Source: Rhizoclosmatium globosum
Taxonomy: Eukaryota > Chytridiomycota > Chytridiomycetes > Chytridiales > Chytriomycetaceae
Length of the DNA: 64,000 nucleotides
Reading direction: 5' to 3'
NCBI GenBank assembly: GCA_002104985.1
Contig: MCGO01000209.1
Location: forward strand, 1-64,000
In this document: positions 1-64,000 of the stretch, piece by piece
Layout: each line of letters begins with the position of its first letter
Position numbering within the stretch: position 1 is the first letter of the stretch
The notes under the pieces: generated by a model
Seen by the model: the letters and a program-made list of their open reading frames with translations, nothing else
Told to the model about the DNA's origin: nothing
Database searches by the model: none
Translations under genes and position numbers: made by a program

Positions 1-3000
1 CGAGCGATATTTGCGGCTGAGACTTCTTGCAGACTAATCAGCTTAGATTCAAATGTGTTGGTTACGTCTGCCAAACGTTCCTCCGCGGCCTTTTTAGTTT
101 CGGCTAAAGCGATTTCAGCTTTTTCATTATGCTCAACTAATTTGCTTTCCAGTTCTGTTTTCGTTTGCGCCAATTCGGCGGCGATTGATTCCACTAATTG
201 CTGTTTCTGTTCCACTTCATTCTTCAGTTTAGCTTCTTCGGCCATTGTTTGTTTCATACGAGATACTTCGGCTTTGGCCTCAACGAGTTTTGCTTCTGAT
301 TCCTTCTTTGTATTATGAATTTCGACTTTCAAGACTTCTGCTTCAGTTACACTCGCTTGAAGCACCACATTTACGCGTTCTATGTCTTCTTCTTTCTTTT
401 GAACAGTTTCCGTCATTTGGGTCTTAATAGTTTCAATCAAGGCTTGCGCTTCTGAGAGTGCACACTGTGTTGTCCATAGCGTTGCGTCCAATTCAAGTTT
501 CGCAGCCTCCAGCTCAAGATACTTTGCTTCTTTGTCGGCAAGCTTCTGTTTGGCTTCTTCGTTGAACTGCTCCGTAAGCTGGACATGTTTTTCTAACTCT
601 GAGATTCGAAGTTTATACTCCTCAATTAAAGCCTTCTTTGCCTCTTCCTTGTACATTTCTAGCTTTTTGGCGATCGGTATGGGCTTATCTTTTTCTTCAT
701 CAATTTGATCATCCTCGATGAATCCACCTGAAACATTTTCTCATCTTCTCCGTCGATTACAGTATCTGAGAACTTCTTTTTCTTCACAGATGTAGAAGTT
801 ACTCCCCTATAAGAGTCTATCCAACCATTTTTGATTTTGACTGAATCAGTCGAGAAGAGGAATCGTCTAACTTTTGAAACAGCACTGGAACCTCCAGCAG
901 GAACTACTTCGATTTCAAACATGGGTCCTGGTTGATCGTTGTCCTCTACAATGTCGCATATGCGACAATGTCTGAGGGTTAAATTGATCCAGAAGACGGA
1001 AATTTAGATTGCCAATCTTTTCTGGCTACAATCAGTAAATCATTGAAGAAGAACAGTTTTCTGGCTTTCTTGCTGTCTCCTCGAATGAGATTAAAATTGT
1101 CTTCACGTACGAGATACCGAGTAGGTGTTATAATGTTCAATTTCTAAGTTGTTCATCAATATCGTTGAATTATCAGGCATTTCTCACCTCAGTAAAAGAA
1201 TTTTGAACTTCAACCATTTTACGAACACCTTCAGCTGCTTTTGCTCCGTCATTTACTTGAGCTATAATGGCCTGAACAGTTTCTAAGGCCAGCGCCAAAA
1301 TTGGGTATTCACGATGATCTTCATTGTATTTTTTATGATTTCCTATTCAAGTCACTTGAGATGAATATCATGCTCATCAAACTTCACCCACCTTCAACAG
1401 CAGAGGATATTTACAAATTCTCTGAACAGGTTTGATGAGGAAGCCACCAAGGTCAAGTTGACGTGTGACAGGATTTTTGCAGTATCCTTTGGAATGGTTA
1501 ATTGTATATTTGACAAGACAACCCACTACACTCCAAAAACATTCGAAAGCCGCGATTTGTTTGAACAAGATTTTGAAGCTTGCTGAGTGCAACAGAATGA
1601 TTCGCGCAGTAGAGTGAGTATTTTGTGAACTTCTCACCCTGAATGTATTGGTATAAGTAAACGTGTTATTGAAGATATACATATCAAACCAGTTCAAGGA
1701 AGATCTCGCCAACACCATGAAACGAGCTCGGTTGTTGCTTCATTTTAGTTTCAAAGGCTTTTAGAAAGTCCTGAATATGTCAAGTTAGCGACTGCTTTCT
1801 AAATGGCCCCACGTACTGAGTTTATAGATAATAGTTCGTCTACATTGGAGAATAAAACATCCACATTTTTGCTGAATTTTGAATCTGCCATTGGTCGCAT
1901 GAAATTTTCAATGATAATCTTGAGATACGAACATAATCTTTCTCTGTTTCGACCAACTCGAAAATGATTTTCATTCGTTTCTTTTCTTTTTCGTCCATAG
2001 CCTCCATTTGCTCTGGTGTCAACCCGTCACTCCACTGTCCAGCTGGGCTATCGGAATCCGTTATCCGAATTGCAAGGCTGGAGCGAGAACCATCAACCAA
2101 TGGAAGAGCCCATTTATTTCCAGACTTTGAAACTCGGTCAGAATCGGTTTGTGACAATGATCGCACGTGCGATTGTTTGAACATTGACCAGCGACTCTCA
2201 GGCCGTTCCAAACTTGGTAAAACATCAGACATTCGACCCATAGTAGCAGGAGTTGGAAAAGGAGACGAAGGGGTTAAGCGGCTTCGGTCTTCTTCTTCTT
2301 CCTCTTCAGGTTCATCTTTTAACGGGCGTCAAGTTCGCTGCTGTCTTTGCAGATGTTGGTGGCATTGACACTGAACGCGCATGACGGCTTTTTTTAGGTA
2401 CAGCAAGCTTCTTGTCATCATCTGGGGTTGTTTCGTTTGATTTTGGATCGTTCACTTCATCTCTGGATACTGCTTCATCCGGTGTCATAAATTCCCGATC
2501 AGATGCATTATCCGGCAAAACATCATCAGGAGGCAATGATCCTTCACTAATATCGTGACCAGCCGGCGAATGTTGAAAAGGCTCGCTTCCTCCAATTGAT
2601 GGAATCACGGAGACCCTTTCAATTGCATCCTCAACATTTTGATCGGCATCAAAATTGCTGACTACAGAATCCTTAGTCTGACTATCAGTGGGAGGCTTAT
2701 TTGCTGAAGAATCCAGCGAAAATTTACGGTGTATCGGGGTGGGACTTGTGTTTCCAACCAAAGATGGATCAGATTTCACTCTGTGAGCAGATGCTACCTC
2801 GGAGTCCAAGAATATACTTCTAGAGAGCTCATTTTTAGTAGATTCTATGGGAGTTTCGTTTGATATAGTGTCATCTGGCTGCTCTGGAGGAGTTACTTCG
2901 ACAGTGGAAGGTTCGTCTGTATGTTCAGCAGCAGGTGTTTCACTTTTAGGCTCGGATGGCACCGGAACAGACGGGCTTTCGTTAAGTACAGGAACTTCAA

Positions 3001-4169
3001 CCACGGGATTCACTTTTTGGTTCGTATTTTGGTGGTTGGAGACCATCCTGGAATACTCTCACCAGGAGCCAAAGTAACAAGTGTTGACGGAAACCAGCCA
3101 GACTTCGGGGTCTTCGTGCTAAAACCTTTCATTCCACGCCACCACCCACCTTCCGGAGCCTCCAGAACGACCACAACATCTCCAACTTCGATTTCGAGTT
3201 CATCGGCTTTTGATCGTTCGAATGGGTATATACAGACCAACTAAATGATAAAAAACGTAAGATATTGGCGCGATATAATCAAACACATACTTTGATTCCA
3301 GGTTTAACTGTTGCAGGGAGGTCGGACGCGACTTCTTCTTCAATCCATTCATCCAGGCTCGTTTCTTGACCAGTTGCACCAACGGGTGTGAGTCCTTCTG
3401 GAACTTGAACAAGAACAGGAACCGTAACCGGAACAGTGGGTTCCTCAAACGTTTCCAATACTACACACTCTGCCGGAAAGAATCCCTTCGATCCATTATT
3501 TGGACCCCAAGCTCGATTGATTCCATACCACCAGAACTCTTTATCTGATGCTGGTTTTTCCAGTAACTCGACAATATCGCCCACTTCCAACGAGAGTTCA
3601 GTATCTTCATTCGCCTTGTGTTCTTTGACACAGCGATATTCCTTCGGCTCAGCTTTCTTTTCCACTTCTGCAGGTTTTGCATCAATGTTAGCGACTGCTG
3701 CTTCGGGTAGAGGCTTTCGAAGCCGTAAATTTGTTGCACTAGCGGAAGTGTCAGTTTTCGGGGAAGTTCCAAGTTGATTTGGACTTGTAGAACGATCTGA
3801 GTTTGGAGATGTTGCGCCCGATGCTGCTGAAGTTGGAGACGCGGCAGAGCTTGGCGATGATGGACTGAGAAAGTCTGGTGAAGTTGTCGGACCTGTGGCT
3901 CCCATTGGCCTGAGGTCCATCGGCCGACTGATCGCATCGACCGTCAAAGGACTCTTTCCTCTCTTCCTTCCCCTGCTAGGCGATGATGATGTAGGGCTCG
4001 GGGAACGTGAGAATCTTGATAATGACAAGCCCAAGCTGAACTTTTTCTTTTCAGAGCCAACGCGAGATCGCGATACGGCTTCGCTTCGTGTTGAACTAGT
4101 GATACCTGGCTCCAGCTTTGAGAGAGCTTCTTTCAGATCATAGTTGGATCCAAAGCCGTCTGAATCCAT
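1..4169 (-). CDS. SH3-SH3-DH-PH Rho guanine nucleotide exchange factor, 3' end outside window
   Basis: Predicted to activate Rho-family GTPases at the cortex. The start is the ATG at 4169. Residues 1-170 are Ser/Pro-rich. A first SH3 domain lies at about residues 178-240 (EYRCVKEHK to GFFPAECVVL). After a short intron near 3240-3290 comes a second SH3 (VCIYPFERSKADELEIEVGD, GGWWRGMKG, SGWFPSTLV). A Ser/Thr/Pro-rich linker follows at 2312-3046. The DH domain begins near 2000 (FELVETEKDYVR) and carries the signature KPVQRICKYPLLLK near 1400. The PH domain is at about 780-1140 (KARKLFFFNDLLIVARKDW). From about 720 to base 1 the frame is open as a Lys/Glu-rich coiled coil that continues beyond the window. 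The frame needs one-base corrections near 998, 1922, 2317 and 3014, all in or beside short homopolymers. The domain call is secure; exact exon ends are not. Confidence 0.85.
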
Positions 4170-4255
4170 ATTTGTTTTTCTGGTAGAGAATTGTCACTCC
4201 CAACAATGACCTGAACAAAGGAGTATGCATCACTTTATTTGCAGAAAATACGACG

Positions 4256-7200
4256 CTAAATATTAACAGTAATGGATGTATCGTCTGCGTGATCAGTATC
4301 CTCATGATGCTGCACGTACAGTGGCAAGGCGTTCATATGAGCTCGTCCAAGAATCATAAAGTCATCTGAATATATATCGTATCAATCAAATGCTGCATTT
4401 ATAATAGATTATGATACTTACCAAAGAGCTTGAATCCATGATGCAGGTTGGAAATCTCCTTCAAATCAACTTTTTTCACATCCTTCAAATGCTCCCAAAC
4501 AACTTTTTTTGAAATTCCAGGACCCGTGATATCCAAGATATTCTCTCGTTCCTTAAGATACTCCAGCGAACTCTCCAAAATAATTGTAACCACGCGTTTG
4601 ATGAGCAGGTGCATAAACTCGTGCCGAGGAGCTGAAACAATCGTCCACTGATTTGTAGAGTCTTTGTCAACAAAGTTATGTTCTACTCCGAAAACAACGT
4701 TAACTCCTCGTTGTCCATAGAACCACTTTTCGATGGGTACGTGACAAGATGTGTCCATATCCGTATAGACCCCTCCAAAAGCGTACAACATCAGATAACG
4801 TGTCAAATCAGCGCGTAGTACAACAAAGGGGAGCCTGAAATAAGCCTCCACAATTTTATCGTTGAACGTTCCTCGCACAAAGCGGTCACTGTCGTCGTCA
4901 TTCCAAATAAGTTGATAATGATTTGGATTCATTTCGTCCCAAGATGTGAACCATGCCCATTGCCGTTCGTCAAAAGTTTTGTTTGCTGATCCTTCTTGGA
5001 TTTCTAGGCGATTGCTCGTTTTATACGTGCGCAAGACTTGATTCGGAACAAAAATTCCATCTGACGTTGCGATATTTTTTGGTTTTGGACGATAAATATC
5101 AAGCGGTGTGATTGACACGTCAAAAACTTTAGGTGTTTCACGGATAATGTTCGTTGGAGCGATCAAATTGCTTCGAAGAAACACGTCCTCATGCTGAACG
5201 GAAAAGACGGCATTGTTTCCGTCTTGCTGGAAGTGTGATGCACCGTGTACCAAAATAGAACCTGATCAACACAAATAAGATATTTAATTGTGTGTGCAAA
5301 GAGAACATACCATAAGTAACGTGACCAATTTTAAACTTTCGAAGAGAGGCAGTAGCTCTCCTTGTCACGATCGTCAATTGCTTCAGAAGGATGTCGTTCC
5401 AAATATTATCGACAAGATTAGGATCGGCATCTAACTCAGCTCCTTTCTTTCCAAGTACAACTGCAGTTATCTGCTGAATAACTCTGTCCATCAACTCATG
5501 CCGAGGAATACTCGCAAGTGTGTAAGGCACGAACCGAATCGCTTTGGAATCTTCCAAAACCCCAACAACGATTTCAACCCCTTCTCTTCTGATCCATACA
5601 TCAATCTCACTTTCACAGCTCACATCCATATCTACATAAATACCTCCAAAGTGATAAAGCATCAAGTACTTTATCAGTTGGCGCCGCTGTGAAACTAAAC
5701 CCAATCGGAAATAGGCGTCTGCCACCTTACCACCATAAATGCCACGCACAAATCTATCCGCATCCTCCTCGCTCAATAATATAGTGGTGTAGTTAGTATT
5801 TTGAGAGTCCCATGAAAGCATCCAGTTGTGTCGATCTTGGTGATCAACACCAGATACCGAGTCGTTAAGAATAGATCGACGATCACTGGTTATATGCGTT
5901 CGAAGGATATATTTTGGTATTCCCTGGGGATTTCGAAAGTGCTCTGAGGGAAGCTCCACTTTCGGTATAGTTGAATTGTCAGCAGGTTCGATTGATTTAA
6001 TGTCGAAGGCTGGATTCTGGTTTCTCCATCCATCTTTCCCGAAGCCTGTTAAATGATGGAGAAGAAAGTATGGAGCGGGCTTGAAATGTGCTTTCCCAAG
6101 AATCATAAATCCATCTATATAACCGACATGAGCGGAATGTAAACACTTCAAAGTATGTCTTACCAATCACAATATTAGAGCTTTGCATCTCAGATATTTG
6201 CTTCCATGGGTCGCTTGCAGCTAATTGCTTTAGAATATATGTCTTTACGACATGTGTGAGCATTCCATGCTTCAGTACATCATCCAGTGTCTCGTCACTC
6301 GCCAGCTCTTTTTCAGATTTATCATGCAGCAATTGAACTATTCCTTCAATTACTTTCGCAATGAACCTGTGCCCTGGCATAGCCCCAACAACATGACTGC
6401 TAATACGATCTTCATTTTCCAGTCCAACAACGACATCCACACCCTTCATACCTTCAAGCCACATATCAAACATGGTATGGCAAGAGGTATCCATATCGGC
6501 GTAGATTCCACCAAAGACATACAACAACAGGAACCGTGAAAACAGGGGACGAGAAGCAACAGGAAGCTTGAAGTACGTTTCTTCAACAACTTTCGAAAAC
6601 GTTCCACGAACAAGACGATCACGATCTTCCAGATCAAAAATCAAGTGCTGATGGCCTTTGTTTTGGGATTCCCACGATTTAAACCATTTCCAGCGATCCC
6701 TTGTAATATGCGATGTTCCATTTTGCGACGCCGCCTTAATTTCAACACGGCGTTTCGTGTCCCAAGTGCGTAAGATTTGATAAGGCATAATTATACCTAA
6801 AAACTCTTTTGTGTCTTTGGCTGTTGGACGAAAGATTCCAATATCGTCTGCAACTGAGACGATATCATTTAGTTTTACATCTGGATTACGTTGATTCAGT
6901 CTATTGATGTAATCATTGGTGTAGACAGCCAGAGCAGTTTTGAATCCGGGATTAAAATGTGCTGAACCGAGAATGAGAACGTCTTTGAAGACCAAGTGAC
7001 CTGTTGCCGATAACGATTTGATGTCTGTCTCAACAGTCTCAGAAGACGTTATTTTCTGAAGATATTCAATCAAATGCGCCGAAAATAAATCGGGAATAAG
7101 GTCTGGTATGACGTTCATGATAGAGTCATCCATCTTCAAGATTTTTACTGTTGCACTCGTTAGAAATGATTCGAGTAAAGGATGTCGAGGAACAGATGCA

Positions 7201-7860
7201 ACAGTTCTAATTGAGAACCGAATTCGCTCGTCTTCGTTGACGGTCTAATCGTAAGAACACGTGGTTAAAGACAAAAATCAAGGGGAAGTAACAGACTCAC
7301 GTCCAATCCAACAATAAACCTGATTCTTTTTCGTCCCAAATCCCATTTATCAACAGGAGTCGTGCATTTGGTTCTCATATCTGCAAAGACGCCTCCAAAG
7401 TGCCGCAGCATCAGAAATTGGGTATATTCTCGGCGCTGTCGGACATAGGGCAGCTTGTAGTACGTGGAAGATACTTCCCATCCATATGAGCCTTTAATCA
7501 AGCGTAAAGAATCTTTCTTGTCGTCAAATAAAATCTGAATGTGGGTGGGATTGACAGATTCCCAAGATTTGAACCAGTTGTACCGATCCTTGTGGTCTAG
7601 ACCACTCTGGACTTCGTATTGAATTTGTTCTCGATCTGCAGTTGAGTGAATGTGGAGAATGAGTCGAGGGATAGCGCCAGAATTCTGAAGAATAGGGCCA
7701 ATGTGAAAAGGCCTTGACAGATTCGATTCAGATGAGAGCCGACCCAGAATACTTCCACCTGATGATGAATCTGAGTTTGAAAGATGTGATGGCTTCTTTT
7801 GTTGATTTGGGTTAGGATGGTTGTGGTTGCCGTGGTTGTCCTTTTTAGCAAGCTAAAAGC
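4256..7860 (-). CDS. Four-domain GT32 (DXD) glycosyltransferase polyprotein, copy 1; 5' exon uncertain
   Basis: Encodes four consecutive GT32/OCH1-like sugar-transferase domains, expected to act in the Golgi lumen using nucleotide-sugar donors and a metal ion. Each domain has a WF.SW segment, an R.V/I.G segment and the core FGG(I/V)Y.DMD.SC. Domains 2, 3 and 4 carry intact D-M-D (near 6490, 5630 and 4755). Domain 1 reads A-D-M-R (near 7380). Domain 2 ends with the family's HH...W tail, and the protein ends with a shortened version (YVQHHED) before the stop at 4256-4258. Introns at the domain 2/3, 3/4 and 4/tail boundaries are all phase 1. The domain 4 exon (4422-5261) is exactly 280 codons. 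At the 5' end the frame meets a stop near 7853 just after a plausible acceptor, so the membrane-anchor exon is missing or distant (see 11853-12140). About 70% similar by eye to copy 2. Confidence 0.85.
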
Positions 7861-8279
7861 TAGAGGTGGTTTTTCTCCGTCCGGCCGTGTAGGCACCCAC
7901 TTCAAACCCCGCCAAGGTCACTTTGCAAAGTCACGTGATGACTCATTTCCAATAACACATTCTTATTGGAATCATCATTGACTAACAAAAAACATAACAA
8001 ACGTCATAAAAACAAAATAGCAGCCAAATACAGAGAAACTTTAGTGCAACAATTTCTTCCATGTCCAAAGTGTGCCAGATTGCTGGAGAAATGTATGAAT
8101 ACAGGTAGGGAGATTTTTCTGATGAGATGAACGTTAGCATCCACAAACTGTCAAACTACAAACATTTGTTCTTGGAGGGATGTGTTGCCCACGCCTCCAG
8201 CACCTGTTTGGAGTTTAGGCCATTTTGTTGGACAAAGATTTTGGACCATGTGTTGACGTTGTTGCCTTCTAGGTAAAGC
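7861..8279. other. Intergenic or intronic DNA, no gene seen
   Basis: No convincing coding frame. This lies where the 5' exon and promoter of GT32 copy 1 would be expected. It contains no hydrophobic anchor frame comparable with that of copy 2. Confidence 0.5.
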
Positions 8280-8803
8280 AGGAGAAAAGCGAAGCTCTCC
8301 CTCGCTTTTCGATTCCGCGATTTGGAGTCACTTTTCAGTTTTGCGATTCGATTTCGCAATTCACCACCAAGACCGCTAAGAAGCAGAACACTAAGAAGGA
8401 GCAATTTGAAACCTCAACTCTGACCCTCCTTGTCAACAGGTTTTGAACCACCACTTTTCAAAAGGTTGAAACATCACTTTTCAAACACCCCAATCTTCGC
8501 AGCAAACATTGGGGCATTTGAAAAGCTCAGTTTCATCATTTTGAAAAGCGGCGGTTTGAAACCGTCGGAAAGGGATGGTCAGAGTTGCGGTTTCAAACCA
8601 CGGCCTCTTGAGGTTTTTGTCATAGCAGATTAGGTTGTGAAAAGCAAAATCGAATCGCAAAACTCAAACGCGGCTCCCAAAAGCAAAATTGAAAAGCGAG
8701 GGAGAGGTTCTCTTTTGGGTTCAAAAAGAGGATTTTGGCTATTTCAAAACTTCGCTTTTCACACTTTTGAAAATTGTCCAAAACACCCAACTTTGACCAC
8801 CCC
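8280..8803. repeat. Foldback (inverted-repeat) element, copy A
   Basis: An imperfect palindrome. Arm 8285-8460 reads roughly as the reverse complement of 8540-8760, including repeated CCCTCGCTTTTC / GAAAAGCGAGGG words. The right end, ACTTTGACCACCCC at 8790-8803, is followed by TA and matches the terminal repeat of copy B. The left terminus is degraded. Short open frames inside are by-products of the repeat. Confidence 0.75.
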
Positions 8804-8805
8804 TA

Positions 8806-10445
8806 AGGCTGTTGCATTATACTCCATGGAACAACTAACCAATCAAGTAATTCAGGAGCCTCTTCTCATTTGGCAGAATCTCAATGGACTGTCCACTCTT
8901 TTTTGCATTAGAACCAAGCTCTTTCAAGCCAAGTGACATGAGAATGTCTATCAAAGGTGGTGACAGAATACGACAAGAGACACCTGAAGGAGAAGTGCCG
9001 TCAATTAAAACTAAAAGAAAACATAAGCCTACAAACAATGCAAGAATGCTAATGATCAGCTCTTGTATCCAGCTGTGTCTGTCTCAGGTTTTGAGGTTGG
9101 TGCAACAACAGGCTCGAACTCTAGAACAAATTTCACTGAGACAAGGAGCTTTGATTTTTGACGTGGTTATTTCAAGTTTATATTGTGGATGTTGGTTTTG
9201 GTGATCCATCTTGATGTGGAGGAGTAGCATCAGCGATAGAAGCACTACATCCGGGATTGGGTCATCTGAAGCTTGAGTAATTTTAGTGTCTGATTCTGCT
9301 GGTGATTTTGTTTCCTCTGCGTCAAAGGAACTAATGTTGTCCTTATAGCTGGTGCCATATCTTCCAAGAGCTATTGTGCGTTTTGTCCAAAATTGGAGTT
9401 TCAAACTCTTACAGTCATTTCATTCTTTTGCCTTCCTGCGAAACCTTCTCCCTCTTCCAACATGGACCTGTACCACATCATTCAGCCAAAATGTAGAGCT
9501 ATCTATTGGTATAGCGCATGGCTGCTAGCAGGTGCAGATCTGGTTTTGGCAGAGCAACACAGTAGTGAATCAATCCTCCGAAGAACTCCAAACTTGCAGC
9601 TTCCCAGCTGTACAGGCCAGCGCTGGAATGCGTTAACATTGCCAAAGGGCAGGAGACCACATGGTCCAAGTGCTTGGTGTTTAATGTCAACACAAATGTT
9701 GAACCATCAGCTTATCTCCGTACCTATTTCCAATATATGTCAATTATTGGATTTCACAGATTTACAAACCTTTCTATTTTTCCTTTAAGGGGAGGACTCC
9801 TTCAGTCTCTTGTGGGCAAAGGAAATTGTTTTCATAGGCATTCAACTCCTTATAGCCTTAATTCAGAAACTTTCAATAGATATAACTATCTTATTGCAAA
9901 AGTGTAAGTATGGTTTGCAATAATATTGAATTCTACCTGATCACTTATGTTCACATTGTCAAAAGCCATCTGGACTCTAAGTACAGTATCCAGTACGTCA
10001 TTCAAAGAAGAATCAACAGTGCGACAACCTCACCCAGCAGCAGTTGTGGACCTGAAAATCCCAATTATTAAAATCAACAGCATGAAAGTACGAAGGAAAC
10101 TGCACCATTGTAGGACAAAGCTGGGGGCAGTTGATCCAGGAGAGTTGTAATTCTTTAGGCAGCTGTAACGCTGACTGGTGGCTGAATAGCCACAACACGC
10201 TGACTTGAGTGGACATACGTTTTCGAAGCTTGAACTATCGGAACTTGATGGACAGGTTCAACAGGAATGGTGCAGTCATCATGATCTTTGCTGGCAAAAG
10301 ACTATTTTGAAAGATTGGGCTGAGCGATGGCATCAATGTGGAAAGGGTCCGTAGAATGCGACATGAATCCTTTGGATGGGTCAGAAATAGGTCCAGCATT
10401 TGTTTTTGATTCCTTTGAAGTGGAGGCTAAATGATCTGCAGCTAT
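8806..10445. other. Gene-poor stretch between two foldback repeats
   Basis: Only short, overlapping frames on both strands, none with a recognisable domain. It could be a degraded transposable element or intergenic DNA that accumulated between the repeats. I see no transposase motif. Confidence 0.5.
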
Positions 10446-10447
10446 TA

Positions 10448-10890
10448 GGGGTGGTCAAAGTTGGGTATTTTGGACTATTTTCAAAAGTGCGAAAAGCAAA
10501 GTTTTGAAATGGCCAAAATCCCCTTTTCGAACCCAAAAGAGAACCTCTCCCTCGCTTTTCAATTCCGCTTTTGGGAGCCGCTTAGAGTCTTGCGATTGGA
10601 TTTTGCTTTTCACCACCCAATCCGCTATGACAAAACACCTCAAGAGGCAATGGTTTGAAACCGCAACTCTGACCCTCCCTATCTACAGGTTTCAAACCAC
10701 CGCTTTTCAAGATGATGAAACTTTGCTAAGCACAGTGATTGTGGATGCGAGAAGTACGAGAGCTTGTGTTGCTCGTCCATGGGCGACAATGTATTCATCC
10801 CATAGGAGGCACAGCTTTTGGGCCAGTGTGAGTTCGTTGAAGAAAACGTCGATGTATTCCTTGTCTGTCCTATTCCACTTTGACCACCCC
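10448..10890. mobile_element. MITE-like foldback element, copy B, with 14-bp terminal inverted repeats
   Basis: Starts with GGGGTGGTCAAAGT (10448-10461) and ends with its exact reverse complement (10877-10890). It is flanked on both sides by TA (10446-10447 and 10891-10892), as expected for a Tc1/mariner-type target. Bases 10448-10720 match the inverted arm of copy A at 8440-8803. The inner right half is unlike copy A. There is no transposase, so it is non-autonomous. Confidence 0.75.
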
Positions 10891-11025
10891 TATTTTTGAC
10901 ACAGCTATATGTGACTTGCGAAAGTTGCCCTTTCCTTCACAACCAATACTAAACACCTCAACAAGTACAATAAAATCTCCTGAAAGACACATTAATTAAA
11001 GTAATCCTTAATACTACCACTCACA

Positions 11026-11463
11026 TTACACACTCCTCCATAAAAAGCTAACCCTAAGACTTGTGTTGTCATTGATTTTAAGCTTCTCAGTAATTGTGTC
11101 AATGTGGTTAATTGTGTTTTTAACACTTTTGGAGGCAGTGTCAAGTTTTGCACAAGTAGTAGCATTACGACAATTCTTCAGATTGGAACCTCTTTTTGGA
11201 GGATAGGTACATTTAGTCTCCACATTTATCCCATACCATTTCTGGTATAAAGCCCGATTTGAAAAATTTAGGAAGTCCAATAATTTAAAGGTATTGGATT
11301 TCACAAAGCTAATACATACCATATGTTCAAGAATACTTTCTGTGAATTTCTTTGCCACCTCCGTAATGTCCACAACTGCCAGTTTGACAGCCAATTCTGC
11401 CTCCATATCCATCATACTAACAAGCATTTTGTTTTCAGCCAATCCAGTTACTTTCTCTAACAC
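11026..11463 (-). CDS. Hypothetical protein or degraded exon
   Basis: An open frame of 145 codons. It has a helical, hydrophobic N-terminal half and a Cys/Lys-rich part (ETKCTYPPKRGSNLKNCRN) without a family I recognise. A possible splice donor lies in the middle. It may be a fragment of a larger element, since the neighbouring DNA is repeat-rich. Existence as a gene is uncertain. Confidence 0.2.
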   Translation of the reverse strand: MLEKVTGLAENKMLVSMMDMEAELAVKLAVVDITEVAKKFTESILEHMVCISFVKSNTFKLLDFLNFSNRALYQKWYGINVETKCTYPPKRGSNLKNCRNATTCAKLDTASKSVKNTINHIDTITEKLKINDNTSLRVSFLWRSV

Positions 11464-11852
11464 TTTGATACACTAGCAAGAGTGGTTGGTCAGCAACTCT
11501 GTTGTTTAACCATCAGTTAATTGATTGAAAGATCAAAATACTCACCAATCTTGGAGTCTCCTCATCTTCTCTCTTCTATTCTTCTGCTTCCTTGTCTGCT
11601 GCCTGGTCATTGATGTTTCTGTGTGAAGGAACCCCATCACCCTCCCTTGACACACTCCCGCTTGCTTGATTAGTGTTGTTGTTCATTGCACTAGAGGTAT
11701 TGTACGTCATTGACGCTTGCAGGGACTTTGATGTGCTGTTTGTTCACTGGGGATGATGTGCCTGGTGTCTGTGCTTAATCCAATAAAACAATTCTCTTAT
11801 TTCATACACAAAAAAGCAAGCTAAAAAGGTCCTAGCGGCGGCACGACGCACC

Positions 11853-12140
11853 TCAGTCTGCTCGGACAAGGGCTTCCTCCGAGTCCGAGTCGACGACATT
11901 CGCGTTTGAGTCGTCATCGCTTTCGTCGTATTGAATGTGCGCCACTTTGTTCGGCGGAGAAAGTTTTGCGGCGAACGAGGCGGACGGCGCCGGCTTTTCT
12001 TGGCCGAGACGCGGTACAACTGAGGCAACGGAGAACGCCGGTCCGTGCGCCGCGTGTTGCAGATATCGGTACACAAGAATGAATACTGCAAAGCTTATCA
12101 GTGCTGCGAGTCGTCGGTATTTGCGCGAGGTCAGGAACAT
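11853..12140 (-). pseudogene. Orphan signal-anchor exon resembling the 5' exon of the GT32 genes
   Basis: An ATG at 12140 opens a frame starting MFLTSRKYRRLAALISFAVF, a basic stretch then a hydrophobic helix. The intact GT32 copy 2 starts with MSNIRRFRRLGAVLAALILI. Both have the pattern R-[KR]-[YF]-R-R-L before the membrane helix. An acidic/Ser-rich stalk follows, then a stop and a donor-like GAG|GTGCGT at about 11849. The exon sits directly between the 3' end of copy 2 and the rest of copy 1. The natural reading is that it is the first exon of copy 1, now 4 kb away because of inserted repeat DNA. It could instead be a separate small type II membrane protein. Confidence 0.5.
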
Positions 12141-12248
12141 GCAGGCCTGGCTTTTTAGTGGTGGGTTTTTTGTGGTTTGAACCCACACTCCTCAGACTTC
12201 AAAATAAACTGTTTATTGGTCATGGTGGAGAACCAAAATGCTTCTTTG

Positions 12249-15200
12249 CTATGTGGATTCAGTGATAGGATCTTCAAAATCTTCATGATGCTGGACATAT
12301 TGTGGTAAGGCATTCATATGTGCTCGTCCCAAAACCATAAAGTCATCTAAGCCTCAGAATTAAATAAACAAGAAATATGCAAACTAGAAAGTATTCTCAC
12401 CATATAGCGTAAATCCGTGATGCAGATTTGCCATATCCCTTAAATTCCCTTTCTTCACATCGCGCACATAATCCCAAACAACACGTTTGAAAATTCCTGG
12501 ACCTGTGATATCCAAGATGTTTTCCTTATCAGACAAAAACTCTACGCTGCTCTCCAAAATCACCGTCACGACACGCTGAATCACCAGCTGCATGAAATCG
12601 TGTCTAGGAGATGACACAATCGTCCACTGATTGGTTGAATCCTTGTCACCGAAATTATGTTCAACACCAACAATAACGTTGACACCTTTCTGTCCTTGAA
12701 ACCATTTCTCAATCGGGACGTGGCACGATGTATCCATATCTGTATAAACACCTCCCAACGCGTAAAGCATCAGATAACGCGTCAAATCAGCACGCAATAC
12801 AACTCGTGGCAGTCTGAAATATGCTTCCGAAATCTTTTCGTTGAACGTTCCTCGTACGAATCGGTCGCTATCTTCATCATTCCACAACAGTTGATAATGG
12901 TTCGGATTGACTTCGTCCCAAGATTGGAACCAAGACCACTGGCGTTCATCAAAAGTTTTGTTTACGGACCCTTCTTGAAGTTCAAGGCGGTTGCTAGTCT
13001 TATAAGTTCGCAGAACTTGATTTGGGACTAAAATGCCATCAGATTTCGCCTCATTTTTGGGTTTAGGGCGATAGATATCGAGAGAAGTGGTTACTTGCTC
13101 GGCAGCATATCGAATAAGTGTCGTTGAGTTGACGGCATTGCTTCGAACAAATACATCTCCATGTTGAATTGAAAGTACAGAGCCCTTTTGAGTAGGCTGA
13201 AAGTGTGAGGAACCAAGAAATAAAACACCATCTGTCAATAACGTTTGTTAGTAACTTGAACCAAATGTATAAGACTCACCAATGGTAACGTGTCCAGTCT
13301 TAAGTTTCTTGAGGTTATCAATTGCTTTCTTGTCCGTACTTGAAATATGCTTCAACAACATATCATTCCAAATATTGTCAACAAGATTCGCATCAGAATC
13401 CAACTCATCTTCTGTCTTTCCCAATACAGTAATCACAATCTTTTGAATCGCTGCATCGAATAGTTCGTGTCTTGGGACACTCGCCAAAGTGTGTGCTACA
13501 AAACGAACATCCTTTTTACCACCATCTTCAACTCCAACAACAATCTGCACACCTTTCTCGCTGCCAATCCAACTATCAATACCACTTTCGCAGCTCACAT
13601 CCATATCCACATAGACGCCGCCAAAGTGATAAATCATGAGATACTTGATCATTTGTCGTCGTTGCGACACAAGGCCCAAACGGAAATACGCATCCGCAAC
13701 TTTGCCACCATAGATACCTCGCACAAATCGTCCAGCGTCTTCATCGCTCAATAGAATAGTAGTATGATTCAAATTGTGTGAGTCCCAAGACTGGATCCAG
13801 TCATATCGATTCTTGTGATCAAGACCAGCTGTAACCGCATCCAAAATAGAGCGCCTGTCACTAGTCACATGAGTGCGGAGAATATAGTTGGGAATGCCGG
13901 TCGGGTTTCTGAGGTGTTCATCGGGAAGTACAACTTTTGGTTTTTTGATAACACTGTCATCTTCGTGAGGTTTGTTTTCTTTGACGTCGAAAACCGGTTT
14001 CTGGTTTCTCCAGCCGCTTTTACTGAAACCTGTAAGATGGTGAAGGAGATAGTATGGTGCGGGTTTGAAATGCGCTTTTCCAACAACCAAAAAGCCATCT
14101 GATAGAATATGTTAGGTAAAGCTGAGACAGGCGGGGTATTGCTGGCCTTACCAATCAATTTGTTTGACGACGACATGCTCGAAATCTCTGACCAATTAGG
14201 TCGAGGACTCTTCACTGTCTCGAGGTATTCCTTCACTACATCTGTAAACATTCCGTTCCCCAAGACTTTGTCATGAATACCCTCCGCTGCCAAATCCAAC
14301 TCACTCATTCCCGAAATAAGTGCCACAATTCGACGAATAACACCAGCAATAAACTCATGACCAGGCATAGCACCAATAGTATACGCATTAATCCTTTTGT
14401 TTCCCTCTACACCCACGAGCACATCAACACCGCTCTTGTGGTTCAACCAAAGCTCAAACTGAGACTGACAAGACGTATCCATGTCCGCGTAGATTCCTCC
14501 AAACTCATAAAGCATCAGAAAACGCGCGAACAAAGGCCGCAAATCAGAAGGAACTTTGAAATACGCCGCCGAAACATCTTTAGTGAAAGTACCACGAACA
14601 AGCCGCTCTTGATCAGCTGGATCGAAAATGATACTCAAATGGTTGTTGTTCTTCTCTTCCCACGATTGGAACCACGCCCAGCGGTTTTTCGCTAGATAAG
14701 ACGTCGCATTAAGAGACGATTGCTCAATTTCGACTCTTCGCTTGGTCGGCCAAGTGCGCAAGATTTGGTAAGGCATAATGAATCCCATGAACTCTGTTGT
14801 GTCCTTTGCAGTTGGACGAAAGATCCCAATGTTATCTGAAACACCGACCACATCATTGAGTTTTACGTCTTCGTTGCGGTTATTGAGCCTGTTGACATAA
14901 TCTTCATTGAAGATTGAAAGAGCGGATTTTGAGTTTGCATCAAAGTAGCCAGATCCAAGAATGAGGATATCCTTGTAAACAATGTGCCCACTCGCTGATA
15001 ATGCCTTCAACTCAGTGGTAACATTTCCTGCATTGGAAGTTTTGCGGATGTGGTCTAGAAGGTGAGTCGCAAACAGGTTTTGAATCAGGTCCGGCTCCTT
15101 ATCCATTTCTGCATCCTTCATCTTCAAAATTTTGACGGTTATACTTGTGAGGAACTTGTCAAGAAACGGATGCCTTGAAACAGACGCGACTGTGTGAGTA

Positions 15201-16188
15201 ATAAAGCGAACAGCCTTGGAACTGACGGAATTCTTTCCACAAGGGAGTAAGCAACCATCTGCACATAAAATAAAGAACTCACCTCGACTCCAACAATGAG
15301 TTTGATTCCTTTCAACCCCAAATCCCATTCATCAATCGGCTTAACGCAGCTTCCCCTCATATCCGCAAAGACGCCTCCAAAATGCCTCAACATCAGAAAC
15401 TGCACGTACTCTCTACGTTGACGCAAGTATGGAAGCTTGTAATACGTTGAAGAGACCTCCCATCCATAAGCACCCTTCACCAATCGCCTAGACTCCTCTA
15501 CATCATCAATCAGAATCTGAATGTGATTCGGATTCACAGTATCCCACGATTTAAACCAATTGTATCGATCCCTATTGTCTAGTCCATCTTGCGCTTCGTG
15601 TTGAAGTAGTTGCTGGTCAGAGGTATGGTGGATGCGAAGAATGTGTCTAGGTATCGAGTCTCGAGGCTTTTGCACAATAGACACGCTATCATCGAATATC
15701 TTGGAAGCGGCTTTTGTAGGCTCCTTGTTTGTCTTTGATGTGCCAGGTGCTGGCTTATTTGTGGGTGACACCACTGCTGCGTCATCCGCTTGACCTTTTT
15801 GATCAAGACCAGACTGTTTCTCCTTTGGTTTTGATACTTTATCGTTTGCAGGTTTTGGTGGTTTTACCGGCTTTGGAGCAGCAATCTTCTTGTCGTTGAG
15901 AGATGTAGTCTTTCCTTTTGATCCCAAACCATTCTTTTGTTGATCATGTACCAACGATGCAACCGTCAAAGTAGGAGAAATAGTTGATGACGGCAATGCT
16001 TTCGCTTTTTGAGGAGGCGGGACAGCTTCTTTTTGGCCGCCATTGTTGGAAACTTCAACTTGTTTGGCATCGACAGGAGGACGAGGCAGGTCTTGAGGCC
16101 CATCAGATCGTGTCGACAGATAGAGAATGATGAGAATTAGGGCCGCAAGGACAGCCCCTAACCGCCGAAATCGTCGAATGTTCGACAT
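12249..16188 (-). CDS. Four-domain GT32 (DXD) glycosyltransferase polyprotein, copy 2, intact
   Basis: Type II Golgi-type protein. The ATG at 16188 is followed by a basic stretch and a membrane helix (about residues 10-28), then a Pro/Lys-rich stem of about 150 residues. Four GT32 domains follow. Domain 1 has the degenerate core F-A-D-M-R (near 15355). Domains 2, 3 and 4 have Y-A/V/T-D-M-D (near 14485, 13600 and 12740). A Cys three residues after the motif is present in all four. Introns: one in domain 1 after VGVE (phase 0, about 15215-15282). Three more at the domain 2/3, 3/4 and 4/tail boundaries are all phase 1; the 3/4 intron shows a TACTAAC branch site. Stop at 12249-12251. Donor sugar and acceptor cannot be told from sequence; OCH1-like mannosyltransfer is the nearest known role. 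Confidence 0.9.
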
Positions 16189-16265
16189 TGTGATTGAGTG
16201 CAACTTTTCTGTTCCATAATAATGCCAGCCATTGTCATCTGTCTGTGGCTTTCAAAATTACGATT

Positions 16266-17158
16266 TTATTCAGTTGGATTATATTCTTCATCGTCTTCTC
16301 CTTCTCCGAGCTGTTAAAATCGTTGTTAGTGGATCACACGATTTTGAACGTGAATCTGAAATACCTGTTGAGCAGCCATTCCACCTCTTAAGGGGCTCAC
16401 ACCCGCAGCAGCGGCAGCGGACGGGTGCGTACTTGAATCTTCGCGTGGAACAATATCTAATGGCTGTTAAGTGTGTGGAATCAAATCCAAATTCAAACTC
16501 ACCGATTAAAAAGTCATACATGTCAAGACGACTCAAAGCTGCAGCAACATCTGATTTCTAGAGACATGTAATATGAGACTTTGGATCAACCAATGCCGCG
16601 TTAATGTACCTGCAAAGTTCTGCGTTTGTTTTCCTCAGTGTGGACCCACGACCGCAGCGTCAGTTCGAGAATGAAGAATTCGCATGCTTTTGCGAACAGA
16701 ATTGGCACTTCAGCTGAGATCATCTGCGAGAAAGGGTTGAGATTAGGACGGCAAAGTTCCTGAGAGACAAGGGCGATTCGAGGCATCGTCAACATGAGCA
16801 CACTTGATGAAAGATTGTATAGAACCATTGTTTACGTATGGTTTAACCGTTTTGGTAGTGCAGTGTCATATGGTAGGATCGGGGCCGTCAACCAATCAAC
16901 TTACGCACCATATTCTTTGCATCATCGTCCAGCTTCATGACCTTCTTGATACGAGCCAGGGGAAGTTGATGGAACCGCCAGTCGTGCGAACCGTCAATCT
17001 CAAGCATATCAAGTTGCTGTTTAACCCTACGAAGGCGTTAGTAGGACACCAGTAGCTCTGAGGACCCACCAAAATGCGTCAATAACTTCTGCGATACTGT
17101 TTCCAGCTGGAGCGTTGGCCTGTGTTCCTGACGCGGAAGCTGCGAGAGGGTTGGACAT
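16266..17158 (-). CDS. HAP5: NF-YC / HAP5 subunit of the CCAAT-binding factor
   Basis: Histone-fold subunit of the heterotrimeric CCAAT-binding transcription factor. The start is [10 protein letters not shown] at 17158. The fold is spread over several short exons: [93 protein letters not shown]. These match the family core almost residue for residue. The last exon ends in an acidic [14 protein letters not shown] and stops at 16266-16268. It is divergently oriented to the F-box gene, sharing a spacer of about 130 bp. Confidence 0.93.
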
Positions 17159-17287
17159 TGTTGGATTTCAGGAAGTGAATTGTCGGTTAATTCTAGTGAT
17201 TAATTCTTATATCTACATCTTTATTTATTTTCTAACAATGAATTTTTCGATTGGCCCATCAGCCGTTACAAGTCTGGTGGATTATCG

Positions 17288-19490
17288 ATGCCTCCAAAGA
17301 GCACCAAGAAGCGCGCTACAGCACCGCCCACACAATCTACCAATTCTGACAGCCGCGGTCTCTGTTCACTTCCTACTGAGCTTCTTGAAGAAGTCTTTGG
17401 TTATCTAAAACCAATCGATGTCCTCAATTTGGGTTGCACTAACGTACGACTCGCCTCCTTGACGACAGCTAACTCTCGGTAAGCAGCGTAATTTTAATTT
17501 AATTACTTTGCTGTTCCTGACGCCACCAAAGGATCTGGTCCACACTTTATCAATCTGCAAAACTACCACCACTTCCAAATTCAACAACTGGGATTATCAC
17601 TCAAAAAAAGGTTCTCGCTCTAATATCCAGAGTAAGTCAAAAAAGCTATCCGTTTATTTCCCGTCTGATTCAATATGTTTGACAGGTTGGATGTACCAGT
17701 TGCCCTACGAAAACCAAACAAGTCAACTGGAAAATCCTAAAACGCGTTTGCGCAAAATGCAAGCGCTTGGATAAGGCTCGACCCGTCGTCAACTTGGAAT
17801 TCTCGCAGTGGGTTCTTCGACTGCAACAATTCAAGTATCAGTCAGAAGACGAACGCCGCAAGCGACTTGAAGAGATTCGTAGAACCCGAAGACGTGATAT
17901 TATCAACAGGTGGAGCTGAATAATTCTTTTTCCCCTTGGTATCTAACATAAACAAACTCAAGATTCGCGGCAATGGACCCCCCAATCTCCTCAGACATCC
18001 TCATAAACTGCGAAGGCTTTTCAAAGGCATGGGATTTCGCGGTTCCATTAACCAACCGTATTTTCTCAAACATTGTGCGTTCTCTGGGGCCTCAGATCAA
18101 AGAGCGCCGCATCATCCAAGCCAGTCGGGAATCATACCTTCGTCTCTTCGCCGCCGCAATGGAAGGGATTTCACATCACTGGACTGCGTACATGACTATG
18201 GATGCATTCCACGCCCGGTCAGGAAAAATTAACACTGACAAGGAAATTGCCTTCATGGGGAAATTCTTGGAGCATGTTACTGACCAGCTGGCAACATATG
18301 AATGGTCTGATGTATTGCCCGTAATTGATTTCAATCCATATTTGGCTGAAGCTAGAAGGATTCTCCGTGAACCATACGAGAAATTTGTTGACCGTGAAAC
18401 CGATCTCCTCAAGCGTCTGCCACACTTGGAATCCACTCTCAGCACTTTAAAGGAATCTGACGAGTTCCTTCGTTCCATTCAACGTATTTTCAGATCTCGA
18501 AACTACATAGACAGGGACTTTGAGAATTTTATCGTGTCAAGAGTTCTTACTTTTAGACTTTCAAGAATCTTTGAAAGATATATGGTGAATGTCGAATCAG
18601 GTCTTGATGTTAAAATATCGATTTTGGGTGGAAGAGAATGGTATGATGGACACGTGGATGAATTCAATCCCAAGTTGGATGCATGGGATGAGGAAACACT
18701 GAAATCCTCTTGGACAGAGTGGAGGGAGGTTGTTTTCACGCGCTTGACTTCTCTTTATCGCCGACTTGTCGAGGAATGCAATCCTCAACTTCTGGTAAAT
18801 GAGCCCGATAAGTTTCGAGGGCGGTTGAACCAAAAAATCACCGCTCTTCAGCAGTCCCCTGAATGGCCTCTGCTGAGCGACTTGAATCCGACAGCTGTTT
18901 GTATTGTCAAGCATTTTCTGTCTGGTATTGAAAGTGCTAGGAGGGATAATGAGGATCGTTATCCTGATATCTACAATTTACCAGCTCAACTTAACACCAT
19001 TAAAGTCCAGTTAACAGCACCTGCTCCTGAGTTTGATGAGAACAGGGTTTGGGATAGCTGTTCACGCTATTTTAACCGCCAATTGATGAATGGCTACCTC
19101 TCCCGAAACTCTTTTGTACACAAGTTCTACGATTGGAAACAGATGGATTTCAGAACCGGGTTTTCTTTGGACAACGACGAGGAACTGAAAGAATGGATGA
19201 ATGAGACAGAGGATAGACTGAGAGAGGTTGTTGAAACGTTTGGAGAGACTCGCAGATCTTTACCATATGGCCTTCTGAGTGAATTAAAGGGTGAGATTGA
19301 TGGTCCGCGTCTTCATGGTTATGGGGATGTGATGATTCTTGTGGACGATATACTGCCGTCAAAAAACGACTTTGACGTACACAATTGTGTTAAAAAGCAC
19401 TCGAGATATTTGGAAGCATTGGCTGATCAAGTGGAACGAGAGTATGCGGAAGGATTTGACGACGAGTCTGATGGATGTGTTTTAATGTAA
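17288..19490 (+). CDS. F-box protein
   Basis: Probable substrate adaptor of an SCF ubiquitin ligase. The ATG at 17288 gives a Lys/Ala/Thr-rich leader, then an F-box at about residues 25-62 (LPTELLEEVFGYLKPIDVLN, LGCTNVRLASL). Several short exons follow to about 17910, with a basic region rich in RRKRLEEIRRTRRR. A splice (AACAG|gtggag ... ctcaag|ATTCGCG) then joins NR to FAAMDPP, leading into the long last exon (about 500 codons). That C-terminal part is helical, without a domain I recognise; no LRR, WD40 or Kelch pattern is evident. Joining the front exons to the long exon is inference from splice sites and phase. Confidence 0.7.
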
Positions 19491-19597
19491 TCTTTGAGGC
19501 CACATTATATTCTTTTTCAATTCTAGTTTTCTTTGTTGCTGTCAACCAACAACACACCAAACGCCAACCAAGACCACAACCCAAACCAAACCAAACA

Positions 19598-21454
19598 ATG
19601 GGCATCCGCGGACTCTCTGGCTTCCTCTCGAACGCAACGGGCGGCGCGACTCCGATCGCCTTTCCGGTCCAAGTCCAAGTTCAAGTCGAAACCCAAAAAC
19701 CGAGTTTGATCGTCGACGGAAACGCCCTCGTCCACAACAAACTCGTTGGTTCAACCGAATCGGGGCCGGCGCTGGCCCGGTCCGTTGCGGCTTTTGCGGC
19801 CAAACTCGCCCGGGTCTTTGCGCTGACGATCCTGTTTGACGGGCCGCTGCCAAAGTGGAAGTATCAGCAACGCCTCGAACGCGAGAAGGAGAAGATCGCT
19901 AAGATTGCCATCGACTTGACCGACCACATCCTGTCTCCCTTGACCCTGATTGCGTGCATCCAGAGTCTGAAACAACAGACTGAGTTTACAGTGGTTGTTG
20001 CGGAAGGAGAGGCGGATCTGGCAATCACAGAACTGGCGAGGGCTCAGGACGCTTTTATTTCAAGTGGCGATTCAGATTTCTTTGTGCATACTTGCAGGGG
20101 CTATTTGCCTTTGGATGGAATCAGTGTGCGAGAAGACGGAAGTGTTTCTGGGATGCTTTGGACGAATGAGGTGGTTGCGAAAGTATTGGGAATTCAGATT
20201 GAAGTATTGCCTGTGCTCGCTTATATTGCTGGGTGCGACTATACCATCGATGAGAAGCAGTGGCAATTGATAAATTCGCGATTAGGAACTGGGCATGGCC
20301 CTGGTGCAAAGAGGATACGAGCATTTGCAACGCATCTGAAGCCCTTCACGACTGTTTCCGACGCAATCAATTCTCTCCGTCCAAAAGACTCAGATCCAAC
20401 CGAATATGAAAGTCTCATTGCGGAAGTCACGGCAATTACGGACCTTTTTCTTGGAAACTTTGGAACCTCATCAGCCTGTCCTGTCTCCAGATTTCCACCA
20501 TTGCCGTGTACACCAGAATATCCATCATCTGTTATAAGAACTTCTGAGAAATCTCACAAATTTGTCGAGATTTTGAATGGGGCTTTTTGGTGTCAATCAA
20601 TTGTGGAAGATGTGTCACGGGCACCTGCGTGGGAACTCTCAAGGCCAATTCGACGGAGAATGTATCATTTACTAGGAATACAAAGTGTTGGAGAATATAT
20701 TCGCCGTGCAAGTGATTTTCGAATCGAGCATGTTACGGCGCTTGACCCTTCCCCCGCGTCTGACGAACCATCAACGTTGTACAACACCATAATGGAATTC
20801 AATGTGTCCGTCGATTTGTTCCCGATATCAACCCAGTACCTTCCATTCACTGCATCTCTCCGATTCCTCATAACAAACCTCAGCAACACCAACAACCCAC
20901 TCAAGAATTTCGAGCTCGTCGCATTGATATGCATGGCAATTCGATCTTCCCAACCTCCCCCACCATGCCCATCCACCACCCCAAAACCTGTGCCAACATC
21001 TCAATCACGTTCAAAACAAACAACACACCTCCTTGCAACCCTCGAAGCAACCCTTTTCAGCGCATGGCTCGTCCAACAAGCCGTTTCAAACAACGTTGCT
21101 TTGGAACACGCTCATTGGCAGGTCCTTGATTCGAACTTATATTCACAGTTCTTAATGCAGGCGAAAATTGGGCAAAGTCCACGTGTATTGCTAAACGCAG
21201 ACGAACTTGAAGAGTTTTCAAAGATTTGGATGGCTTGTGTTTCGGGGGACGGTGCTTCCATGATTGACGAAGTCGTTACTTTTACACGAGAATGGAGCTT
21301 GAGCCCAGAGGCTGAGGTTACGGATCAAGGTGATGGAACTATCAAAAATAAGGCGAAGAAAAAGAGGGATGCGAGTAAAGGGCGAGGTGGGGGCGCCAAG
21401 AAGGGGAAAGTACCTGACCTTCAAAACCTGTTTTCTATTTTGGCTGATGAGTGA
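19598..21454 (+). CDS. Asteroid-like protein of the XPG/FEN1 nuclease family
   Basis: 618 residues in a single exon. The start MGIRGLSGFL is the family's usual N terminus. Acidic active-site segments follow the XPG layout: LIVDGNALVH, VAEGEADLAITELA, SGDSDFFVH and AGCDYT. This matches Asteroid homologues, which diverge from FEN1 and whose biochemical role is poorly known. The C terminus is Lys/Gly-rich, probably nuclear. The frame is open upstream to 19475, but the ATG at 19598 fits the family start. Confidence 0.85.
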   Translation: MGIRGLSGFLSNATGGATPIAFPVQVQVQVETQKPSLIVDGNALVHNKLVGSTESGPALARSVAAFAAKLARVFALTILFDGPLPKWKYQQRLEREKEKIAKIAIDLTDHILSPLTLIACIQSLKQQTEFTVVVAEGEADLAITELARAQDAFISSGDSDFFVHTCRGYLPLDGISVREDGSVSGMLWTNEVVAKVLGIQIEVLPVLAYIAGCDYTIDEKQWQLINSRLGTGHGPGAKRIRAFATHLKPFTTVSDAINSLRPKDSDPTEYESLIAEVTAITDLFLGNFGTSSACPVSRFPPLPCTPEYPSSVIRTSEKSHKFVEILNGAFWCQSIVEDVSRAPAWELSRPIRRRMYHLLGIQSVGEYIRRASDFRIEHVTALDPSPASDEPSTLYNTIMEFNVSVDLFPISTQYLPFTASLRFLITNLSNTNNPLKNFELVALICMAIRSSQPPPPCPSTTPKPVPTSQSRSKQTTHLLATLEATLFSAWLVQQAVSNNVALEHAHWQVLDSNLYSQFLMQAKIGQSPRVLLNADELEEFSKIWMACVSGDGASMIDEVVTFTREWSLSPEAEVTDQGDGTIKNKAKKKRDASKGRGGGAKKGKVPDLQNLFSILADE

Positions 21455-21518
21455 TACATAATACAAATGTAAATAACGACCGCAACGAAAAGCAGTTTTA
21501 TATTCCACTCAGCCACAA

Positions 21519-23278
21519 CTAATAAACAACAACAGGCTTCTTCCCATCCCACTCACCCCCTTCAACACACTTCAAAATAAAATCCGCAAGATCCTTCCTC
21601 CCAATCGACCATCCACTCAATGGCGCCTCGCCCACGCGATAAATCCCTGTCTCTTCTCCATCCGTCAACATCCCAGGCCGAACACAAACCCAACCCCGCT
21701 TATACTTCTCAACCCTCTCCTCCATCCCAAATTTATCCTCCATCTTATTCGCAATCACAGTCCGACAAACTACCTGGAGCAACAACGGAACCGTCCAAAT
21801 AGACTCTCCAGTCCCCATTGCAGAAACGAAAATAAGGCGAGGCCGCACGGGAATCCGTTCTGCCGCTGTGACCAAGAGGTCTGCGCAGTGGGTGAGGAGG
21901 TCGACTTTTTGGAAGGGTGTAGTGTTTGTCGCGCCAAGGGCACTGATAGCGACGTTTGCATTTTGGATGGCGGTTTCAACGTCGTGTTGGTTTGAGGCAT
22001 CGCCGGTGATTATTGTGGATCCGGCGGTATTATAGTCCAGGCGGGTTGCACTTCGGCAGAGGATTGTAACGTGGAATTTCGTGGGGGCTTGTAACAAACG
22101 TAATGCAACTTCCTTGCCTGTGCCGCGCAAGGGTCTATATAACAGGGTGTGTTACGTTGGTTGGATCTCCATCATCTCCATATGTATGTTCACCCAGAGT
22201 TCCCTCAACTCGAATGGGGAATGGAGATGGGGCTCAAGCCTCAAAATGCAAATTCTTTCCGGGTCTGCCACACATCCATCTTACAAGATTTTGCTATGAA
22301 ACTTGGCGGATCTATGCTCAAATAGTTCTTTTATAAGTGAGTAAAGTTTCAACGTTCGAGCGCAGGTATTCCGAGATTCATTTGAATCCGAAAATTACTT
22401 TTTATTGTCATTCTCGCAGTTCTCAATATTTTTCGTTGTAGCTCTCACAATGCGTTGTTAAGGACTAAAAAAAATTACAATAAAAGTATGAGCGTATGCA
22501 AACATGATCTCATAGGTTGCGAGAGTGAGAACGCATCAACAGCTCAAAGACCAACAAGCAGTAGACTAACGAACCATCCCAAAGAACGTCGTTTGTGCAC
22601 GTTTTCTCTTGGCGCTTTTTGTAGTGGAGATCATTCGCGAAACCCGCACACAGAGACACGGCAGGAGGAATGGGATCGATCGGCAGTTTCTCCAAATCCG
22701 ACTCTGCCAATCCACGAGCAGTCTGGACCGCCTCGCGCTTATGCTTACGGCAATAATCCAGGCCATTGAATTTGTGGAGTTGCTGATAATTTTGACCAGA
22801 AGTGTTGGATGTCTGTTTCTTCACAGGGCAACCGACAATACAACACTAAGGAAACGGTTGCATACGTTCATATTCAGTATACCGTCTGATCGCATATACA
22901 TAAAGCAATACCGAAAGTTACCTTCTGTTGCATCAAGAACTACAGGATTTGAGAGTTTACAAGGCCAGTAACAAAGGTTCGTACCAGCTGTTTGACCCAA
23001 TCGATCAGATAAACTTGTATAAGACCCTGTCAACTTACTGTATGCTTAATTGGAAGGACTCCGGATGCGTGGGTCGCCAAGAAGAGGTGTTGATCTCCTT
23101 CAATTGCGAGGTTGTTTTGAAGATCTCCTTTCCCCAACAAAAAGGTGAGGAGACACATTCAACTCTGGGTGTACATCAAAATGGAGATTGTGGAGATTTT
23201 TATTCCGTAACACACCCTGTTATATAGACCCTTGGTGCCGCGAGTGGCTCCAATGACTGTAACGTAGAGGATTGTCAT
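21519..23278 (-). pseudogene. NAD(P)-binding Rossmann (atypical SDR / NmrA-like) gene split by a transposon
   Basis: The 3' part (21519-22127) encodes a Rossmann-fold protein with ITGDASNQHDVETAI, SALGATN and RPGMLTDGEETG, resembling biliverdin-reductase-B-like oxidoreductases. The 5' part (23243-23278) begins at an ATG at 23278 and encodes MTILYVTVIGAT plus the first bases of the glycine loop. A 1,107-bp element with an 8-bp target duplication separates them. Removing the element and one duplicate leaves 645 nt, exactly 215 codons, with the coenzyme loop G-A-T-R-G-T-G continuous across the site. As sequenced the gene cannot make the protein unless the element is spliced out. The excision reading is arithmetic on the given bases; the enzyme subtype is inference. 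Confidence 0.85.
22128..23234. mobile_element. Non-autonomous hAT-like DNA transposon with 29-bp perfect TIRs and 8-bp TSD
   Basis: The left TIR at 22128-22156 begins CAAGGGTCTATATAACAGGG. The right TIR at 23206-23234 is its exact reverse complement over 29 bp. The flanking direct repeats GTGCCGCG (22120-22127 and 23235-23242) are an 8-bp target-site duplication, the size made by hAT transposases. The interior (about 1.05 kb) has only short frames. One on the minus strand (22510-22824) is Cys/Lys-rich but not recognisable as a transposase. Perfect TIRs and TSD indicate a recent insertion. Confidence 0.9.
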
Positions 23279-23757
23279 GATTAATTGATGTGCAATATTT
23301 TTTGGGCCGATTGATATACTTGATTTTTATATTCACCTGTTTCAAATCAAATTGATTTTATATTGGTTGTTTCAAATCAAATCAAATCAAATTTAGTTAA
23401 TAATGAGAAACCCCACGATTTTGGCAGCGATTTTGGTGTCCTTCAAGACCCCTCCAATGATTGTAATAGACATGATTTTTGAGAGAGAGCCCTGATGCAT
23501 CTTCTTTGATAGTCCTTATATTGACATGTTTTAAATCCTATCAAATCAAATGAGCCTTTTCTGGCTTTACAGCTTACAAAATTAAACGTTGAAGTACAAC
23601 AAAACAATGACTAGCACAAAATGGCTCCGTAATTTGATTTCCTTCACCTGTCAAGTACAACACCTGATGTGTACATTTCAACTTGATTTATTTTGTGATT
23701 ACAAACATGGACAAAACACTGAAAAAACAATAAAACTCACACTACTAACAAACTTAA
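23279..23757. other. Intergenic, AT-rich, no gene
   Basis: Spacer between the start of the Rossmann gene and the actin stop. It holds imperfect short tandem words of the type TCAAATCAAAT around 23338-23396. No coding frame of note. Confidence 0.6.
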
Positions 23758-25060
<1,303 letters not shown>

Positions 25061-25121
25061 ACTTGTGGTTGAGGTTTGTCTTTAGGATTTGATGGAACGA
25101 GGGAAGAGCCTTCCTACTCAT

Positions 25122-25140
25122 CTATATATACCTTTTTTGG
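25122..25140 (-). promoter_or_regulatory. Actin promoter: CArG box next to TATA-like element
   Basis: On the minus strand, CCAAAAAAGG (25131-25140) is a perfect CC(A/T)6GG CArG box. It is followed immediately by TATATATAGA (about 25121-25130), roughly 60 bp upstream of the actin ATG. CArG boxes bind SRF-type MADS factors and drive actin genes in animals. Function here is inferred only from position and consensus. Confidence 0.55.
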
Positions 25141-25478
25141 CGAAGCATCCACCCTCTTTTTGTTTCATGAACATCCATGCTTTCTTTGGAAAGCTGAATT
25201 CGCATCCACCCCTTCACTGTACTAACAAGATTTTTTCTCCAAACACGCCGCAAGTTCCACGATGCTAGACGAATAGCTGCAGATCAATTTGACTATTCAT
25301 TTAATAGTGTCTGATGTGGAGTAGTATATCACGGACGTTAAAACTAGAATGTTATGATTTCGTAGGACCTTTCCTCAATGTGTAGGTTAAAACATCGCCA
25401 AAAGGTACCTTTAAATTGACAGCATGGTTTATTCCAAATTCGTAGAGTGAAGCGAAACAAGTTGAAGACGTGTATCCC
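25141..25478. other. Intergenic between actin promoter and proteasome gene
   Basis: About 340 bp with no coding frame. It probably holds upstream promoter sequence of actin and the 3' flank of the proteasome gene. Confidence 0.6.
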
Positions 25479-26394
25479 TCAAGCATCCTTCTCCTTGTCC
25501 TCCAGAATCTTCTTGACATTCTCATCGAGCAACAGCTTCTCAATATCCGCAGAAGTGTATGGCTTGTACACAATCTTTCCACTTGCATTCTTTGACAAGG
25601 TAGCAAACTCAAGTTTGTCGGATCCAATCGAAGCCGAGTCCATAGTTTTAGCAAGCACTTTGACGGCAAGAGAGATGGCTTCCTTCAAAGAACATTCTTC
25701 AGTGTAATCCTGCTTCAAGAGCGCAGTAGCGTTGGTGGTGTTTGCACCAATGCAAGTCGCCTTCCAACCAGAGTAGTTTCCTGAAGGGTCTGAGTGGTAA
25801 AGTTGGAAACCATGGTGCTCGTCATGACCGGCATACAAGAACGAGACACCAAATGGGCGCAGACCTTGATTTGGAGTCGTTTAGTCTCGAACGCGTTCAG
25901 TATTTCGAGTTTTACCTCCATACTGAGTGTATCCCTGCTTCAAGTCACACATTCGCTGCACAAGTTGCTCGCAAGGAATAGGCTCGTTGTATGAAAGCGT
26001 GTAAGAATGGGCCTGGTTTCTGCAGTAGTGGATCAAAGTGTTTGCATCGGCAGTCAGACCCGCCACGGCAACACACATGTAGCTTTAAGGGAAGGCTTAA
26101 TACCAAATAAACAACCAAATCCGGTATTTACTCGTTGAGTTTGTAGAGCTTCTCGTGGGACTGCATTTGCTCGAGCAGCTTTGAAGTTGTCTTCTTTTCA
26201 GCGGCGAGAACGACGCCTTCTTTGCTCAGAATTCCAATGCACATTCCTGCGTGCGAAATAGCTTCCATGGCGTACTCGACCTGGTAGAGCCGGCCTGTGA
26301 TGGTGGGTCAATCAGTATCACCAGAAGGTGTCAAGAGAGTGGACCCACCTTCGGGAGAGAAGATTGTGGTTCGTCCGTCGTATCGTCTGGCCAT
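25479..26394 (-). CDS. PSMA4: 20S proteasome alpha subunit, PSMA4 (alpha3) type
   Basis: Alpha-ring subunit of the 20S proteasome. It starts [16 protein letters not shown] at 26394, and the next exon supplies the family N-terminal helix [12 protein letters not shown]. Later exons carry [48 protein letters not shown] and [17 protein letters not shown], all diagnostic of PSMA4. The C terminus is short and acidic/basic ([10 protein letters not shown]). Three introns. Confidence 0.95.
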
Positions 26395-26521
26395 TGTTCA
26401 GTTGTTGGTGGTGGGTGCTTTAAGAGGTGGTAGTTGAACGAAGGTGCTTTTTTGGTGGGCGATTTTGAAGACGCGCGGTTGAGATGTATCAACTATCCCC
26501 TTCATCATAAGAACCATTTAT

Positions 26522-28156
26522 TTATTCGTATAATGTCGATGCATTAGAATTGGAGGCTTCAGAATCAATGGTATCGTCACTCCTTCTAATACGTGAGGAT
26601 ACAACAGATCCTTCCTCTAGAATTCCACCATTGGCATTATCCATATAATAAAGAAGAAAAGAAGACAAAATCCCCAGGAAACCCAAAAATGCGAAAAACA
26701 TCTCCACCCACAAGAATCCCCCACTTTGAACGCGAATTTCAGCTGCAATGAGCGGCAACACAACGAGCGATCCATTATATAGTGAAGTAGACAGTCCATA
26801 AGCAGCACCCAACGACTTTGATTCGGATTCTTCGAGTTTTGTGAAGTCTGTTCCGCTATCACTGTCAGGCTCACTCAAGCGAGGTCGAGAAACATCAGCG
26901 ATCGCACCCCAAATAGCGGCTCCGTAAACACTATACGCAATGCCTAAGACGCACATTGGAAGAACAGGGCTGCCACCCTCTATTAATCCAAGAACTAGAT
27001 GCACGAGAGTCACCAAGATAGAACACGCGAGCAATAGCAATACTTTGTGTCCATAAGTATCAATATAATATCCACTAAAAGGAACCATAAACGTTGAAAT
27101 GGATTCAGGAATGGCCATGACATTTCCCGCTGTCACTGTATCATTATGATACCACTTTTCCATAAGAAAATCACTTGCTGTGTTGTTGAAGGGTATAATA
27201 GTTCCATAAAGGAGAATGCAAAGCAAGCATATCATCCAGAACTCTTTTCGAAGTGAATTTACTGTTGTCAGGACAGTTTGCGTGTCAGAGATCATCGATT
27301 CTGAGGTTCCCGAGCGAATAGAAAGGGAAGAAGAACGAGATAGTAACAAAACCGATGGTGATCGGCTTCGGATGACAGGACGTTCGACGGAATCATTGTC
27401 TGTAACACCAATTCGTACATATCCAGTTTCGCGCTTGGCTGTAATCCAGACGAGGATAATGGAGCATATGAATGAAAGAAGGCACAAAATTGTCGCAGTC
27501 CAAATCGCGGTCTGGACCCCTAAAGCCCTTTCAATTCGCGGAGAGCAGATGGAATTCAGCGCTGATCCAAAGCGCGCGATTGAAACAGCTAAATTGAGAG
27601 AATTAATTTTCATATAAAGTGGAGGAGACGTACTTAAGCCAAGTGCAAATGATATCTGGCTGCTTGACCCAAACCAAAGGGCTACAATACAACTTTGACA
27701 AACGGATACGCTCTCCCCGCCTATTCCAAATATAATTCTGCCAAGAAGAAGCAGGGGATACGATTTTAGGCTTAACCCGAAACTAAAAATCACTTGTCCC
27801 ACGATAACCAACGAAGACACTGTCAAAAGCACAGTGGAAACTCCATATGACGCGATACAGCTTCCAGATATAAAAGGAATGATTGTATTTGGCAGCGAGT
27901 AGGCCGAATAAAGCAAATTTAGTTTGAACTGCCACTCATCATATCCGATCCCGAGATACTCCATTAGAGGTATGTTAAGAGCAGCGGGAGCATCAAACGC
28001 GTAGAATGTGCCAACGAGGATCATACAAGCTAGGAATAGGACTTTCCATTTTGTTGTTGCATTTCCTTCCATCGCGAAATTGTCAACAACGTCTTGAAAT
28101 GAAACTGAATGCCTGCGGACAACCCACGATTTCAGCATTTTCCCAGCATTTTCCAT
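26522..28156 (-). CDS. MFS transporter, MFSD1-like
   Basis: About 530 residues with 12 predicted membrane helices. The segment LLLGRIIFGIGGESVSVCQS is the hallmark of MFSD1-type transporters, which are lysosomal/vacuolar in animals. A central Ser-rich loop (near RSRSPSVLLLSRSSSLSIRS) splits the two six-helix bundles. The long open frame includes a likely 45-nt intron near 27590-27635 (donor GTACGT, acceptor TTTAG) whose length is a multiple of three with no stop, so both spliced and unspliced readings are open. The substrate is unknown. Confidence 0.8.
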   Translation of the reverse strand: MENAGKMLKSWVVRRHSVSFQDVVDNFAMEGNATTKWKVLFLACMILVGTFYAFDAPAALNIPLMEYLGIGYDEWQFKLNLLYSAYSLPNTIIPFISGSCIASYGVSTVLLTVSSLVIVGQVIFSFGLSLKSYPLLLLGRIIFGIGGESVSVCQSCIVALWFGSSSQISFALGLSTSPPLYMKINSLNLAVSIARFGSALNSICSPRIERALGVQTAIWTATILCLLSFICSIILVWITAKRETGYVRIGVTDNDSVERPVIRSRSPSVLLLSRSSSLSIRSGTSESMISDTQTVLTTVNSLRKEFWMICLLCILLYGTIIPFNNTASDFLMEKWYHNDTVTAGNVMAIPESISTFMVPFSGYYIDTYGHKVLLLLACSILVTLVHLVLGLIEGGSPVLPMCVLGIAYSVYGAAIWGAIADVSRPRLSEPDSDSGTDFTKLEESESKSLGAAYGLSTSLYNGSLVVLPLIAAEIRVQSGGFLWVEMFFAFLGFLGILSSFLLYYMDNANGGILEEGSVVSSRIRRSDDTIDSEASNSNASTLYE

Positions 28157-28309
28157 AAAAGCCCACTTTGCCAGTGGCTTTCAAATTTTTGGGGAGGACC
28201 CACGATTTCAGCTCAATTTGAAGTAGAAGAACACAGCTTCGAAACTGCTTCTCTTGAAAAACTTGAAACTAAACAAGACCGCCGTCCAATTAGAATATCA
28301 ATCGATCAA

Positions 28310-29603
28310 ATGACGTATGAAAACGACGCTGTTAGTTGATAGCTCTGTATATATCCAGGATGAGGCTGTGGATTGACCTTCTCCAAACAGGTTGTATTGG
28401 ATAATGGCTCTGGTATGCTCAAGGCTGGATTTGCCGGTGACGATGCACCACGTGCAGTGTTTCCCGCCATTGTCGGTCGTGCCCATCAGTACTTTCAGTT
28501 CATTGGGAGTGGAGGGGCAAAGGACACTTACATTGGAGACGAGGCCCAAGCAAAGAGAGGTATTCTGTCTCTCTCATACCCAATTAAGGGAGGTATCGTA
28601 ACAAACTGGGATGATATGGAGAAAGTCTGGTGAGTTGAAGTATTTCAAACCAATTTGGCCCTTATATTGCTTGTTATCCAATTAGGCATCACGCCTTCTC
28701 CAATGAGCTGCGAGTTCTCCCTGAAGAGCATCCTCTTCTTCTGACTGAAGCTCCAATGAACCCGAAGGCAAATCGAGAACACATGATGCAGCTCTGTTTC
28801 GAAAGCTTCAACGTTCCAGCTTTCTTCGTGTCCATCCAGGCTGTCTTGTCGCTTTATGCTAGCGGTCGAACAACTGGAATTGTGCTGGATTCTGGAGATG
28901 GTGTTTCTCACACTGTTCCGGTTTATGAAGGATTCAGCTTTCCTCACGCAATTTCCAGACTTAATCTTGCAGGGTGCGTGGTATCTAGTAACTTTGAGAA
29001 GAATCTAATTCGTGATATAGGCGAGACATCACTCAATACCTTATGAAGATTCTAACAGAGCGAGGTTACTCATACACAACATCCGCTGAACAAGAAATCG
29101 TCAAGAATATCAAGGAAACGCTTTGCTACGTAGCGCTCGATTACGATCAGGAAATGCAACGCGCAGAGCAAACGGTCGAGCTTGAGCGATCCTTTGAATT
29201 ACCGGATGGACAAGTTATCACAATTGGAAGCGAACGTTTCCGCGCTGCCGAAGCACTCTTTAGACCGTCTATGCTCGGAATGGAAGCGAGCGGAGTTGAC
29301 TCCTTGACCTACAATTCCATCAATCGATGTGATATTGATGTGAGACGGTCAATGTATTCCAACGTCGTCTTGTCTGGCGGTACGACGATGTATCCAGGAA
29401 TGCCAGAGCGTTTGGAGAAAGAGCTCAATACTAGGGCTCCGTCATCAATAAAAGTGAAGGTCGTCGCACCAGAAGAGAGAAAGTACTCAGTATGGATTGG
29501 AGGCTCTATTCTGGCATCATTGAGTACGTTCCAGTCTATGTGGGTGACCAAAGCAGAATATGAGGAGTCTGGAGCCTCAATTGTCCACCGCAAGTGTTTC
29601 TGA
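28310..29603 (+). CDS. Divergent actin paralogue
   Basis: The ATG at 28310 opens a seven-codon first exon (MTYENDA). A 60-nt intron joins it to [18 protein letters not shown]. Further introns lie at about 28631-28684 and 28976-29022, in each case restoring the actin frame ([13 protein letters not shown]). The nucleotide-binding loops and C-terminal IVHRKCF are conserved. The subdomain-2 D-loop is different: [15 protein letters not shown] replaces the usual HxG/S...VGMGQKD, with one extra residue. It has its own 3' end and diverges from the MFSD1-like gene across about 150 bp. Confidence 0.93.
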
Positions 29604-29737
29604 ACCTTACATCGCTCACTTTCATACCGAATAATTGATTTGAATTGCATTATGAATCATTCCAATACACACAAAGAAGCCTTTTCTCATAATTTATAGA
29701 AATCGTGGATGTTGCCAAATTTACTCCCTTCAGCTCA

Positions 29738-31705
29738 ATGAACATAGATCTCGTCCAATGTCCCGATTGCCAAACCATTTATATCGGAGTCCCTGCTTGC
29801 TCTTGTCTGTATCTTTCTCAGGCGGGTAGGAAGGATGGTCTGCCGCAAACGCTCTATCCCCACCACGCCACAGTGGCTGGAACCTCGCAGTTCAACGGCG
29901 ACCATCTATACAATTCTCCAGATTCAGATCCATACACATCTGATGATAGTAACACCTTACAATCAAACGAACGAAGAGCAGAACAGTTGCAAGCTCACAC
30001 GATGGAATTACGAAGGAGACATTGAATCGATGGTAGAAGACCCAGATCTGATGCCCACGATGGAAGATTGGCTTCTTATTGCAAATCGAAATGCAGTTGT
30101 TGGACCTGTGAAGTTCGCTATAGACGGTGACAACCTGCTGGCGAATTACTTTCATTTGCCTCCAGTCTTAAGGTATTGTTTTAAACTTCCAGTGAATAAT
30201 GTAAACAATGGGGCTGGCCATATTAAAAATGCTAAACTTAGGCTTACCGCATCTGCATTGGCTGCTGACACGCATAGCCCTCTCCCAGAACAAATTTCCT
30301 TATCGTACTATCGGAGGGCCCGTAAAGCAATTATTCGTGCCATAGAAGATGTGCCAACATACCAAACAGTTCAAGCGTACTATTACTTATATTTATTCTC
30401 AGTCTGTAAGTTTTCCCTGATCAACGGCGAAGAAGCTCTGGGAACTTATTCTGTTTGTAGGGAAGGGGCAACCAGCTGTAGGCAGGAAGTTTCTGAAAGC
30501 TTCGCTGGAATTGATTCTTGAGCTACATCTTCACATAGACCCTGATGATTCCCCTTGGTTGCTTCCTTTGCAATTAAGTCCTCGACAAAAAGAGGATAGG
30601 CGCCGTGCTTTTTGGGCAACATTTATGTATCTGAAACGAGAACAGGCTCTCACAACTGATTCCCTTCGAATTGATATCAGCGCGGATAAAATCAAGTCCA
30701 GGAGAAGTCATTGAAAATGGAAAGCTGATATTTTCCAACGCTATGTACGCGAAACCAGAATGTGACCTCTTTCACTTGATTTGGGAAATCAAAAAGCATC
30801 ATACAGTACCGCCAAACACAATCAATGATATCATGAAATCAGAGTCAATGACACAATTAACCTTGTATCTTCGATCTGTGAACTCGAAGATTCCCCGAGA
30901 ACTTCTACTTGTGGCTGACTCGCAAATCACATTGACCAACCCTGATTATTCTCGGTTTCTTACGAGCCTCGCATCAATTCCAAAAGCAGATATCGAATGT
31001 ATTGTTTATGTAAATTTCAATCTGCACGCAAGTACTTCGATTCTGTACCGACCCCTTCTATACCTTTCAAGTCTATCCTGTTGCAATCCGAAATTCTTAT
31101 CCGTGGAGAAGCAAGCAGTCATATCACATGCAATTGATCAGTGCCTTGAATCAGCGCATCGCATTGTATGTTTATATCTTTTCTTTCTCGACGTCTGGAA
31201 AGGACGAGCAAAACACAAGGTTCCACACAACGAATATTATAAGCCACGATATATGGCCGTATATGCCATATTTGAAAGCATGATCGTGTTTTGGTTCGTG
31301 TCTTGCAGGATGGATCCAATTTGGTGGTCCGCAGTGTCAAATGCGAACAAATGTAAACCTGAAGTCATCAAAGCAAGAATAATTGAAATGATTCAATTTT
31401 TGAAAAGGATTGAGAGTGAAGAGGGTGGTAGCTCAGGAACAATGATACCTCTTGTGCAGTGCTCTGAAGCTATGATGAAGGAGGTGAATGAAGGAGTGCA
31501 TGCCAGAAACTGTGGAATGGAGGAGATTGAACTCGGGATGACAGTTTTGTCACTCGCCGTGAATGACAACACATCCAATGTTCCCTTTGAAGTGAAGGAG
31601 CCATGGGCATTTCTTGGACCTCTTGGTCTTGAGGTCTCTAACAACATACGATGGAAAGGGAGGACAGAAGAAAGTTGGAGACTCTTTTGGAAATTACGTG
31701 CCTAA
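29738..31705 (+). CDS. Probable fungal-specific transcription-factor-domain protein
   Basis: Multi-exon. The first segment from the ATG at 29738 has a small Cys cluster (CPDC...CSC) that is not a standard Zn2Cys6 binuclear cluster. Downstream, LLANYFHLPPVLRY, SYYRRARKAIIRAIEDVP, YYYLYLFSV, RRAFWATFMYLKRE and ISADKIKSPGEV follow the order of the fungal_trans middle homology region of fungal regulators. The last exon, about 330 codons, ends WRLFWKLRA at 31705. The exon joins around 29960-30010 and 30410-30720 are not resolved. The final part of this exon is duplicated at 48740-49010. Function as a regulator is inference. Confidence 0.5.
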
Positions 31706-32190
31706 ATATGACATCTCCAGCAATTTTAATCTAATCCGAAAAAACAAAAAATTAAGAGCTAAAACCACGCAACAAAGAGAGAATTAAGTGAGTCTATCCT
31801 ACGATAGAGGAGCAAAACGCTCGATACTGGGATCGAACCAGTGACCTTGAGGTTAACAGCCCCACGCTACTACCAGCTGAGCCAACCGAGCGCTGAAAGC
31901 TGACCTGAAAGTGACATAATGAAACCAAATCCTTTAAAACTTAAATTTTTTGCTGCCAGAGCTCAAGCGACCACAGCTACAGGAAGATACGTTGCGAAGG
32001 ATGCTGGGGCGCGATAGTATGTGCCCTCAACACCGCTGGGTCGACGACAATGACAGGAGATTGGTCGAATTCTGGAGGAAACCCAAGAAACATTTTTTCA
32101 AATCACGCTATGAACGAAGAAACATTTTTTTGAATGTAGGATATGAGATAAGAAACATTTTTTCATTTGTGCGCTACGAAGGGAGGATTG
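31670..32190. repeat. Dispersed repeat copy 1 carrying tRNA-Asn
   Basis: Shared with 48940-49430 and, from the tRNA outward, with 59690-60085. It includes the last codons of the regulator gene, a purine-rich spacer, tRNA-Asn and about 280 bp beyond it. That outer part contains three spaced copies of AGAAACATTTTTT (near 32087, 32121 and 32152). No coding function seen. Confidence 0.8.
31818..31891 (-). tRNA. tRNA-Asn (anticodon GTT)
   Basis: 74 nt on the minus strand. The acceptor stem GCTCGGT pairs with ATCGAGC (one G-T). The D arm is GCT...AGC with AGCTGGTAG in the loop. The anticodon stem TGGGG/CCTCA has loop CTGTTAA, giving anticodon GTT. The T arm is ACTGG-TTCGATC-CCAGT. Discriminator G. 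A TTTT tract follows immediately as the Pol III stop. No intron. Confidence 0.93.
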
Positions 32191-32501
32191 CTAGGATGCT
32201 TGGGAAAACGCAATCCCCTGTGGTGTTCCTCCCCTCACAGTCTGATTTCGAAGCTAGGCTCTCGCATATTCTATTAGTAGAAATATTAGTTTGGATGAAC
32301 ACCAGGAGGGATATCTTTGACAATTTATCTCTTATATTAATCATTGGCCAGGCTAGATCAAGAAAGCAGTTTTGGGGCACAGTCATTATAACGAGAACCA
32401 AATTTAAAAGGTGAATTCTTGCAATCTCGGGATGGTCAAATTGAATTATTTACCCGTCTTTTTCCTTTTCGATTGTTTGTTTGGAAAAACTAACTCGCAG
32501 A

Positions 32502-34237
32502 ATGATGCAAGCACTTCCAAACTTAACCAATTCGGTTCCGGATCCATTTGTCAATGCACAAGAAGAGTTTCTTGCTGCGTTAGTCCAGTATCATGAAAGC
32601 ATTGGGTGAGGATGCAGACTTGAGTGTTTGAGTATGTTGACCCCTTGCAGGCAGCAGACAACAGTTCCCGACTTCTGTGGCCAACCAGTCAACCTGTTCC
32701 ATCTTTTCCTCTTAGTGCAGCAAGTTGGTGGATACGAAAAGGTATGCATCTGCCCTCAAAGTCGAAAACGCCTCATCATTCATAACCCAAACCAAAAAGA
32801 TGGACTTTCATGACTGGCAGCGGATCGTTGGGCTTCTAAAGCCGCCAAAGCCAATACCCGAAGCTCCTCTTAATCTCAAAAACATTTACGAGAGAACCTT
32901 GTGGCTCTTTGAGTTGCACACAAAAGCAGCAGAACGCGAGAACGCACGGAAGGATCTGCCTAAAGTAAAGAAGGTTGAATCAAAAGAAAAGGTGGAAAAA
33001 AAAGCGGTGAATTCGGAGAAGAAGGAGAAGGTTGTGAAGGAGAAGACGCCAAAGGAAAAGGTTGTACCAAAAGAGAAACCAAAGAACGCTGCTCCAGCTC
33101 CTCCAAAGCAAGCGACTCCAATTACAAATAATCAAGCGTCTGCTTCAACCTCTGCACCTCCTCCGGCAGTCAAAATACCAGTACCAGGCCCATATATTCC
33201 CCTCGAAGAACCCCTGGTTATCCCAGACAAACCCACTGACTCGAATGAGGATGAAAATGAAGACGGCAAAGATTACTTTGTTGAGGCTATCCTGGGTTTT
33301 GCGATTGATGAAGTAAGCGTAATATTATTATCTGTCTCCGATCTAACCAGTTGGAGAAGAAACTCAAGAAACCAATGTATCTCGTGAAGTGGCTTGGATA
33401 CACAAACAAGTTTAATCAGTGGTTGGATGAGACGAGTTTTACCGTAAGTCTATCTCGGACAAATGAATTCTCTGATGAAGCACATAATTAGAACGACGTT
33501 TTGATATCGAAGTACAAGAAAGCGATTGAGGCTCGAACAAAAGCTTTAATTGGGCCAGCTGCCTTCGATGCTGTGGCATCGTCCTCGTCCGCTGCACCCC
33601 AGAAAGAGAAGAAGGAGAAGCAATCAACTTCCACTTCAAACAAACGACGCGCCTCGGCGCCTCTTCCATCAGCTTCAGGCGCTAAATCCTCTTTGGTTGA
33701 TTCAGTTATGGATTCGGCATCAAAAAAGGCCAAGAAAGAACTTGCACCCGCCAGCGCAAAGAAAGCAATTCCGTCTCCTCAACCACAGTCAGAAGATATT
33801 ATCGACATTGAGGGACCCGTTGTGAAAGAAGAGAAGCCCATTCCTTGGACAGAAGGTAACAAACCCCTCAATCCCTTACCATTCACTCACCCTTTCTATG
33901 AAATCAGAATATCGACAAAAAATCCCACAAAACATTTTGAACGCCCCAGCGTGGGACGAATACGTTTTGGAAGTCAAAAGCGTTGACAACAAGATGGTAC
34001 GCGATAATTCGGACGAGAACTTGTTCCGTGCAGTTGTTACTTTCAAGGAAGGATTGCTGCCGAACAATGTTACGCAGGTATCCTTGCCAATCAGTGTTGT
34101 TAGAAAAAAGTGCAAGGATAAGGTGAGCGACGTTGGTTTATTTGTTCTAGAATGTACGACTGATACGATAGATACAGTTGATTGAGTTCTTTTTTCGACA
34201 CGTCCGGTTCGCGGCACCAGCAAGTGCCAGCAAGTAA
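32502..34237 (+). CDS. ARID + chromodomain + chromo-shadow protein (HP1-like)
   Basis: The start MMQALPNLTN at 32502 leads into an ARID domain over three exons: FVNAQEEFLAALVQYHESIG, TTVPDFCGQPVNLFHLFLLV, QQVGGYEK, MDFHDWQRIVGLLKPP, LNLKNIYERTLWLFELH. A Lys-rich linker follows. Then the peptide PLVIPDKPTD precedes a chromodomain (YFVEAILGFAIDE, KPMYLVKWLGYTNKFNQWLD) and a second basic linker. A chromo-shadow domain ends the protein (APAWDEYVLEVKSVDN, LPISVVRKKCKDKLIEFFFR). Stop at 34235-34237. HP1 proteins bind methylated H3K9 through the chromodomain and dimerise through the shadow domain; ARID domains bind DNA. The next gene is a tandem HP1 paralogue without ARID. Confidence 0.88.
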
Positions 34238-34337
34238 CTATAACCCCAATAATTCTTGTTCGCATTCTTTTCTCCTTGTTATTGTTACGTGTACAGGAGC
34301 TGTGTGCTGTAAATAATGAATAAATAACTATCCAAAA

Positions 34338-35322
34338 ATGGCAAAGAGAACCCGCTCCTCTCAACGGATTACACCACCCCGCCCACTTGTCATTCCAGAT
34401 AAGCCAACAGATCTGGATGAAGACGAAGGTTTGAACAGCGAGTACGAAGTGGAAGGCATTCTGGACCATAAGACTGTATGTCCAGAAATAAGTGCAATTG
34501 AAGTTCTAAACCTTCCTCGGTAGAAAGGGAACCGTACCTTATATCTCGTCAAATGGGCTGGGTATACGAACCGATTGAATGATTGGTTGCAGGAGGATAT
34601 GTTTGGGGTACAGTTAAAGTTCACATGTTGTTAATTGTCGTTAAAGGCGAATGCATTCACAGGACGGGAACCTTGTTACCGAGTACAAAAAGAAGATGAA
34701 GTCATTTGGCACTGAACAGCGGGGGCGGGGGGCAAAGACTGACGAGAAGGTCATCGAGGAGAAGAAGGTTGAAAAGCCGGCTCCAAAGAAGGGTCGGAAG
34801 CGAAGCCTTAGCGCTGCCAAATCAATTGAAGGGGAGAACAAGGAGGAAGAGGAAGAGGAAGTTGTTGAAGAACAGGATGTTAAAGTCCCCTCAAAGAACA
34901 GCAAGTCCACTGATTCTCAACGAAAGCGAGCCAAGACAAAGGCTTCAAAGACTTCTGATTCAGATAAGCCAGTCGAGGAAGATATTCCAGCTGCGGCCGA
35001 AGAGAATCAGGATGATCTTTTTGAGGGTTTGTGAATGCAACATATCATTCGAATACTAAACATAACTGCAGATGATACCATTCCTGAGCACATATATAAG
35101 CTCAGTTCTTGGGACGAGCATGTTCAAGAAATTGCAAGCCTTGATAACCCCTTGTATCCAGATGTAAACGATGAAAACAAATATCGGGTTAAAGTTGTTT
35201 GGAAGAAGGGGGTTTTGGGGAAGCAGAGTACTTCTGTTTACTTGACTGCCGGAATTGTGCGTGAAAAGTGTCGAGCCAAGTTGATTGACTTCTTTTTCAA
35301 GCACACGCGGTTTGTGAAGTAG
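34338..35322 (+). CDS. HP1-type heterochromatin protein (chromo + chromo-shadow)
   Basis: Begins MAKRTRSSQRITPP, then PLVIPDKPTD as in the upstream gene. The chromodomain is split by an intron (YEVEGILDHKT / LYLVKWAGYTNRLNDWLQED). A Lys/Glu-rich hinge with KKGRKRSLSAAK follows. The chromo-shadow domain ends the protein (WDEHVQEIASLDNP, SVYLTAGIVREKCRAKLIDF). Stop at 35322, only 100 bp after the neighbour. The shared linker shows tandem duplication. Both chromodomains have W-L in place of the usual W-E-P after the aromatic cage. Confidence 0.9.
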
Positions 35323-35431
35323 GAGAAGAAGTCTCTGACAAACGAGCTTGAAGTTGTGGCGTTGAATCTTAAAAGCTTGCTACTGATACGTATGAATAAA
35401 ACCTGTTCGTATTCTTACACATCATTTCAAT

Positions 35432-37036
35432 TCAAAAATCCATTTGCACACTTGTGGACACAATCTTTCTCCAATCCACATCCTCATTGGCTCCAATCAG
35501 CCAACACCCACCAACACACAACATCTTCAGCGATGCACACTTTCCAATCTCCTCAACACTTTTAATCCTCAACTCCTGAACATTCAACCACTTCAACCTA
35601 GTCAATTCAGGTATCCACCATAAATCTGAAATCCACGTCCTTGACAGATTCAATTTCTCCAAGTTCCGCATATGCCAGATGGGAGACGCGTCATGTAACC
35701 ATCTGCATCCGGAGACATCCAGGTCCTGCAACTTCTTGAGGGTCGATAACGCACCGATGGAATTCGTGCTGTCAGTACCGCTGAGGTTCAGAACACGCAA
35801 CTCAGTCAAGTTTGAAATCACGTCAACGGCATGTTCAGAGATGGGTGTGTAAGTGAGGTGGAGGGATTTCAAGTTGTTGGATTGGGATACGAGAGGGGAT
35901 AAGTCGTTCACACGTGTGTTGCTTACGTCGAGAGATTCTAAGTTGTGTAGATTGGTGACGAATGAGATAGCTCCGATGTCTGAATGGTCGAGACATAACG
36001 TTTTGAGAGCAATAAGATGTAAGAGTGGAGACGCATCCCTCACTTTGGGGAGTTTGGCAGTGAAGCTTTCCAAGGTGATGGGCAAATTGGGGATAAATTC
36101 GAGATCAGTTATATCCGTATGTGAAACATCAATAGATTTTAACTGACGACAATTGTTGAGGTGTTCCGACAGCTCCAACATGGTAGAATCATCAATAAAG
36201 TACGACTCAGAAACATCGAGAGACTTCAAGCTCGCAAGTCCTCGTATAAACGCAAACTCTTGACACATTGTTCGCTGAATCGAGAGAGTCTCCAATTTGT
36301 CCAGAGTTACCAAGGGAGTTAGGTTCTTGCAATCACCATTATTGTAATTCAGTGAAACTAGATTCGTCAAACCGCCAAGACCTTTCACTGATAATAATTG
36401 ACGTGTTGAACTGATATCTAAGGACTCCAGATTCTTGAGCCCCAGTAAAGGCACAATGCTCTTGATTGGAGTTCCAGAAACGTTTAAATGCGTCAAAGTG
36501 TGCATAGTAGCCAGTGGATCCAGCTCTCTCACGTATGTTTCAGCAATGTTCAGGCTTGTCAAGTGAGGAAACAGAAAGGGAATCGGCAGCACAGACCCCA
36601 ACTCCGAATGGGCAAAGTACGAGCCACTGATGTCCAGGTGAGTCACCATTGTCCGTGGTGTCGACCAGTGGGCCAAGTCAAAGTTGATGCACTTCGCCTC
36701 AATCGAAACAAGGTTCGGAAACACGTTCGCAATCAATTCGGCATCACGCACGTGCTTGGCAGTTCTGTAATTCGACACCGATTCGAGATTGAGACTGAGT
36801 TTGAGAGTTGCGATCGAAGTGGCGGCGTCGGACGAGAACCGCTCTTTGACCAACTCGGATCCAACGTCGGCTTGGGCGACACTCGGCGGAACAACAACTA
36901 CGACCCGGCGAAGGACGCCAAGGCGCAGCGTCGAAAAGGCGGTGAGGCGGCTCGTCGACAAGAGACGGAGAAGGTCCGTGTCGCTCATGTGCTCAGCGAG
37001 GGTGTCCGCGAGAATAAGCAACACTCGAACCTCCAT
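35432..37036 (-). CDS. Leucine-rich repeat protein
   Basis: A single exon of 534 codons starting MEVRVLLILADTLAEHMSDT. The N-terminal 40 residues resemble an F-box-like helix pair (DLLRLLSTSRLTAFSTLRLG). From about residue 110 there are about 15 LRRs of the form LTHLDISGT / LESLDISSTR, ending LKWLNVQELRIKSVEEIGKC. A role as a binding scaffold or ubiquitin-ligase adaptor is possible but not shown. Confidence 0.8.
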   Translation of the reverse strand: MEVRVLLILADTLAEHMSDTDLLRLLSTSRLTAFSTLRLGVLRRVVVVVPPSVAQADVGSELVKERFSSDAATSIATLKLSLNLESVSNYRTAKHVRDAELIANVFPNLVSIEAKCINFDLAHWSTPRTMVTHLDISGSYFAHSELGSVLPIPFLFPHLTSLNIAETYVRELDPLATMHTLTHLNVSGTPIKSIVPLLGLKNLESLDISSTRQLLSVKGLGGLTNLVSLNYNNGDCKNLTPLVTLDKLETLSIQRTMCQEFAFIRGLASLKSLDVSESYFIDDSTMLELSEHLNNCRQLKSIDVSHTDITDLEFIPNLPITLESFTAKLPKVRDASPLLHLIALKTLCLDHSDIGAISFVTNLHNLESLDVSNTRVNDLSPLVSQSNNLKSLHLTYTPISEHAVDVISNLTELRVLNLSGTDSTNSIGALSTLKKLQDLDVSGCRWLHDASPIWHMRNLEKLNLSRTWISDLWWIPELTRLKWLNVQELRIKSVEEIGKCASLKMLCVGGCWLIGANEDVDWRKIVSTSVQMDF

Positions 37037-37056
37037 TTGATTACTCTTTTATTGCG

Positions 37057-38246
37057 TTAAACCTTTAGGCTTCCCACTAGCCAGTCCACTGCTACGTCCT
37101 CGGAAATGACATACCCTATTCTCCCAAACAGCGGAATACTAGCAGCATTATCAGTTTGTGTATAACAATGCGGCACCAGCGAATTAAATTCTACTGGATT
37201 CTGCAGATCCACATAAGGGAGGCCTAACGTATCCAACACGGCAGTGGCAGCAGGCGACGTGAAAAAGTCGCGATATGCCTTTGTCGCCGCAGCAGTACAA
37301 TAAACTGCGAGTCCTTTACGACGATACAAAGGCATGGTCCAATTCAAGCCAATGGAGAATCCGAGGTGTACAAGGCACCAAGATACAGGTCTAAATCACA
37401 TAAGAAATTAGAGGATTGAATCCAGAAACTCAAAACTTACGGAAGAGTCCCTAAATCGTCCGGTACAGACGAATCTAAACTCTCCAAAGCCCTTACAACG
37501 CGCCCCAATCCACCCACCGTCTCATCCATCATAATTCATTCAATATATGGACGATAATATGGATACTTGTTGTTATTCGTGATTGTGTCAATGTCTCCAA
37601 CCCTCATACGATCCAACACAAAAGCCTCGTTACCCACAACAAATCGTGTCCCAATCGGAAGTGAAAGCTGGTTCAGGTGGTCCAAGGCCTTTTGATCAAC
37701 CACAAGCTTTCCTTCAGACTCTGTTGTAGCGGTAAACACCAATGCATTATGGGGCAGACATTCGAGAGTCAGGTCGAAAAGTAGTTTGACGGCTGGTATG
37801 TATCGCTTCTCAAGAAACCCGATGAATATCTGGGATGGATCTATTGGTGAGTCTGGGAGTGAAGCTGCGAACTGCGCTACTTGGAGAAAAACTGACTGGA
37901 TGAAAGGGGATACTGGGTCCTGACAAAGAGGAGAAGTTGAGTCAAACCAGAACTCGGTGTATGTTCTTTGACGACTTCTTGTGTTGAGAATTACAAATGC
38001 TATGCTCTCTGAGAGTAGAACAGGAGCCGACTCGCTTACTGTCTGGGAAGTAGCGTTTGATGAGAAGGCGAGAATGTGGCGGCCATCAGGTTCTTGCAAT
38101 GGATGAGAGTTTTTGAAGTAGTTGTAGACCAAATAGCTGAGAAAGCCGAGGGGGAAAGGAGTTGGAGAAACTGTTTTGGCTTTCACGATACTGACAATCT
38201 GAGCCAGGTTGTCGTTGGTAGCATCATAACGAGAGAAGGTTGTCAT
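37057..38246 (-). CDS. GNAT-type N-acetyltransferase (GLYAT/FR47-like) with in-frame TGA
   Basis: The first exon starts MTTFSRYDATNDNLAQIV at 38246. It resembles the N-terminal half of glycine-N-acyltransferase-like GNATs. The C-terminal exon (37057-37380) has the acetyl-CoA-binding region LGFSIGLNWTMPLYRRKGLA and the final YTQTDNAASIPLFGRIGYV. Between them the frame is broken only by TGA at 37536-37538; the sequence after it (IMMDETVGGLGRVVRALESL) continues in the same frame to a good donor. This is either a base error, a nonsense mutation or readthrough. The substrate is unknown. Confidence 0.65.
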
Positions 38247-38387
38247 TTTTGGACAGTTTCAAATGCTTCGATTCGAAATCTGAAAAACTGTCAACTTCTG
38301 CTTACATCAGCCTCATAGAAAGTCTGATATCACCCACAATCACAAATGACCCAAAACTTGTTCAACAATTGCAAATTAATCACACTC

Positions 38388-39400
38388 TCAATTGTCGAAT
38401 ATGAAAACATTCATAGCCTTCCTTGCTCGAATTCCCCACACTAGCCCTGCTTTCTGAGAAACCCATTCGACTTGGATCTGACGTTTCCTTTCCATATCTT
38501 GAACTATCTTACGAATATCAACGCATTCAACAACTGCTCCAAATCCACGGCCCCGTTGTTCAATCGGCCAAACGTGAAGTTCAAATTCACTTATCGTCTG
38601 CAACCGTAAAACACAAGACCAGGTCCAAACAGAAACGCGAGCATCCAAATCACAGTATCGCTTCGGGACTCCAAGCAGAATACGGACTTGCAGAGTAATA
38701 AAGAAAGAATACTTGACGTCAAGAGTCCAAGCAGATACGCAAGATGAGTGCGCTGACCGAGTTGTAAAAGAGAACATGGATGTGCAGCATACCATTTTAC
38801 AGATTCAAGCTCAACAGCGAGTTTTGGAGATAGTTGCTGGACAGTTGGATGACGTTCTGTGACAAGGAATGCCAGGAGATGCGATGACATTGGCAGTGTA
38901 GTGTTTGTTTCCCTTTTATGTAATGATGCCGGGAATGCTCCAGGAAGAAGTGATTCTTGAGAGTCAAGGGTTTGTGTGTTACTGTTTGAAAAGACTTGTT
39001 TATGAGAACGAATGGCAAGTATGAGGCACAGGCACGAATAACTGAAGAATGTAAGAACACCGAAGCTGACTGCTAACTGGGTGCCTGGTGCTTTAACTGT
39101 GACTTGGTAGGCGGTTGTGAGGGCGAATAAGGCTGCAAGAGATAAGAGACCAAGTACAGCATAAGATATCAATTGATTGATTCCAGTTAGTTTAGAGACG
39201 ACCAACGGATCGCAGGAGACGCTTGGGTTACGGGCTTAGCGCTTTGAGAAGTGGCATTTAAACTCATACCTCGTCGACTCAAGCCTGAGAATATCATCAT
39301 CACTTTCTACATTCAAAACCGCAGCAGTATATCCGTCACTTCTCCGTGATGATGAGGTCGGGAAAGCACCAATGAGCAGTGGTTGTCTTTCTTGATTCAT
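38388..39400 (-). CDS. Hypothetical multi-pass membrane protein
   Basis: The first exon is MNQERQPLLIGAFPTSSSRR from 39400, spliced near 39213-39270 into a membrane region. Helices include SYAVLGLLSLAALFALTTAY, AVSFGVLTFFSYSCLCLILA, HLAYLLGLLTSSILSLLLCK and TVIWMLAFLFGPGLVFY. The frame then needs one extra base near 38602 (TT for TTT) to continue into QTISEFELHVWPIEQRGRGF and ERKRQIQVEWVSQKAGLVWG, ending at 38388. No family recognised. Confidence 0.55.
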
Positions 39401-39438
39401 TTTTCTCACTTTATTACTTCAGGTTCTTTTTTTACTTA

Positions 39439-41801
39439 TTACCGACTCGGCGTCATTTTCGACGCGTTTGGTGGGATAGGTGGGGGCAGCACCGATGTCT
39501 TCTGTTGCTGTGGAGCTGCTGATTTGGGACGACCATTCGATGGGGGTTGTCCGTTCGATGGAGGTTGTGGAGTTGCTGGAGGCTTTGCAACCACAGAGTA
39601 TTTGATGCTTGAACTTTGTTGTACTTGTTTCACGGGAGAGGTGGGAGGAACAGGTGGTGGAACTGCAACTTTCCCCTTCAATTGAGCCAATGCATCCCCA
39701 ATTGCCGCGATGGCTCTTTGATCCATCATATCCTTCGCATAAAATAGAGCCTTTGAATAAACTTTAACAGCAGCATCATATTTTTGCTGTCGGACTGTTA
39801 TTATTGATTTAGAACAGGTGTCGGAGAAACATGATGAAGTCACCTTCAACTTGCCCAATAAGCACCAGCGCGTTCAAACACCACCGTTGGTCTTTAAGCT
39901 GTTGTGCGACTTTCAAACCAGCAATTCCCATCGCTTTCGCCTTCTCATCCCGTCCCATTTCCAAATGACATCTTCCAATGTCATGATACAACCATGCTCT
40001 TTCCAAGCTTGGTGCTGCAGTCACTGGCGCAGTCGAAGCAGACGATGGAGCGGACGGAATAGTGGTTGTTGTCGTGTCATCCTCAGGTGGAGAAACCACT
40101 GTGGGAGGGGCAGGTGCAGTCACGACGGGAACAAGTAACTTCTTTTCAAACGCAGCAATAGCGTCATCGAATCTTCGCAATTTCACACAGATACGTCCCA
40201 TATTCCCAAGTGCACGGGATATGCATTCGGGTAGGTCTTTTGCCTTACAATGCTGCAAATCTGTTTGGAAAATATCAGTTATTAGGAGAGGCAGTGAAGG
40301 CCAAAGAAACCTTTTCGATAGAATTGCATGGCTTGTGGTAGGCATCCCAAATCCATATAAATGTTTCCAATCATACTCGTTACATCCGAAATATTCTTTT
40401 CGCGGTTTGGAAGATTATTAATATCGCCAGTCAGACGTGTCAAAAGGCTTCGAGCGGCTTGAAGGGCTCGATGATGGTCCCCCTTCTCCATCGCTGAATT
40501 CCCCTTGTTTTAAATGTACGCTCAAAATATTACCAGCACATACATAGTGTAACGACATTCATTGACGCGTTCACATACTTTTCCGCTTCAGCTGTGAACC
40601 GGTTTCTCTTGTAATCACTGCTCTTTCCTCGTGACTTGACTCCACCACCGGCTTTTGGGTTTTGTGCATCGAGAACAGCTTGAGCTTCTCGCGCCTTATG
40701 TTCGACGCCTTTTTCTTCGATCAGGGCTCTGTTTCGAGCTGCACATTCCCAGAAATTAGATTATGAAACAAAAATGAAAAAAGGAAGCATCCACACCTGA
40801 AATAACGCGCTCTTTTGCTGGTGAACGCTCCTTCTTTCTAGCGTATATTGGCTTTTGCTGTCTCCAGAACTCTGTACGGGTTTCCAGGTAATGAAGGCAT
40901 CCTTTCACAAGATTCATTATTCCGTTATTTGGATTATGTTCAAAGTCTATCCAAGTTAACAAAGTTTGAGAATTCGAAATCATTATAAGAAGTATGAAAA
41001 TTACCTTTATCCGTTAAAAATATCTCGAGGTATTCTTTGTCAGGATACAACTCGCCTAACAAGTGTTTCGAGTTTTTAGCCGACATTGGAACTTCCTTTT
41101 TTGCAGCATGAGCTGGTACTGCATGAGTTGCGCCTTTGGGACCTGTCGCATGTGCCACGATAATTTGCCCGTCTTCTGTAATCTTAATTCCTGGCGGAGC
41201 TTGAACTTTGTAATCCTTTGGATCTACCCAAGACAGATTACAATCAAACACGTAAGTATACAGGAAAACATACTTCCAATAGAGTTATCAATCGCTTCTC
41301 GCGCCTTCTGAATCCCTAATCGAAATTCATCAAGTTCAGGACGAAGCTTATTCCCGCGATGGTAAAACACGAGCGCCATTTCAAAGTCTCCTTTCGCATA
41401 TAGGGCTTCTGCTTTTTGAAAGACCCCCTGTAAAAGACGCGATTTTAGAATGAACACTTCTCAACATAGGTGAGTCACAATTTTACCCTAAAGAACAGAA
41501 TATCGCCCTTCAAAGATAAGTTTGCATCTTCTAACGCCTTTTCGGAGTCTCCTAGTTGGAGGTAACACTTTGATCGGGCAACGAGACAGTTTTTGTCATC
41601 AAGTTTCATGGCAAGTGCCTGACGAAAACGCGTTTGTTAGATCAAGCGACGATATTTGAAACAATGTACTTTTGTGTATGCGATGATTGCTTTCTTGTAA
41701 TCTCCTTGCTTTGCAAGGATATCTCCTTCTGCGTAGAGACTTTGGAAGCTGGAGACGGGCTCCTTTGGCTCGTCCTCGTCGCTACTGTCATCTCGTCCCA
41801 T
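39439..41801 (-). CDS. ODAD4: Outer dynein arm docking complex subunit 4 (ODAD4/TTC25-like)
   Basis: A TPR protein of motile cilia that helps attach outer dynein arms. It starts MGRDDSSDEDEPKEPVSSFQ at 41801. TPRs follow: YAEGDILAKQGDYKKAIIAY, DKNCLVARSKCYLQLGDSEK and KAEALYAKGDFEMALVFYHR. Then LRPELDEFRLGIQKAREAID, HLLGELYPDKEYLEIFLTDK and the distinctive RTEFWRQQKPIYARKKERSP match TTC25. A second TPR block lies at 39690-40490 (ALGNMGRICVKLRRFDDAIA, AWLYHDIGRCHLEMGRDEKA). The C terminus is Pro/Gln-rich. At least nine exons. It implies a flagellated zoospore. Confidence 0.85.
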
Positions 41802-42301
41802 TTGTAATATCCCAAGATTTGATTATATGGTTCTGTGCTGGGAGTTGGACTGTATTAAATTCCGTATTCAATCTGATTATCTGGAACGCTTTGAAGTTCA
41901 GGAGAGTAGTTCAGGAGTCCGATTCAAAGAAAAGAAGTCAGCGGCAATACTTGTAGCAGTGATCAATCAACAATCAATGGTTCCAAGAAGGATGCAGGTC
42001 GAAAGCTGCTTCAAGATGAATTGTCAGATTCAGGTATGAGTTTGTCACTCAATTTACTGCGTCATGGCCCTTAAAACCGCCACCTACGTTAACAGATGGC
42101 ATATGAATTGGTGCTCTTTCTTTCTTGGGATACGCACTGCAACTTCTGAATCCAGAACCGAAAACGGTTGGCACAAACAACAAGACAACCCGCGGGATCT
42201 ATTTTAGAATGATATCTTATATTGTAAAACCCAAATACTTTACTCCTTGTCCCCAATACACTCGCATCTTTGCATACCAATCGATCCATGATACTAAACA
42301 A
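41802..42301. other. Intergenic, no gene seen
   Basis: Between the ODAD4 start and the casein kinase stop. Short frames only, with no domain or conserved motif; it probably holds the ODAD4 promoter. Confidence 0.6.
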
Positions 42302-43878
42302 TCAATCGTCACCAAAGATATCTTCGTCCATACCATTATTCCCCTCACCAGGACCTGTCCCAGAATCTCCTCGATCAACACCCACTTCCATCCGCCGATC
42401 CACAATTCCAATTCCAGCACCCATATCAACACCCTCCTTCCACCTCAACCATCCCATTCTAGGACCAGTAACCGCCTTCTCAGAAACCTTGAACCCAAAG
42501 ATTCGAGGAACGTAGACGCGGTAGTTTGGCAACCGAGAGAGTTGGTTTGGTTGCGGCTCGTCCGGGTCGGTCACTTGCTGTTGCTGTGGTGTTGAAGCCG
42601 AGTTTCGTGATGGAGTCAGGACAGGTGGGATGAGTTGTGGGTATGTGTTGTACAGGAGGTGTGGGAATGTTGTTCCAAAGAAGGCGCCGTCAATGTTTTG
42701 GAATTTGGCCTGTGGTGTTTGTGTGATGTTAGCTTTAGTATAACCCTCTTTCACATTCGTCCTGCTCTCATGGTTTCAATTGGTGGCATTAAGATCCGCT
42801 CGTTCCTCGCTCCGCGTTCACTATGTTCGCTCCATGGTTTCACCCCATAGTATGAAAGCTTCGCTCATTCTTCGCTACGCGGGCTTCATCTGACGGCATT
42901 GAGTTCCGCTCGTTCCTCGCTCTGAGTACATACCTCACGAGGGTGATACAAATCACAACATCTAACACAAAACATTTTGACAGTATCAACAGAAGGCTGG
43001 TCAGACCGACCACAAGGAAGCACAGGAGCCCCACCACACCCTTCACGAGGACAAGCACCGAATTCGGCTTCAGCCAACCGATCCGCCATGACGCCAAGAC
43101 CACCTTTCGTCAAAAGAAAGCGCTGATGAATGAGACCATAGAGCATTTCGGCGGAAGATTCAATGAGAGAGAGTTGGGCGGGGGTAGGTTGAGGGTCGAG
43201 TTCCAAATCCAGAATCATGTCGAGGGCTTCATTGTACAAGAGAACAAGCGTGTTGAGACCAGTCAGGTTAAAGTCGTCCTTGATGAAATCTTCGGGGACC
43301 TCAATAAAGAATTCGTGGCCTGGCAAGGAGCAGTACCAATAAATCCACGAGACGGCGGATGATTCACCTGAACTTGAATCTGATGATTCCGAGTCTGTCG
43401 TAACGATGTTTTAGCAAACAAAGCAAGGAATAACGAAGGGTGCATCGCATGGGTTGTTTTTCAACCAACCTTCCACAAATTCATCCTCCTCCTCCTCATC
43501 GTCGTCATCGTCAGCATTTCCATCCTGACCACCCATCCCGCCAAAGATGTCGCCATCGCGCAGGGACAGGGCATTGTTGTTTTGGGTTGTTGAGTTATTG
43601 TTTTGGTTTGAGTTGGATTGGAGCTGTGACCAGCGGGCGTTTGAGGCAGAGTTGTTTGACGATGCGGATTTGAATTGCGGCCGAGTTAAAAATGAACTGA
43701 GTTTTGGTTGTTGTTGTTTCGAAGATTGTTGTTGTTTTGAAGGTGGTTCTGCGAGGGCCGCTGCGACAAGAAGGTCAAAGTCACGTGCGTCAACTTCCAT
43801 TTGACGGCTTGGAATTGTGGCTTCGAATTGGTGGTGGTGGTGGTGGTGGTGGTGGTGTGGGAGGGCGGCCGGTGACAT
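42302..43878 (-). CDS. CKB1: Casein kinase 2 regulatory (beta) subunit with long N-terminal extension
   Basis: The core is classical CK2 beta: SAVSWIYWYCSLPGHEFFIE, VPEDFIKDDFNLTGLN and the ARYGLIHxRFxLT-equivalent LYGLIHQRFLLTKGGLGVM. The zinc ribbon is CPREGCGGAPVLPC ... CVRCCDLYHPRE, and the next exon has AFFGTTFPHLLYNTYP and YRVYVPRIFGFKVSE. The first exon from 43878 adds about 140 residues not found in typical CK2 beta: MSPAALP, a run of nine His, Gln/Asn-rich tracts, then an acidic stretch (DDDDDEEEEDEFVE). It is joined by a GAAG|GTTGGT donor and ACAG|AC acceptor that make an Asp codon. The tail is Gly/Asp-rich. Confidence 0.88.
42786..42925. repeat. Short direct repeats inside a CK2 beta intron
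   Basis: The intron at about 42714-42932 is over 200 nt, long for this window. It contains two copies of a word like GGCATTNAGNTCCGCTCG followed by TTCCTCGCTC (near 42786 and 42896). Related CTCGCTAC and TTCGCTC words lie between them. Confidence 0.6.
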
Positions 43879-43932
43879 TGCTCTCGTTCTTTGGTGGTTT
43901 GCGTTTTGAAAGCAAAGGAAGAAGTTGTTGAA

Positions 43933-44735
43933 ATGGACTCTTGAACGAACTCAAGCTGCTCATCCTGCTCTGGATTCCTCAGCCACGCGTGTTTAAATAC
44001 CGGAGGCTATCTCGCGCCTTTAATTACATGATCACTTCGAAACAGTTTATCCTCAAAAGCAGAGCTATCCACTCCAAACCAGATTTGACGATTGACGAGA
44101 AGAATTGGTGCATTTCTCGCTGGTTTGCCATGCCTCCAGCGTCGCAATCAGGTTACGCAGCTGCCATCCTATCATACCGTTCAAATTTGGAACTCAGCTT
44201 TCACCAGAAAGCCAGCGCCTTTCGTCCCATACCTTCATCCATAGGACAATTGACCGATCTCACTTCTCTAATACTTGAAGGCTGCATACTAAAAGGCCCG
44301 ATTCCGGTTGAATTGTTCACATTGACCAACCTGGAAACAATCAAGTTCGATCACAATGAACTCATTGGCACAATTAGCCCCCTTATTGGCAATCTCGTTA
44401 ACCTGCGATCCCTTTCTTTCTATCAAAATCATCTTGTTGGTGGGGTTCCTAATGAAATTAGTCAATGTAGTAAACTGGAATATCTCAACGTGAGTTACAA
44501 CTTTCTCACAGAGACCATACCAGACTCCATCGGCCGACTGAGTTGCCTTCACACCTTATCTTTCCATTTTCAAACTGTAGAAGACTATGTTGTTGTGAGG
44601 CAATTGCCTCTTATTCCCGCCCTCTCGCAACTAACATCGTTGAAGGTGTTTCATTGCAACAATCCTGACGATGTGGAAGCAATTCGAAAATATTTACCAA
44701 ACTTCAATATGGAATATGACAATCTAAGCTTTTAG
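43933..44735 (+). CDS. F-box-like leucine-rich repeat protein
   Basis: The frame NELKLLILLWIPQPRVFKYR, RLSRAFNYMITSKQF resembles an F-box. LRRs of the plant/fungal type follow (SIGQLTDLTSLILEGCILKG, PIPVELFTLTNLETIKFDHN, LIGNLVNLRSLSFYQNHLVG, LEYLNVSYNFLTETIPDS). The frame lacks an ATG upstream. The ATG at 43933 joins it only if TT at 43941-43942 is read as TTT, giving MDSLNELK. Otherwise the first Met is internal. Stop at 44735. Confidence 0.7.
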
Positions 44736-44915
44736 GCGATTCAGAAAATGATGAAATAAAGATGAAGTATCTTGATGTCAACAACTGGACCATCTGTACC
44801 TTTCACACAGTACAAATAAACAGAAGAAGACGAGAAAAGAAAGAGAAGAACATTCCAGTGATTAGATTTCATTTTACAAAAATAGCTTGAAACAGAGACG
44901 TCGGCATCGCACAAG

Positions 44916-46009
44916 ATGTCAAACATCTCTTCCTTCCTCCCACTCCTCATATGCACATTCCTTGGCGGTCTTGCCTTTGAAAACGGTCTTCATGGCATAT
45001 GGCGAGCAGCGGACCTCATACGAACACAAACCAACAATACAACTGCAAAACTCATTTTCGCTTGCAACCTCGTGATCCTTACTGACGTGGCAGTGTATCA
45101 ATGGTCGAATATGTCTGTTTCGAATACTTGTTATCCGGTTTCGTTTGCTGGCGAGGCGTTGTATCATGTGTTCATGTGTATCTTTGGTAAGCTTTTGGAG
45201 TTTAAGTCAGCATTGAGCTTTATTGGCAATAGAGCATTACGTTGAAACCAGAAACTGGAAGCTCCATATGGGAAAATAGGGGCTCAGACAGTCCCGGATA
45301 ACAGAGAGAGCTGTCTTGGCGATCATCATCATCGCAGACTCTCACTGATCCATATACTCAAACATCTTTCACACTCACAGATATCTTCCTTCTTTTCAAG
45401 ACATGGTATATTCTCGATAGGAAGACCTGGTTCCTGATTGTTTCCATCATTTTCATATTGAACCGAATAGGATGGGGTGCAGTAGAATCGTATAGGTCGT
45501 ATGGATTATGGGATCAAGATTCAGATTCCTGTAAATGGATTGCAAATGTGGATATGATGACTGGGTAAGTCCTCAGTTTTTCTGTGTGTAAAACTTATTG
45601 ATTCACATTTCGATCGCAGAGTGTATGCGTCTGATATCGCGATTGATTTACTTGCAACGATTTCAACGCTGATAGAGAGCCGAAGGTACGCCGAAAGCGA
45701 GTTCAAGCAATTCTTCCAAATCATGGTTTTGGAAAACTGTACGTTTCCTTCGATTACGCTGGCGCAAACTAACAGGTTCTTATGTACTTAGTGATTCGAT
45801 CAGCTTTGAGTATGGCAGTAACAATATTTGGACTTTGTTCTGTTTGGCAAGGCGATGAGACTGCAACGATGCAGTTCATTTTCTTTAGTATACAGACATA
45901 TGTGATTTGTCATTTACTCAATAGTGAGCATTATTGGTTGAAATTGAGGACCGCAGCTGTCCCTGAAGAGTTTAAGGAGGTCACGGTTGACTCAGAGCTA
46001 CAAACTTAA
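44916..46009 (+). CDS. Hypothetical seven-helix-type membrane protein
   Basis: Starts MSNISSFLPLLICTFLGGLA. Exons continue through KLIFACNLVILTDVAVYQWS, DIFLLFKTWYILDRKTWFLI, VYASDIAIDLLATISTLIES and LVIRSALSMAVTIFGLCSVW, ending EVTVDSELQT at 46009. Introns lie at about 45187-45380, 45567-45620 and 45740-45790. About six or seven membrane helices and a short cytosolic tail. No family motif recognised. Confidence 0.6.
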
Positions 46010-46217
46010 TATCAGCAACCAATAAATAAAATATTTAGAATGTTAAAATGTCGATAAATGGGATATGAAGCTGTTCCAGAAATTAAGTAGTATAATTAGA
46101 AACAAGTTTTCTCACATTCAGTGAAAGACTACATTCCGGCCCTCATCAAACACAGTAAGTTAAAGGTGGATTCATTCTAACTTCCTTACTTCTAATCGTA
46201 TTCCAAAGAGAAGGCGA

Positions 46218-46898
46218 ATGTTTTATCTTTTCCAGAACCTGAACCCCTTCCGCTTATGGCGACCACTCCAACGCAAAGGCAGTGACTTGGAATCCACCGC
46301 CCTGACAGCGCTCCTTACACCAACTGCCATTAATACTGAACAGCCTCAACTATTTACTTCACCAGAGTCCAAAGAAAAAGGACGTTGCTGGTGCTGTTGG
46401 GAAACAGCCGACACACCTTCCAACGCTTTGATCCGCGTCTGTCTCGGTTGCAAAGACCCAGACTTGCAATGGATCCACCAAACATGCGTCGACAGTTTCA
46501 TTACGGCTTTACCAGACGCTGTTGACCCGTCCACGAACGCCGTTATGGAGAAGCGTGTATTCAAGTGCACACGCTGTGCTGAGACTTACAACGTGAAAGA
46601 GACTGAAACGTCACGAGTGTACGTTATTGCGACGGACAACAATTTACGGGCCGTGTTTCTTATTATGACGCTGTGCATGAGTATAATCAATTATTGCTCG
46701 ATATCGATTTTGGTTGAGAATTGGGGGACTGGGCGTATTATTATTGATGGTGGGTTTGTGAAGGTGAATAGCAGTTTGTTCTGCGGGATCGTGTTGGGGA
46801 TTAGTTGGTGGTTTGCACTTGAAACTATGTGGTTATTGTGGCATCATGCTGGAGGAAGGATGATTCGGAAGGTGGAAGCTGTTGCAGTTGAAGAATGA
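46218..46898 (+). CDS. RING-CH (MARCH-type) membrane E3 ubiquitin ligase
   Basis: A single exon of 226 codons. The RING-variant zinc site is C4HC3: CWCCWE, CLGCKDPDLQWIHQTCVDSF and FKCTRCAETYNV. Two membrane helices follow (AVFLIMTLCMSIINYCSISI and LFCGIVLGISWWFALETMWL). This architecture places the RING on the cytosolic side to ubiquitinate membrane proteins. Confidence 0.85.
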   Translation: MFYLFQNLNPFRLWRPLQRKGSDLESTALTALLTPTAINTEQPQLFTSPESKEKGRCWCCWETADTPSNALIRVCLGCKDPDLQWIHQTCVDSFITALPDAVDPSTNAVMEKRVFKCTRCAETYNVKETETSRVYVIATDNNLRAVFLIMTLCMSIINYCSISILVENWGTGRIIIDGGFVKVNSSLFCGIVLGISWWFALETMWLLWHHAGGRMIRKVEAVAVEE

Positions 46899-47057
46899 GA
46901 TTAAGTGTGGCACCTGATAATACAATTGAAATTGTGTGCACGATACAACGCCTTATATATCAACCTTGAAAGCTCGTAGTGTCAATTCAAGTTGAAGTCC
47001 TTGATTCAACTTTAAGTGGTTTCTGGTTGGGTGGCGGCCAAAAAGCGTTTCTGAAAC

Positions 47058-48643
47058 ATGATTGTTCCCATCTTTGCCGGGCTTATCGTGCTCTACATCG
47101 CGCTGAACCGGGCGATCGACTACTCGTCAAAGAAGGACAGCGCGGGAAAAGCCGTGACTGACTCGTCGCCAGAGCTGACCCGCCTCACCCGTCAATACTT
47201 GATTATTTACCTTGCGGCCATGTTTGCAGACTGGATTCAGGGTCCCTATGTGTGAGTTATCTGATATGTGACTAGTTAGACATACACTGACTTGTTTCTG
47301 AATGACAGGTACCGGCTGTGTGAGTGACATGTCACTCAAAACACCCAAACCTAACAACAGTCCCCATTCTCCCTCTCAGACGCTACATACGGATACTCTG
47401 TCGACCAGATTGCCATTCTCTTTGTCGCAGGTTTCGGATCTTCTATGCTCTTTGGAACTTTCGTTGGTTCCCTCGCTGACTCGTACGGACGCAAAAACTC
47501 GTGTCTGACCTTTTGTGTACTCTACTTTATTTCATGTTTGACAAAGCACAGCCCTGTGTTTGAGGTTTTGATGTTGGGGCGTATTTTGGGTGGGATTGCG
47601 ACTTCAATTCTCTACGCTGCATTCGAGGTTCGTGGTTTTGTCAGTCGGTCATGGTATCCCAGTCATTGACATTGTACTTTTTAGGCCTGGTTGGTCTCAG
47701 AATCTCACACTCGTCAACTTCATGAGACTCAGTTGGGATCTATCTTTGCTGCCGCTACTACTGGAAACGGAATTGTTGCTATTGTTTCCGGAGTCATTGC
47801 TAGTGCTGCCAACGACACTTGGGGTGTTGTTGCGCCATTCGATGTTTCGGTAAACCTCATTCAGTCTTTTGGAAAAAATTCATTAACAATCGGATACAGG
47901 CCTTCGTCCTCGCTGCGACTGGATTCGCCATCCTTTTCCTCTGGACTGAAAACTACGGAGACAGAAACACTGGAACTTCCATCATGAGCCAGTTCAAGTT
48001 TGGTGAAGCCTTTGCCCGTATCAGAGCCGACAACCGCATCTACGCCCTCTTTGTCTCTCAGTCTCTGTACGAATCTGCCATGTACATTTTTGTTTTCCTC
48101 TGGACTCCAACTCTTGAAAAGACTGCTGGATCCGCCGGAATTCAGCATGGATGGATTTTCGCCTGCTTCATGGTGTGCTGTATGATTGGAAGTGAAATCT
48201 TCAGCCTTTTGGTTGCGTCCTTCAAGATTCAGGTGGAGGACTTTTCATACAAGATCTTCGCTGTTGCTGGAGTCGCTTTTATTCTTCCCGTGCTTACCAA
48301 CTCTCCATTGCTCTGTCTTTCTTCGTTCTTTGTCTTTGAAGCGTGCTGTGGTTTGTACTGGCCGGTGATGGGAACTTTGCGTGGAAAGTATATTGCCGAT
48401 GATGTGAGAAGCACAACGATGACTTTGTTCCGTTTGCCATTGAACTTGATTGTCGTAGTGACTCTCATGAATCTGAAGCACATGGATGACAGAGTTGTGT
48501 GGGTAATGTGTGCAACTATGTTGTTGGTTTCAGCTGTGGTTCAGTACGTCACTTTTGCTGGAAAGACAACTAGAGGATATGGGACTATTGGAGACAGGGA
48601 CACTGATGCCACAGAATTGGAAAGTGCTCCAAAGTTGCATTGA
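47058..48643 (+). CDS. MFSD5: MFSD5-like molybdate-anion transporter, with an 11-nt microexon
   Basis: MFS protein beginning MIVPIFAGLIVLYIALNRAI at 47058. Diagnostic segments are YLIIYLAAMFADWIQGPYVY, RLYATYGYSVDQIAILFVAG, LADSYGRKN, LGRILGGIATSILYAAFEAW and SGVIA. Exon 2 is only 47309-47319 (11 nt), flanked by introns 47252-47308 and 47320-47379. Including it gives G-P-Y-V-Y-R-L-Y-A-T, the family consensus; skipping it shifts the frame. Two more introns lie near 47630-47690 and 47850-47900. Stop at 48643. Confidence 0.9.
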
Positions 48644-48739
48644 TGATGTTGTTCTATATAAACGTTTGAATTTCAATGAATGAAGTCGACAAACCTGACA
48701 AACTGAAGTGTGACTCTGTGTAAAGATCCTTAAAGCTCC

Positions 48740-49010
48740 ACGAAAAGATTACCCCTTAGTCTGAAGAAAAAATTACAAATTGGGCTACATCAGTTTTCTC
48801 AAGAGCAGTTCGCACTCCCAGTGATCGACTCTGAAGTCCTCATGCCAGTTCTCAAGTTGGTTGATAAAAATCGTTGCCCTGCCGTAAATTTTCATGCATT
48901 TCTGGGATTCAGTCTTGAGGCCTTGGTATGCAATGGAAAAAAACAACCGAGCAAAGTTGGAGACTCTTTTGGAAGTTACAGTCGTAAATAAATGGTATCT
49001 CCACCAATTT
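48740..49010 (+). pseudogene. Duplicated 3' fragment of the fungal_trans-like gene
   Basis: GTTGGAGACTCTTTTGGAA at about 48954 matches the last codons of the gene at 29738-31705. The preceding bases (GCATTTCTGGGATTC, CTTGAGG) parallel that gene's AFLGPLGLE segment. The frame is disrupted, and there is no upstream gene. The fragment continues directly into the tRNA-Asn repeat in the same order as at 31670-31891, so the segment moved as a block. Confidence 0.6.
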
Positions 49011-49430
49011 TACTCCAATCCAAAAAAAAAACAAAAATAAGAGCTAAAAACACGGAAAAAGAAGAGGATTTAGTGAATATATCGCAGGATAGAGGGGCAA
49101 AACGCTCGATACTGGGATCGAACCAGTGACCTTGAGGTTAACAGCCCCACGCTACTACCAGCTGAGCCAACCGAGCGCTGACACTCGACCTGAAAGTGAC
49201 AAAATCACACCAAATCCTTTCAAACTTAAATTTTCCTGCTTCCAGAGCTCAAACGACAACAGCTACAGTAAGATATAGTGTTAAGGATGCTGATGATCGA
49301 TAACAAAAGCGCTCAACACCTCGGGATCAGTGACATTGACCGAAGATTGGTCTCGAAACCCAAGAAACATTTTTTTCAACTTGGCTGTGAAGGAAAAACA
49401 TTTTTTGAAAGTGGAATGTTTTTAGGGTTA
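48940..49430. repeat. Dispersed repeat copy 2 carrying tRNA-Asn
   Basis: Matches 31670-32190 on both sides of the tRNA, including the A-rich spacer, the tRNA and the outer AGAAACATTTTTTT words near 49365. Divergence is spread by substitutions and small indels. Confidence 0.8.
49103..49176 (-). tRNA. tRNA-Asn (anticodon GTT), second copy
   Basis: Identical over all 74 nt to the gene at 31818-31891, including the anticodon loop CTGTTAA and the 3' TTTT tract. The flanks differ slightly, so the tRNA is better conserved than its surroundings. Confidence 0.93.
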
Positions 49431-49527
49431 AGATACGATAGGATCCGATCGCAACTTTCTTTACGACAATCCCTCTTCACATTCCTGCGCTGTAAATCTT
49501 TGGGCAACAACCTAAAAGCCCCTAACG

Positions 49528-50395
49528 ATGCCATCACACAAAAGACACCATGATCATCACCAGAAGGAGCTCGACACCCTACTCGAACTAAAACTTGAGC
49601 CTAAGGCGTTCATAGCCACCAAGAAGCATCTCAATGGGAAGGTAAATTATCCATTTCTCGTTCTATGCCCACTAAAAACGTCTACAACGATTCATCACAT
49701 CCAAAAACCAGATCCCAGAAACAACAATATCCACAAGAATAACAGCCCTCAACACCCAAATCCACCCCCTATTCCCACATCATAAAGCCCTAAAACTCTG
49801 TGTGATCCTCGTCCCCTCTCTTATCGCCGCAGTATACATCGCGATCCAACTCTGGCCTCAATCAACACCCCAGAACTGTATCTCAATGCCAGCACCAAGC
49901 GGCCAAACATCACTCTCCTGTTCAGACGTAACAGACACACGCCTCCCACTTGTGCGGAACGCAGCGATCGCAGGTGCATCCGCGTCTCTGGTTTTACATT
50001 TCGTGATTTGGTGGTGGAACTCGTGGCGAGATCGGGTGGGTGAGGCTGCGTTGCAGCAGGTGTTGGATGGATGGAATTTGGAGGAGGAGTTGGGAGGGGT
50101 TACGTGGGGGTTTGTGAAGCGGTCGGATCGGGGGTGGTCTGTGAATTACGTGAGTGGTTACTTTTTTTAATTTTTTCTGGTTTGGTTACTTACTCTGTTT
50201 TCGCTTTAGTTTGTTACTTTGCATGTGGCGGATACTGAGGAATCCATGTATTGGGCTGGTAAAAGTGCTGCATCTATTGCATCGCACCATACTGAAGGTG
50301 GCTCCACTGTCTTGGAGATAACCGAAGGCGAAAAGCAGGCATTCCGTGAAATGGTTGCCGAAAGAGGAGCAAGTACAAGCGCCTTCGAAGTTTGA
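49528..50395 (+). CDS. Hypothetical two-helix membrane protein
   Basis: Starts MPSHKRHHDHHQKELDTLLE at 49528. An intron near 49643-49708 joins LNGK to IPETTISTRITALNTQIHPL. Helices are VILVPSLIAAVYIAIQLW and AAIAGASASLVLHFVIWWW. A Gly/Trp-rich segment (GVTWGFVKRSDRGWSVNY) follows, then an intron near 50150-50208, then FVTLHVADTEESMYWAGKSA to the stop at 50393-50395. No family recognised. Confidence 0.6.
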
Positions 50396-50458
50396 TATAG
50401 TTATATTTGTTACAAATTCAGTTAGAAGTAATATATAGTTTTGTAAAATTGTGTGCAA

Positions 50459-52245
50459 TCAAAGCACCCATACTTGAACAGTGTCCCCGTTCTTGAACTC
50501 ATAAAACCCAACCTCCCTCATCTCCTCCTCCAACTCCACAACCATACTCTCTTCACCTTCACCCCCCTTCAACACCCCTCGCATCCTAATTTCTTTCCCT
50601 CCAACCCCAAGCACGCGTCCAACAAGGGCCCGCAACGCCCGCATCGTCATTCCCAAAGGAACCTTCTTCTCCACCTTCTTCAGCACACCCGCATCCATTT
50701 CACTTCCTGCCACCAACTCAAAAGACAACCCCAACAGCCGATCCTTCAATGCAAGGCTCGTCGCACTCACTGGCGCAACCTCAGGTCTCCATACCGCGCA
50801 CACAGTTCATCCCACCGCGGATGCCACTCTTGCACAAGCTGTTTCACTTCTTCCTGTGACTTATTGGCAATTGTTTCGAGGGCGTGGATCCAGGCTGCTA
50901 CTTTAGAGAGGTAATAAAGCTCAGCGTCGGCACGGTCGCGGTCAGATACAGCGTGTCCGTTGATACGCGTTGCTTTTGAGAGGCGGGATGTAATGTCATC
51001 TGTTTTGGAGACGTGTGAAGTCGATGCTGTCGTTGTCGTTGTCGTGTGGGATGGTGGTTGTGTGATCAAAACGGGGTTGTTTTTGATTCGAATGTCAACA
51101 AGCTTCGGGAAAGCGTTGAGGGAGTGGATGGATGTGTAGGAGGAGAGTAGGTTTTCTGATATGTTGAGGGTTGTGAGGCTTTGAAAGATGGATGCTGTTT
51201 CAGGAAGGATTTCAGTGAATTTGTTGAAGGAAACGTTCAGTGTATTGAGTTGAGGCATGTGAGAATGAACTACGTGGCAGAGTTGTGGCCATGAGTGTAA
51301 GTTGTTTTGATCAAGGTGAAAGGCTTGCAGTGTTGGAAAGAGGGGTGGAATATCAGATGGAGGAAAATCTGTAGAGTTTTCAGGGTACTCTTCACCAAAT
51401 GAAGAGAGCTTATTGAAGCCGAGAAAGAGGGAGGTGAGGTTTGGAGTGTGCGGAGCCAGTTGTTCCATGGTTGACCATTGAATTAGAGTTGAGTTGAGAG
51501 CCAGAACTTTTAGGTTGGAGAAGCCTGATGTCAGTAGGGCAGGTTCGGTACCAAGAAACTCTAGTCGATTGCTATTGAGACGCAGAGAGTCCAGTTTGGG
51601 TAACTGGCGAGTGATTTGGGCCACGTCTTCCCACGATGTAAACAGGTTCCTGCTCAGATCCAAGTCCTGCAGCACAGGAAACAAGTCCTTCAAGTTCTTG
51701 TCTTCATCCGCATCAATCCAGGCAATGCCCAGGCCAGCCAGACCCGCAATGTGGATGTTGTTTAAGTTTCTCAGTTTCTCGCGCATCTTGTCCCAACCAA
51801 CCAGCTCGACGGCCACATCCTCGCCGGGCCTGTGCATTCGCAGCCCCGACGAGCGTTCGGCTTCCTCGGCCTCCTTCGCAGGAACAGGAACAGGAACAGT
51901 TCCACTTCCAACATACTTTTCGATTGCGGCTGTTGCAAAAGCCCGGCCAAAGACGAGTTTGTCGCGTTTCACGAACGAGGCCGAGTTTTGTTCTTTGACG
52001 CGAAACAGAAACTGACTCGGATTCGCCGGGTCGTTGCCGCTGTGCCTTCCGCGTTCGCCCGCATCCCACTCAATTCCAAGCCACTCGGTCGCCTCGGCTG
52101 CCTCGTTGGCCTTGTTTGTCCGTAGAAGGCCCATCCACCGCACAGTGCCTCGGTGTCCATCCGTGGCGTGCTCGATGCGTTGCCCGATTAGACTCATTCC
52201 ACTCAACATTTTAACATACTTCTTTCCACCCCGCTTTTTATTCAT
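50459..52245 (-). CDS. TBCE: Tubulin-specific chaperone E (TBCE)
   Basis: Tubulin-folding cofactor that handles alpha-tubulin. The CAP-Gly domain at the N terminus reads MSLIGQRIEHATDGHRGTVR, WLGIEWDAGERGRHSGNDPA and SASFVKRDKLVFGR. LRRs follow from about residue 190 (LFPVLQDLDLSRNLFTSWED, LDSLRLNSNRLEFLGTEP). A ubiquitin-like domain ends the protein (GMTMRALRALVGRVLGVGGK, REVGFYEFKNGDTVQVWVL). The UBL is in a different frame unless GG at 50784-50785 is read as three bases, which yields YGDPEVAPVSATS. The ATG at 52245 is the first Met; 52197 (MSLIG) fits the family start better. Confidence 0.9.
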
Positions 52246-52259
52246 TATCTGCAATTAAC

Positions 52260-52920
52260 TTATTCCTTCAATGCTGGCATGCGCAAAATATCCTTTCTCT
52301 TGTTCTTGGAGTGCTCAACAAGGTCTTCCCAGAATCCATATGCTTTCACTTCCTCAGGGACAGGTTTCGCTTGAGTGATCCTATTAAACGGAGTCAGCTT
52401 TCACAGATACTTCTTCTAATAAGCAGGAACAAACCAGTAGTACAAGTCCCAGTCATTCTATTTCGCATCAAGAAGGAGTCAGGTAAACCAACCAAAAGCA
52501 ACAACAAACACGCACCTCTTCCAGCAACGAGTCCAACTGTTCAAGCTCAATCGCACTCATTCGCTTCAGTCTGTCCTTGTCAACAAACGTCGAAAGCAGC
52601 AAATCGCACTCGAGAATGCCTCGTTTACGCACACTCCAAAGCAGCCGGGCCCGCTTTGCCTCAATGTCTTCGTTGATTGGCCGGATTGGTTTTGGGATTC
52701 GGATCGTGAATTCGATGCGGCCTTCTGGTTGCGAGTTGGGTGTTGGTGGTGCGGTTGCCCATTCGTTGGAGAAGGTGGTGGTTGTTGCTGCTGCGTTGGA
52801 GCTAGGGTTGGAGCTAGAGCTAGAACTAGAACTAGAACTAGAGAAACGGGGTAGTGCACGTGGAACGAATAGTGCTCGGGTGCTGCTGCGAGGAACAAGA
52901 CGGACAAGGTGGGTGATCAT
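52260..52920 (-). CDS. SDHAF2: Succinate dehydrogenase assembly factor 2 (SDHAF2/Sdh5)
   Basis: Needed for FAD attachment to the SDH flavoprotein in the mitochondrial matrix. The N terminus MITHLVRLVPRSSTRALFVP is a basic presequence, followed by a run of 11 Ser encoded by near-repeats. The core is ARLLWSVRKRGILECDLLLS, RLKRMSAIELEQLDSLLEE and DWDLYYW. The last exon is ITQAKPVPEEVKAYGFWEDL to the stop at 52260-52262. Two introns. Close tail-to-head spacing with TBCE. Confidence 0.9.
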
Positions 52921-53128
52921 AGTTTCTTTGTTTGATTTGCTTCTTTTCCTTGTGTGCCACGATCTGTCACCAACGGGAATCTTGCTGTCCAATCGACTCT
53001 TCCGCAATTAATTTCTTGTTAATGTTTAATGTTAGAGAGACGGAGAGAGGCCATGTGATTGATTCTACACGCAGCTTCCAGAATCCCAAGAATACATTCT
53101 GACAGGAATCCCTCCTGTCAAACTTCAA

Positions 53129-55278
53129 ATGTCCACCATCCATTGCTACTTTTGCGGTGGACCTGCATGTAAATACGAAAACTATACTCTATGGACACAA
53201 GATCCGCTCCACCCAAACGCGATCGAAGGACTCTATTCAAACTGGTGAAATATCTCTTCATTCATACACGTCATCACTCAAACTCTAAACTTACCGATCT
53301 CATAGGATAACTCCATCAATCCTCGCAATGCAACGCCCATCAACACGCCTCCTGAAAACCCACAACCTCGTTCAAGTTTTTCTCACTGCTGGAATCAAGT
53401 CAATATTCAATCTCCAGCTTCCCAACGAACACAGATCCTGTGGCGATGGTATCGATGATCGTGGCGGTTCAGGATTCAGTTATGTGCCTGAAGATTGGAT
53501 GGAAGCTGGAATATCGCATTATGCTTTTGGATGGCCTGACATGGATGTCCCCGATAAGAGTCATATTCTGAAAGTTGTTCAAGTTATGACACATGAATTG
53601 GAAGTGTTGGGTGGGAAGGTTGCAGTTCATTGTCACGCAGGGTTGGGTATGTGTTATACATTTCTTGTCAACAATATGAGTGGACTGATTAACCTATAAG
53701 GACGTACTGGATTGACGATTGCCTGTTATTTAGTGTATGCACAAAACAAGACTCCTGCCGAAGTGAGTACCAAAGTACGAGACAACAAAACAATGTAACA
53801 AAATATCAATTCAATGACAGGCTATAAAATGCGTTCGAGATGCACGGTCCGACTAATCATTTCTCCCAAAATATCAAACTAAACCATCTCAAACAGTCCA
53901 AAATCCGTCCAAACAGCAAAACAACAAGCATTCGTCCACCAATTCAAAGACTACCTCATCACTCTCAACTCCGTATACCCCTTAACAATATCTCGCCCCT
54001 TCTTCAGTCCTCCAAAAGAACCCTTGATGAGGTTAAGCGAAGACCAAGACATTGTTTCTCAAGTCGCATCTACTGGCGAGTCTTCACAAGTCTCGTCCAC
54101 CATTTCGAGCACGGAGAACAAGGACGGAAAAGTTGTAAATGTGGTTGTGAAGCCAATAACGTTTTCGGAAACAATGGAGAACCAGAGGTTGTTTTTACAT
54201 GGATTGGAGTTGAGGGCTTTGTGGAATGTTCCCAAGGTATTCCTTTCAGGAGCTTGAATCGGTTGTTGCTTAATTTTGTTTGTTGTACAGGTTGTCTACG
54301 TCCTGTCGAGGCAGTTGCGTACAACTCTTGAGAAATCCGTGGACCTCGCCCACGACTCGTTGGATCTGTGTACTACAATTTCGATGTTTCAATTTAATTC
54401 AAAACCTTCAACAGAGCTGGAAGAGTTAATGCGCGAAATCAATTTTGGGAATTGGGAGGCTTTGACGTCTAATGTTCATAAGTCTGAGGACACAGCGTGT
54501 TGGGAAGAGCTCGGCAAGTCTGCTTCAGCAACCTCAAATAGTGAAGTCGTTTATATAGAGCTTTTGTTGTATTGGCTCGTATGGCTGAAGGTAAAAACAC
54601 ATCCATTGACAACATTTCTGATAGTTTATGAAGGAGCCTTTACTCTCAGATAAACAAGTTCATTCTATAATCGATATCTGCGAATCAAATTCATCGATTA
54701 AACCCACGGATGCTTTGTTAAATGTGGAAGCGTTCGATAAACCATTGTTTTGGACCATCAACATACTGGTTGACTTTTATCGACATTTGGTAACGCATGT
54801 ATAATTTCCTTTAAATTTAATACTTAGGTTTTCCTTTGTGCAGATTATGCCCCAGTCGTCAACTACTGAGTCAATATACCGACTTGCAACATTGATGACA
54901 TCACAAAGAGCATCAAACATCCCAACAATACAAACCAATGCAACTCTTCTACCGCGCCTGTCAGATACTGTTAACAAACACAGTCACGTTGCATCTACTG
55001 TGCCTCCAACGAAACTTGAACTTCCAACATTGCCTCCAAAGAATCTTGTCGCTGAAGAAGAAATAGGACGAAAGCGTGGAATTTCAGAACCACCACGGTT
55101 AACAACAATGAAGCCAAAAGACGCTAAGAAGGGATTCAACCTGTTCGGAATGGGTGGTGGTGGTGGTGGTGCACAATTACTCCCTTCGGCAGTATGGGGA
55201 ATTACAAGGTTTCTGAAAACATTGATTGAACATATGGAAGTTGTCGACGAAACGCGTCCAAGGCGGAGAGAGCAATAA
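53129..55278 (+). CDS. PTPDC1: PTPDC1-like dual-specificity protein phosphatase
   Basis: Starts MSTIHCYFCGGPACKYEN at 53129. The catalytic region is split over several exons: AMQRPSTRLLKTHNLVQVFL, IKSIFNLQLPNEHRSCGDGI, FSYVPEDWMEAGISHYAFGW and the P-loop HCHAGLG|RTG (Cys nucleophile and Arg both present; an intron interrupts the loop). LTIACYLVYAQNKTPAEAIK and the PTPDC1-type NS...VQTAKQQAFVHQF follow. A long C-terminal part continues to the stop at 55278 and ends in a Gly-rich segment. In animals PTPDC1 is linked to cilium length; that role here is inference. Confidence 0.85.
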
Positions 55279-55352
55279 TTCCCCAATAAATTTGATTCCA
55301 AAAACACGGAGAACTGCGCACCCCTCTTGGATCCCTCAACTCTACCTCTGCG

Positions 55353-56660
55353 ATGTATCCACTAGAAATACAACTCCAAATCTTTGAAACCCTCGCACGG
55401 GATCCGACAACCCACTTACACACTCTCCAACACGTCCTCTACGCAAGTCCACACCTCCTCTCCAGAATCACAAAACACCACATGAACCTCCTCACCCCCT
55501 TCGTAATCGCAGAGTTAGGCGCCGGCGACCTCAACATATTCATTGCAAGAGTCCTGATTTCACATCCGAACGTTGTTTCAAGTTCAAAGCGGGTGAATGT
55601 GACGGTGGATTGGTGGAAGATGGTTGAACTTATGCAAACGGAGTCGCTTTGTGGACGGTGCTTTTCGTATGGCGGGGCAGTGAAGGTTTCGGCGGGGAGT
55701 TGTGAAGGTGATGATGTTCCGCAAGTTTGGGTTACTTCTGGACTGTTGAATCAAGTTGACTGGGTGAAGAGTTGGGCACTTTGTCCGCCGTGCTGTTATC
55801 GGCCTTTGAACTGGTCTGGGAAGAAGGCGCAGTCTAGTGTTCGGCTTGCAGAACCGATTACAGAGGATTGTCTTAAACCGTTACCGCAACCTTCTGATAC
55901 AACTTCAAACTCGACTTCAGCTGTTGTGCAAGAATGGAGGGAACGAATGGCTGCGAAAAAGCGGCAAAGAACGCTAGCTCAACAAGAGCAACAAGCTACT
56001 CGGCGGCGATGGAGTGGAGGAGGGATATCTGGATGGAGTTTCGGCATGGAAGATGAAATTGACGAAGATTCTGATGGCAGTGATGGGGAATTCGACTGGA
56101 CTGAAGTCTTGGAAACCAACAACGAGCTTCACAAAGAGGAACCTATTCCTATCGCGGCAATGGCACGAGAATCCAATTCCATCGCCTCTCCGAAATCAGA
56201 ACTGCCGTCAACGTCGTTATCAAGGAAATGCGATGGATGCACACAAAGATTCTGCACAACTTGTATAAACAGCGTGAACGCATGTCCAACGTGCAATGCA
56301 CAGCTGTGTTTGGGTTGTTTCCCACCCCCTCTTCATTTTCCCGATGAAACCTTCTTCGCATCGGGTTTGGTCAACTTGTTTGTTGATGTCCCGTTGAAAA
56401 TGGATGGGAAGACGCCGGAAGGAAAGTTGTGGAACATATATTCTATTTCGGAGCGTTCTATTTCTATTGGAAGGACACTTACGTGTTCATCATGTGGAGC
56501 GATTGCATGTGCTGGGTGTGGGGATTTGGAAGACTGGGCTCTGCAAGTCAGCGGTTACGGTGGAAGGAGTAGTGCACGAAGAGAACAAGATTTTCAGTGC
56601 TTAGAATGTCGTGAATGTAGAAATCCACGAAATCATGATGATTTCTCGTCATGGTTTTGA
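55353..56660 (+). CDS. Cys-rich zinc-binding protein with F-box-like N terminus
   Basis: A single exon of 435 codons. The N terminus MYPLEIQLQIFETLARDP resembles an F-box helix. One pair of cysteines lies at CGRCFSYGG and CPPCCYRP. A coiled, basic and then acidic central region follows. The C-terminal cluster CDGCTQRFCTTCINSVNACP, CNAQLCLGCFPPP, CSSCGAIACAGCGD and CLECRECRNP is a treble of zinc-ribbon-like knuckles without a named family that I recognise. Confidence 0.65.
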   Translation: MYPLEIQLQIFETLARDPTTHLHTLQHVLYASPHLLSRITKHHMNLLTPFVIAELGAGDLNIFIARVLISHPNVVSSSKRVNVTVDWWKMVELMQTESLCGRCFSYGGAVKVSAGSCEGDDVPQVWVTSGLLNQVDWVKSWALCPPCCYRPLNWSGKKAQSSVRLAEPITEDCLKPLPQPSDTTSNSTSAVVQEWRERMAAKKRQRTLAQQEQQATRRRWSGGGISGWSFGMEDEIDEDSDGSDGEFDWTEVLETNNELHKEEPIPIAAMARESNSIASPKSELPSTSLSRKCDGCTQRFCTTCINSVNACPTCNAQLCLGCFPPPLHFPDETFFASGLVNLFVDVPLKMDGKTPEGKLWNIYSISERSISIGRTLTCSSCGAIACAGCGDLEDWALQVSGYGGRSSARREQDFQCLECRECRNPRNHDDFSSWF

Positions 56661-56726
56661 TGTTTTGTTTATGATTCTTGTATTTTTCCCTTAACCTCCT
56701 TCCAAATATAAATAAATAGATTCTTA

Positions 56727-57420
56727 TCACTTCCGCACACCAATTTGCGATTTTGAGTTTGTTACTGCGAGAAGGCCAGATAGATCAATTCCACTTCCTT
56801 CTTGCTCTTGTTTGAAGCTAACCATCATTTCCTTAAACGCACTGAAGTCTCCGATACTAGCCATCATATCAAATACATCGCCATCAAGCTGTTCTGGGCG
56901 GGATCTACGAACTATTAGAAGCTGCTAATTATGCGCCTCACTTTGTTTCACCTCAGAAGGTCCAGAAAGTCATTCATATTGAATTCTGGTATTTCAGCAC
57001 GTAATTTCTTTTCAATGTATGCCTCCACTTTGGCAGTCTGTCAAGGAGTTCAGTTTCAGAAACCAAATCTGTGGGGCACAGAAGAACACTCACATAAGCA
57101 CTAAAGATGTCCATATAAATCAATTTGTTTTCATCTTCTGTAGTCGAGAAGTGCTTGCAGTTCTTCTCCATGAACTTGTTTTGGAAGTCAACAAACGAAT
57201 CATCTGTCAACTTAACGTCAGTCTCATAAAACCGTACCCAACGCGAAGACGTACCCATCAGTAAATCCTCCAGTGTGCCCACGATAAGATCAAATAGTTG
57301 ATCCTCCTCTGAAGCAGATCCACCGTCCATCAAATCTTCATCGTCCCAGTCCATGCTATCATTCGACGCCTGAATTGACGCTGAGATATCCACGATCTGT
57401 TTCGAACTCGTAGCTGCCAT
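56727..57420 (-). CDS. ARL2BP: ARL2-binding protein (BART domain)
   Basis: Binds the small GTPase ARL2/ARL3; associated with mitochondria and cilia in animals. It starts MAATSSKQIVDISASIQASN at 57420. The BART domain is helical: DLIVGTLEDLLM, FVDFQNKFMEKNCKHFST, ENKLIYMDIFSAY, TAKVEAYIEKKLRAEIPEFN, RPEQLDGDVFDMMASIGDF and FKEMMVSFKQEQ. Two introns, at about 57040-57100 and 56905-56955. Divergent from the neighbouring RING-CH gene, with an 80-bp spacer. Confidence 0.88.
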
Positions 57421-57499
57421 TTTGTTGTTATTCGCAGTTCGGATGGTGGCGGCCATTCAGGTTTGTTTTCAAAGGTCTTCCCCAAAAAGTGACAATCTG

Positions 57500-58520
57500 A
57501 TGGCGAGAAACCACATACAAGAGCACTTGCTTGAGGAAGACGAATGGGAATACTGGGAAGGATTCAACATTGACAGGCCCGATTCTGTATTGCCTAAGGA
57601 GGATTCGGAGCATGAGGACCTTCCTCCAATTACAAGTGATGACACAGCACTTCCACAACCAACGACTGTACCCGACACTGAACCGGAATCCACTGAAAAG
57701 AAACCAAATGGGCAAGTGCGAATGTGTCGCATCTGCTTCTGCTCCGAGGACGCCACAGAGGACCAGGAGCTGTTCGATCAAATTGGCCAGGAGCCTCCCA
57801 TAGACCTCGGAAGGCTGATATCACCCTGTAAATGCAAAGGGTCCATGAAATACGTACACTTAAGCTGCCTTAACGAATGGAGAAAGGTAATCGTTTAGCT
57901 ATTCACTGTCCTCCCAAGTTCAACTTCTCGCCTCTTTGTCACAGGTCACTGCGAATACTTCTGCTCATTTTCAATGCGACCAATGCAAGTATGAGTACAG
58001 CTTCGAACGTACAAAGTGGGCCACATTTCTCAGGAATTCGTTACTGATCCTGACACTCACCATCGTTTCCTTCATCACACTTGTATTCTGGTCCGGTTTC
58101 ATAGCCAAGCTAATTCTACGTTTTTGCTTCCATCAATCCGTCATCGAGTTATTTTCATTGTCACCAGACGATTTGGATGACGACTTGGACCAACTAGTTC
58201 TTCAAGTTTTGACAGAACCAACTTTATTCGACCTCTTCAAAATCAATTGGGTGCACTGGGTGTTGGGAATATCTTTGGTTGGACTTGTTGGTGCAATGCA
58301 TTCTGTAGCAGGGCTTGGAATATACAGAATGACACGACGACGCATTGGTTTGGATAATGAGCGGGCAGGAGGTGGCGTGTTGCTGGCTACTATTCTTATT
58401 GGCTCGTTAAAAGCGCTGTGGACTGTCTTTTGTGAAGTCAAGAAATTCAGTATTCGCAGTTTGGATATTCTCGAAAGTCGGATACTAGATATAGGAGACG
58501 ATGATGACCCCATTGATTGA
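57500..58520 (+). CDS. RING-CH membrane E3 ligase, second gene
   Basis: An acidic N terminus (MARNHIQEHLLEEDEWEYWE) precedes a RING-variant domain: CRICFCSEDA, LISPCKCKGSMKYVHLSCLN and an intron near 57885-57945, then FQCDQCKYEYSF. Membrane helices: SLLILTLTIVSFITLVFWSG and VHWVLGISLVGLVGAMHSVA. The inter-helix segment has an acidic patch (SPDDLDDDLDQLV). The start at 57500 is preferred; an in-frame Met lies upstream at about 57446. Confidence 0.85.
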
Positions 58521-58693
58521 TTGTATAATTATGATTTTATAATGTGATTATGTGATGAATAAAACGTTAATTTTCCTCGTTTGACAAAGCATCACCAGGA
58601 ATTGGTTATGAACTTCATTTATTTCACTAAAACAATTCAACAAAAAGTCAGGAAAACAAGATTATCAGTTGAAGTTCTGTTTTCTGATGGCGA

Positions 58694-60085
<1,392 letters not shown>

Positions 60086-60316
60086 AATGATTGCGAGAAA
60101 ATACAAGTTGTGGTCTCCCCTCACAAACTGATCCAAACGAAAGACATGAAGTTACTGAGAGTACCCACATCTCTCTCTCTCTCTTCCATTGTTTGCAGCA
60201 TATATGTATGGAGTCAGCAATTAAAGGGACGTCATTTGGTCATTTCTTTTAAGCATCTTATTTCTTTTATTCTCCTCTATCTTCTTTTTCTTCACTTTAC
60301 CTATTCTTTTGCCACA

Positions 60317-61734
60317 ATGAGTAATGGTGTGTTTGTCGATGAGTTCCTTTCCACGGAAACAGCGAGCCTCCGCCAACTGTCCCTTGAAATCCACAGCAAT
60401 CCAGAGTTAAGTGGACAAGAGCGCAAGGCCCACGATCTCCTGTCAAACTTGTGAGTTGATTAGGGTTAACCGGATCACAACTCACAAGTTCACAACCCAA
60501 AACCAGTTTGGAAGCCCGGGACTTCATCGTAACTCGCCAAGCGGCTGGATTGGACACGGCGTTCTGTGCCGAATGGACTCCGGAAAGCGCAACACCAGAC
60601 GCAATCTGTGTCGCCTTTCTTTCAGAGTGAGTTGATCACAAAACACATCGAACGCCACCCCGTTCATACTGGTGCCAAAACCAACAGATACGATGCACTT
60701 CCAGGAATCGGACACGCATGTGGTCACAACCTGATCGCAATCTCAGGCGTCTCAGCCGCCCTCTCCCTTCAATCCTTCATCAAATCCAATACCCTCAACG
60801 CACGCATCAAGCTCTTTGGAACACCGCGGAGGAAACTTGGGGTGGTAAAATCAACTTTATCGAGCAGGGAGCGTTCAAGGATGTTCATGTGGCGATGATG
60901 GTGCATCCGGGGAACGCGAATGTTACATTTGCAAAGTACCTTGCCTTGTCTGGAGTGTATGTTGAGTATCATGGGAAATCGGCTCACGCAGCTTCATGTG
61001 AGAAGAGGTTTTTTGGTGTTGCCTATAGACTGTCGACTGAAACTCTTGTTATTGAAGGTCCTTGGGAAGGAAGAAACGCATTGGACGCTCTCGTGCAATC
61101 ATACACAGCCATGTCAATGCTTCGTCAACAGGTTCTTCCTTCAACGCGCATCCACGGTGTCATCAAGAAAGGAGGCGACGCCGCGAACATCATTCCAGAT
61201 CACACCAAGGGTGATTTCATGATCCGTACCGAGAAGCTTGCAGCCCTGAACGACTTGAGACCCAAAATGAGAAACATTTTCGAATCTTCCGCTGCTGCGA
61301 CTGGAACGACTGTTGGAATCACAGAGGATCCTGTGTTTGAAAACGTTGTCATCAACACAAAGTTGGCGCTTCGGTTCGAGGAATATGCGAGAGCTGATGG
61401 ATGTACGTTTGCGAGCAAGAAGTTCAGGAATCCAAGTCGTATGGTAGCACAGATATGGGAAATGTTACTCACGTCGTACCGGGCATTCACCCAGGTTAGT
61501 TGTCATGGTAATCTTCAAGAGAACAATATTAACAGCTTTCCCATAGTATTCGACATTGAATGCACGCACGCTGACATTCATACAAACGAGTTCAGAGAAG
61601 GTGCTGCAACTGACACTGCCCACAAAGCAACCCTCCGTGCTGCAAAGTGTCTCTGTCTCACTGCAATTGATTTCATTGTTGATCCAGAGTTCAGAAAAGC
61701 TGTTCGCGAAGAGTTTGATGCTGCTGAGAAGTAA
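60317..61734 (+). CDS. M20 family metallopeptidase/amidohydrolase (PM20D2-like)
   Basis: Starts MSNGVFVDEFLSTETASLRQ at 60317. M20 metal-ligand segments: YDALPGIGHACGHNL (Asp and His), an E-E pair in GTPAEETWGGK, and the C-terminal HADIHTNEF. Introns lie at 60450-60510, 60635-60690, about 60999-61058 (60 nt, in-frame length) and 61495-61550. Two one-base corrections are needed: CC at 60824-60825 and GG at 61427-61428, each read as three; the second restores YGSTDMGNVTHVVPGIHP. With both, the whole M20 frame is continuous. Related enzymes cleave dipeptides or N-acyl amino acids; the substrate here is unknown. Confidence 0.8.
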
Positions 61735-61830
61735 ATGGATACTATAATTCAAAAGTTGTTATTCGGTATCAAATAAAATCGCATAATAGAGTCGGTAAAG
61801 CAACCGTCGAAATAATCAGATTTTCGAATG

Positions 61831-63399
61831 TCAGTGTGTCAAATCCTCCATCTCAATTTCCAGCGTCATATCATTATCTTCCACCTTGCTTTCTACCACG
61901 TCCGAATCCTCATTTGGGTACTCCACAGTCTCTTCCATACGACGTTCAGGATCTTCCACACAGCTTTCACTTTCATTGAGGTGATTGAAATCGACAGAAG
62001 GCCTGGCACTCATCAACCCCATCATTCCCACAACTCCGCCACTCATCATCAATTGTCTCGCATTCTGTTGGGCATCGCATCGTTTCTTTGTCACGGAATC
62101 GAGGGACTCGGACGCACGCTGTTTGGCTTCGACGAGAATGGAAGTGACTTCGCGTTGAAAGGATTGGAATAATCTATCGAAAAGAAGGTTGAGTAAATTC
62201 TGCGGGGTATGAAGTAAGGAAAAGAGGGGTAACTGCAACTCGGAGGCAATGTCGGACAGCTTTTGGATCAACTGGAGAGTGAATTCTGTGAATTTGATAA
62301 AAACATTGTTCGATCTTCACAAGAACCTGTAAGCAGTACCTTGAATCTTTCCATTGATATCAATCATTGAATCACTTTCATGTGATTGTAGCATAAGGTC
62401 ATGAGTCAAAGCTTGACCGTCAGAAGCGCGAAAGAAAGTATGTCCATTTTTGAGCTCAGTTTGTTGGATGAGTGGCGGTGGAGGTGTCGGTGTTGGCTCT
62501 TTGGAAGGACTGACTTTCTGATCATATTCGGCGAAATCTTCGTCACCTTCACTATGCACGATTTCTGTATTATTTGATTCTTGCCCCATAGCAACCGCAG
62601 AGTCAGGTTCTTGTTCTTGGGAGGGTTCAGCGGACACGATTTCGTCTTCATCGTCTTCATAGAGAATTTCATCTGAGTCTGTAGGATTCTCGGTTTGCGC
62701 GACATCCAGCTCCTCTTGGCAATTTTCCTCGTCTCCATCTAAATCAAAGTATTCTTGTTGATGCTGCTCGAGGTGGTCGTCCGCCGCAAAGTGATTGAAC
62801 GCGTCTTCAACATCCAACTTCACATCAACAGCATCTTCGAGATCCCAGACTTCCTCAGTGTCTTCTTGATCGTCTTCCATTTTCACTGTGAACGTTGTAT
62901 CAAAGTCGTCAGGTTCAGCATCGAAAATGTCCGAATCTGTGCGAACAACAGTGGCCGAAGTTCGGACGAGCGAGGCTTTGACTGGATTGGCAGCAAGAAG
63001 CGGAGCGACAAAGGTTGAGTTGTCGCGGTGGCTGTTTTTGACTTTGAGTTGTGTTTGAGTTGTGAAGCGCGTTTGTGGGTTTGGATCAGTGGTTCACTTT
63101 GACTTTGGTTCTGGAGGGTTTTGGGATTAGTTAGTTGTTAAGAAGTAGAAATTATAAAAGAGAAGAAAAGAAAGACGAACGTTGAACGCGTCCGCGAATG
63201 GCGATGAACTCCGTTTTAAGGTGGGGGGACGTTGTTGTGGCTCTGGTTCTGGCTCTGGCGCCTTGGATGGCCGGGTCGGCGTGGCGGCATCTTGAGCGAT
63301 GGGAGAACTGGCGCGGCGTAGGTGGACGACTGGCTGGGTGCGGGGTGCATCGTTGGTTGGTTGGTTGGTTTGCGGATTGGAATCTAAAATCGAACACAT
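61831..63399 (-). CDS. Hypothetical acidic nuclear-type protein
   Basis: The first exon (from an ATG at 63399) is Pro/Arg-rich (HLRRASSPIAQDAATPTRPS). An intron at about 63118-63180 leads to a strongly acidic region (MEDDQEDTEEVWDLEDAVDV, YEDDEDEIVSAEPSQEQEPD). The C-terminal exon is helical (FTLQLIQKLSDIASELQLPL, LLNLLFDRLFQSFQREVTS). The joint near 63035 needs one extra base in a run of five. No domain recognised; low-complexity acidic sequence prevents a confident call. Confidence 0.5.
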
Positions 63400-63414
63400 C
63401 TTGTGCTTTATTTC

Positions 63415-64000
63415 TTAGCTCCACTCCCTTCCGCAATATGTCCGAGACATACAAGATGCCATTTCTGTCCAGTACCATCCCGTAAAGAACACCAACACAT
63501 TCCAAAGAGACGATGAAGCCATTCCAAATGTCGACCACGCTTGTAACCAGTTCGGAGCTGAGGCTCCATACATGGTCATAATTCTTGCTACAGATGCGGG
63601 CCCAAATGAAAATAGAAACCCTATTGCAATCAAACTAGCTCGTACGAGAAGCTTTCGCGTCGCTTCATCCAGAAAGCTCTTTGCTGTTACAGCCTTTACT
63701 GCATCTGTGCTAATCACAGTTTTTTCTGAAATGTTCAATGACGTTGACAAGGGCTCTAAAGAGCCATCGCTGTCAGGAGCTGCAATTGCAGTCTCTATTC
63801 CAAGTGCCTGACGTTCACGTTTCATACCCCTTAGCTTTTGAAAAATATGGAAATATATTATAACCATGATTCCAAAATGGATCCAGATTGGGACGTAAAA
63901 CAAGTAGACTCGCAATTCAGGGTAATTGGCTGTAATCCAGCATGCGGTTAACCCTTTTCCAAGAACTGGACCGCGTTTGAGTATAGCTTGTCCAATAAAC
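63415..64000 (-). CDS. G-protein-coupled receptor (cAMP-receptor/family-2-like), 5' part outside window
   Basis: The visible part covers the second half of a seven-helix receptor. It has an extracellular-loop cysteine before LTACWITANYPE, then helix 5 (LFYVPIWIHFGIMVIIYFHI) and a long third cytoplasmic loop. Helix 6 (ASLIAIGFLFSFGPASVARI) and helix 7 (FGMASSSLWNVLVFFTGWYW) follow, ending CGREWS at 63415. The CWI...YVPIWIH layout resembles the Dictyostelium cAMP-receptor class found in zoosporic fungi. The ligand is unknown. Confidence 0.7.
   Translation of the reverse strand, partial: FIGQAILKRGPVLGKGLTACWITANYPELRVYLFYVPIWIHFGIMVIIYFHIFQKLRGMKRERQALGIETAIAAPDSDGSLEPLSTSLNISEKTVISTDAVKAVTAKSFLDEATRKLLVRASLIAIGFLFSFGPASVARIMTMYGASAPNWLQAWSTFGMASSSLWNVLVFFTGWYWTEMASCMSRTYCGREWS

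Follow-up and report, generated by a model that had tools for sequence, protein, structure and literature searches.

Four linked GT32 domains, one of them canonical, in two neighbouring genes of the chytrid Rhizoclosmatium globosum

In Rhizoclosmatium globosum we find eight GT32-like domains in two neighbouring genes, A and B, each with four linked copies, within a 64,000-nucleotide stretch of contig MCGO01000209.1 (the window). These genes probably encode Och1-like transferases in which one canonical, likely active domain is fused to degenerate pseudo-GT32 modules. The residues kept and lost in each domain suggest, with similar confidence, that both belong to a proposed group, chytrid tandem GT32, with at least two GT32 domains of which exactly one is canonical.

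Results

Gene structure of the array. The Gly_transf_sug profile (PF04488) matches the minus strand eight times, at 4720-7576 and 12693-15555, with bit scores of 54.5, 52, 44.3, 38.9, 36.5, 33.8, 26.2 and 26, all above the curated Pfam cut-off of 23 bits. This bears out the number and placement of GT32 domains that a sequence-only reading of this DNA had given for two adjacent genes. Gene B (12249..16188, minus strand) is intact. With its four introns removed (15233-15282, 14099-14151, 13232-13279 and 12347-12400), it translates into one chain of 1244 aa, and the recorded protein agrees: the allelic hypothetical protein BCR33DRAFT_854536 (P0002) is 1243 aa long, is 98% identical to the gene B product, and matches PF04488 in four stretches with 131.9 bits. 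Neither assembled haplotype carries a frameshift in gene B. A hydrophobic stretch at the N-terminus, LGAVLAALILIILYLSTRS (16105..16161, minus strand), holds the chain maximum of the Kyte-Doolittle 19-residue mean (1.97) and is probably a type II membrane anchor, a topology predicted from the translation.

Gene A is interrupted in the haplotype of the window. Its N-terminal anchor exon (MFLTSRKYRRLAALISFAVFILVY... LVRAD; 11856..12140, minus strand) runs for 95 codons and then meets a TGA just inside a multicopy insertion of about 4015 bp (7841..11855), which lies in the coding part of exon 1 and comes with a 3-bp duplication (GTC). The allelic contig C364 lacks this insertion, and on that other haplotype the anchor exon is in frame with domain 1. 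The remainder of the gene (4256..7840, minus strand) encodes four GT32 domains in 1124 aa, and spliced translation gives one frame once four introns (7245-7300, 6115-6163, 5262-5310 and 4366-4421) are removed; this downstream piece has no Met before domain 1, and its first Met lies within that domain. The description of each gene as one chain of four GT32 domains thus holds for gene B and fails for gene A as it stands in the window. The C364 copy of gene A has two single-base coding deletions. The neighbouring SH3 gene on C364 is also hit by single-base deletions.

One canonical domain per chain. The consulted portion of a structure paper (PMC12312940) names donor-site residues of yeast Och1, with assignments that come partly from modelling. 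We took the Och1 numbering from a profile match to structure 9n3s, and set the equivalent of Q263 by eye via the QWTI motif, as the significant Och1 match ends short of that position. A domain is called canonical when D171, R174, Y185, D187, D189 and Q263 are all kept, the same residues that are counted below. On this mapping, with Q263 placed by motif, domain 4 alone is canonical in both genes. In gene B it lies at 12252..13082 (minus strand, as are all domains below), reads RADLTRY...YTDMD, NQWTI and TGPG, and is where the yeast Och1 match falls; in gene A it lies at 4268..5103.

The sequence-only reading had counted four complete GT32/DXD domains per gene, and this count does not survive the residue table. 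Domain 1 is degenerate in both genes (6879..7726 in A, 14867..15696 in B) and reads ADMR where DMD would stand; in gene B, scored on the allelic P0002 with window letters that agree, D171 is replaced by E, R174 by Q and Y185 by F, and Q263 is lost. The DXD motif is present as DMD in domains 2, 3 and 4 of both genes, and domains 2 and 3 also have the Tyr185 equivalent but are short of other donor-site residues. Domain 2 (6014..6842 in A, 13995..14827 in B) has L for D171 and has lost Q263, and domain 3 (5152..5980 in A, 13122..13952 in B) has Q for D171 and K for R174 and has likewise lost Q263. Across domains 1 to 3 of both genes, then, the equivalents of D171 and Q263 are missing and R174 is kept in domain 2 only.

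The same division recurs among relatives. Exactly one canonical domain is found in every one of 17 tabulated multidomain proteins, RgA and RgB included; the 17 proteins share ancestry and are not 17 independent cases. Their partner domains number 21, of which 1 has D171, 6 have R174, 9 have Y185 and 3 have Q263, while both DXD aspartates persist in 11. RgB was scored on the allelic P0002 rather than on the window copy; the table omits P0019 and P0021, whose GT32 models are fused to a transporter, excludes P0022 pieces shorter than 150 aa (one P0022 domain is in the table), and counts none of the R. globosum genes D, F and G, the last two of which were read as open frames.

Relatives of the array. 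Nearest among the relatives found are P0013 of Physocladia obscura and P0014 of Entophlyctis luteolus, both automatically named 'membrane-bound alpha-1,6-mannosyltransferase Initiation-specific'. Like A and B, they carry a degenerate domain followed by a canonical one, but they have two domains rather than four. Against domain 3, the first domain of P0013 shows 37% identity and that of P0014 29-32%; against domain 4, the second domains of the two show 44-47%. In P0014 the first domain is also without the first aspartate of DXD. Records from several chytrid genera include two-domain GT32 proteins that pair a canonical domain with a degenerate one. P0003-P0008, P0015-P0018, P0020 and the R. globosum genes C and E have this composition, as in the proposed group, but unlike A and B they place the canonical domain first and the degenerate one second.

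Among characterized enzymes, the likeness is to Och1, the GT32 initiation-specific alpha-1,6-mannosyltransferase (PDB 9N3S), to which a 106-position stretch of the profile of domains 3 and 4 aligns within domain 4 (E 8.3e-11). Equivalents of D171, R174 and D187-M-D189 are present in domain 4, as is Q263 by motif, and A and B, like Och1, have a hydrophobic, probably anchoring N-terminus. The Och1 structure is of one domain, whereas A and B have four, three of them degenerate; the residues compared are those of the donor site.

Our search of recorded proteins found no second four-domain GT32 protein, and in it this form is seen in A and B only. A GT32 array on contigs C410 and C23 was considered as a second multidomain gene and set aside, as the frames on the C410 side look like tandem separate single-domain genes; none of its four loci (L010-L013) matches the domain profile built here. 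NCBIfam returned no family for three proteins, and a weak test with two short peptide patterns each found no relatives in viral_contigs and genome_contigs. The open-access literature searched yielded no account of a GT32 enzyme with tandem domains, and the term GT32 is absent from the consulted part of PMC8778642. The suggestion that no GT32 enzyme of this design has been described is therefore in keeping with that literature, but two-domain GT32 kin are on record in several chytrid genera.

Origin of the four-domain form. Domains 1, 2, 3 and 4 of gene A are 60, 60, 63 and 79% identical to their counterparts in gene B, and identity between domains of one gene is 24-38%, so same-number domains are indeed far more alike, as had been proposed. 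A tree of individual domains, the check that the sequence-only reading had suggested, pairs 1 with 1, 2 with 2, 3 with 3 and 4 with 4 at 100/100. Domains 1 and 3 of both genes form one clade (97/95) that adjoins the first domains of P0013 and P0014 (89/78), and domains 2 and 4 cluster with the second domains of the same two proteins (95/93); P0012, which is in the residue table, was excluded from the tree. The four introns are at matching positions in the two genes. AU tests, on groupings picked after the tree was seen, reject a single clade of the four A domains (p-AU 1.4e-38), a single clade of all eight A and B domains (p 0.00015), and the groupings 1+2 (p 0.0105) and 3+4 (p 1e-7). The domain pairing, the matching introns and the rejected A-domain clade together support a four-domain array that predates the A/B gene duplication, as first suggested.

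Since the closest kin found are two-domain proteins, degenerate then canonical, and the domains group as 1+3 and 2+4, the most likely origin of the array is a two-domain unit that was doubled in tandem, ahead of the A/B duplication. Stepwise in-place duplication of one domain is rejected along with the eight-domain clade. In the most likely course, the unit of degenerate and canonical domains would have doubled inside the gene, the second domain would then have lost donor-site residues, and a later whole-gene duplication would have given rise to A and B.

Discussion

In the reading we favour, an N-terminal helix would anchor the chain in a Golgi-type membrane, and domain 4, a putative retaining GT-A, would transfer a sugar, by analogy mannose from GDP-mannose. 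Domains 1 to 3 may have been retained because they serve as a scaffold or bind the acceptor, holding the glycan or setting its position, on the model of non-catalytic partners proposed in other polymerases. In the consulted parts of two papers (PMC12748766 and PMC9675754), the chondroitin polymerase CHSY3-CHPF and the heparan sulfate polymerase EXT1-EXT2 are reported to join a working glycosyltransferase to a related, inactive partner, the arrangement we propose for A and B, although they belong to other GT families, act as separate subunits in heterodimers, and serve animal pathways. Further out, A and B might belong to a chytrid-specific class of glycan polymerase, with one GT32 site fused to pseudo-GT32 modules that take hold of the growing chain and gauge it; an enzyme with four domains would then have three acceptor-binding modules ahead of a C-terminal site and would make a long mannan-like polymer processively. 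We consider this elaboration doubtful, and a little less probable than the first alternative below.

Residue loss is no proof of inactivity, and as DXD is kept in domains 2 and 3 of both genes, it is possible that these domains bind nucleotide-sugar or have a changed activity. A and B might then be partly degenerate multi-site enzymes, with domain 1 dead and domains 2 and 3 transferring with altered donor or acceptor preference, for two or three sites in sequence. The intact Tyr185 in both domains is consistent with this, as is the apparent constraint on all four domains between the paralogues (dN/dS of 0.10, 0.136, 0.089 and 0.08 for domains 1 to 4, rough estimates given saturated dS). However, D171 and Q263 are absent from both domains and R174 from domain 3, residues that one domain keeps in all 17 tabulated proteins, and the first domain of P0014, kin to domains 1 and 3, has in addition lost the first aspartate of its DXD. 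We hold this alternative to be unlikely, though the one to be taken most seriously.

Gene A, with its 4-kb insertion in the window and its two coding deletions on C364, could suggest that the locus is decaying and the array a functionless relic. Gene B speaks against this with its unbroken frame on both haplotypes, as does the A-versus-B dN/dS of about 0.1 in all four domains, and some of the C364 deletions may be assembly errors, because the SH3 gene was hit too. Decay is thus very improbable as an account of the array.

A glycan synthase, processive or sequential, that works with all four sites of each chain, as the sequence-only reading had envisaged, has in its favour the four GT32 domains in a single chain, and a precedent in the Papaveraceae, where the consulted text of PMC5171800 describes tandem-fused norcoclaurine synthases whose chains carry a catalytic domain in two to five copies and whose catalytic efficiency rises with domain number. 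Those enzymes are of an unrelated family, and most A and B domains lack donor-site residues: DXD is missing from domain 1 of both genes, three of the four domains per chain fall short, and the full set is in domain 4 only. Four working sites are hardly credible, and eight across the two genes are rejected on the residue table. Equally hard to credit, and rejected here on continuous frames and the recorded gene model, is a gene-model artefact in which the four domains are separate genes, since one open exon takes in the latter half of domain 1 and all of domain 2 as far as its last intron, the remaining junctions are short frame-keeping introns, no other stretch of the chain is as hydrophobic as the one at its N-terminus, the recorded model (itself also a prediction) yields the same chain, and records from several genera list homologues with two domains as single proteins.

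Under the reading we favour, a canonical GT32 domain fused to degenerate ones, the number of domains is not the number of active sites, and the earlier reading is corrected on this point. The chytrid group, in which a canonical GT32 domain and degenerate copies of it stay together in either order, appears to be undescribed. Should the degenerate copies bind acceptor glycan, a pseudo-enzyme module would have been recruited to control chain length or specificity within one chain. With two-domain forms in several genera and a four-domain form in R. globosum, the roles of the added modules would be accessible by truncation.

Gene structure and haplotypes

The window belongs to contig C123 in an assembly of 57 Mb. 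A region of contig C364 (L009, C364:246500-256400) matches window positions 2983-7840 and 11856-16920 at identities of 98.0 and 97.3%, from which we take it to be the window's other haplotype. On the minus strand, gene B runs from an ATG at 16188 to a stop ending at 12249, and in our splice model introns at 15233-15282, 14099-14151, 13232-13279 and 12347-12400 leave a spliced translation of 1244 aa. This chain is comprised of a hydrophobic N-terminal stretch, a linker, and then four GT32-like domains. Its closest recorded protein, the allelic product P0002 (BCR33DRAFT_854536, R. globosum), is 98% identical and agrees with the splice model, which was built before P0002 turned up. We observe no out-of-frame coding changes in gene B on C364, and it alone of the A/B pair is intact on both assembled haplotypes.

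Gene A, also on the minus strand, has its ATG at 12140, 108 bases beyond the end of gene B, and four introns at positions equivalent to those of gene B. On C364 its anchor exon runs directly into domain 1. The sequence-only reading of a tandem four-domain pair holds for gene B as one intact chain, but an insertion splits gene A in the window haplotype: relative to C364, its anchor exon carries a 4015-base insertion (7841-11855) with a 3-bp GTC duplication. A stop codon follows directly after the anchor exon, and the piece downstream of the insertion has its first Met only at the middle of domain 1. Among the matches listed, positions 8000-11700 are represented by at least five further copies of some 3 kb or more at 95-96% identity, along with many partial copies genome-wide. 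The insertion contains internal inverted repeats (137 nt, 93%) and no open frame longer than 160 aa, and no inverted repeat linking its two ends appears among the repeats listed. Gene A on C364 has two single-base coding deletions, for which error and decay are indistinguishable because the neighbouring SH3-domain gene has single-base deletions too. In that gene (2983-4169), comparison with L009 gives three single-base deletions on C364 and a single-base insertion at 3014.

Donor-site residues

In yeast Och1, the initiation-specific alpha-1,6-mannosyltransferase of family GT32, the likely donor-site residues are reported, partly from modelling, as T103, D139, D171, R174, Q263 and H463, together with the DXD motif D187-M188-D189 (PMC12312940). 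The domain 3-4 profile matches the Och1 structure 9n3s via a stretch of domain 4, which settles the residue numbering (offset 49); the Q263 equivalent, outside the significant match, was placed by the QWTI motif. Across 43 aligned domains we counted six positions: D171, R174, Y185, D187, D189 and Q263. Y185 is our addition to the published list, T103 and D139 were excluded as variable even among six-residue domains, and H463 is also outside the count.

Domain 4 of both genes keeps all six, and no other domain of A or B does, so the earlier description of four complete GT32/DXD domains per gene overstated the number of working sites. Taken in order, the six positions of domain 1 read E, Q, F, D, R and something other than Gln in both genes. 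In domain 2, D171 is replaced by L and Q263 is missing; in domain 3, D171 is replaced by Q and R174 by K, and Q263 is again missing.

The same pattern extends to all 17 tabulated multidomain proteins, each with exactly one six-residue (canonical) domain, though common ancestry and few subtypes mean that these are not independent cases. Four of them, RgA, RgB (as P0002), RgC and RgE, belong to this genome; the other 13 are proteins on record from R. hyalinum, Obelidium mucronatum, Entophlyctis luteolus, Chytriomyces sp. MP71, C. confervae, C. hyalinus and Physocladia obscura. Their 21 partner domains keep D171 once, R174 in 6, Y185 in 9, D187 and D189 in 15 each, and Q263 in 3; both DXD aspartates are kept in 11. 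Of five further entries outside the 17, four show the complete set of six residues (P0009, P0010, P0011 and the single full domain of P0022); P0012 lacks Q263.

Other GT32 loci of the genome

Gene C (C221/C346; 678 aa) has two domains, canonical first and degenerate second. The same order is found in the two-domain genes D, known from open frames only, and E (523 aa), which lie in divergent orientation at C334:697000-705000 (L016) with a transporter-like gene between them. The recorded proteins P0019 (R. hyalinum) and P0021 (Rhizoclosmatium sp. JEL0117) each hold PF07690 and PF04488 within one chain, possibly a gene-model fusion. Two further two-domain loci on C46 are known as frames only; in one (L014:757-2826) the frame seems to shift at two places, which would make it a pseudogene or a product of assembly errors. 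At C410:329500-345000 (L010/L011), read on the C410 side, lies a tandem run of apparently single-domain genes of another GT32 subfamily, presumably A4GALT-like, and paired profile matches make C23 (L012/L013) and C410 look allelic.

Origin of the array and constraint

The proposal that same-number domains of A and B are closest, and that the array is older than the gene duplication, is borne out by a tree of 42 individual domains (LG+C20+F+G4), in which every domain of A pairs with its same-number counterpart in B, each time at 100/100. A clade of domains 1 and 3 (97/95) adjoins the first domain of P0013 (Physocladia) and that of P0014 (Entophlyctis) at 89/78, not starred; the placement of the latter is unsure because of its long branch. 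The second domains of the same two proteins fall together with domains 2 and 4 (95/93). AU tests, with p-values that take no account of the post hoc choice of groups from the tree, rejected a single clade of all eight A/B domains (p 0.00015), a clade of 1 and 2 (p 0.0105) and a clade of 3 and 4 (p 1e-7); a clade of 2 and 4 alone was not rejected (p 0.241).

The simplest history of the array would begin with a two-domain ancestor, degenerate then canonical. This unit would have been duplicated in tandem, the new second domain would have lost donor-site residues, and the whole gene would finally have been duplicated to give A and B. Between the two genes, dN/dS (NG86) is 0.10, 0.136, 0.089 and 0.08 for domains 1-4, values usable only qualitatively because dS (1.7-3.2) is saturated; at that qualitative level, the degenerate domains do not evolve as unconstrained sequence. 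For the linker, where 45 codons could be aligned at 20% identity, dN/dS is 1.18.

Novelty and proposed mechanism

According to a 2026 survey, Chytridiomycota have Och1-like GT32 homologues that lack annotation, and its excerpted text makes no mention of tandem GT32 domains (PMC13161914). A second four-domain protein was not found among the best 7997 word-sharing candidates, proteins of 684-2177 aa. The A/B design is a real variant of a known enzyme family, apparently undescribed in the open-access papers searched.

The architecture, the motif loss, their presence in both paralogues and the domain grouping are established here. Inactive glycosyltransferase relatives have been reported in CHSY3-CHPF and as the EXT2 pseudo-domain, with a stabilising role proposed for CHPF in the former (PMC12748766, PMC9675754). 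In the chytrid chain, the hydrophobic N-terminus would provide membrane anchoring, domain 4 would carry out sugar transfer, and domains 1-3 may serve to hold or position. Some residual binding of nucleotide sugars, or residual activity, may persist in domains 2 and 3, where the DXD is kept.
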